Part shown: piece after piece, positions 1 to 42,932 of the stretch
How the letters are laid out: the number at the start of each line of letters is the position of its first letter
Numbering within the stretch: position 1 is the stretch's first letter
Assembly: GCA_003566375.1 (NCBI GenBank)
Contig: PXDN01000107.1
Span: forward strand, 1-42,932
Reading direction: 5' to 3'
DNA from: Opitutia bacterium
Lineage (GTDB): Bacteria > Verrucomicrobiota > Verrucomicrobiia > Opitutales > T3Sed10-336
DNA length: 42,932 nt
The notes under the pieces: generated by a model
Seen by the model: the letters and a program-made list of their open reading frames with translations, nothing else
What the model was told of the DNA's origin: nothing
Databases searched by the model: none
Position numbers and translations under genes: made by a program

Positions 1-6
1 CCTGCC

Positions 7-1353
7 ATGGACATGGATGACCGGATCGAGACGATTTCGCAACTGACCCGCCGCATCAAAACCACCTTGGAGGGCGGCTTTGCCGGGGTTTGGGTGCGGG
101 GAGAGATTTCAAATTTCCGGAGACAGAGCAGCGGTCACTCCTATTTCTCTCTCAAGGATTCCGGCAGCCAGTTGCCGGCGGTCCTCTTTCGGGGCGACTC
201 CCTCCGCCAAACCGTCCAGCCGCGCGACGGCATGCAGGTGGTGGCCTACGGCGACCTGAGCGTTTACGAACCGCGGGGTAATTACCAAATGATCGTGCGC
301 GTACTGATGGACGACGGGGCCGGCCGCTTGCAACAGGAGTTTGAACGCCTCAAGGCAAAGCTCGCCGCCGATGGACTTTTCGACCCCGGGCGCAAACGAG
401 CGCTTCCGGTCATGCCCCGCATCATCGGTTTCATCACCTCCCCCAGCGGGGCGGCGGTGCGGGATTTCATCCGCATCTTGGAACGGCGGCATTGGCGCGG
501 CCGCCTGATTATTCTCCCTGCCAGGGTTCAGGGCGCGGGCGCGGCGGAGGAGATGGCGGCGATGCTGCAAACCGCCGAACGCCTCGGCCTCTTCGACTTG
601 CTCGTCATCGGGCGGGGGGGCGGCAGCTTGGAAGATCTTTGGGCTTTCAACGAAGAGCTGCTGGTGCGGAAAGTCGCCGCCTGCGCGCTCCCGGTCATCT
701 CCGCCGTGGGACACGAAATCGATGTTTCCCTGGTCGATTTCGCCGCTGACCGCCGCGCGGAAACGCCGTCGGCGGCGGCCGAATTGATCAGCAGCGCCTT
801 CATCCGCTGCGGGGAACGCTGGGAAACGGCCCGCCGCGCTTTGCACACCCGCGCGGTCGATGGCTTGGCGGACAAGAAACGCCGGGTGGCGGATCAAGGT
901 GCCCGCCTCCGTCTCCTCTCCCCCCGGCAGCGGATCGAACGCCACTGGCTGCGGTTGGACGACTTGGCCAACCGCCTGCAAACCCGAGCGGCCGGGGAAG
1001 CCCGCGAACGGTCATCCCGCCTGCTGCGACTGCGGGCGGAACTTGAACGGCACGCTCCCGCCCAACGACTCAGTTGGCACCGCCAGCAAGTCGCCAACCT
1101 TCGCAGCCGTTTCGAACGGGCCTGCGCGGCGGTGCTCCGCGAAAAACGCGACCGCTGGACGCGCGGCCAACACGACCTCTCCACCCTCAGTCCCGACGCG
1201 GTTTTGCGCCGTGGGTTCGCCATGGTCCGCGACACGGAGGGCCGGATCATTTCCCGGCGGGTGGAAACCACGCCCGGCCAAACCTTGCTGACGACCTTCG
1301 CCGACGGAGACATCCGGGTTACCCGGGAAGACGACCGGCCGGCCACCCCATGA
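7..1353 (+). CDS. xseA: Exodeoxyribonuclease VII large subunit
   Basis: 448 aa ORF; OB-fold start (VWVRGEISNFRRQSSGHSYFSLKD), YEPRGNYQ, IGFITSPSGAAVRD, VIGRGGGSLEDLWAFN, ISAVGHEIDVSLVDFAADRRAETPSAAAE typical of XseA. Confidence 0.97.
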   Translation: MDMDDRIETISQLTRRIKTTLEGGFAGVWVRGEISNFRRQSSGHSYFSLKDSGSQLPAVLFRGDSLRQTVQPRDGMQVVAYGDLSVYEPRGNYQMIVRVLMDDGAGRLQQEFERLKAKLAADGLFDPGRKRALPVMPRIIGFITSPSGAAVRDFIRILERRHWRGRLIILPARVQGAGAAEEMAAMLQTAERLGLFDLLVIGRGGGSLEDLWAFNEELLVRKVAACALPVISAVGHEIDVSLVDFAADRRAETPSAAAELISSAFIRCGERWETARRALHTRAVDGLADKKRRVADQGARLRLLSPRQRIERHWLRLDDLANRLQTRAAGEARERSSRLLRLRAELERHAPAQRLSWHRQQVANLRSRFERACAAVLREKRDRWTRGQHDLSTLSPDAVLRRGFAMVRDTEGRIISRRVETTPGQTLLTTFADGDIRVTREDDRPATP

Positions 1354-2951
1354 CCATTCGGCCCGCCAGTTCCATCCGCCGGAACGCCGCCGTGGCGATC
1401 TGGGCGGCGACCTGGCCGGTCGCCTGGCTCTCCCCGGGCTGGTTGCCGCTCTGGCCGGGACTGGTCGCCCTGATTACGGTTTTTCTGCTCCAACGGGTGC
1501 TGACCGGGTTGCTCGCGGGCGCCGCTTGCGGAGTTCTCCTTTTGCAAAACGGCAACCCCCTCACCGCCTTTGGGGCGTTTTTCACCGAACACCTCATTCC
1601 CTCGGTGCAAAGTGATTGGCGGGTCAGTGTGATTGTCTTCACGCTTCTGCTCGGCGGATTCGCCGCCTTGATCGAGCACGGAGGCGGCTTGCGCACCCTC
1701 TTTCAAAAGCTGGCCGGTGGCGCCGGACACGCCGCGCGACGGGTTCGTTGCGGAGTATTCGGGCTCGGCATGGTCTGTTTCTTCGACGGGTTGGCCAACA
1801 GCATGCTGGTCGGGCGATCGATGCGCCCCATGGCCGACCGGGCCGGCGTCTCCCGCGCCAAACTCGCCTATATCGTCGATTCCACCAGCTCCGCCGTCGC
1901 CTGCGTGGCCATGGTATCAACCTGGATCGCCTACCAGCTGACCATGATTGAGGAGGGCTTTCGGCAAGCCGGGCGGGATGAGGTCAACCCCTACGGCCTC
2001 TTCCTCCAATCGCTTCCCTACAATTTTTACTGCTGGTTCACCATCCTGCTGGTCAGCATCGTGGTGTGGCGGGACTGGAACCCCGGTCCCATGCGGGCGG
2101 CGGAAGCAACCGCCCGCGCCGCCCCCCTTCCGGACACCGGCGCCCCCGCCAGCGTCCCGGATGGTTCGCCCGCACGGGCATTGGTCCCCCTGGGCGTGTT
2201 GATTTTCGGGATACTGGGAGGCATGCTTTGGAGCGGTTCGGGGGGAAACCCGGATTGGTCTTGGGAAGGAATCTCGCGGGCTTTCGGCGCGGCGGATGCC
2301 GCCGCCGTGCTGGTGGTGGCGGCGGCATTCGCCTGCCTGACCGCCTTTTTTCTCAACCGCCGCGACGAACCGGGCTCCGAAGGGGCGGCGGATGTGTTTT
2401 TAAACGGGGTCACCTCCCTGTTCATTCCCGTCCTCATCCTCATCAGCGCCTGGGTTCTGGGCAGCGCCCAGCGGGAACTGGGGGCCGCCGCCTGGCTGGC
2501 CGACATGGCGGGCGATCATTTCCCGGCCGCGCTCCTTCCCGCCGCCGTTTTCATCGCGGCCATGACCGTGGCCTTCACCACCGGCACGTCGTGGGGAACC
2601 ATGGGCGTGCTCACGCCGCTGGCCATTCCCGTCGCCCTCGCCCTGGGCGGTGCCGGAGAGGAAACCGCGCTGGTGGCGGCGGTGATTGCGGCGGTATTTG
2701 GCGGTGCGGTTTTCGGCGACCATTGCTCGCCGCTGAGCGACACCACCATTGTCTCTTCCATTTCGTGCGGTTTGGAACCGATGGAACATGTCCGCACCCA
2801 GCTTCCTTATGCCTTGGTGGCGGCCGCCGTATCTTTGCTTTTTGGATACTTGCCGGTGGCGCTGGGCGCTCCGGTTTGGCTCGCCCTCGCGGCGGGCGTC
2901 GTGATCCTCTGGTTTTTGCCCCGCTGGTGGAAAACGGGCCCGGCCGGTTAA
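1350..2951 (+). CDS. Na+/H+ antiporter, NhaC family
   Basis: ATG at 1350 overlaps the xseA stop (ATGA); multi-TM; FDGLANSMLVGRSMRPMADRAGVSRAKLAYIVDSTSSAVACVAMVSTWIAYQ and GTSWGTMGVLTPLAIPVA...GDHCSPLSDTTIVSS characteristic of NhaC/COG1757. Confidence 0.88.
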   Translation: MTIRPASSIRRNAAVAIWAATWPVAWLSPGWLPLWPGLVALITVFLLQRVLTGLLAGAACGVLLLQNGNPLTAFGAFFTEHLIPSVQSDWRVSVIVFTLLLGGFAALIEHGGGLRTLFQKLAGGAGHAARRVRCGVFGLGMVCFFDGLANSMLVGRSMRPMADRAGVSRAKLAYIVDSTSSAVACVAMVSTWIAYQLTMIEEGFRQAGRDEVNPYGLFLQSLPYNFYCWFTILLVSIVVWRDWNPGPMRAAEATARAAPLPDTGAPASVPDGSPARALVPLGVLIFGILGGMLWSGSGGNPDWSWEGISRAFGAADAAAVLVVAAAFACLTAFFLNRRDEPGSEGAADVFLNGVTSLFIPVLILISAWVLGSAQRELGAAAWLADMAGDHFPAALLPAAVFIAAMTVAFTTGTSWGTMGVLTPLAIPVALALGGAGEETALVAAVIAAVFGGAVFGDHCSPLSDTTIVSSISCGLEPMEHVRTQLPYALVAAAVSLLFGYLPVALGAPVWLALAAGVVILWFLPRWWKTGPAG

Positions 2952-2952
2952 G

Positions 2953-3912
2953 TCAGCTCTCGTTTTTTTTGCTCAATCCGAAAAACGACAAAGCCCGGTC
3001 CCGGTCCCGCGCGATTTGCGCGCGCAACGCGTCCAATCCCCCGAATTTTTTTTCCGGCCGGAGAAAATCCAGCCATTCGGCGGTCAGGATGTCTCCGGGC
3101 CCCCAACCGCAGCCGCCGTTTGTATCCAGCAGATGGATTTCCAGCAACGGTTCCGCGGCGGAGTTTTCCACCGTCGGGCGGACCCCGTAATTGGCCACGC
3201 CCGGCCGGGCACCGGACACTCCCGGACCGCGCACCCGGACCGCGTAGACGCCTTTTCCCGGTTGCAGGCCGGGGGACCACGGAAGGTTGAGGGTTGGAAA
3301 ACCCAACTCCCGTCCCAGGCGTTTCCCCGCCGTCACCGCCCCCCGGCTGAAATAGGTGTGGCCGAGCAAGGTGTTGGCCGTCTTCACATCCCCGGCCGCC
3401 AAGCGCGCGCGGATGCGGGTGCTGCTGATCGCCTCGCCGTTGTGATGCAAACGGGGCACGCTCACCACACTGACGCCGAGGCGAACCCCTTCCCGGACCA
3501 GCAGGGCGACATCCCCCGCGCGCCCCCGGCCGAAACGCCAGTTTTCTCCCACGTAAACGGCGTTGAGTTTCGGCAAATGATGCAGGAGCAAAGGCAAAAA
3601 GCCCTCCGCGGTGGTGGCCGCATAGTCGCGGTCAAACGATTGTTGAATGAGAAAATCTATGCCCAGCTCACGCAAAACCCCGGCCTTCGTTTCCGGCGAC
3701 ATAATCTGCGGAGTCGGATTTTCCGGTCGGAACAAGACACTGGGGTGCGGCCAAAAGGTGAGTACCCCGCACCGCCCCCCGCTCCGGCGGGCGGAGTGAA
3801 TGGCGGCGTCGATCACGGTCTGGTGGCCGAGGTGAACCCCGTCGAACATCCCGATGGCCAGATGGAGTTCGCCGACCGGATCAATTTCCGAAAGTCCTTG
3901 GTGGATTTGCAT
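2953..3912 (-). CDS. ribF: Bifunctional riboflavin kinase / FAD synthetase
   Basis: GMFDGVHLGHQTVID, ISSTRIRARLAAGDVKTANTLLGHTYFSRGAVTAGKRLGRELGFPTLNL, GVYAVRV; start taken at internal Met (MQIHQGLSE). Confidence 0.93.
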   Translation of the reverse strand: MQIHQGLSEIDPVGELHLAIGMFDGVHLGHQTVIDAAIHSARRSGGRCGVLTFWPHPSVLFRPENPTPQIMSPETKAGVLRELGIDFLIQQSFDRDYAATTAEGFLPLLLHHLPKLNAVYVGENWRFGRGRAGDVALLVREGVRLGVSVVSVPRLHHNGEAISSTRIRARLAAGDVKTANTLLGHTYFSRGAVTAGKRLGRELGFPTLNLPWSPGLQPGKGVYAVRVRGPGVSGARPGVANYGVRPTVENSAAEPLLEIHLLDTNGGCGWGPGDILTAEWLDFLRPEKKFGGLDALRAQIARDRDRALSFFGLSKKNES

Positions 3913-4065
3913 GGTTTTCACAAGATACCGAACAACCACCCTGAGAAGTTTGGACCGGAGTGCAAAACCGGATTTATCCGCCGGGATTGCCAAAGGCGGT
4001 CACTTCGTACTTTCACCCCGCCCCTGTTTGCGCCAAGCTGGCGGAAATCTGCAAGACGCGATGCT

Positions 4066-6387
4066 GTGACCGGAATCGATTTCATTCAGGATTTGGCGGT
4101 GGTGATGGCGGCGGCCGGGCTGGTGGGCTGGTTGTTCCAGCGGCTTGGCATGTCCCTGTTTGCCGGATACATCGTGGCCGGCATGCTGATTGGGCCGCAC
4201 ACCCTGCCGGTCCCCTTGATTCAGGAGAGCGACCGGATTTCCGTCCTGGCCCAGCTCGGGTTGGTTTTCCTGATGTTTTCCATCGGCCTCGGCACCAATC
4301 TGCGCCGTTTGCGCCAGCTTGGCCTCGGGGTGGTCCTGGCCACGGCCGGAAGCGCCTTCCTCCTGTTCAACGGCTGGCGCCTTTTCGGGCACCTCATCGG
4401 TCTCGACAACACGGCCAGCCTGTTTCTGGCCGGGATGCTGCTGGCCTCCAGTTCCACCATCATTGGAAAACTTCTGCAGGAGCGCGGCCAAAGCCACCGC
4501 CGGTTCGGACGCCTGGCCCAGGGGGTAACGGTGATTGAGGACATGCTGGCCATCATCGCCCTGACCCTGCTGCTCTCCTACGCCGGGATCGAGGGCGCCG
4601 CCCCGGGCGGATTTTGGGAGACCACCGGCCTCTTTGGCGTGCTGGTGGTTTTCACCGGAATATCCGGGTTGTTGCTGGTCCCCCGACTGCTGAAAGTTTT
4701 GTCGCGACAGGCGGTGGAATTGCCGACTCTCGCGGTGACCGCGCTGCTGCTGGCGCTCGCCATTCTGGCCCACCTGGCGGGGTTTTCCCTGGCTTTGGGA
4801 GCCTTTCTGACCGGCGTGATTATCGCGGAAACCACCCAGCGGCAAAACCTCGAACGGGTTTTCGAGGGGATGCGGCACATTTTCACGGCGGTCTTTTTTG
4901 TCATCATCGGCCTCCTGATCGAACCGCACATGGTGGCCGAAGTCTGGTGGTTGATCGTGCCGGTGGCGCTGCTGGTGATTGCCAGCCGAATCCTGATCCT
5001 GCCCGCCTCCCTCATTTTGATCGGACACCCCCCGAGGGACGCGTTTCGCACCGGAATGCTGCTGACCCCGGTGGGCGAATTCGCCTTCATCATTTCCCAA
5101 GCCGGGATCGCGGCGACCGCCGCGCCCCCGGGTTTTTTCCCCTTGGCCGCGGGCGTCGCGCTGATCACCTGCCTGGTCAGCCCGTTTCTCTCCGCCCGCG
5201 CCGACCGCATCGCCGATGCGGTGGAACGTTGGCAACCACGCCCCCTGCTGAGACTGGTGGTCCTCTACCACGGCTGGCTGACCCGGGTCGGCCGGCGCCA
5301 GGACCACAACCTGTTTTGGCGTTTCAGCCGCAAACGGCTCGTGCAAATCGCGGTGGGAATTCTCTTCATAACCGGATTGTTGATTGTGGCCGTGCCTATG
5401 CAAAACGCCTTGGCCAACCTCGTGGGGGACGACTGGTTTTTCCGCAATGGCACCGTCGTGCTGGTCTGGATCGCCATCGGATTTGTGGCGTTGATTCCCT
5501 TGATCGCGGTCTGGCGGAACATCGCCGCCCTCGCCTTGATTTATGCCAACATGACTTCCCGCCGTTCAGGCCGGGATTCAGCCCTGCCGTTTTTGGTGGA
5601 AAACGGATTCAAATTCATGGCGGCCTTCGGCCTCGCTCTCTGGCTGGGGGCTTTTCTACCGCTCGGCGGAGGCGCCCTTTGGCTTCTGGCGGCGGTGCTG
5701 GCCGTGCTCGGATTGATCCTGTTTTTCTTTCGGAAACGGTTGATCTTTCTCCATGCCCGCTTCGAAGGGGAGCTGGGAAGCATGCTCGCCGAAAAAGAGA
5801 CGCCATCGGATGCCGACACCATTCCAGCCTGGTTGAGCGATCCGGGTGACTGGCACCTGCGGGTTGTTGATTGCGTGTTGCCCGAGGGGGCCTCGGCGGC
5901 CGGAAAAAGCATCGGAGAGCTGGCGCTGAGAAAACGCTTCAGCTGTTCCATCATGGCCATCGACCGCCACGGATTTGTCATGCCCAACCCACCCGCGGCC
6001 GCCCGGCTTTACCCGCGGGACCGCCTGCTGCTGCTCGGCACCGAAGAAGCGACCGAAACCGCCCGGATTTTTCTGGATCAGACGCTCACCCAGGGAGAAG
6101 ACCGGATCGACTTGGACGAAGTGAGCTTGGAAACCTTGGCCGTGCCCGCCGATTCGCCACGGGTCAACCGCACGTTCGCCGAACTCGCCCTCAACGGACG
6201 GACGGGGATTCTGGTGGCCGGCATTCGCCGCCCGGACGGAATCAAACTAAATCCATCCGGCGCCGATATCCTCCGGGCAGGCGACAAGCTGCTTGTTCTG
6301 GGAACCCCGTCGCAAATCCACGGCTTTGAGGATTGGCTGCACCCCGAACCGGTGGAATCCACCGAACAACCTCATTCCACTGGTTGA
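4066..6387 (+). CDS. CPA2-family cation:proton antiporter (Kef/YbaL-like) with additional membrane domain and two C-terminal RCK_C (TrkA_C) domains
   Basis: GTG start at 4066 gives VTGIDFIQDLAVVMAAAGLVGWLFQRLGMSLFAGYIVAGMLIGPHT; Na_H_exchanger core; two C-terminal RCK_C-like units (ASAAGKSIGELALRKRF...DRLLLLGT; RTFAELALNGRTG...DKLLVLGT). The longer ORF from 3016 overlaps antisense ribF. Confidence 0.88.
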   Translation: MTGIDFIQDLAVVMAAAGLVGWLFQRLGMSLFAGYIVAGMLIGPHTLPVPLIQESDRISVLAQLGLVFLMFSIGLGTNLRRLRQLGLGVVLATAGSAFLLFNGWRLFGHLIGLDNTASLFLAGMLLASSSTIIGKLLQERGQSHRRFGRLAQGVTVIEDMLAIIALTLLLSYAGIEGAAPGGFWETTGLFGVLVVFTGISGLLLVPRLLKVLSRQAVELPTLAVTALLLALAILAHLAGFSLALGAFLTGVIIAETTQRQNLERVFEGMRHIFTAVFFVIIGLLIEPHMVAEVWWLIVPVALLVIASRILILPASLILIGHPPRDAFRTGMLLTPVGEFAFIISQAGIAATAAPPGFFPLAAGVALITCLVSPFLSARADRIADAVERWQPRPLLRLVVLYHGWLTRVGRRQDHNLFWRFSRKRLVQIAVGILFITGLLIVAVPMQNALANLVGDDWFFRNGTVVLVWIAIGFVALIPLIAVWRNIAALALIYANMTSRRSGRDSALPFLVENGFKFMAAFGLALWLGAFLPLGGGALWLLAAVLAVLGLILFFFRKRLIFLHARFEGELGSMLAEKETPSDADTIPAWLSDPGDWHLRVVDCVLPEGASAAGKSIGELALRKRFSCSIMAIDRHGFVMPNPPAAARLYPRDRLLLLGTEEATETARIFLDQTLTQGEDRIDLDEVSLETLAVPADSPRVNRTFAELALNGRTGILVAGIRRPDGIKLNPSGADILRAGDKLLVLGTPSQIHGFEDWLHPEPVESTEQPHSTG

Positions 6388-6399
6388 AACGCCAGTGCC

Positions 6400-7155
6400 T
6401 CACAGCGGGCAACCGGTCGCCAAAAACTCCCACGGCACGCCGAATTTGGCCGCCACCTCGCGGGCCAGGGCACACACGCCGGCCACTTCAGTTTGGTAGT
6501 GGCCGCACAGATATAAATTCAAGCCTTCCTCCTGCGCGGTGTTGAAAGCGTTTTGCTTCAGCTCGCCGGTAATCAAAGTGTCGATACCGGCCCGTTTCAA
6601 TTCGGGCAGCGCGCTTTGCCCGGAACCGGTCAGGATGCCGATCCGTTCGGGCTTTTCCGAACCGCACTCAATGGCGCGGAAGGAATGCGGGAAGCGGGCC
6701 CGCAGTCGGTTGGCCAAATCCTGACGGGTGATCGGCCCCTCCGCCACCATGCCGATGCGGTTGCCTTCGTATTCAAGAAACGCGTCCACCACCGGCAATT
6801 CGATTTTGCCGGCCAGAATGGCGTTGTTGCCGATCTCCGGATGCAGGTCGAGCGGGAGGTGCGAACCGTAAACAGCGAGATTCCCTTCGACCAGGATCCC
6901 GAGTTTCCGGCGCGTCACCCCGGTCATCGGCACCGGGGTCTCCCAAAACATGCCGTGGTGCACGATTAACAGGTCGATCCCTTTTTCCACCGCCATTTGA
7001 AAGGGAACCAGACCGGCGTCCACCGCCGCGCCGACACGGGTCACCCGGCCGTCATTTTCAAACTGCAAGCCATTCACGGCTCCGGGAAAATCTTTAATTT
7101 CACGGGTGCGCACCCGCTCGTCGCAAAACGACACAATGTCAGGAAGGTTGGCCAT
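6400..7155 (-). CDS. Nif3-like dinuclear metal center protein (YbgI/GTP cyclohydrolase I type 2 family)
   Basis: FPGAVNGLQFENDGRVTRVGAAVDAG, LLIVHHGMFWE, YGSHLPLDLHPEIGNNAILA, DTLITGELKQNAFNTAQEEGLNLYLCGHYQTE. Confidence 0.9.
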   Translation of the reverse strand: MANLPDIVSFCDERVRTREIKDFPGAVNGLQFENDGRVTRVGAAVDAGLVPFQMAVEKGIDLLIVHHGMFWETPVPMTGVTRRKLGILVEGNLAVYGSHLPLDLHPEIGNNAILAGKIELPVVDAFLEYEGNRIGMVAEGPITRQDLANRLRARFPHSFRAIECGSEKPERIGILTGSGQSALPELKRAGIDTLITGELKQNAFNTAQEEGLNLYLCGHYQTEVAGVCALAREVAAKFGVPWEFLATGCPL

Positions 7156-7258
7156 GGGAAAATGCAAACAGCGCGGGACGCGGCAAACAAGGAGAAAGCC
7201 GCTCACTTTTCAGAGCGCGTGCGGGAATTGCCCCAAGGACCGCCAACGCGCCTCCGAT

Positions 7259-7585
7259 TTACTCCGGCGGGCCGCCCAATCCTTCGAGCAGAGCCCGCAC
7301 GTCCGCCTCCGGCCCCTCATGGTGCTGCTCAACCGCAAGCCGAAGGGAAGTTTCCAACCACGGCCGGGCCTCCTTGTTCCGGCCCAGCCGCAAGAGGGCT
7401 TTCCCCACCAGAATCCGCGCCAGCATCCAATCATCCCGGCTGCGGGCGGCAACCGTGAGGTGTTCAACCGCTTCTTCCCAGGACTCCTCTTCAAACAACG
7501 CCTGTCCCAGGCTGAAGCGGAACAATGGGTTGCCCGGATTTTTCTCCACCCTGGAACGAAACTGATCTGATTTGCGCATGGTCAT
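7259..7585 (-). CDS. TPR-like tetratricopeptide protein
   Basis: 108 aa; NPGNPLFRFSLGQALFEEESWEEAVEHLTVAARSRDDWMLARILVGKALLRLGRNKEARPWLETSL. Confidence 0.75.
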   Translation of the reverse strand: MTMRKSDQFRSRVEKNPGNPLFRFSLGQALFEEESWEEAVEHLTVAARSRDDWMLARILVGKALLRLGRNKEARPWLETSLRLAVEQHHEGPEADVRALLEGLGGPPE

Positions 7586-7601
7586 CTCCGGTAAAAAATC
7601 C

Positions 7602-8309
7602 TCAGGAAAGAAACAAGGCCACGCCGGTGGCGTTGTCGGACCCGCCGCGCTCGTTGGACAACTGAATCATCTTTTTCAAAAAGGATTCCGGATCATCCGC
7701 GGCAAAAATTTCTCCGCCCAACTCGTCCGGGGTGATGTGACGGGTCAGCCCGTCGGTGCACAGCAGCAGGCGGTCGCCCGGTGCCACCGGATAATAGTAG
7801 TGATCGATCTCCAGTTTGACAAATTGCCCAAGGCAACGGGTCAGGGTGTGTTCGAACCGCTCGGGAACCCGTGTGCCGGGACGGCGTCGGCGCAGTTCCT
7901 CAGCCTCGGTGTGATCGGTGGTTAGTTTTTCCCAAGAGTCGGCACGAAACCGATACAGGGCGCTGTCTCCGACATGGGCCACCACGCACGATTCCTTCAA
8001 CAAGAGCAGGACCGTCAGGGTGGTGCCCGAATCCCGGCCCGGGCCGAGTTCGCGGTTCAAACGGCACACCGCCCGGTGGGCTTCGGAGACCGCGAACACC
8101 AAATCGACCTGACTGCCCGCTTTGGAGGCCGCCTCCGCCTGTTCGCGAATCACCGAGACGGCAAGAGCGCTGGCCTCCTCTCCGGCCTCGAGCCCGCCCA
8201 GCCCGTCGGCCACGGCATAGAGGTGGCGGGAGTCATCCGCGTAAAACGCGTCTTCATTGTTGTGCCGGCGTTTTCCGACATCGCTGAGGCCGTGTGTGGT
8301 GATGGTCAT
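7602..8309 (-). CDS. PP2C-family serine/threonine protein phosphatase
   Basis: SDVGKRRHNNEDAFYADDSRHLYAVADGLGGLEAGEEAS, VVAHVGDSALYRFR, DRLLLCTDGLTRHI, GGSDNATGVALFL; start at MTITTHGLSDVG. Confidence 0.93.
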   Translation of the reverse strand: MTITTHGLSDVGKRRHNNEDAFYADDSRHLYAVADGLGGLEAGEEASALAVSVIREQAEAASKAGSQVDLVFAVSEAHRAVCRLNRELGPGRDSGTTLTVLLLLKESCVVAHVGDSALYRFRADSWEKLTTDHTEAEELRRRRPGTRVPERFEHTLTRCLGQFVKLEIDHYYYPVAPGDRLLLCTDGLTRHITPDELGGEIFAADDPESFLKKMIQLSNERGGSDNATGVALFLS

Positions 8310-8493
8310 GGCAAAGATGGCTGCGCAGCCAAATGACCGCCAATTGCCGCCCGGCGTCAAGTAGGAAGCGTTTCCCCCAGTCCACCATCGGTCAGGTTAA
8401 GGCTTGATCCCCCGCACCCGACCCGTAGATTCTGAGATTCATATCATTCCTTCCCGAGTTCTCTTGTGTGGACTCCATTCCGTGATCGCCTTC

Positions 8494-9027
8494 ATGCGCG
8501 CTTCCCTTCCAGTCAAACGCCGTCTGCTCAGCACCGCCCTGATCGCCTTGGTTGCCGTCAGCCCCGCCTGCCGGGAAATCGTGGATAAAGAAGCCACCGA
8601 TAAAATGGAAAAAGCCCGTGAAGCCATGGAACGCGAGGAATGGGAATCGGCGGATGATTTTTTTTACGAGGTCTTGCTGCTGGATGAATCCCGGGGCGAC
8701 GCCTGGGTTGGACGGGCGATGAGCCTCACCCGGCTGGGAGAAAAGGAAGCCGCCCGCGAGCATTACGAAACCGCCCTGCGGCGCTTTTCCACCGAGTTGG
8801 AGGAAGAGCCCAACGATTTTGTGCGGTTGCGGAAAAAAATCCTCGTGCTGGTATTGCTCGACCGGATCGAGGAAGCCGAAGCCTTGGCGGAGGAAGCGGC
8901 CGCCGCCCCGGAAATCTGGGGTCGGGAGGCCGCGGATCTACCCGGCTTGGTGCAAACGTTGCGGGAAACGCACGCCGACATGATTTTAACCGCTTCCGAA
9001 CCGGAAACCCCCGCCGAAAACCCATGA
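8494..9027 (+). CDS. TPR-repeat putative lipoprotein
   Basis: Signal peptide with cysteine (LIALVAVSPAC) followed by TPR-like helices (ESADDFFYEVLLLDESRGDAWVGRAMSLTRLGEKEAAREHYETALRRF). Confidence 0.75.
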   Translation: MRASLPVKRRLLSTALIALVAVSPACREIVDKEATDKMEKAREAMEREEWESADDFFYEVLLLDESRGDAWVGRAMSLTRLGEKEAAREHYETALRRFSTELEEEPNDFVRLRKKILVLVLLDRIEEAEALAEEAAAAPEIWGREAADLPGLVQTLRETHADMILTASEPETPAENP

Positions 9028-9347
9028 GCGAACCGAACGGCGATGGCTCCCTGCGGGGTTTTCATAAAGCGTATTTGCGCGGTTTGGGCCAGCGGCTGCC
9101 CGCCCGCGTGCATGTGGGCAAAAAGGGGATCATCGATTCCCTGGAACGCGAGGTGGACCAATGGCTGCTGAGGGAAGAGTTGGTTAAAATCAGTTTCAAC
9201 GCTTCCGCCAAAAACAATCCGCTGCCCGAAGATCTGGCCCGCCGCACGGGTGCCGCGGTGGCCGGGACGGTTGGCAAAACCGCCCTTCTGTACCGCCCCC
9301 ACCCGGAACCGGAGCGGCGGGTCATCCGCCTTCCCGAACGGGATTGA
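9024..9347 (+). CDS. YhbY-like CRM-domain RNA-binding protein
   Basis: 107 aa; YLRGLGQRLPARVHVGKKGII...ELVKISFNA...KTALLYRP; 4 bp overlap with preceding gene. Confidence 0.87.
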   Translation: MSEPNGDGSLRGFHKAYLRGLGQRLPARVHVGKKGIIDSLEREVDQWLLREELVKISFNASAKNNPLPEDLARRTGAAVAGTVGKTALLYRPHPEPERRVIRLPERD

Positions 9348-9393
9348 CCCGAGCCCGAAAGCTGCCGGGCCACTCCATCCGCCCCCGCCCGTC

Positions 9394-10839
9394 TCAGAGC
9401 AGGCTTTCGTAATGCCGCAGGTAAGCGGCGGCGGCGTTATCCCAGGATAAATCGCGCGACATGCCGTTGCGGATGGCCCGCTCCATGGCCGGACGGTCGG
9501 CATACAAGTCCAGGGAACGGCTCAGCCCTTCCGCCAATCCCTCCGCCGTGGGGGGAAAGAGAATACCGGTGCCTTCTTCCGGATCGCGCCCGATGTCTGT
9601 CACGGTGTCGGCCAATCCCCCCACCCGGCTGACCAAAGGCACCGTGCCATAACGCATGCTGTACATCTGGTTCAGTCCGCACGGTTCGAAGGTGGATGGC
9701 ATGAGAAAGAAATCGGCTCCGGCTTCGATCAAATGACTGAGCGCCTCGTTCATGCCGGTGTTGACACTGATTTTGCCGGGGTGGGCGGCGGCCAGTTCCT
9801 TAAACCAGCGCTCATCCTCCTCGCCGCCACTCCCGAGCACAACCAGGCGGCAGTCGCGTTTGGCGAAAAAACCGCCGTTGGCGCGGATCAGCTCCAATCC
9901 TTTTTGAGGGGTGAAACGGCAAATCATGCCGTACACCGGACCCTTCCCCTTGGGTTTCAGGCCGGTTTGCTTGAGCAATTTCTCCTGGCAGCGGCTTTTG
10001 CCCGAAAGATCCTCCGGGCCGTAGGCGGCCGGCAGGTGCGGATCGTCGGCGGGATTCCACAACCCGGTGTCGATGCCGTTGACTTGGCAAAACAGATCTT
10101 CCTTGCGGGTTTTCAATACCCCTTCCAGCCCGCACCCGAATTCCGGGGTCAGGATTTCCTTACCGTATGTCGGGCTGACGGTGGTGACCGAATCGGAAAA
10201 CAAAATACCGGCCTTCAGGTAGTTGATCTGCCCGTAATACTCGAGCCCGTCCATCCCGCGCAACTCCTCCGGCAGGTTGGTCAGCGGAAACAACCGCATC
10301 GGAAAAATTCCCTGAAAAGCCAGGTTGTGGATGGTGAGCAAGGTGCGCCCGGCCAGCACCGCGGAACGCCGCCGCTCCTCGTAGCGCAGCAGCAGCGGGA
10401 TCATCGCCGTCTGCCAGTCATGGCAATGGACGATGTCGGCTTTCAGGCGGAGCTGGCTCAGCGCCTCCACCACCGCCTTGGCGAAAAAGAGAAACCGCTC
10501 GCCGTTGTCCTCATAATCCCGGCCGCCAACGCCGTAGGGATGCCGCCGGTCAAAAAACTCGTCACGGCAGACCAAATACAGGGTGAGATTTTTTTCCAAT
10601 CCGACTTCCAGCACCTCGCCGTGGTGGAACTGGTCGTCCATTTCGATGCCGAGGGTGATCGCCTTGCGGGCCTTCTCCCGCACGCGCGGATGCTCCAGCA
10701 CCGCCCGGTACCCGGGCAGGAAAACGGCCACCGGGTTCCCTTGGCGGGCCAGCGATTGCGAAAGGGCGGCGGCCGCGTCGGCCAATCCGCCCGTTTTGAC
10801 AAACGGAAACAACTCGCTTGCCGCGTGAACGATCTTCAT
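9394..10839 (-). CDS. glgA: Glycogen synthase (ADP-glucose)
   Basis: MKIVHAASELFPFVKTGGLADAAAALSQSL (KTGGL motif), DIVHCHDWQTAMIPLLLR, LLTIHNLAFQG, FFLMPSTFEPCGLNQMYSMRYGTVPLVSRVGGLADTV. Confidence 0.96.
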   Translation of the reverse strand: MKIVHAASELFPFVKTGGLADAAAALSQSLARQGNPVAVFLPGYRAVLEHPRVREKARKAITLGIEMDDQFHHGEVLEVGLEKNLTLYLVCRDEFFDRRHPYGVGGRDYEDNGERFLFFAKAVVEALSQLRLKADIVHCHDWQTAMIPLLLRYEERRRSAVLAGRTLLTIHNLAFQGIFPMRLFPLTNLPEELRGMDGLEYYGQINYLKAGILFSDSVTTVSPTYGKEILTPEFGCGLEGVLKTRKEDLFCQVNGIDTGLWNPADDPHLPAAYGPEDLSGKSRCQEKLLKQTGLKPKGKGPVYGMICRFTPQKGLELIRANGGFFAKRDCRLVVLGSGGEEDERWFKELAAAHPGKISVNTGMNEALSHLIEAGADFFLMPSTFEPCGLNQMYSMRYGTVPLVSRVGGLADTVTDIGRDPEEGTGILFPPTAEGLAEGLSRSLDLYADRPAMERAIRNGMSRDLSWDNAAAAYLRHYESLL

Positions 10840-10907
10840 GGACAATGATCTTTGTTTGAGTTTCTCCAACCGGGCAAACTTAATTCCACGCCAACGCGTC
10901 CCCTTAT

Positions 10908-13223
10908 ATGAATTTGCGCAAACGCATCCTAGACCTTCTCCGCCAGCCTGATTACCTGCCGGCCACCCGCGACGAACTCGTCGCCAAAGTGGCCGGCAAA
11001 AAGAAATCCCTTGCCGGGGAAGCCGCCGAAGAAATCGAATCCATGCTGGCTTCCGGCCAGTTGGTCCGAATCAAGAAAAACCGGCTCTGCCTTCCGGTGG
11101 ACGCCGATCTGGTGAGCGGAAAAATCATTTTCCGCCAAAGCGGCGCGGCCATCCTAATCCCCGACCCGCCTCCCGACAGCACCGAATCCCCCGAAGCGGT
11201 GCGGATCCGCGCCGAGGACACGTGGGTGGCCATGCACGGCGACCGGGTGGTGGCCCGCTACAGCGACCCGCCTCAGCGCCAACGGCACCCCCGCAACAAA
11301 CGCGGCGGCGGCCGCGATGACGATTCCGCCCGGCACGCCCGCGTCATCCGCATCCTCGAACGCGCCCGCGACACCATCACCGGCACCTTGGAAAAATCGC
11401 GCCTGTTTCACTATGTCATCCCTGATGATCCCCGGATCATTCAAGACATCTACGTGCAAAACGCCCCCCGCTCCAAGGTTCGCCCCCGGCCCAAAGTCGG
11501 CGACAAGGTGGTGGTCAAACTCCACGAATGGAAACAGCGGCATATCAACCCCGAAGGGGAAATTGTTGAGATCCTCGGCAAAACCCACGAGCCGGGAGCG
11601 GAGCTGAAGGCCATTTTCCGCAAGTTCAACCTCGATCCGGAATTCCCCGAAGCGGTCGTCAAGGAGGTTGCCGCCTTCCCCGACAGCGTGCGCCGCAAGG
11701 ATCTGACCGGCCGCCTCGATCTCCGCAAGGTTTTCACCCTCACCATCGACCCGGACGACGCCAAGGATTTCGACGACGCCCTTTCCATTGAGCCGCTCGC
11801 CGGCGGCAATTTCCGCGTGGGCATCCACATCGCCGATGTCAGCGCCTACGTCAACCCCGACAGTCCCCTCGACAAGGAGGCGAAAAAGCGGGGCAACTCC
11901 ACCTACCTCGTCGGCACGGTCATCCCGATGCTCCCGCACAAACTTTCCAACGGACTTTGCAGCTTGGTGGAAAACGAGGACCGCTTGACCAAATCGGCTT
12001 TGCTGACCGTGACCCCGCAAGGCAAGGTCATCGAAGCCGAATACGCCAACAGTGTCATCCGCAGCTCCAAGCGGCTGACCTACCGCCAGGCTCACGCGTT
12101 TCTCAAAGAAAACGACTTCCGGGCCATCCGCCGCGTGCCGCTTCCCCCGGCCCACCAAACCGGATCGACCGGGCGCTCTCTGGAAGATTTGGACGACGTC
12201 GAACTCCGCCGCATCCAAGACACCGTGCGCCAGCTCTGGGTCATCGCAAGCAAAGTGAGGGAAAAGCGGATGAATACCGGCGCGCTCGATCTCGACATGC
12301 CCGAGACCAAAATTTTCGTCGATGAGGAGGGCTACGCCGACCGGCTCGAAATCATCGAATACGACGAGAGCCACCAGTTGATTGAGGAATTCATGCTGAT
12401 GGCCAACGAAGCCGTCGCCGCCGACCTCACCCGCGCCCGCATGCCCGCCATTTACCGGGTTCACGAAGAGCCAGACGGCAAAAAACTCGTCGAATACCGG
12501 GAATTTTTGGCCGACCACGGCATCCGCACCGGCGACCTCACCAACCGCAAGGAGATCAAAAAAGTCCTGCAAACCATCAAAACCCACCCGCAGGGCCACA
12601 TCCTGCGCATTCAGTTCCTGCGCTCCCTCCGACAGGCGAAATATTTGGCCGCCCCCAAGGGCCACTACGGCCTCAACAAGAAAAATTACACCCACTTCAC
12701 CTCGCCGATCCGCCGCTATTCCGACCTCGTGGTCCACCGGCTGCTGGAGACGTTTCTCGTCAAGCACCGCGGCGAAAAACCGCTCCCGGGCAAGAACCGC
12801 CACTACACCCAGGGGGAACTCAACAGCGTGGCCGAACACCTGAGCGTGACCGAGCAAAACTCGACCGAGGCCGAACGGGAACACGTGAAGCAAAAGTTGC
12901 TGGAATTCTTCGAACGGGAAATGGACAAGCCGGAGAAAACCCGTTTCCCGGCCATCATCACCGACGTGAAAAATCACGGCATGTTCATTGAGTTGAAAGA
13001 TTCGCAGGCTTTCGGCCTGATTCACATCTCGACCATGCGGGACGACCACTACCAAATCAACGCCGACGGCAACGCCCTGATCGGCCGCCGCACCAAGCGG
13101 AAGTACGAAAACGGCCAGCAAGTCGAAGTCGTCACCGAGCGGGTGGACCGTTTCAAACGCCAAATCGACTTCCGCCTCGTCGAACACCAAAACGACCGTC
13201 CGGGAAAAGGAAAAAAAAGGTAA
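10908..13223 (+). CDS. rnr: Ribonuclease R (RNB-family 3'-5' exoribonuclease)
   Basis: 771 aa; TIDPDDAKDFDDALS, VGIHIADVSAYVNPDSPLDKEAKKRGNSTYLVGTVIPMLP, YRVHEEPD, THFTSPIRRYSDLVVHR, C-terminal S1-like domain. Confidence 0.96.
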   Translation: MNLRKRILDLLRQPDYLPATRDELVAKVAGKKKSLAGEAAEEIESMLASGQLVRIKKNRLCLPVDADLVSGKIIFRQSGAAILIPDPPPDSTESPEAVRIRAEDTWVAMHGDRVVARYSDPPQRQRHPRNKRGGGRDDDSARHARVIRILERARDTITGTLEKSRLFHYVIPDDPRIIQDIYVQNAPRSKVRPRPKVGDKVVVKLHEWKQRHINPEGEIVEILGKTHEPGAELKAIFRKFNLDPEFPEAVVKEVAAFPDSVRRKDLTGRLDLRKVFTLTIDPDDAKDFDDALSIEPLAGGNFRVGIHIADVSAYVNPDSPLDKEAKKRGNSTYLVGTVIPMLPHKLSNGLCSLVENEDRLTKSALLTVTPQGKVIEAEYANSVIRSSKRLTYRQAHAFLKENDFRAIRRVPLPPAHQTGSTGRSLEDLDDVELRRIQDTVRQLWVIASKVREKRMNTGALDLDMPETKIFVDEEGYADRLEIIEYDESHQLIEEFMLMANEAVAADLTRARMPAIYRVHEEPDGKKLVEYREFLADHGIRTGDLTNRKEIKKVLQTIKTHPQGHILRIQFLRSLRQAKYLAAPKGHYGLNKKNYTHFTSPIRRYSDLVVHRLLETFLVKHRGEKPLPGKNRHYTQGELNSVAEHLSVTEQNSTEAEREHVKQKLLEFFEREMDKPEKTRFPAIITDVKNHGMFIELKDSQAFGLIHISTMRDDHYQINADGNALIGRRTKRKYENGQQVEVVTERVDRFKRQIDFRLVEHQNDRPGKGKKR

Positions 13224-13270
13224 ACGGGCGCGAAGGAACTCGTTTATCTTCAGATTTCACTTTGCGCAAA

Positions 13271-13282
13271 CCAACTAGTTGG
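13271..13282. promoter_or_regulatory. Perfect 12-bp palindrome (CCAACTAGTTGG), candidate antitoxin operator
   Basis: Palindrome ends 14 nt before the antitoxin ATG (13296); a partial copy (AACTGGTT) lies between it and the start codon. Confidence 0.5.
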
Positions 13283-13295
13283 ATAAACTGGTTGA

Positions 13296-13565
13296 ATGAA
13301 AAACCAGACAGTGCGCGAGACGGTCGGCCAAGCCGATGAAACGGTGGGGGCCTTCGAGGCGAAAACGCATCTCTCCCGGCTCCTCCGTGAGGTCTCCGGC
13401 GGCAAGCGCATCCTGATCACCCAACGGGGAAAGCCGGTCGCCCAGCTCGTCCCCCCGCCCGGAAACGAAGCGCGGCCCTTTCGCGGTGACATGAAGGGCA
13501 AGATTCGCATCGCCGAAGACTTCCGCGAGCCTCTGCCGGAGATCGAGGAATTCTTTTCTCCCTGA
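13296..13565 (+). CDS. Type II antitoxin, Phd/YefM-like
   Basis: GAFEAKTHLSRLLREVSGGKRILITQRGKPVAQLVPP is a canonical Phd/YefM N-terminus; immediately followed by a PIN toxin gene. Confidence 0.88.
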   Translation: MKNQTVRETVGQADETVGAFEAKTHLSRLLREVSGGKRILITQRGKPVAQLVPPPGNEARPFRGDMKGKIRIAEDFREPLPEIEEFFSP

Positions 13566-13568
13566 ACG

Positions 13569-13955
13569 ATGCGGCTGCTCCTCGACACCCACGTTCTCTT
13601 GTGGTGGCAGGCCGACGATCCACGGCTGCCGCGCCGAATGGACAGACTGATCCTCGATCCAGCGAATGAGATTTTCTTTAGCAGCGTTTCCCTCTGGGAG
13701 ATGGCGATCAAGCGGAGTCTGGGTAAATTGGCATTTACCGGAACGCTATCCGGATTTGCGGATAAAATACGAACAAACCAAGGTTTCCTGCACCTTCCTC
13801 TGGAGGTCCCGCACTTGGAACGATTGGAGAGTCTTCCCCACCACCATCGCGACCCTTTCGACAGACTGCTCATCGCCCAGGCAATTGAGTTGAAAGCGGC
13901 GGCAATTACGAATGATCCCGCATGGAAGGGATACCGCGTGAGCCGTCGCTGGTAG
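13569..13955 (+). CDS. Type II toxin, PIN-domain (VapC-like) ribonuclease
   Basis: MRLLLDTHVLLWWQADD, SSVSLWEMAIKRSLGKL, HHRDPFDRLLIAQA, AITNDPAW: PIN acidic residues in order; 3 nt after antitoxin stop. Confidence 0.9.
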   Translation: MRLLLDTHVLLWWQADDPRLPRRMDRLILDPANEIFFSSVSLWEMAIKRSLGKLAFTGTLSGFADKIRTNQGFLHLPLEVPHLERLESLPHHHRDPFDRLLIAQAIELKAAAITNDPAWKGYRVSRRW

Positions 13956-14127
13956 ATACAGTTGGTTGGTGTTCGTCGGCGCAGTGCATCGTGACGGCGC
14001 CGCAACCCGCGCTTGGAGCGGCGGCGGAACGCAGGGTTGGCATCGCGCTCGATCCGATCCCCGTGCTTTCGACGGGAAAAAATGACTTTGACCCGGAAGT
14101 TTGCCGCAAACACTCTCTGACCTTTAG

Positions 14128-16371
<2,244 letters not shown>

Positions 16372-16394
16372 CCGGAGGTTCACCAAACATCACC

Positions 16395-17537
16395 ATGGCT
16401 GTCCCGCTCCTTGATTTAAACCAGCAAAACGGCGCTCTGGAAGAGGAACTCCAGGCCGCCTTCACCCGGGTTTTCCGCTCGGGATACTACATTTTGGGGT
16501 CCGAAGTGGAGGCATTCGAGGCCGAAGCCGCGCGGGCCATCGGGGCCAAACACGCCATCGGGGTTTCCTCCGGCACGGACGCGATTTTGCTGGCTTTAAT
16601 GGCGCTGGATATCGGACCGGGTGACGAGGTCATTTGCCCAACCTTCACCTTTTTCGCGACCGCCGGGTGCGTGGCGCGAACAGGCGCCAAACCGGTTTTC
16701 GTCGATTCCGAGCCGACCGGCTTCAATCTGGATCCGACCGCCTTGGAGAGCCGCATAACGTCGCGCACGAAAGCCATCATGCCGGTGCACCTGTTTGGCC
16801 AAACGGCCGACATGACCCCGGTCATGGAGGTTGCCGAACGGCATGGAATTCGGGTGATTGAAGACGCCGCCCAGGCCATCGGCGCGGAGGATCACGGGCG
16901 CGGAGCCGGCACCATCGGGTGCTTCGGCGCCTTCAGCTTTTTCCCGTCGAAAAATCTCGGCTGCCTGGGGGACGCCGGATTGCTGACCTGCCAAGACGGG
17001 AAACTGGCGGAAAAAGCCCGCGTGCTCCGGGTGCACGGCATGCAACCGAAATATTATCACAAATGGATCGGGGCCAATTTCCGCATCGACGCCCTGCAAG
17101 CCGCGTTTCTGCGGGTCAAACTGCCCCATCTCCCCGACTACCAAACCAAACGGGCTGAAAACGCCGGCCATTATCTGGCGGCACTCGCTCCCCTGGCCGA
17201 AGACGGACGGCTGATACTTCCCCGCGCCGCCGAGGGCAAAACCCACACGTGGAACCAGTTCACCTTGCGGGTGCCACCGGCCGGAAACGGAGAAAACCGC
17301 CGCGACGCCCTCAAGGCCCACTTGCTCGGGAAACAGATTGGGTGTGAGATTTATTACCCCCTGGCCCTGCACCAACAGGAGTGCTTCGCATCCGTGATCA
17401 CGCCGGAGGAACGGTATCCCCACGCCGAGACCCTTGCCCAAGAATGCCTGAGCATCCCCGTTTTTCCGGAATTATCGCCCGGACAGCGGGAGGAGGTTGT
17501 CTCCGCCATTCATGGATTTTTCCGGGATACTGATTGA
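16395..17537 (+). CDS. DegT/DnrJ/EryC1/StrS-family PLP-dependent aminotransferase
   Basis: VPLLDLNQQNGALEEEL, AIGVSSGTDAILLALMALDIGPGDEVICPTFTFFATA, VIEDAAQAIGAE, GAFSFFPSKNLGCLGDAG, NFRIDALQAAFL. Confidence 0.94.
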   Translation: MAVPLLDLNQQNGALEEELQAAFTRVFRSGYYILGSEVEAFEAEAARAIGAKHAIGVSSGTDAILLALMALDIGPGDEVICPTFTFFATAGCVARTGAKPVFVDSEPTGFNLDPTALESRITSRTKAIMPVHLFGQTADMTPVMEVAERHGIRVIEDAAQAIGAEDHGRGAGTIGCFGAFSFFPSKNLGCLGDAGLLTCQDGKLAEKARVLRVHGMQPKYYHKWIGANFRIDALQAAFLRVKLPHLPDYQTKRAENAGHYLAALAPLAEDGRLILPRAAEGKTHTWNQFTLRVPPAGNGENRRDALKAHLLGKQIGCEIYYPLALHQQECFASVITPEERYPHAETLAQECLSIPVFPELSPGQREEVVSAIHGFFRDTD

Positions 17538-17698
17538 AAAATGGGCGGGGGAACGGAATTTTTGTGCGAAAACAAGGTGTCTGGTCCATCCATGGAACCC
17601 GCTCGGCCTTGTGTGGTCAATTGTTGGCAGTTGTGAGAGAACAAGTTCCGCTCAAACCAACCCGAAGGAAAAAAACCGAAGAAAATTTCGAAAAATAG

Positions 17699-17729
17699 TT
17701 GACCGCCGTCTAAAAATGACCTCTATTAT
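17699..17729 (+). promoter_or_regulatory. Candidate sigma-70-type promoter (TTGACC - 19 nt - TATTAT)
   Basis: TTGACC at 17699-17704 and TATTAT at 17724-17729 in a noncoding, AT-richer segment; spacing is long (19 nt). Confidence 0.4.
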
Positions 17730-17735
17730 ACCCAT

Positions 17736-17829
17736 ATTCAATTTCCCCCGCTTAGCGGGGGTTTTGGGGTAACTAAGAAAGAAAGCAGCTGGCGGGTGGT
17801 TTAGGGGTAGGCCACCCGCCTTTCTTTTG
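17736..17829 (+). ncRNA. Candidate small structured RNA between promoter-like element and intrinsic terminator
   Basis: Hairpin CCCCCG-CTTAG-CGGGGG (17745-17761), downstream CTAAG (17773-17777) complementary to its loop, then strong terminator hairpin; no convincing ORF. Confidence 0.4.
17791..17829 (+). terminator. Rho-independent terminator
   Basis: Perfect 9-bp stem GGCGGGTGG / CCACCCGCC followed by TTTCTTTTGT. Confidence 0.75.
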
Positions 17830-17991
17830 TACAAATCAAACGTCTGTATGGAGCAATCGACCACACCCACCTCATTTCCTCCATTGTGCGGACCGGGCAT
17901 GACAACCGCGCCATCCGGGCTCACCCAGAAGGAATGTCTCCACCTTTTTTAAGTTCGCCGCTTCCCTGAACCGCCATACCACAAGCCACCC

Positions 17992-19203
17992 ATGAAAATT
18001 CTCCGGCTCACCCCCTCATTCCGTTCTCCCTTGTGGCTGTCGCTCCTCGCGGTCGCCGCCTGCGCTTCCGCAACGCTCCCCGCGCGCGCCGGTTTTCCGT
18101 CCGCCGCCGACTACCCGGTCACCGGGCGGGCGGTGCCCGAATTGCGGGCATTGGAGGAACGCCTGGTGACATTCATGGCCCGCGAAGAAATTCCCGGAGG
18201 CGTTTTCGGTTTGAGCAACAAAGGAGAAATTCTCGCCCTGCGCGGCTACGGCTGGCGGGATGAAGCCCTTTCCCTGCCGATGCCCCCCGACGCGTTGATG
18301 CGGGTGGCCAGCATCACCAAACCGGTGGTGGCCGCCGCCGTGCGCGAACTGATCGCCGACGGGCGCTTTCAACCCGACACGCCCGCCTTCGACCTTGGCC
18401 AAGACGGCGGAGGCGTGCTGCCGGTCAACCCTTACCCACAACCCGGCGACGACCGGTTGGGCAACATCACCATCGCCCACCTCCTCGCCCACCGCGGAGG
18501 CTGGGACCGTTCGGAGGCGGGTGATTTGACCTACCGCGAAATCCAAATTGCCGAAGCCTTCGGCGCGCCCAGTCCCCCCGGACGGGAACGCACCCTGCAA
18601 TACATCCTCGGCCAACCCCTCCAATTCGATCCCGGAGAACGCCGGTCGTATTCAAACATCGGTTACCTCACTCTCGGTTTAATCGTGGAGTCGGTTACCG
18701 GCAGGGAACTGCTGGATTTCATTCACGAGCGGGTGCTCGGCCCGATGGGGGTTGGACGGGGGGACCATTTGGGCGGCCGCACGTTCCGGGCGCATGCCCA
18801 TCCCAGGGAACCGTTCTACCATCATCCCGGTATGGCTCCCAATGTCTTCGATCCCGCCGGCCCGCGCGTCAGCCGGGCCTACGGCGGCTGGGATCACGAG
18901 GCCCGCGTTGGCCAGGGGAGCCACATCACCACCGCCGCCACCCTGCTGCGGTTTCTGGAAAACCGGGTTGCGGGCGGTGATGACATCGGCCTTCCGCGCC
19001 CGAAATCGGTCGAACAGGATTGGGTGAGCAGCCACGGAGGTTCCCTTTCCGGAACCAATGCCCATGCCCGCCAAGGCGGCGACGGGGTGAGCTTTGTCAT
19101 CATCTTCAACCGAAGGCACGACGGAGGCCAAAACCTCGCCGCCCGCGCGCGCCAAATCATCGAGGAGTGGATGGAAGAAACGGAGTTCGCCGGAGACAAC
19201 TGA
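17992..19203 (+). CDS. Secreted serine hydrolase, beta-lactamase/class C (AmpC/esterase) family
   Basis: Signal peptide; ASITKPVVAAAV (SxxK), RRSYSNIGYLTLGLIVESVTGRELLDFI (YxN), C-terminal HGGSLSG. Confidence 0.88.
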   Translation: MKILRLTPSFRSPLWLSLLAVAACASATLPARAGFPSAADYPVTGRAVPELRALEERLVTFMAREEIPGGVFGLSNKGEILALRGYGWRDEALSLPMPPDALMRVASITKPVVAAAVRELIADGRFQPDTPAFDLGQDGGGVLPVNPYPQPGDDRLGNITIAHLLAHRGGWDRSEAGDLTYREIQIAEAFGAPSPPGRERTLQYILGQPLQFDPGERRSYSNIGYLTLGLIVESVTGRELLDFIHERVLGPMGVGRGDHLGGRTFRAHAHPREPFYHHPGMAPNVFDPAGPRVSRAYGGWDHEARVGQGSHITTAATLLRFLENRVAGGDDIGLPRPKSVEQDWVSSHGGSLSGTNAHARQGGDGVSFVIIFNRRHDGGQNLAARARQIIEEWMEETEFAGDN

Positions 19204-19258
19204 TTCCCGGCCAAGCCAAGGATTGCCCTGCCCCCGTTGGAAAAGATATAACACCACC

Positions 19259-19798
19259 ATGAAAACCGCTTTGGTGATTCTCGCGGATGGCTTTGAAGAG
19301 ATCGAAGCCGTCACTCCCGTCGATCTTTTGCGCCGGGCCGGCGTCGCCACCACCGTGGCCTCCCTCGGCCCCGACCTGCTGGTGACTGGCAAAAACCAAC
19401 TCCGTCTGAAGGCCGACGCCTTGCTGGACGAGGCCGCCGGCCAACCGCCCGATCTGCTGGTGCTGCCGGGAGGCCCCGGCGTGAAACACCTGCGCGCCGA
19501 CGCCCGCGTCCTCCGCATGGCGCGGGAGCAATACGACGCCGGCCGGTTGATCGGCGCCATTTGCGCCGCACCGCTTGTCCTGCTGGACGCCGGCATTTTA
19601 CCGGGCCGGCGCCACACCGCCCACCCCTCGACAGCGGCCGAATGGCCCGGAGACTTGTCGCCCGAACGCGTGGTGATCGACCTCCCCGTCATCACTTCCC
19701 GCGGAGCGGGCACGGCGGTCGATTTCGGGTTGGCCCTGCTGGAACACCTGCTCGGCAAGGAACCGGCGGAAGCCGTGAAATCCGCCGTTTGCGCCTGA
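19259..19798 (+). CDS. DJ-1/PfpI family protein
   Basis: MKTALVILADGFEEIEAVTPVDLLRRAGV, LLVLPGGPGVKHLR, IGAICAAPLVLLDAGIL (nucleophile Cys), VVIDLPVITSRGAGTAVDFGLALLEHLLG. Confidence 0.93.
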   Translation: MKTALVILADGFEEIEAVTPVDLLRRAGVATTVASLGPDLLVTGKNQLRLKADALLDEAAGQPPDLLVLPGGPGVKHLRADARVLRMAREQYDAGRLIGAICAAPLVLLDAGILPGRRHTAHPSTAAEWPGDLSPERVVIDLPVITSRGAGTAVDFGLALLEHLLGKEPAEAVKSAVCA

Positions 19799-19846
19799 CC
19801 ACTGCGTCCTCACCGACAACGTTCAACAAACCTCTTTTCCACCCGC

Positions 19847-21490
19847 ATGACAGCCTCCATCCGCACCTGGCTTTCCTCCTCACTGGTCCGCCATTTCCCT
19901 TCCACTCCCGCCGGTCGCAACCGCGCTCTGCGGATCGATACCGCCCGCAACGAGCGGTTCAGCTTCCAAGTCGTTTTTCGGTATCCGTCCGGTCCCGACA
20001 AGCCGCTGCCAAATCCGGTGCGGGTTTCCCTGAAAATCTCCCCACCGAAATTCTGGGAGGTTCGCGTCCGCCGGGTCGGTTACGTGCCGGTCCGCCACCG
20101 CAACTGGTTGGCCACGCGGGAGGAGTCCGACGGCTACGATTTGCTGCCCGGCTTTGTCCCCGATCCGCTTTTTGAGGAAACGGAGCTGCTCCTCCCCCCG
20201 GAAGAGACTCACGCTTTTTGGATCAGCGTGAAACCGCGCGGACGGGGGGCGCCCCCGGGGCCGCACACCCTGACCGTGGACTGCCTGGCCGGGGACCGGG
20301 TTCTGCGCACCCACACCGTCAACGTTGAGGTGGCCGATCTGCGCCTGGGCAAGCGAAAGGATTTCCGGGTGACGCACTGGTTTTACTGCGACGCCCTTTT
20401 GGAATTTTACCAGCTGCGGCCCTTTGAGGAACGGTTTTGGGAAATCCTCGAGCGCTACTTGAAGAACCTGGCCGACCACGGTCAGGACACCCTTTACGTG
20501 CCGCTGCTCACCCCGTCGCTCGACGGGATCAAGCGCCCCACCCAGTTGCTCCACGTCACCCCGCGCGGGCGTTCGTGGCGGTTGGGCTGGGACGCGGTCA
20601 AGCGGTTTGTCGAAACCGCCCGGCGGGCCGGCTTCACCCATTTCGAATGGCCGCACCTCTTCACCCAATGGGGCTGCGCCAACGCCGTGGCCGTCTACCG
20701 GGGGCACGGCGAAACGGAGGACCCGTTATGGCCCTTGGACGAATCGGCGGGCTCCCCGGTGTATCGCAAATTTTTGGACACCCTGCTGCCGGAGTTGCAT
20801 GCGTTTCTCCAACGGGAAAAATTGCTCACGCGCTCGTTCTTTCACCTTTCGGACGAACCCCGCCAGGAGCATTTGTCCAATTACCAGGCCGCCCGCGCCA
20901 TGGTGCGGGAGATCGCTCCCTGGATGAAGGTCATGGACGCGCTGTCCGACATCACCTTCGCGCGGGAAAAGGTCACTGACATGCCGGTGGCGGCGGTGAA
21001 TCACATCATGCCGTTTTTGGAGGAAAACCTTCCTTGCTGGGCCTACTACTGTTGCAGCCAGCGCGGCCCCCACCTCAACCGCCTGCTCGACACCCCCCTG
21101 CCCAAAATCCGCATGAACGGCTGGCTCTTCCACCGCTGGCCGCTCGGCGGCTTTTTGCATTGGGGAGCCAACTACTGGTTCCAGCGAAGCTCGCGTTCCC
21201 TGGCCGACCCCTTCACCACCTTGGACGCCGGGTCCTGGCCCAACTGGCCCGCCGGCGACCCGTTTCTCATTTATCCCGGACCGGACGGCCCCATCGACTC
21301 GATCCGCTGGGAAGTTTTTGGCGAAAGCCTGGCGGACATGGCCTTGCTGCAAACGGCGGGAGTGGCCGGAGACGACCCTCTCCTCGCCTCCCTGCGCAGC
21401 TTCGCCGACTTCCCTAAATCCGAAGATTGGATACAGCAGACCCGCCGCCGCCTTTTGCGTGCCCGCCCCGCCAAGTCGGGGAAACGGTGA
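19847..21490 (+). CDS. DUF4091 domain-containing protein (GH123-like glycoside hydrolase fold)
   Basis: 547 aa; N-terminal beta-domain (NERFSFQVVFR), FRVTHWFYCDALLEFY, SFFHLSDEPRQEHLSNY, MNGWLFHRWPLGGFLHWGANYW, DGPIDSIRWEVFGESLADMALLQ. Confidence 0.78.
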   Translation: MTASIRTWLSSSLVRHFPSTPAGRNRALRIDTARNERFSFQVVFRYPSGPDKPLPNPVRVSLKISPPKFWEVRVRRVGYVPVRHRNWLATREESDGYDLLPGFVPDPLFEETELLLPPEETHAFWISVKPRGRGAPPGPHTLTVDCLAGDRVLRTHTVNVEVADLRLGKRKDFRVTHWFYCDALLEFYQLRPFEERFWEILERYLKNLADHGQDTLYVPLLTPSLDGIKRPTQLLHVTPRGRSWRLGWDAVKRFVETARRAGFTHFEWPHLFTQWGCANAVAVYRGHGETEDPLWPLDESAGSPVYRKFLDTLLPELHAFLQREKLLTRSFFHLSDEPRQEHLSNYQAARAMVREIAPWMKVMDALSDITFAREKVTDMPVAAVNHIMPFLEENLPCWAYYCCSQRGPHLNRLLDTPLPKIRMNGWLFHRWPLGGFLHWGANYWFQRSSRSLADPFTTLDAGSWPNWPAGDPFLIYPGPDGPIDSIRWEVFGESLADMALLQTAGVAGDDPLLASLRSFADFPKSEDWIQQTRRRLLRARPAKSGKR

Positions 21491-21508
21491 TCCCGCGTTT
21501 GGCAACAT

Positions 21509-23230
21509 TCAAAACAGACTCCATAACAATAACAGCAGCACCACGAGCACGATGGCGGTGACCTCCCGGCGGCGCAAAAAGGCTTCGCTGCGGCTCATTC
21601 CAGTATGAATCTTGGAAAGGAGTCCCCCCCCCTCGACGGAAACCGGATGGTTCGATTTCCGATGAGCGTATTCAGAAGCTGAAAGACCAACGGGACGTAT
21701 CCAACTCGCCAAAGAAGAAACCACTTCACCGGGTGGAATGGATAATACTCCATGATGGCGAGCCCAAGCCTGTAATCCAAGCAACAGCAAGACACCGGCC
21801 ACAACTGGCCAAGCAGCATCAACCCACGCGGCCAAAATGGGTTTCCCTTCGGGTTTGAGCCCAAACCACGCAATCATCAAAGGTGGCACAAGCAAGGCCA
21901 CTGCCACCGATACGGACCAGGGAAGCCATGGCGGCCGGGCGGGGGACGAAGCTTCACCGCCGCAAGTCGTTTCGTTCAATCGTCGGAAAACGAGCACCCC
22001 AAAACGCCCCATCAGCGCCACCGTTCCCACTGCCGAAACACCGAGCAACACCCCAAGTGCCAAAGAAGGCCCCGGAGGCAACACCATGACATATGCGGTT
22101 GACACCGCGGATTTGACTGTCGCTCCAGCGGTCAAAGGGGCTCCGGCAATGGCAAAAGCCGGCAGGGCCAAACCGACCAATAGCCAATGGCGGTGCTGGA
22201 CGGGCGAATGGTTGGATGCCAGCAAAGCGGTTCCGAGAAAAAGAGATCCTTTGGCCAAACCGTGATTACAAGCGTAGTAAAAGACGATTAAAATCACCGT
22301 GGTCCTCAATTCAGGGGCGCTGAAGCCGAGACCAACCACGGATAACATCACTCCCATTTGGCTCACACTGGAATAAGCCAACACCGTTTTCGGTGACTGT
22401 TGCGGTAATCCCAAGACCACCCCGAAAACAGCGGTGGCCATGCCCAAGCCAATCATTGTGGTCCCCCACCCGGCTCCTCCCACAGCCACCGGCAAAAACA
22501 AAATCCACCCGAGGAGACCGGCCTTGATCATGGTTCCGCTCAAAACCGCACTGGCGGGAGCCGGAGCCACCGGATGGGCCAATGGCAGCCAAAAATGCAG
22601 AGGAATAATTCCGGCTTTTACTCCAAAACCAGTTAAAACCAAACCCGTGATCCAGTTTCGATAAGGTGAATCGACAGCGGCCCCTCGCAGGTCGATGATG
22701 GAAAGACTTTCCGCATCAAAGGCGGCCAACAGAAACGCAACCAGAATCATGGCCTCGGCCATCACCGCCAGATAGAGATAGATCCTCCCAGCCCGGCGGG
22801 CTTCCGGGGTGGCTCTCTCCACCACCAGGCCGTAGGCCGAAAAGGTCATCAGGGCAAAAAAACTGTAGAACGTAATCACGTCCATGGCCAGGATCAGACC
22901 AAGGTTGCCGGTCAAAGCCAGGTGCCAAAAGAAGGTGAACCGTCGTTGCCCGCTCTCCACCCTCGCCAATGCGGCCGCCATCCAACCAGCCAAACACCAC
23001 AGCAAGGCGGAGAATGCGAGAAACGGCGCGGTGGTAGGCGTTAAGCCCAGTTGGCTCTCGAGCAAAACCCATTCCAAAACAACCGGCTCCCATCCGGTAT
23101 CCGCCAAAACCGAAAAGACCAAGGCCGGCAAGGGAACAAAGGGCATCAGTTGCCCAGAGACTTTTGGATGGCGAACGGCCAGAGCCGCGGCAAACAAAGG
23201 AAACAGGATCAGGAGGATAATCCACATCAT
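21509..23230 (-). CDS. Proton-conducting transporter subunit (NuoL/M/N, Mrp-type), 'A' of second triplet
   Basis: 573 aa polytopic protein; GFGVKAGIIPLHFWLPLAHPVAPAPASAVLSGTMIKAGLLGW, AYSSVSQMGVML; TM5 reads FYSFFALMTFSAYGLV (no Glu). Confidence 0.88.
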   Translation of the reverse strand: MMWIILLILFPLFAAALAVRHPKVSGQLMPFVPLPALVFSVLADTGWEPVVLEWVLLESQLGLTPTTAPFLAFSALLWCLAGWMAAALARVESGQRRFTFFWHLALTGNLGLILAMDVITFYSFFALMTFSAYGLVVERATPEARRAGRIYLYLAVMAEAMILVAFLLAAFDAESLSIIDLRGAAVDSPYRNWITGLVLTGFGVKAGIIPLHFWLPLAHPVAPAPASAVLSGTMIKAGLLGWILFLPVAVGGAGWGTTMIGLGMATAVFGVVLGLPQQSPKTVLAYSSVSQMGVMLSVVGLGFSAPELRTTVILIVFYYACNHGLAKGSLFLGTALLASNHSPVQHRHWLLVGLALPAFAIAGAPLTAGATVKSAVSTAYVMVLPPGPSLALGVLLGVSAVGTVALMGRFGVLVFRRLNETTCGGEASSPARPPWLPWSVSVAVALLVPPLMIAWFGLKPEGKPILAAWVDAAWPVVAGVLLLLGLQAWARHHGVLSIPPGEVVSSLASWIRPVGLSASEYAHRKSNHPVSVEGGGLLSKIHTGMSRSEAFLRRREVTAIVLVVLLLLLWSLF

Positions 23231-24726
23231 TTGGCATAGACCCTTTCCGTGATTTGCACCGCCAAATCAAGCGGACTGAATGGCGAGGCGGCAAAAAGCC
23301 CCACCGCCAGCGACAGTGCGGCCGTTACCAAAGCGGGGATGAGCAACAAGCGTGAGGTTTCGGCAAAACGAGCGACCTTTGCTGGAGCCCAGGGCTTGGC
23401 CGGTTTCCGAAACCACCCAATGTGTAGGATGGGCAGGAAATAGGCCGCGTTCAGCAGGGTGCTGGCCACCAAAACGCCGACCACCCATGTCTGCCCGGCG
23501 GACAGCGCCCCGGTTCCCAGATACCATTTACTTATAAAGCCCGCAGTGGGCGGCACCCCGATCATTCCAAAAGCCGCCACCGTGAAGGCGGCCATGGTCC
23601 ACGGCATTCTCCTCCCCACTCCGGCCAGCTCGTCAATATGGTGAATGCCCAGGGTTTCGGCAAAATTTCCCGCGCAAAAGAAGAGGGTGATTTTCATCAA
23701 ACCCTGGTGCACCAAATGGACCAAGCTCCCAATGGTCGCCACCGGACCGAAAATCGCCACGCCGAGCGCGATGTAGGAAACCTGGCTAATGGTGGAATAA
23801 GCCAGCCGGCGTTTCAAATCCCGCTGCGCGAGCGCGCGCGCCGAACCGTAAAGAATCGTTACCGCCGCCAAAACCGCCAACGGAGTCAACAACCCCGCCT
23901 CATTGGCAAAATGAACGCCGTAGACATCTTGCACCAAACGCAGGATCCCAAACGCCCCCGCCTTGACCACCGCCACGGCATGCAGCAAAGCACTGACCGG
24001 CGCGGGCGCGATCATGGCCACCGGCAACCAACCGTGCAGCGGCACCAGGGCGGCCTTCACCCCGAAAGCCAGCACGAACACGTAAAACAAAATGGTGAGC
24101 TGAACGCCGTTTTCCGCGGCCAATTCCCGGATCACGAGGATGTCACCGAAATCAAACGAGCCGGCCAGCGAGTGCAGCCAAACCACCCCCAGAAACAGGG
24201 CCGCCCCGCCGGGCATGGTGTAAAGCAAATAGGTGCGGCCGGCCGCCAGGGTTTTTTTGGTTCCCCGATGCACGACCAGCGGATAGGTCGTCAGGGTCAA
24301 AAACTCGTAGAAGATGAAAAATGTGATCAAGTTTCCCGCCAGGGCGATGCCGACGCTGGCGGTGACGCACAAACTGAAAAACCCAAAAAACCTTTTCCGG
24401 TTGGGCGACCCTTCCAAGTAGCCGATGGCATAAAGCGTGGTTAAAAACCAAAGCACGCTCGAAAGGGTGAGAAAAAAGAGCGAGAGCAGATCGACCCGCA
24501 GCAGAAAATCGAACCCCGGCAGAATTTGGTAGCGAACGTCGAACGAGTGATCGTGCCACACCACCCCGTAAAAGATGAAGGCGACCAGAGCCAGTTTTAT
24601 CAGGGCCGCGCCGATGTTGACCGCCTCGCGCAACCGCCGCGCCCGTTCGTCGATCAGGAATATAACCAGCCCGGCCACCAGCGAACTGGCGATGACCAAG
24701 ACCGGAAGCCAGCCACCGCCGCTCAC
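23227..24726 (-). CDS. Proton-conducting transporter subunit (NuoL/M/N, Mrp-type), 'B' of second triplet
   Basis: GTG start at 24726 gives a 4-bp GTGA overlap with the upstream gene; YAIGYLEGSPNRKRFFGFFSLCVTASVGIALAGNLITFFIFYEFLTLTTYPLV, HGWLPVAMIAPAPVSALLHAVAVVKAGAFGILR. Confidence 0.9.
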   Translation of the reverse strand: MSGGGWLPVLVIASSLVAGLVIFLIDERARRLREAVNIGAALIKLALVAFIFYGVVWHDHSFDVRYQILPGFDFLLRVDLLSLFFLTLSSVLWFLTTLYAIGYLEGSPNRKRFFGFFSLCVTASVGIALAGNLITFFIFYEFLTLTTYPLVVHRGTKKTLAAGRTYLLYTMPGGAALFLGVVWLHSLAGSFDFGDILVIRELAAENGVQLTILFYVFVLAFGVKAALVPLHGWLPVAMIAPAPVSALLHAVAVVKAGAFGILRLVQDVYGVHFANEAGLLTPLAVLAAVTILYGSARALAQRDLKRRLAYSTISQVSYIALGVAIFGPVATIGSLVHLVHQGLMKITLFFCAGNFAETLGIHHIDELAGVGRRMPWTMAAFTVAAFGMIGVPPTAGFISKWYLGTGALSAGQTWVVGVLVASTLLNAAYFLPILHIGWFRKPAKPWAPAKVARFAETSRLLLIPALVTAALSLAVGLFAASPFSPLDLAVQITERVYAK

Positions 24727-26177
24727 GGCGCGCCCTCCTCCGGATTCCATTCCATGCGGACTTCATCGGTTTGCCCGAGCAGTTGCATCGGTTCGCTGAC
24801 CCGCAGTCCCATCAGCACGGATGCGGCGGCCAAGGCCAGCACGGTGGCTTCCATCAATACCGGCGGCTTCCTTACCGTGGCGAAGCCGACTTTGGCTTGA
24901 AAGGCGTAAGATAAAATGAGAAACGCGTAGGCCGCGGTGAGCAAACTCCCGGCCAGCAGGACCGGAGCCCACCACCATTGGCCACTCTGCAAGGCCGCGC
25001 TCAGCAAAAGCCATTTCCCAATAAAGCCGCCGCTTGGAGGGAGACCAATCAAACTGACGCAGGCCAGGGTGATCGCCAGCGTTGTCAAAGGCAGGTGCCC
25101 GGCCAACCCGTGCATGTTTCGAAGTTTGTCACTGCCCAACGAATACACAATCACTCCCGCTCCCATCAGCAGCGCGGCCTTGGCGGTGGCGTGGGCCATG
25201 GCTTGGTAAATACCGCCGGTCCACGCGGCGGCGGCCCAGGAAGACCCGGCATACCCGGTGAGCAAAGGTATCAAAATCAAAAGGTACCCCATTTGGCTGA
25301 CGGTGGAATGGGCAATGATCAACTTCAACCTGCGTTCGCGCAGGGCATGGACGGCTCCCCACAAGATACCCGCCGCTCCCAATGCGCCGATGAAAGCGGC
25401 GGCGGCTTGGGTCGCCACGGTTGGCAACAAATCAAACCAAATGCGCACCACGGCAAAAAAAGGTCCCTTGACCACCAACCCCGAAAGCACTGCTCCCGCC
25501 GATCCAACCGCAATGGCGTGCACCGCCGGCAACCAGTAATGCAAAGGAAATACCGCCGCCTTCACCAACAAACCGAACAAAAGCAATACCGCCGCCCAAG
25601 AGGTCATGGCGGAAGGCTCCAGCAATTCCCGCAATTCACCCATGAATAACGTGCCGTAAACGGCATGCAACCAGGCAATCGCAAATAAAAAAAGCAGGCT
25701 GCCGGGCAGGCGGATGAGAAAATAGCGGCGGGCGAGCACCAAGGCCCGGCGGGAACCGGACAACACCACCATCCCCACCGCCGCCCCCCCCACCAATTCC
25801 ACGCCGATGAACATGGCCAGCAAATGCTCCGACAAAAAAATCGTGTTCAACCCGGTTAACAAAACCAGCCATGACGGCCAAAATCCTGGTGGAATCGGGC
25901 CATTGCCATGAGGCTGCCGGTGACCCTTGGCGTGCAGTGCGATCACCAGCCCCGTGCATGTTGTCGTTCCGATGAAAAGCGCGCTGAGACCATCCGCCTT
26001 CAGCAATCCCCACCACGCCATTTCCACCTCCCCGGATCGCAATATGCCTCTCGCCAGCGCGGCCGTGAAAACCGTGTTCGCAACTGTCGCGGCAATGGTT
26101 ATTTCGGCCGCCCGATGCCGCCACAAAACCACGGCCAGCAACCCCATCAACGGCCCCAAAATCAAAGCCGTGATCAT
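24723..26177 (-). CDS. Proton-conducting transporter subunit (NuoL/M/N, MrpD-type), 'C' of second triplet
   Basis: 484 aa; LLAMFIGVELVGGAAVG, LLVKAAVFPLHYWLPAVHAIAVGSAGAVLSGLVVKG, AHSTVSQMGYLL, GLPPSGGFIGKWLLL. Confidence 0.9.
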   Translation of the reverse strand: MITALILGPLMGLLAVVLWRHRAAEITIAATVANTVFTAALARGILRSGEVEMAWWGLLKADGLSALFIGTTTCTGLVIALHAKGHRQPHGNGPIPPGFWPSWLVLLTGLNTIFLSEHLLAMFIGVELVGGAAVGMVVLSGSRRALVLARRYFLIRLPGSLLFLFAIAWLHAVYGTLFMGELRELLEPSAMTSWAAVLLLFGLLVKAAVFPLHYWLPAVHAIAVGSAGAVLSGLVVKGPFFAVVRIWFDLLPTVATQAAAAFIGALGAAGILWGAVHALRERRLKLIIAHSTVSQMGYLLILIPLLTGYAGSSWAAAAWTGGIYQAMAHATAKAALLMGAGVIVYSLGSDKLRNMHGLAGHLPLTTLAITLACVSLIGLPPSGGFIGKWLLLSAALQSGQWWWAPVLLAGSLLTAAYAFLILSYAFQAKVGFATVRKPPVLMEATVLALAAASVLMGLRVSEPMQLLGQTDEVRMEWNPEEGAP

Positions 26178-26596
26178 CAGGAGCCATCCTTCCCGCTTCC
26201 CGCATCGCCGTCACCCCGCGCCGCGCCAAACAATTTCCATCCCCAGACGGTCATTACAGCGATCCCCAACCATCCAACCGCGGCAATGGCAACCCCCTCA
26301 GCGTCCCAACGCCAGCCAAGCAACAGAACTATTGCCGCCGCCGCCATGAGATGCACTCCGGCCAAACGCCAACCCAACCGGTTGGCCAGCACCTCCAAAC
26401 CATACCCGGTGACGAACATAACGGAAGCCACCAACCCCACCAACTGTTGCCTCAGGGCGGGATCGGATTCTTGGGGATGGGTTCCCATCGCCCAAGTCCA
26501 TGCCACCGCCAGCACGCCCAGTGATAGCACAGAGGCCAGGCGAAACCCAAGCGGAAAGCTGAAACCGGAATTGGCGTCATTGGTTCGTTCGATCAT
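26177..26596 (-). CDS. Small hypothetical membrane protein in Mrp-like operon
   Basis: ~139 aa from ATG at 26596; about four hydrophobic segments; TGATG overlap with the downstream gene; no family recognised. Confidence 0.6.
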   Translation of the reverse strand: MIERTNDANSGFSFPLGFRLASVLSLGVLAVAWTWAMGTHPQESDPALRQQLVGLVASVMFVTGYGLEVLANRLGWRLAGVHLMAAAAIVLLLGWRWDAEGVAIAAVGWLGIAVMTVWGWKLFGAARGDGDAGSGKDGS

Positions 26597-26687
26597 GGCT
26601 GGTTGCAACCTGTTGTTGAAACAGCCTGCTTACAATATGCCGGCTTGGCAATGAAAGCCGAAGTTCCCAATGCTTTCCGGGAATGAC

Positions 26688-27158
26688 TCAGTGGCAACAG
26701 GTCTTGATCCTGGCCTCGAGTTCCCGCAAGTTGCCCTGCACGTCAAGCGATTGATCCAGAACATGAACGATCAAAGCATCATCGCCTACGGACAACGTGG
26801 CCGTGCCCGGCAGCAGGCTGATGCACCAGGCGAATAATGCTTTCTGGGCCTCGGAGGTGTCGGTCTTGAATTCAGTCACCGCCGGATTCAGTGGCATCGC
26901 CGGGCTGAATGCCCGCCGGGCAACATCCCAGCCACCGATTATGGCGTGGCGCAGGAACCACGGGACGAATGCCAGACAACCAGAGGGCCGTAACCGCCAG
27001 GACCCGCGTGGCAAGACGTAAAGACTGGTGATGGTGGCCAAAATCACTATCGCGGCCACCATTAAAGGTTCATCGAAATCAGCTGCGGAAACAATCGTCC
27101 ACAACAAAGTGAACGCCAATAACCGAAAAGAGATGGTTGCAAGAAATATTTTATTCAT
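26688..27158 (-). CDS. mrpE: Na+/H+ antiporter subunit E (MrpE/MnhE)
   Basis: MNKIFLATISFRLLAFTLLW; FLRHAIIGGWDVARRAFSPAMPLNPAVTEFKTD, CISLLPGTATLSVGDDALIVHVLD. Confidence 0.9.
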   Translation of the reverse strand: MNKIFLATISFRLLAFTLLWTIVSAADFDEPLMVAAIVILATITSLYVLPRGSWRLRPSGCLAFVPWFLRHAIIGGWDVARRAFSPAMPLNPAVTEFKTDTSEAQKALFAWCISLLPGTATLSVGDDALIVHVLDQSLDVQGNLRELEARIKTCCH

Positions 27159-27197
27159 ACCCTCGATGCCAACAATTCTGCATGCTGCCCTCACCGG

Positions 27198-28934
27198 CTA
27201 ACCGCGCAAAGTGAAAATAAAAATCAACAAGGTGATGAAAAACGCGATGCCAACACTGTTCCAGTGCCCGAGATGGCGCTCGCCACTGTCGGCAAGAAGG
27301 GCGTTTTGTTCGATCCCCAGCAAACGGTGCAGGTTTTTTTCCACGTCAAACACCCTTCCGGCAAGCAAGGGCTGGATGCGGCCCCGCCACGTTCGCAGGA
27401 TTGCGCGGCCCAGCCATTCAAACAGCACCACCCCGTCGCCGGGCGGTATGACGGGTACCTTGCGGGCCGGCTTGGCGCGGCGGGCCCAATGCCAACCGAA
27501 CAACAACCCGGCGCCCAGCAGAATGGGCGCCGCCGCCGCAACAGCTTTTTCCAAATCCAAGGCGACTGGATAATCCGGCAACAGGCGCATGAACCAACCA
27601 CCGGTGCCGACCAGCAGGATACCCAGCAATGACAACCATGCCCCGGTCTGCCATGGCCTGCCGGGAACGGCTTGGGTCTCATGGGGCTTTTGGGCGCAAA
27701 GGTAAAGAAACCTTCCCAGCAAGAGCGTGGTGAAAAACGAGGACGCAACCAGCAGCGCGGGCAACCAGTCCGCCAGTCCGGAAGACGCCAGCGGCACCGC
27801 GTCCTTCAACGCGCCCTTGGTCAGGGCGCCTCCGGTCAACGGCAAACCGGCAATGCTCAACGCGGCCAGCGCCAACCCGGCCATAATCCATGGACGGGCG
27901 CGGATTCCGCCCGCCTGCGCCACCCCCACCCCAAGGAATAAAGCCCCCTTGGCGATACCATGATTCCAAGCATAGAGCGCGAGCGCCGGCAGCAGCCATT
28001 CAACCGGTGCGCCGGCGGCGTGGCAGAGCGCGAAAAACACCGTCAAAACCCCCATCTGGCTAATGCTGGAATAGGCGAGGTTGGTTTTGGCATCGGTTTG
28101 AAAGAGTCCGATGAGGACCGCGCCAAAAGTGGCGGCAAGCCCCAAAACCGCCAGAGGCAAAATCCACCCCGGCGCGCCCCCTTGCAGCACCGGGGAAAAG
28201 TGCAGCCAGCCCAACAAGCCGGCCTTTAACATGGACCCGCTGAGGATGGCGCTGGCGGGAGTCGGTGCCACCGGATGAGCCAGCGGCAACCAGAAATAGA
28301 GAGGCACGATTCCGACCTTCACACCAAAACCGGCTATGGCCAACGCATAAATGGGGGTGCGCCATTCGTCCTGCCAAACCCCCTCCGCCATCTCAGCCAA
28401 GTTGATCGAACCGGAAACCGAAACGGCGGCGTAAATGGCGGCGATCAGCAACAGCTCGCCAAAGATTGCCATGATTAAATAAATCTTCCCGGCGCGCAGC
28501 GCATTTGCGGAACGGCTGTGGATAACCAATCCATAGGCGGCAAAAGTCATCAGGGCAAACAGCGTGTAAAAGCCGGCCGCGTCCTCGGCCAATATCAGAC
28601 CGAGGTTTCCCGCCATCGATAACAGGAAAAAGCACCGGAAAGTGGCCACCCGGGGCTGCCCCGCGAGGTTGCCGGCGGCAAAAAAGCCTCCGGTTGTCCA
28701 GAGCACGGCCGCCAGTGCCAGCAAGATCCGACGGGGGGTATCGAGGCCAAACTCCACCACGAGCAATACGCCGTCAAAAGACTGCGGGCCCGGCGCGACC
28801 CAGCCAAAACCGAGCGCCAGCGCGGGCAAGCCCGCGCCCCCGCAAAGCAACGCGGTCACCCAGGGGCTCTCCGGCCGCCAGCGCGAAAAACCGGCCAGCA
28901 GCATGGGCAGCAATATGACCGAAACCCACATCAT
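27198..28934 (-). CDS. Proton-conducting transporter subunit (NuoL/M/N, Mrp-type), 'A-like' member of first triplet
   Basis: MMWVSVILLPML start at 28934 (ATGA overlap); IAGFGVKVGIVPLYFWLPLAHPVAPTPASAILSGSMLKAGLLGW; TM5 reads FYTLFALMTFAAYGLV (no Glu). Confidence 0.88.
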   Translation of the reverse strand: MMWVSVILLPMLLAGFSRWRPESPWVTALLCGGAGLPALALGFGWVAPGPQSFDGVLLVVEFGLDTPRRILLALAAVLWTTGGFFAAGNLAGQPRVATFRCFFLLSMAGNLGLILAEDAAGFYTLFALMTFAAYGLVIHSRSANALRAGKIYLIMAIFGELLLIAAIYAAVSVSGSINLAEMAEGVWQDEWRTPIYALAIAGFGVKVGIVPLYFWLPLAHPVAPTPASAILSGSMLKAGLLGWLHFSPVLQGGAPGWILPLAVLGLAATFGAVLIGLFQTDAKTNLAYSSISQMGVLTVFFALCHAAGAPVEWLLPALALYAWNHGIAKGALFLGVGVAQAGGIRARPWIMAGLALAALSIAGLPLTGGALTKGALKDAVPLASSGLADWLPALLVASSFFTTLLLGRFLYLCAQKPHETQAVPGRPWQTGAWLSLLGILLVGTGGWFMRLLPDYPVALDLEKAVAAAAPILLGAGLLFGWHWARRAKPARKVPVIPPGDGVVLFEWLGRAILRTWRGRIQPLLAGRVFDVEKNLHRLLGIEQNALLADSGERHLGHWNSVGIAFFITLLIFIFTLRG

Positions 28935-30433
28935 AACATGAAATAAACCCTTTCCACAATAAGCCGCGCCAGCGTCAGCGGACTCCACCAGCTGGCGGCA
29001 AACACCCCTACCAGGACCGACACCACGGCGGTGATCAGCGGCGGCCACAGCAGCATCCACGGTGCTTCAAGGCGCCGGTTGGGACGTTTGTCGGCCCAGC
29101 CGCCGACTGGTGGCGGGGCGAACCACGCGGCATGAATAATCGGCAAAAAATACACCGCGTTCAGCGCGCTGCTGCCCAGCAAAACCATCACCACCCACGG
29201 TTGTCCGCTGTCCAACGCGCCGATGCTCAAATACCATTTGCTGACAAAGCCGGCAATGGGAGGCAAACCGATCATCCCAAACGCGCCGATGGTGAAGGCC
29301 CCCATCGTCAGCGGCAGGCGGCGGCCAATTCCGTTAAGTTCACTGACCTTGCTCAGACCGGTGGTCTCGGCAATGTTGCCGGCGCAAAAGAACAGGGTGA
29401 TTTTCATGATCCCCTGGTGCACCAAATGGACGATGGCGCCCACGGAACTGAGCATCCCCGGCACCGCCGCGCCCAGCGCGATGTAGGAAAGTTGGCTGAC
29501 GGTGGAAAACGCCAGGCGTTTCTTCAAATCATCCTGCGCAATCGCGCGGATCGATCCATAGATAATCGTAAAAGCGGCGATAAAAGCCAGGGGGTTGAGC
29601 ACCGACAAAGCGGTTGCCAGTTCGATCCCGTAAACATCGTAGATCAGGCGGATGATCCCAAAAGCCCCCGCCTTGACCACCGCCACCGCGTGCAGCAGGG
29701 CGCTCACCGGCGCCGGCGCGACCATCGCCACCGGCAACCAACCGTGCAGGGGAAAGATCGCCGCCTTGGCCGCGAAACCGGCCAACAAGATGAAAAACAG
29801 GATTTTCAGCTCCAACGGGTGCGTTTCAACAAATCCGGCCAAATGAATGCCTTGGGCAAATTCCACCTCCCCGGCCAACACCGACAGGCCCACTATCCCG
29901 ACAAACAACACGGTCCCCCCGCCGATGGTGTAAAACAGGTAGTTGCGTCCGGCTTCCACCGCTTTTTGGGTGCCGCGGTGCACCACCAGCGGGTAGGTGG
30001 TCAGCGTCAAAAACTCATAGAAAACAAAAAAGGTTACCAGATTGCCCGACAAAGCGATGCCGGTGCTCGCCGTCACGCACATGCTGAAAAAGCCGAAAAA
30101 GCGGCGGCGGTTGGGGGACCCTTCGAGATAACCGATGGCATAGATGGTGGTGATCAACCAAAGAATGCTCGACAGGCCGGCGAACAACAGCGCGAGCGCA
30201 TCAATCCGCAGCATGAATTGCAAATCCACCGTAACCTGAAACGTAAACGCGTATTCCTGGCCACTGCGGTAACCGAAGTAAACCAGGATCAGCAGAAGCA
30301 ACTTGAGGACGGCCCCGAACAAATTCAGCGCGGTGCGGGTGCGAATCGAGGATTCGGACAGGAAGAAAATCAGCACCCCGGGAATGAGCGAGCTGCAGAC
30401 AATTAACAAAGGCAGCAAGACGTTCCAGTTCAT
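28931..30433 (-). CDS. Proton-conducting transporter subunit (NuoL/M/N, Mrp-type), 'B-like' member of first triplet
   Basis: 500 aa; YAIGYLEGSPNRRRFFGFFSMCVTASTGIALSGNLVTFFVFYEFLTLTTYPLVVHRGT; clearly paralogous to 23227-24726. Confidence 0.9.
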   Translation of the reverse strand: MNWNVLLPLLIVCSSLIPGVLIFFLSESSIRTRTALNLFGAVLKLLLLILVYFGYRSGQEYAFTFQVTVDLQFMLRIDALALLFAGLSSILWLITTIYAIGYLEGSPNRRRFFGFFSMCVTASTGIALSGNLVTFFVFYEFLTLTTYPLVVHRGTQKAVEAGRNYLFYTIGGGTVLFVGIVGLSVLAGEVEFAQGIHLAGFVETHPLELKILFFILLAGFAAKAAIFPLHGWLPVAMVAPAPVSALLHAVAVVKAGAFGIIRLIYDVYGIELATALSVLNPLAFIAAFTIIYGSIRAIAQDDLKKRLAFSTVSQLSYIALGAAVPGMLSSVGAIVHLVHQGIMKITLFFCAGNIAETTGLSKVSELNGIGRRLPLTMGAFTIGAFGMIGLPPIAGFVSKWYLSIGALDSGQPWVVMVLLGSSALNAVYFLPIIHAAWFAPPPVGGWADKRPNRRLEAPWMLLWPPLITAVVSVLVGVFAASWWSPLTLARLIVERVYFML

Positions 30434-31962
30434 GGAAGTTCCTCCCCTCCGCCGCTAATCATTTCCACGGCATTTCCAAAACCCGAGGTGCCCTCCAACA
30501 AACCGGTCACCCACTCCGCGGGCAGCGCCACCACGATCGCCGCAATGGCAAGCACCAGCGCGCAGGCCTGCAATCCGGGCGGAACCGGTCGTAACGGGGT
30601 CTCCTTGAGAGCGGGGGCAAAGGCAAGGCGCAGGATCATGAACACATAGCCGGCCGTCAACAAACTGCCGACCAGGATAAAAGGCACCCACCACCATTGG
30701 CCGCTGGCAAAAACCGCCTTCAGCAACATCCACTTGGCCAGGAAGCCGCCGCTCGGCGGCAGCCCGATCAAGCTGACCCCGGCAAGCCCGATCGCAAAGG
30801 TTGTCATCGGCAACCGTCCCACCATGTTCAACAGCGAATCCTTGTGGTCGTTCCCAACCGCAATCACCAGCACGCCGACGCCAAGGAAGAAGGCCGCCTT
30901 GGCAAAGCCGTGCGCCAGCACCTGGTAGATGGCGCCGGTCCAGGCGAACACGGTCCAGTCCGGCGTTTGTGCCATCCCCAGCGGCACCGTGATCAGGGGA
31001 AACAACAGAAAGAGGTAACCGATCTGGGCGACGGAAGAATGCGCGATCACCAACTTCAAACGCTGCTGGCGCAGCGCCTGAAACGAACCCCAAATCACCG
31101 CGACCGCCCCGAGCGCGCCAAGAACCTGCCCGGCCGCAAAGGTAAGCGAGACTCCAAACATTTCGACCCAGAGCCGCAGAATGATGAAAAACGTGCCTTT
31201 CAAAACCAGCGCCGAGAGGATGGCGCTGACCGGCGGCTCGGCCGATGAATGGGCCGGCGGCAGCCAAAAATGCAGCGGAAAGACCGCCGTCTTCACCATC
31301 AGCCCGGCCAGGATCAGGGCAAAGGCAATTTTCGCTGTCGGTCCCGTTTCCAAAGCCGCCGCCGCCAGCCCGATATCAAGCGCGCCCGTCGCGCCAAAAA
31401 TCAACGCCACTCCCATCAGGTAAGCCAGGGAGCCGACAATGGCGGCGAGCAGGTAGCGCAAACCGGCGACCATCGCCGGGTTTTTGCCGGACAACACCGC
31501 CAGGGCCACGGCGGCAATCCCAACCACCTCGATCACCACATAGAGGTTGAACAAATCCTCGGCCAGGTACATCCCATTCAAACCCGCCCACAACAACAGC
31601 CAGAGCGGCCAGAACATCGAAGCGCGGGCGGGATTTTCCACCACTTTGTCAAAATAGACCCGCGCGTAAAAACTCACCACGCCGCCGACCAGCCCGGTCA
31701 TCAAAATAAACACCGCTGAAAGGCCGTCGAGCTTCAGCCCAATCCCCAACGGCGGCGGCCAACCGCCAAGCGCATGCGACAACGAGCCTCCGCCGGCAAT
31801 CACCGCTCCGGCCAACACCGCGAGGGAGGTCGTCAGCCAGGCAAAAACCAACCCCGCCGGCCCCCGTGCCTTCGGCGGCAACAGAAACGTCACCACCCCC
31901 CCCGCAATCGGCAGGATCACCAACCAAGCGGGCAGGTTTTTCAGTAGCAAGAGCGCGGTCAC
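30430..31962 (-). CDS. mrpD: Proton-conducting transporter subunit (MrpD-type), 'C-like' member of first triplet
   Basis: GTG start at 31962 (4 bp overlap with mrpC stop); YLAEDLFNLYVVIEVVGIAAVAL, LMVKTAVFPLHFWLPPAHSSAEPPVSAILSALVLKGTF, AHSSVAQIGYLFL, GLPPSGGFLAKWMLL. Confidence 0.88.
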   Translation of the reverse strand: MTALLLLKNLPAWLVILPIAGGVVTFLLPPKARGPAGLVFAWLTTSLAVLAGAVIAGGGSLSHALGGWPPPLGIGLKLDGLSAVFILMTGLVGGVVSFYARVYFDKVVENPARASMFWPLWLLLWAGLNGMYLAEDLFNLYVVIEVVGIAAVALAVLSGKNPAMVAGLRYLLAAIVGSLAYLMGVALIFGATGALDIGLAAAALETGPTAKIAFALILAGLMVKTAVFPLHFWLPPAHSSAEPPVSAILSALVLKGTFFIILRLWVEMFGVSLTFAAGQVLGALGAVAVIWGSFQALRQQRLKLVIAHSSVAQIGYLFLLFPLITVPLGMAQTPDWTVFAWTGAIYQVLAHGFAKAAFFLGVGVLVIAVGNDHKDSLLNMVGRLPMTTFAIGLAGVSLIGLPPSGGFLAKWMLLKAVFASGQWWWVPFILVGSLLTAGYVFMILRLAFAPALKETPLRPVPPGLQACALVLAIAAIVVALPAEWVTGLLEGTSGFGNAVEMISGGGEELP

Positions 31963-32267
31963 GCGTCGTCCTCCCCGCCAAAGCGGTCTTGCCCGCTTTG
32001 CAAACGTATCCGCCGCGCCAGGGCAAGGGCGAAGGCCGCCGCGCTGACGGCCACCACGATGCCGGTGATCACCATGGCATGCGGAACCGGGTCGGCGAAC
32101 TCCAGCGCGTCCCGCTCGGCTATGCTCACCAGGAGCAGGAAAACCCCGCCGCCCAGGATTTTGGTGGCGATGATTTTCTTGAAAAAGCGCTCGCACAGAA
32201 AAACCGCCGCCAGCCCAATGGCAAACAACCCCACCGCGACGATGGCATAGACTTCATGAGTTTCCAT
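31959..32267 (-). CDS. mrpC: Na+/H+ antiporter subunit C (MrpC/NuoK-like)
   Basis: METHEVYAIVAVGLFAIGLAAVF...ILGGGVFLLLVSIA...DPVPHAMVITGIVVAVSAAAFALALARRI. Confidence 0.9.
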   Translation of the reverse strand: METHEVYAIVAVGLFAIGLAAVFLCERFFKKIIATKILGGGVFLLLVSIAERDALEFADPVPHAMVITGIVVAVSAAAFALALARRIRLQSGQDRFGGEDDA

Positions 32268-33342
32268 CCCGCCCGCCTCCTTTCCATCCAAGCTCCGGCG
32301 CCTGCGCCATACCGGTGAAATAGACAAAAAAACAGGTCAGGGTGAGCCCGATCGACAAGGTTGCGAAGGCTTCCACCCACAATATCAGCCAGCCCGCGTG
32401 GGCGGCCGGGTATTCAAGAAACGCCCGGTCCAGCACCATGAAGCCGATCCCGGCGAGGAGGAAAAAAGCAAACCCAATGGCCAAACCAAGTTTCCAGACC
32501 CACCGCGGCATCGCCTCAACAAAGTGCCACCCGGCCAGCTGCAACAAAATCCCCGCCGCGCCCAGCACAACCCCGGCCTGAAAGGCCCCGCCCGGATACG
32601 CCTTGCCCAGCCACAGCAAATATCCCGCGACCAGCACCATGACCGGCGCAAGCAAGCGCGCCAGCCGATCGATCAACAAATCCCGCTCGGTGGAGACCTC
32701 GCCGCGCCGAAAACCCTCAAAGCCACCGGCACAGAAGATCGCCAACATCGCGATCAGCAAAACCCCCACCTCCAGCCAAGTATCATAGCTGCGGAAGTTC
32801 AACAAAACCGCCGTCACCGGATGCTCCACCCCGGAACGTTCCAAGGCTTCGGCGGAGGCCGCGGTCAAGCCGCCGCCGACCGGCATTCCCCACACCGCCG
32901 TCAGCAGAAAACCGGCGAAAACACCCGTGCCCAATAAAACCATCGCCGTCTGCAGGGCCGGCTTTGAAAACACAACCCCCTCGGGCTTAGGCACGCCCCA
33001 GAATCGCTTCCCGCGCGGCTCAGGGCCGGAAGGCCCGCCGACCGGGGCTTGCGGAGAGTCTCCCCTTTCGGTTGATCCATCCATCACGGAACCGCCGCCG
33101 GAGGGTTCGAAATCCCGCAGCGAGTGGATCAGCAAAACGCCGAGCAGCCCCGCGCCAATGGCGGCCTCGGCCAAGGCCACGTCCGGTGCGGCCAACCGCG
33201 CCCATGCCAGCGCAAGGGTCAGACCGAAGGCGATAAACGTAACCGCGCTTTGATAAAGACCGCCCACCAGCACCGCGCGCAGGGCCAGCAGTAAAATCAG
33301 CACCGCCAACACACAGTCGAGGAGGAGATTGAGCACGCTCAT
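32254..33342 (-). CDS. Fused MbhD (DUF4040) - MbhE-like - MnhB (MrpB) antiporter subunit
   Basis: N-term LTLALAWARLAAPDVALAEAAIGAGLLGVLLI (DUF4040/MrpA C-terminal type); middle VTAVLLNFRSYDTWLEVGVLLIAMLAIF (MbhE type); C-term LLLWLGKAYPGGAFQAGVVLGAAGILLQLAG (MnhB type). Confidence 0.87.
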   Translation of the reverse strand: MSVLNLLLDCVLAVLILLLALRAVLVGGLYQSAVTFIAFGLTLALAWARLAAPDVALAEAAIGAGLLGVLLIHSLRDFEPSGGGSVMDGSTERGDSPQAPVGGPSGPEPRGKRFWGVPKPEGVVFSKPALQTAMVLLGTGVFAGFLLTAVWGMPVGGGLTAASAEALERSGVEHPVTAVLLNFRSYDTWLEVGVLLIAMLAIFCAGGFEGFRRGEVSTERDLLIDRLARLLAPVMVLVAGYLLWLGKAYPGGAFQAGVVLGAAGILLQLAGWHFVEAMPRWVWKLGLAIGFAFFLLAGIGFMVLDRAFLEYPAAHAGWLILWVEAFATLSIGLTLTCFFVYFTGMAQAPELGWKGGGRDGNS

Positions 33343-33668
33343 GGGGGATCATCTCCTTCCGATTTCGGTTCAACGGCCTTGCCGCCGCTTTTGTGGGTCA
33401 AATGAAAATGACCGATGGCATAGCAGCCGGTTGAACCCGCCAGCAGGGCCAACGCCCAGATTACGCCCAGCTTCAGCCCTTCCCAGACCACGGTGGTTTG
33501 AAAGACCAGCCCCAGTATCAGCAGCCCGAGCCCGAGGTTGTCAGCCTTGGTCAGCGCATGCAGCCTCGACCACAAGTCGGGAAAACGCAGCAACCCCACC
33601 GTGCCGGCCAGGATGAAAAAGCCGCCCGCCACCATAAAGACGACCGTTACCCAGTCGTTCCAGGCCAT
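33339..33668 (-). CDS. mrpG: Na+/H+ antiporter subunit G (MrpG/MnhG)
   Basis: 109 aa; GGFFILAGTVGLLRFPDLWSRLHALTKADNLGLGLLILGLVFQ. Confidence 0.92.
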   Translation of the reverse strand: MAWNDWVTVVFMVAGGFFILAGTVGLLRFPDLWSRLHALTKADNLGLGLLILGLVFQTTVVWEGLKLGVIWALALLAGSTGCYAIGHFHLTHKSGGKAVEPKSEGDDPP

Positions 33669-33949
33669 CAGTGCGCGCCTCCGCCTTTGTGCGCATCACG
33701 ATTCACGGCGGTGCGCAAGAAACAAACCACCACCATCACCGCCAGCAAGACAAACGCCAGAGAGACGTTGCGCAACGCGGGTTGTTGCAACAACTCCGCC
33801 AACACCAGCAGCGCCCCCACTCCGGTCGAGCCAAACAACTGGGCGGCCGTCAAACGGTCCGCAACCGAAGGCCCGCGCGCCAGCCGAACCATCGCCGCCG
33901 CAATGTTGAGCATCAAAAAACAAAGGAATGTTGCGTAGAAAAAATCCAT
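33668..33949 (-). CDS. mrpF: Na+/H+ antiporter subunit F (MrpF/MnhF)
   Basis: MDFFYATFLCFLMLNIAAAMVRLARGPSVADRLTAAQLFGSTGVGALLVLAELL (RGPSVADRL motif). Confidence 0.9.
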   Translation of the reverse strand: MDFFYATFLCFLMLNIAAAMVRLARGPSVADRLTAAQLFGSTGVGALLVLAELLQQPALRNVSLAFVLLAVMVVVCFLRTAVNRDAHKGGGAH

Positions 33950-33993
33950 AACCACCAATCCGCTTGAAGCCACAACGATACCCGGCGGCAAAT

Positions 33994-34074
33994 CCTTGCC
34001 ATGAGGATGCAAGGCAAGGCAGTCCATGCAAGCCGGAGGCTCCGATTTTCCGGCTCTATCCCCGGAACGGGGAT
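33994..34074 (-). promoter_or_regulatory. Structured leader candidate upstream of mrp operon (three consecutive perfect-arm hairpins)
   Basis: Perfect inverted repeats: ATCCCCG/CGGGGAT (34058-34074), AGCCGGA/TCCGGCT (34031-34055), CCTTGCC/GGCAAGG (33994-34019), within the 229-nt gap before mrpF. Confidence 0.4.
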
Positions 34075-34178
34075 TGAGGACACGGGTGGAATATTTTTGT
34101 GCGATACAAATGGCAATGGGGTTGGGAAACCGCTTCCGGCTTTAAGCCCCACCCAACACCGCGATGGAGCGGGGCGGT

Positions 34179-35432
34179 TCAATCCGTCTCCGGCCCGTCC
34201 TGGATCGCTTGCAACGCGCCGAGCAACCCGAGGGCGCTGTCCCGGCCGAGTTCATGGTAATCCGATTCGGTCCAGTCGGGGATGAAAGCGATTTCCAAAG
34301 TGAAGGCTTCCACCGCCCCCAGGGTTTTCCGCCCCCATTGGCGCACGTTGTTGGGATTGCGGGAGAGCCGGAATCCCAAATCGGGACGCGCCTCCCGAAA
34401 GGCCAGGAAATACGGTTGCTCCGCGCCATCTTCCCTCTCGTCCCAAATCTCATACTTCCCTCCCCGCATGGAATGGTAATCCACCACCACCGCCGCTTTC
34501 CCGCCGGTGTCTTTCGTAATCGCCTCGATCATCCGGCGCACCTGGGTGTGGGCCGGGTCATCGTGCCAATCCCGGTTCACGTTGACGCGGGGCGCTTCCG
34601 GAGCGGTACGCATGTACCCCGCCCAGCGCCCTTCCGGATTCACCTGGGGATAGACATGCACCACCGCCCGGCGGCGAATCTCGGCGGCGGCCGGGTCGCC
34701 GCTGATCAGAAAATTCACTTTCCCCTCCAGCACGTGATGGGCCGTCACCTCGCTGGCGTGCGTGCCGCTGGTCAAGACCACGTTCACCTTCTCCCCGTTG
34801 GCCACGGCGGAATCGGTGATGCGGAAACCGATCAAGGGCAGCCGGGGAATTTCACGCCCGAGATCGTCCCGGTAACCGCCGTTTTCCGTGCCGGGAGTGA
34901 AGTCGATGAGAAAATACCGGTTGGCGTCGGGCACCGGGGTGACCCACTCCGAGTCAAAGAGGGAGCGCGCGTGCTCCAAAGTGCGGGCCACCGGATAAGG
35001 CAGCGCGTAGGCGATGCGGACGGTGTCCTGTCCGAACGGTTCGTCGGCGGTGAAAACGTAATGTCCGTCAGCCCGTCCTCCGTTGCCGAAATAGGCAAAC
35101 GTTTCCCCGCCGTCCAAACTGTAAACATAGCGGTGGGCCGCCAAATGGGCGCGGGTGGCGTTCCCGGCAAGCTCCACCCGAAAGGTCGGCCGCTTCCCTT
35201 CCACTCCGTTGATGTCGAAATAAAACCAGCGCCCGCTCGACATCACGTCACGCCGTCCGAGGGTGATCACCGGCTCGTCGCTGTCGGCCTTTTCCACCGT
35301 GGTGGCTTCGATGTTGAGCGAACCGCTGTCAAAATCCTGGTTGAAGGAGATCGACGCGGCCACCGCCACATGCGCAAGGCAAACGGCCAGGGTCGGAATC
35401 AGCAGTCCTGGTTTTCTAATTTTAAGGTTCAT
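34179..35432 (-). CDS. Secreted M14-family zinc carboxypeptidase
   Basis: Signal peptide (LLIPTLAVCLAHVAVAAS); LTSGTHASEVTAHHVLEG (HxxE zinc site), HVYPQVNPEGRWAGYMR, RVNVNRDWHDDPAH, VVDYHSM. Confidence 0.87.
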   Translation of the reverse strand: MNLKIRKPGLLIPTLAVCLAHVAVAASISFNQDFDSGSLNIEATTVEKADSDEPVITLGRRDVMSSGRWFYFDINGVEGKRPTFRVELAGNATRAHLAAHRYVYSLDGGETFAYFGNGGRADGHYVFTADEPFGQDTVRIAYALPYPVARTLEHARSLFDSEWVTPVPDANRYFLIDFTPGTENGGYRDDLGREIPRLPLIGFRITDSAVANGEKVNVVLTSGTHASEVTAHHVLEGKVNFLISGDPAAAEIRRRAVVHVYPQVNPEGRWAGYMRTAPEAPRVNVNRDWHDDPAHTQVRRMIEAITKDTGGKAAVVVDYHSMRGGKYEIWDEREDGAEQPYFLAFREARPDLGFRLSRNPNNVRQWGRKTLGAVEAFTLEIAFIPDWTESDYHELGRDSALGLLGALQAIQDGPETD

Positions 35433-35605
35433 AAATTGTCAGGTTTGAATTCGGAAAGTTGGCGGAGTTGGGATGTGCCGAAACCGGAAAGAGATCATGG
35501 TTTTCGGTTTCGAGGATACCAACGAAGCCCGGCGGCGATGGCAAACTCCGATTGGAATTTGAGTTGAAATCGGCCGGTCGATGCCAAACCTTTTCGCAAC
35601 CACCC

Positions 35606-37234
35606 ATGAAACGCGCTTATCCGATTCTCTCCGCCGCCCTGCTCGGCGGCCTGTTGGCACTCACCGGTTGCGGCGGCCGCGAATCCGCCGTCGAGGCGGG
35701 CGACCGCGATCAGGTTCTCCACCTCTCCATCGGCGCCGAACCGGAGGGGCTCGATCCCCACCTCATCACCAGCGTGGCCGCCTCCGACGTGCTCCGCGTG
35801 CTGATGGAGGGGTTGGTCAGCCTGGATGCCCGCGACTTGTCGCCGGTGCCCGGGGCGGCTGAATCCTGGGAGGTTTCGGAGGATGGCCTCGTTTACACGT
35901 TTCACCTGCGGGAAGACGGGCGCTGGTCCAACGGTGATCCGGTCACGGCTGAGGATTTTCTCTTTTCTTACCGCCGCATGCTTTCTCCGCGGCTTGGCAG
36001 TCAATACGCCTACATGCTCTGGGTGGTGGAAAACGCCCGCGCCTACAACACCGGCGGGATTGACGACTTTTCCCAAGTCGGCTTTCAAGCTCCCGATGAA
36101 CGAACCCTGGTTGTCCGCCTGGCCCACCCGACTCCCTACTTTCTCTCCCTAATCACCCATGCCTCCTGGTATCCGGTTCATCCCGACACCATTCTCGCGC
36201 ACGGACGGATCGACGATCCGCACACGCCGTGGACGCGTCCGGGCCGGTTTGTGAGCAACGGCCCTTTCACCCTGACCGAATGGCGCACCCACCAGCACAT
36301 CGTGGCCCGGCCCAACCCTCATTACTGGGACCGGGAAACGGTCCGCTTGAACGAAGTCCGCCTGCACCCGATCGCCAGCCCCGACACCGAGGACCGCGCG
36401 TTCCGGTCCGGACAGATCCACATCACCAAAAACGCTCCGCCGGAGCGCATCACCGCCTACAAACGCGACCGCCCGGAAATCGTTCACTCCGCCCCGTATC
36501 TCGGCGTCTATTATTTCCGGTTCAATACCGAGCGGGAAGGCTTGAGCGATCCGCGGGTGCGGCGCGCCCTTTCGCTCGCCATCGACCGGGAGAGCCTGGT
36601 GCGCAATGTCCTGCACGGGCACATGGACCCGGCCTGGTTTTTCACCCCGCCCGACACCGCCGGCTACACCAGTGAATCCCGGGTGGAATTCGACCCGGAG
36701 GCCGCCCGCGAACTTCTCGCCGAGGCCGGGTTTCCCGGCGGGGAAGGATTCCCCCGTTTCGAGCTGTTGTTCAACACCCAGGACACCCACCGCCGCATCG
36801 CCGAAGCCCTGCAACAGATGTGGCGGGAACACCTCAACGTCCACATCACGCTGGTCAACCAGGAGTGGCAGGTCTATCTCGCCTCCGTGCGCGGGGGCAA
36901 CTACGACATCGGCCGCGCCGCCTGGATCGGGGATTATCACGACCCCAACACCTTTCTCGACATGTGGGTGACCGACGGCGGCAACAACAACACCGGCTGG
37001 TCCAACACCCGCTACGACGACCTGATCGAGGCGGCGGCCCGGGCGGACGGGCCGGAGGAGCGCCACGCCCTTTTCCAAGAGGCCGAGGCGATCCTGCTGG
37101 AGGAGTTGCCGGTGACTCCGGTTTATCACTACCGCTCCGCCTACCTGGTGAGCCCGAGCGTGCGCGGCTGGCAGGCCAACGTGCTCGACCACCAGCAGAT
37201 CAAACACATCTGGCTGGAACCCCTGGAGGAGTGA
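35606..37234 (+). CDS. Peptide ABC transporter substrate-binding lipoprotein (SBP family 5, OppA-like)
   Basis: Lipobox LLALTGC; LHLSIGAEPEGLDPHLITSVAASDVLRVLMEGLVSLD, YTFHLREDGRWSNGDPVTAEDFLFSYRRML, VRRALSLAIDRESLVRNVL. Confidence 0.94.
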   Translation: MKRAYPILSAALLGGLLALTGCGGRESAVEAGDRDQVLHLSIGAEPEGLDPHLITSVAASDVLRVLMEGLVSLDARDLSPVPGAAESWEVSEDGLVYTFHLREDGRWSNGDPVTAEDFLFSYRRMLSPRLGSQYAYMLWVVENARAYNTGGIDDFSQVGFQAPDERTLVVRLAHPTPYFLSLITHASWYPVHPDTILAHGRIDDPHTPWTRPGRFVSNGPFTLTEWRTHQHIVARPNPHYWDRETVRLNEVRLHPIASPDTEDRAFRSGQIHITKNAPPERITAYKRDRPEIVHSAPYLGVYYFRFNTEREGLSDPRVRRALSLAIDRESLVRNVLHGHMDPAWFFTPPDTAGYTSESRVEFDPEAARELLAEAGFPGGEGFPRFELLFNTQDTHRRIAEALQQMWREHLNVHITLVNQEWQVYLASVRGGNYDIGRAAWIGDYHDPNTFLDMWVTDGGNNNTGWSNTRYDDLIEAAARADGPEERHALFQEAEAILLEELPVTPVYHYRSAYLVSPSVRGWQANVLDHQQIKHIWLEPLEE

Positions 37235-37687
37235 CAGGCCCGTGGCATTCTTTTTCTCGCGTTTCCGACTCTGTCGGCTCATTGGATCAATTCAATAATC
37301 CAACCACCATCTGAAGCCATCCCCCTAATGACCCATCACCGTTTAGTTTACTATCAGTGATTCATGCGGCCTTTGAGGAAAGCGGAAATTCGGCGCTCCA
37401 AAGCAGCCGTCAGGCCCACCTCGGTTGAGGGGTGAATTGGACCGAACCGGATGCTGCCTCACGGAAGGCGGAAAAGAGGGCGACCGTTGATTCTGGTTTC
37501 GCTGAACAACCCATCCATTCTCCCACAAAAAACGCCCGGTTTCGACCCGGCGCGCGTGTCGACAATTCCCCGGCCGCGGCAAAACGGTGTCGGCCACCAT
37601 GCATTCTTTCCGGTTGGCGTCAGCAAAGCGGTTGAGGCAGCTCCAATATCTTCATCAAGAAAGCCCGCTGCCGACGGGTTGGCGGAA

Positions 37688-37747
37688 ATCATCGGGTAAG
37701 ACCCAATGCCACGATACACACGGAGATCGTCGGGTAAAACCCGATGC
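37688..37747. repeat. Two tandem-spaced copies of an imperfectly palindromic 22-mer
   Basis: ATCATCGGGTAAGACCCAATGC (37688-37709) and ATCGTCGGGTAAAACCCGATGC (37726-37747), start-to-start 38 bp; second copy contains TCGGGT-AAA-ACCCGA. Confidence 0.6.
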
Positions 37748-37761
37748 GCCACAAAGACCGC

Positions 37762-39201
37762 TCAGTCGCGCAAACTAAAACGGAAGAAGCGCCGGGGGTC
37801 GGACACGGTCCCGGGGTGGACAAACCGGAATTCGCCCGCCGACCCGGTTTCCACCTCGCCCAGAGGAGTCCAGGTGACAAGGTCCAATGACGTGAAGGCT
37901 TCGTAAATCCGGTCCGGCAAGCCGACCGCCCGCATTTCAAACTCCCCCTCCCCGTTCATTCCCATCTCCAGGATGGTGATGGCGGGATCGTCCTCCGCCC
38001 GCACATAGACCGTGACCCGCCCGTCGGCTTCGCCACCGAAGGGATCGGCCAGCAGGTAGGTGAACACGTCCGTGCCAGTGAAGCCGACTGGCGGAGCATA
38101 AGTCACCATCCCGTCCTCCAGCGACAGAACCGCCCCGGCCGCGGATGCGGTGTCGGGGAGTGAGAGATGCAGGGGATCCCCGTCCGGATCAAAATCGTTT
38201 AGCAGCAGCGTTTCCACCGCCACCGGCAACGGCGTGTCACGGGCCGCGCCCAGGAAATCGGGCCCGGCCACCGGCGGGTGATTGAACGGGATCACCTCAA
38301 TGGCTCGGATAGCGGCGGGGCCTTCCCCCGCGTCGCCGTCGGACAGCACAAAAACCACCGGTCGCACGCCTCCGGTCGGGAAACGCAGGGGATTGGCGAA
38401 GGTGACCGACCGGACCAAAGCCTCGACCGCCGCCAAAGTCGCGTTGGTGTTCAACTCGACCAATAACGGTTCCCCGTCCGTTCCCCCCGCGAAGATGCCG
38501 ATGGACGCCCCGTCAAACCAGACCTCGTCCCCGTCCTCCAGCGTGATGCCGGCCGGGCCGTTTGCCGCAATCCCCAAAACGTCTCCCGGAGCGGCCCCGC
38601 CGTTGATGGATACGCGAAGATACCCGCCCGCAAGCACGTCCGTGTCCGGATCCGCCACGGCGGCCGTCGGATCGATCACCACCACGCCCGCCCCCTCAAG
38701 GTAAACCAGGGGCTCCGGGTTCAACGTGACCGAGGGGGCCGCGGGCACGTGAACGGAAAACTCCCGCGCCACCGCGTCCCGCACCGGAATAAACGGAGGC
38801 TCTCCGGCAAAAATGGAAAACTCCCGCGTCACCGCGTCCGCCACGAAAAGAGGCAATTCCGGCGAACCGGCGAAAAGGGAAAATTCGCGGGTCACCGCGT
38901 CTGCCGCAACAGGGGGCACTTGGGGAGAACCGGCAAAGAGGGAAAACTCCCGCGCCACCGTGTCCGTCAATGCCAGCCGCGAACCAACCGGTCCGGCGAA
39001 GACCGAAAATTCACGTGTTGCGGCATCGTTCGCGGACACGGGTGAGGTATCCCCGAAAAAAAACGTGAATTCCCGAGCCAGCGCATCGGTCGCGTCTGCA
39101 GCCGCCGCGAATCCAACCGCCCGCGCCACCGCCACCCAAACGACAACCCGGGCAAAGCCCGGGAGGATGTGTGATCCGCGATTGACAACTGGGATTCTCA
39201 T
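37762..39201 (-). CDS. Secreted repeat protein: six N-terminal DAVxREFSxFAG repeats, cadherin-like/Ig-like middle, Verrucomicrobia-style C-terminal domain
   Basis: 479 aa; repeats at residues ~39-150; NHPPVAGPD...DFDPDGDPLHLSL...VTYAPPVGFTGTDVFTYLLAD (cadherin-like); C-term RIYEAFTSLDLVTWTPLGEVETGSAGEFRFVHP...RRFFRFSL. Confidence 0.8.
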   Translation of the reverse strand: MRIPVVNRGSHILPGFARVVVWVAVARAVGFAAAADATDALAREFTFFFGDTSPVSANDAATREFSVFAGPVGSRLALTDTVAREFSLFAGSPQVPPVAADAVTREFSLFAGSPELPLFVADAVTREFSIFAGEPPFIPVRDAVAREFSVHVPAAPSVTLNPEPLVYLEGAGVVVIDPTAAVADPDTDVLAGGYLRVSINGGAAPGDVLGIAANGPAGITLEDGDEVWFDGASIGIFAGGTDGEPLLVELNTNATLAAVEALVRSVTFANPLRFPTGGVRPVVFVLSDGDAGEGPAAIRAIEVIPFNHPPVAGPDFLGAARDTPLPVAVETLLLNDFDPDGDPLHLSLPDTASAAGAVLSLEDGMVTYAPPVGFTGTDVFTYLLADPFGGEADGRVTVYVRAEDDPAITILEMGMNGEGEFEMRAVGLPDRIYEAFTSLDLVTWTPLGEVETGSAGEFRFVHPGTVSDPRRFFRFSLRD

Positions 39202-39240
39202 TCGGGTGGCACCTTGCCGTGAAACAGGTTGTGCCTCTTC

Positions 39241-40578
39241 TCAATCCGGAAAACCGGCCAGCACCTGCACGGTGGAAAATCCGTCCGCGACGTCGATTTC
39301 CGCCGTCCAAGTGGAATCCTCGAAGGTTCCCCCCGCGTATTCGGCCAGGACCGTTTCATCGATCCCGGTCCGGCGGATCACGCGCACCGTCAACACACTG
39401 TCCAAGGGCACGTGCGAAGCTTCAATGAGCAAAGAGGCCGGTCCGGCGGAGGGCAGGGAAACATCCGTGTTGGGAAACGCAAGTTCGGCGCGCGGGTCCT
39501 CGGGAACGGTTTTCCCCCCAAGGCTGACCGAACGAATCATGGGCGTTTCCGGTTGGCGAAACAGCCGGGGTGTCTCCTCCGCCACGCCGAGGGAGTAGGC
39601 CGGGTTGCCAAGATCCACCAATTCATTCGTGAAAGTCTCCACGCGGATGCGTCCGACGGCTCCGTTGCCGCCGTTGCGGCCCGCAATACCAGTGCCGCCG
39701 GCGCCGCCAAGCGCCAAAAGCGTGCCGTTGCCCGAAATGTGGTCGGCCACGAGCCGGATTCCACCGCCGCTGCCGCCGCCCGCATAGGTTTGGGTCGTCC
39801 CGCCGCCGCTTGGGCTGCCGCCTCCATTGGCCCGCACTTGGCCGTTGAGGAGGATTGACTGGGAGGTGGCAATCAGAATGGCGCCGCCGCCCGCTCCTCC
39901 CCCGCGGCCGCGGTCGCCCATCGCCGAACCGGCTCCGCCTGATCCCCCGATGAGCGGGAAGACCCCCGGATTGCCGTAGGCGCTCCCCGGACTGCCGGCC
40001 CCGGCCCCGCCCGAGCTTCCCGCGGCACCCGGCGCGCCATGGCCAGCCCCGCTGCCGGCACCGCTGTCGCCTCCGGGGGAAGCCGAAGTGTAGGCGGGGC
40101 CTCCCGGCCCCATGCCGGCCGCGCCGGGGGTTTGCGCGTCGGACCCGCGCCCTCCCCGGAAACCGCCCGGCCCGGGCTCCGAGAAGCCGCGCAGGCCGTT
40201 GAAATCATGTCCCGGCGCGCCGTTCAAAGAGACGGTTCCATCAATGACCACGTCTCCCTGGGAAAGCCAGATCACCGGCGCGCGGGAAGGGTGGTTGAGA
40301 AAGGTGACGGTCACCCCGGACGGGATGTTGATGGAGGAAAATTTGAAGACCACCGCCCATTGCTCCGGATCATAGACCCCCGACCCGCTGCCCGGCGTGT
40401 CCCACGATCCGGTGGCGGCGAGGGAGAGGTCCACGACGATGTTTCCCGCGGGCTCGAAAGCCCCGTCGGATCCGTCGGAGGGAATGGTCAGCGCACCGGC
40501 GGGAGCGGCGGAAAGCAACAGGGGAAGCAGCAGCGGGAAGCAGAGACGAAGAGAGAATGATTTTATCATACTATTCAT
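39241..40578 (-). CDS. Secreted glycine-rich protein
   Basis: Signal peptide (MIKSFSLRLCFPLLLPLLLSAAPAGALT); ~180-residue Gly/Ala/Ser-rich region; GGGAGGGAILIATSQSILLNGQVRANGGG. Confidence 0.8.
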   Translation of the reverse strand: MNSMIKSFSLRLCFPLLLPLLLSAAPAGALTIPSDGSDGAFEPAGNIVVDLSLAATGSWDTPGSGSGVYDPEQWAVVFKFSSINIPSGVTVTFLNHPSRAPVIWLSQGDVVIDGTVSLNGAPGHDFNGLRGFSEPGPGGFRGGRGSDAQTPGAAGMGPGGPAYTSASPGGDSGAGSGAGHGAPGAAGSSGGAGAGSPGSAYGNPGVFPLIGGSGGAGSAMGDRGRGGGAGGGAILIATSQSILLNGQVRANGGGSPSGGGTTQTYAGGGSGGGIRLVADHISGNGTLLALGGAGGTGIAGRNGGNGAVGRIRVETFTNELVDLGNPAYSLGVAEETPRLFRQPETPMIRSVSLGGKTVPEDPRAELAFPNTDVSLPSAGPASLLIEASHVPLDSVLTVRVIRRTGIDETVLAEYAGGTFEDSTWTAEIDVADGFSTVQVLAGFPD

Positions 40579-40699
40579 GGCGGACCCTTGTTTCAGATTA
40601 GATAAGCCGAAAGAGTTGCAAGGCAGGTTTGCGAGTGTATAACCCATTCAACATATCCAAACAGACAAGTCAAGCCGCGTAAAACCAGCGTGGGTTGCT

Positions 40700-41491
40700 C
40701 TAAAGAGCCGATGTGAACTCCGTTACCATGCGCGTGAACTCCCCCCGGTTTTCAATGTGTGGATTGTGTCGCCAGTTTTCCACGACGCGGATGTCGGCTT
40801 GGGGAAAGTGCCGCCGGATCAGGGGATGATGGCTTTCAGTCACGAAATCGGATTTGCCCCCAATTAAAAACAACACCGGTCCCTCGAAGGTTTCTCCTTC
40901 CTCCACCGGGGCCGCGCCGGTGGCCTCCAGATCGCGGGTCAACACCGGGAGATTGATCTGCCAGGAGAAGCCGCCCTCCTCCCGGCGATCGAGATTGGTG
41001 AGCAGGAATTGCCGCATGCCCCACGAGGGAATTTCCTTTTCCATCCAGGCCTCGGCCTCGGCGCGGGATTTCAGCCGGTCGAGGGGAAGCGCGTTCATGG
41101 CGCGGAATTCGTCATCGTGGCGCGGTTGGCGGCGGCCGGGGGCAATATCCACCACCACCAGCGCCCGCACCTGGTCCGGTTGGCGGCAGGCCAGGCGCAT
41201 GGCGAGCTTTCCGCCCATGCTGTGCCCCAGGAGAAGGGTTTGGCCGATTCCCGTTCGGTCCGACCATGCCCGCAAATCCGCCTCCATGGCGGCGTAGGTG
41301 TGCGGAGACGCGTGGGGAGACCGGCCGTGGTTGCGCAAATCCGGCGCCAGCACGTGAAAGGAGTCCGTCAACCCGCGGGCGGCGCCCGCCCAGTTGCGGG
41401 AGGAGCCCAGCAGCCCGTGCAAAACCACCAGCGGGGGACGGTCTTCGCCCCCGAAGTCGCGGTGAACCAATTCAACCGGTTCGATTTCCAT
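40700..41491 (-). CDS. Alpha/beta hydrolase (YbfF-like esterase)
   Basis: PPLVVLHGLLGSSRNWAGAARGLTDSFHVLAPDLRNHGRSPH, LLLGHSMGGKLAMRLA (GHSMG nucleophile elbow), terminal His in WRHNPHIENRGEF. Confidence 0.92.
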   Translation of the reverse strand: MEIEPVELVHRDFGGEDRPPLVVLHGLLGSSRNWAGAARGLTDSFHVLAPDLRNHGRSPHASPHTYAAMEADLRAWSDRTGIGQTLLLGHSMGGKLAMRLACRQPDQVRALVVVDIAPGRRQPRHDDEFRAMNALPLDRLKSRAEAEAWMEKEIPSWGMRQFLLTNLDRREEGGFSWQINLPVLTRDLEATGAAPVEEGETFEGPVLFLIGGKSDFVTESHHPLIRRHFPQADIRVVENWRHNPHIENRGEFTRMVTEFTSAL

Positions 41492-41547
41492 GCAAAGGAA
41501 ATACGACGAACGCCCCACCCCGTCCAGCCGCGATCTTTTGTAATCCG

Positions 41548-41700
41548 GCTTCAGACTTCAGACTTCAGGCCACAGGTTTCAGGTTCAGCCTTCAAGTTTC
41601 ATCCTTTTCCGCCTTCCGGTCTCAGGTTGGTCTCAGGTTTCCGGTTTCAGGTTTCAGGTTTCAAGTGCAGGTTTCATCCCTCATCCCTCATCCTCCCCCT
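41548..41700. repeat. Degenerate GGTTTCA/CTTCAGA-type low-complexity intergenic repeat
   Basis: TTCAGACTTCAGACTTCAGGCCACAGGTTTCAGGTTCAGCC...GGTTTCAGGTTTCAGGTTTCAAG; three consecutive perfect GGTTTCA units from ~41643, followed by TCATCCC TCATCCC TCATCC. Confidence 0.8.
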
Positions 41701-42932
41701 TCCCCTCCGCGTCGGAGCAGGCTTTTGAAAGCGCCGTTTTGGGCCGCGAGGTTGTCGAACGTTCCCTCCTCCACCAGCCGCCCTTTTGATAACACGACGA
41801 TACGGTCGGCGTTGCGGATGGTGCTCAACCGGTGGGCGATGGTGATGACGGTACGCCCCTTGGACAACCGCTCCAGCGCTTCCTGAATCAGCTTCTCGCT
41901 CTCGTAGTCGAGGGCCGAGGTGGCCTCGTCGAGAATCAATACGCGCGGGTCGCGCAGGATGGCGCGGGCGATGGAGATGCGCTGGCGCTGGCCGCCGGAG
42001 AGGTTCACGCCGCGCTCGCCGAGGGGCGTGCCGTATCCCTGCGGCATGGCGAGGATGAACTCTTCGGCGTTGGCCTGGCGGGCGGCCTCGCGAACTTCCT
42101 CCTCGGTGGCGTCGTGCCGGGCAAAGCGGATGTTGTCGAGCACCGAGCCCGAGAGCAACAGGCTCTCCTGCATCACCACGGCGGCCTGGCGGCGAAACCA
42201 CCGCATGTCGGTTTGCTCCTGCGGCAACCCGTCGAGGCAAATCATGCCTTCCACCGGCCGGTAGAGACCGAGCACCAGATTGGCGAGAGTGCTTTTCCCC
42301 GAACCGGAGGGGCCGACAAACGCCACGTGTTCCCCCGGCTGAATGGTCAGCGAAAAATCCTCGATCACCCGCTTGTCCGACCCGGGGTAACTCATGGAGA
42401 CGTTTTCAAACCGGATCTCTCCCCGCAACGGCACCGGACGGTTTTGCCCGTTCCACTCCTCCACGTAGGCCGAGTCCAGCAGCTCCTTCAGGCTGTTGTA
42501 GCTCTCCTGCCCCACGAAATACTGCTCGCTGATCTGGCCGAGCATCTGCATCGGCATGAGAATGATCGGGAGGGCCACCAGAAACGCGAACAGCGTGCCG
42601 ATGGTCAGGTTGTTGTGCAAAACCAGGATCGCCCCGCCGCCCACGATGACGAGGGAGAGGGTTTGCGTGCTCACGTGGATGAAGGTGCCCAGCACCGAGC
42701 TGAGGCTGTGCATGTGCACCCGCGAGGCCGCCAAATCGTAGCTGCTGACGTCGAGCTGGGTCTCCGCCTGCTTCTCCTCCCCGAAGCTGCGCACCAACCG
42801 CAGGGCGGTGATCAGCTCGTTGGCCGTTCCGGTCAGGTGCTCATGGGCGAGGCGGGCGCGGGTGTGGCTTTCGCGGATTTTGTTGAAAAAATGAAAATGC
42901 ACGAAGCCGTACAACGGCAGCATCAGGAGCAG
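41688..42932 (-). CDS. ABC transporter, fused permease/ATP-binding exporter (5' end truncated by window edge)
   Basis: Walker A GPSGSGKSTLANLVLG, signature NLSGGQRQRISIARAIL, Walker B VLILDEATSALD, H-loop IAHRLSTI; N-terminal TM domain continues past window end. Confidence 0.94.
   Translation of the reverse strand: MLLMLPLYGFVHFHFFNKIRESHTRARLAHEHLTGTANELITALRLVRSFGEEKQAETQLDVSSYDLAASRVHMHSLSSVLGTFIHVSTQTLSLVIVGGGAILVLHNNLTIGTLFAFLVALPIILMPMQMLGQISEQYFVGQESYNSLKELLDSAYVEEWNGQNRPVPLRGEIRFENVSMSYPGSDKRVIEDFSLTIQPGEHVAFVGPSGSGKSTLANLVLGLYRPVEGMICLDGLPQEQTDMRWFRRQAAVVMQESLLLSGSVLDNIRFARHDATEEEVREAARQANAEEFILAMPQGYGTPLGERGVNLSGGQRQRISIARAILRDPRVLILDEATSALDYESEKLIQEALERLSKGRTVITIAHRLSTIRNADRIVVLSKGRLVEEGTFDNLAAQNGAFKSLLRRGGEGGG

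Follow-up and report, generated by a model that had tools for sequence, protein, structure and literature searches.

The canonical Mrp cation/proton antiporter is built of seven subunits (structures 6z16, 7qru and 7d3u), with MrpA and MrpD as its only large ones, and the N- and C-terminal parts of MrpA are fused in it. It is known from the Mrp structure that MrpD adjoins the small subunits of the Na+ module and that MrpA-N is located at the distal end (PMC7419157). Variants with more large subunits have been described as well. The cluster mrpFGBCDDAE of Microbacterium sp. TS-1 is a group 3 Mrp (PMC5703873), the soda-lake Opitutales isolate Verruconatronum alginivorum carries MrpEFGBCD1D2D3 (PMC13274419), and in Ca. 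Nitrospira alkalitolerans two NuoM/NuoL-like genes after mrpD were interpreted as extra mrpA/mrpD-like genes (PMC7784846). Clusters of the order mrpCDCDEFGBB are found in cyanobacteria (PMC5703873).

The stretch of DNA analysed here (the window, 42,932 nucleotides of contig PXDN01000107.1) comes from a member of Opitutales, an order with many soda-lake members, whose genome is available as a fragmented draft (3.6 Mb in 422 contigs, 88% complete). Twelve genes lie in it as one minus-strand run from 34027 down to 21509, all of them intact and with no stop or frameshift in the whole run, in the order mrpF-mrpG-(MbhD/MbhE/MnhB)-mrpC-C'-B'-A'-mrpE-X-C-B-A:

mrpF, 33668..34027, minus strand: Pfam MrpF_PhaF; the Asp of the R-GP-x-x-x-DR motif is retained
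mrpG, 33339..33668, minus strand: Pfam PhaG_MnhG_YufB
fused MbhD/MbhE/MnhB gene (C-terminal part of MrpA plus MrpB), 32254..33342, minus strand: Pfam MbhD and MnhB; APDVALAEAAIGAG motif including its Glu
mrpC (NuoK-like), 31959..32267 from ATG, minus strand: Pfam Oxidored_q2
C', MrpD-related antiporter-like gene of the first triplet, 30430..31962, minus strand: PF00361; sister of MrpD in the tree; 80% to L108
B', middle antiporter-like gene of the first triplet, 28931..30433, minus strand: PF00361; 83% to L108
A', third antiporter-like gene of the first triplet, with a C-terminal extension, 27198..28934, minus strand: PF00361; 65% to L108
mrpE, 26688..27194, minus strand: Pfam MNHE; in relatives from Opitutales and Desulfovibrionales the operon ends with it
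X, orphan hydrophobic protein with four predicted helices, 26177..26608, minus strand: no homologue found; its position is that of mrpC before the first triplet
C, antiporter-like gene of the appended triplet, 24723..26177, minus strand: PF00361; fast-evolving, transport residues retained
B, antiporter-like gene of the appended triplet, 23227..24726, minus strand: PF00361; 92/92 near-invariant positions retained
A, antiporter-like gene of the appended triplet, 21509..23230, minus strand: PF00361; AlphaFold model resembles MrpA-N/NuoL

The PF00361 domain is found far over its cut-off in all six large genes, and the accessory genes carry MNHE, MnhG, MrpF, MbhD, MnhB and NuoK-like domains (Pfam). 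As is expected of Mrp (CPA3) systems, homologues of MrpC, E, F, G, MrpB and MrpA-C (MbhD/E) stand in a single cluster (Pfam), next to antiporter-like large subunits with transport residues, of which such systems have at least two and this one six. Quinone-binding or redox subunits of the complex I or membrane-bound hydrogenase kind were not found among the operon genes and their immediate neighbours, which are either Mrp or unrelated. Inside each triplet the genes overlap by 1-4 bp, and the main gap lies between mrpE and X, 79 bp to the TTG start of X or 91 bp to its ATG; no clear ribosome-binding site precedes either start, and no strong terminator-like or promoter-like site was seen in the gap. 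The stop of X and the start of C overlap as TGATG, which resembles the overlap of mrpC with C'. For mrpC itself the ATG at 32267 is more likely the start than the listed TTG, since the latter would give a 74 bp overlap with the preceding gene. An earlier note on this DNA had described six NuoL/M/N-like genes in two collinear triplets, mostly 1-4 bp gene overlaps with a main break of ~90 bp between mrpE and the orphan gene, and an Mrp-type antiporter assembly; all three descriptions are borne out, the first also by the BLAST pairing given below.

Judged by its gene content, the part F-G-DEB-C-C'B'A'-E (DEB being the fused gene) constitutes a complete cation/proton antiporter operon of Mrp group 3. 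Its triplet consists of three antiporter-like genes of types C, B and A, collinear with the accessory genes, as in the D1-D2-D3 arrangement of group 3; the operon departs from the single triplet of that group owing to X-C-B-A. The TS-1 cluster has the gene order of this first part, with mrpE last. It shares the accessory set with the present operon, as does the Verruconatronum cluster, and each of the two has three antiporter-like subunits; both are without a second triplet and without X. At the group 3 locus of Ca. Nitrospira alkalitolerans three large subunits are described, versus six in the window. Cyanobacterial clusters repeat C-D inside one Mrp cluster and may be compared with the repeated triplet, but each of their repeats has one D and mrpC is repeated too, whereas the block in the window has three genes and X replaces mrpC. 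With the canonical Mrp the operon has the accessory subunits and the large-subunit fold in common, while the two parts of MrpA are separate here. Each triplet is like the membrane arm of complex I in having three antiporter-like subunits (NuoL, M and N there), although in the surrounding genes that were examined there is no subunit of the quinone-binding or peripheral-arm kind.

Nine loci of the same order and class have one C-B-A triplet with the same accessory genes, and so do most of 80 loci taken from named genomes of many phyla (Opitutales, Desulfovibrionales, Marinobacter, Thioalkalivibrio, Planctomycetota, Myxococcota, Rubrobacter and others); some of these loci are clipped at contig ends. 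Plasmids carry such genes too: a full E-F-G-DEB-C-C-B-A set in Rhizobium rosettiformans, a triplet in a different order in Rubrobacter radiotolerans and E-F-G...C-D-D-D in a haloarchaeal plasmid, with single triplets only and no second one in the regions examined. Between the first triplet and that of L108, a Puniceicoccaceae MAG and its sister in the tree, identity is 76%. Since a layout with three large subunits is known from the literature and from relatives, the first eight genes represent a known Mrp variant in its standard form. Nor is the first triplet an expansion, F-G-B-C-D-D-A-E with three antiporter-like subunits being already documented. The contrast with the two-subunit canonical Mrp, as it had been drawn before, overstated the surprise.

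The members of the two triplets pair with each other: B and B' are 58% identical (E 0), C and C' 46% (E 1e-109) and A and A' 40% (E 2e-82), against about 30% between the types (BLAST). A tree that also includes MrpA, MrpD, NuoL/M/N, haloarchaeal and further reference sequences separates the types A, B and C into three old groups, with type C nearest to MrpD. The earlier note had suggested a segmental duplication; a recent one of the neighbouring triplet is nevertheless rejected, because the triplets as closest mutual relatives do not pass the AU test (p-AU 1.4e-6; 2.4e-5 with L108 added). In the joined three-protein tree the block falls within the clade of loci with mrpE last (E-last clade, 100/99), on a branch of 1.04 and outside the Opitutales clade (100/100). 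In each of the single-type groups the second member of the window is likewise placed near E-last relatives and outside the Opitutales members, so it is probable that the block has a single history. Its placement as sister to Opitutales (p 0.26) or to the locus L061 (p 0.31) was not rejected in the same test. A tree with the triplets as unrelated acquisitions had been named beforehand as the outcome that would speak against the duplication, and the result is divided: the triplets are not closest relatives, and both are found inside the same E-last subclade.

By these trees the split of the triplets is placed prior to the Opitutales radiation. Because of its long branch outside the Opitutales clade, the block would be either a pre-Opitutales duplicate that was lost elsewhere or an acquisition from a relative outside the sample; its codon usage, slightly less host-like than that of the first triplet, mildly favours transfer.

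The X-C-B-A block follows mrpE and carries no accessory genes of its own. At L108 the frame after mrpE is unrelated and on the opposite strand, and no second triplet after mrpE was found in Opitutales, Desulfovibrionales and the other E-last loci with enough downstream sequence. Surveys of the order (373 genomes), the class (286), the phylum (289) and the class of a Desulfonatronovibrio MAG (297), in overlapping sets, found two A-type genes inside one operon in the genome of the window only. This is a limited sample, of genomes and not of metagenome contigs, and includes few close relatives (seven in the family). In three further genomes two A-type genes lie on separate contigs, and the four such copies that were fetched all have their own E-F-G-DEB-C set. 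A search of the literature for a six-module precedent found none. The layout was thus rightly taken to be unknown elsewhere, neither the synteny survey of related genomes nor the literature giving a second case. It can be said that an appended block in one operon has not been seen before, yet it is built on a known type of system and one draft genome stands behind it.

Lysines of TM7, TM8 and TM12 are present in all six large subunits, and both triplets have the Glu of TM5 in their B and C members. Type A has Ala, Val, Thr, Ser or Gly at this TM5 position in 63 of 63 rows, so that the missing Glu is a trait of the type. Of the near-invariant family positions, the appended block retains all 92 in B, 46 of 47 in A and 26 of 34 in C, where the other eight are altered. 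Summed along the multi-reference tree from the point where the E-last clade begins, branch lengths come to 0.33 for B (about 0.59 for B'), 0.85 for A (about 1.16 for A') and 1.34 for C (about 0.90 for C'), so that C alone has outpaced its counterpart. Looser constraint on C or a stand-alone role could also account for its divergence. The AlphaFold model of the appended A (pLDDT 84) matches MrpA-N, NuoL and HycC; modelling is poor for the amphipathic stretch at its C-terminus and for the last TM helix, and in this model the C-terminal features would fit the distal end of an arm, as expected. Retention of the transport residues suggests that the appended block is probably functional, and the near-invariant positions kept in B and A argue that it is no relic.

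The protein X has no Pfam or NCBIfam match and no match in 177 genomes and 92 loci, among which it is confined to this operon. X as a diverged MrpC, MrpB, MrpF, MrpG or MrpE was rejected, the hhalign probability being below 7% for each. Its model has four helices at low confidence, and Foldseek with this model gave no matches. X precedes C in the place where mrpC precedes C'.

Together with the accessory subunits, the first triplet would make up the normal Na+/H+ antiporter that serves the homeostasis of pH and Na+. C', B' and A' would be its proton arm, linked via MrpC to the sole Na+ module (MrpC, MbhD/E, F, G, B and E), and by analogy with the Mrp structure C' would dock on MrpC, with B' and then A' outward. 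The appended triplet may be a second proton arm in the same order, with C, its MrpD-like member, expected at the docking site beside MrpC, where MrpD is in the Mrp structure (PMC7419157), B in the middle and A at the distal end. The reading tentatively preferred here is that this second arm is an alternative to the first and binds the common Na+ module in a different way, probably by means of X, because there is a single Na+ module, C is the member that has changed and X stands at the position of mrpC. The changed C would dock the arm; X is probably an adaptor, as its position suggests, homology to MrpC being undetected. The outcome would be two Mrp isoforms out of one operon and no six-module machine.

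That X-C-B-A instead forms a small proton-translocating complex of its own, off the Mrp Na+ module and with another cation or a partner encoded elsewhere, is rather unlikely. The lack of accessory genes in the block, the diverged MrpD-like C and the orphan X as sole companion would agree with it, but the block lies directly behind Mrp accessory genes, and in relatives with complete loci this type of triplet works alongside the accessory set. It is still less probable that the block is a passenger, recently captured by transfer and heading for loss before an essential role has been gained. Its absence from the nearest relative L108 and from every other relative surveyed, its long branch and its somewhat less host-like codon usage are consistent with such a capture, however there are no stops or frameshifts, nearly all conserved positions are kept in A and B, and all three members have the transport residues.

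A single large complex with six antiporter-like modules in one arm, which the earlier note had proposed as one option, is very unlikely and found no positive support. The co-linear genes on one strand, the same order in both triplets and the transport residues in all modules would be in accord with it, but A-type subunits have the appearance of terminal arm members (in the model, likeness to MrpA-N and NuoL and the C-terminal amphipathic stretch) and the unequal divergence of C is unlike the simple extension of a chain. No six-member arm is known to us. Very slight credence is given to its more specific form, in which six antiporter-like modules and a single Na+ module would make up one complex derived from Mrp, with the longest arm of the superfamily and a higher H+ per Na+ coupling ratio for life at very high pH. 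Least credible of all is an assembly artefact with two operons fused at mrpE-X: the draft is fragmented and this is the sole loose junction, judged from assembled sequence, not reads, but the tetranucleotide composition of the operon halves correlates at 0.94, the GH123 gene beyond the block is nearest to same-family genomes (62-63%, among the relatives searched), which together make a join of two organisms' DNA unlikely and give a chimera no support in the assembled sequence, and a free second operon of this kind was not seen in the host genome.

With one Na+ module and two three-module proton sets, the operon would be a natural test of whether one ion module can take either arm, and of which faces change when arms are swapped. 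This bears on the dependence of ion stoichiometry on the count of antiporter-like subunits, in Mrp as in hydrogenases and complex I.

The host genome holds 16 PF00361 genes in total. Its antiporter repertoire is large and extends to one more Mrp operon and to a complex I-like cluster in which NuoM occurs twice.

The TM5 glutamate is absent from A-type antiporter-like subunits, including the two encoded in the window (21509-23230 and 27198-28934), and it is retained in all other subunits compared. In the A-type alignment, comprising both window subunits and all their A-type relatives, its position is occupied by Ala, Val, Thr, Ser or Gly (63 of 63 rows), and an invariant Glu located about 30 residues further on is retained.

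The mrpE gene is the final one of the operon in Opitutales, in Desulfovibrionales/Syntrophobacteraceae and at locus L061. Such mrpE-last loci (L048-L052, L061, L108, L124, L125, L127, L130 and L138) from these groups and L061 form a single clade in the tree. This may reflect the transfer of operons from one phylum to another in alkaline sediments.

In the alignment, the MrpC of the window (31959-32267) has no histidine in its TM2 region, in contrast to the canonical MrpC of Anoxybacillus, which carries H37 and H40 there (PMC7419157). This absence may be of little meaning, since the aligned MrpC proteins of Vibrio and Streptomyces also lack both residues.

Two further clusters are carried by the window's own genome (G000; C, contig):
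G000:C204:6192-13774, a second, distinct Mrp operon with three antiporter-like subunits (L057)
G000:C339:7517-14227, a complex I-like cluster that encodes NuoL/M/N-type antiporter-like subunits, four in number (L058)

In the tree, the L057 subunits cluster with haloarchaeal D1-D2-D3, and residue comparison showed the TM7 Lys replaced by Asn in the third subunit, as in its haloarchaeal counterpart. The L058 subunits group with the references as NuoL, two NuoM and NuoN; a complex I with NuoM1-NuoM2 has been described in the soda-lake isolate Verruconatronum (PMC13274419).

Other Mrp operons (L170, L171 and L173) have complete accessory sets and large subunits apparently of C- and A-type only, without B. 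Two operons lie on plasmids, one of which is mobilizable:
Rhizobium rosettiformans plasmid p4, three-subunit Mrp operon (L166)
Rubrobacter radiotolerans plasmid 1, three-subunit Mrp operon (L165)
On the Rubrobacter plasmid the order of the large subunits differs.
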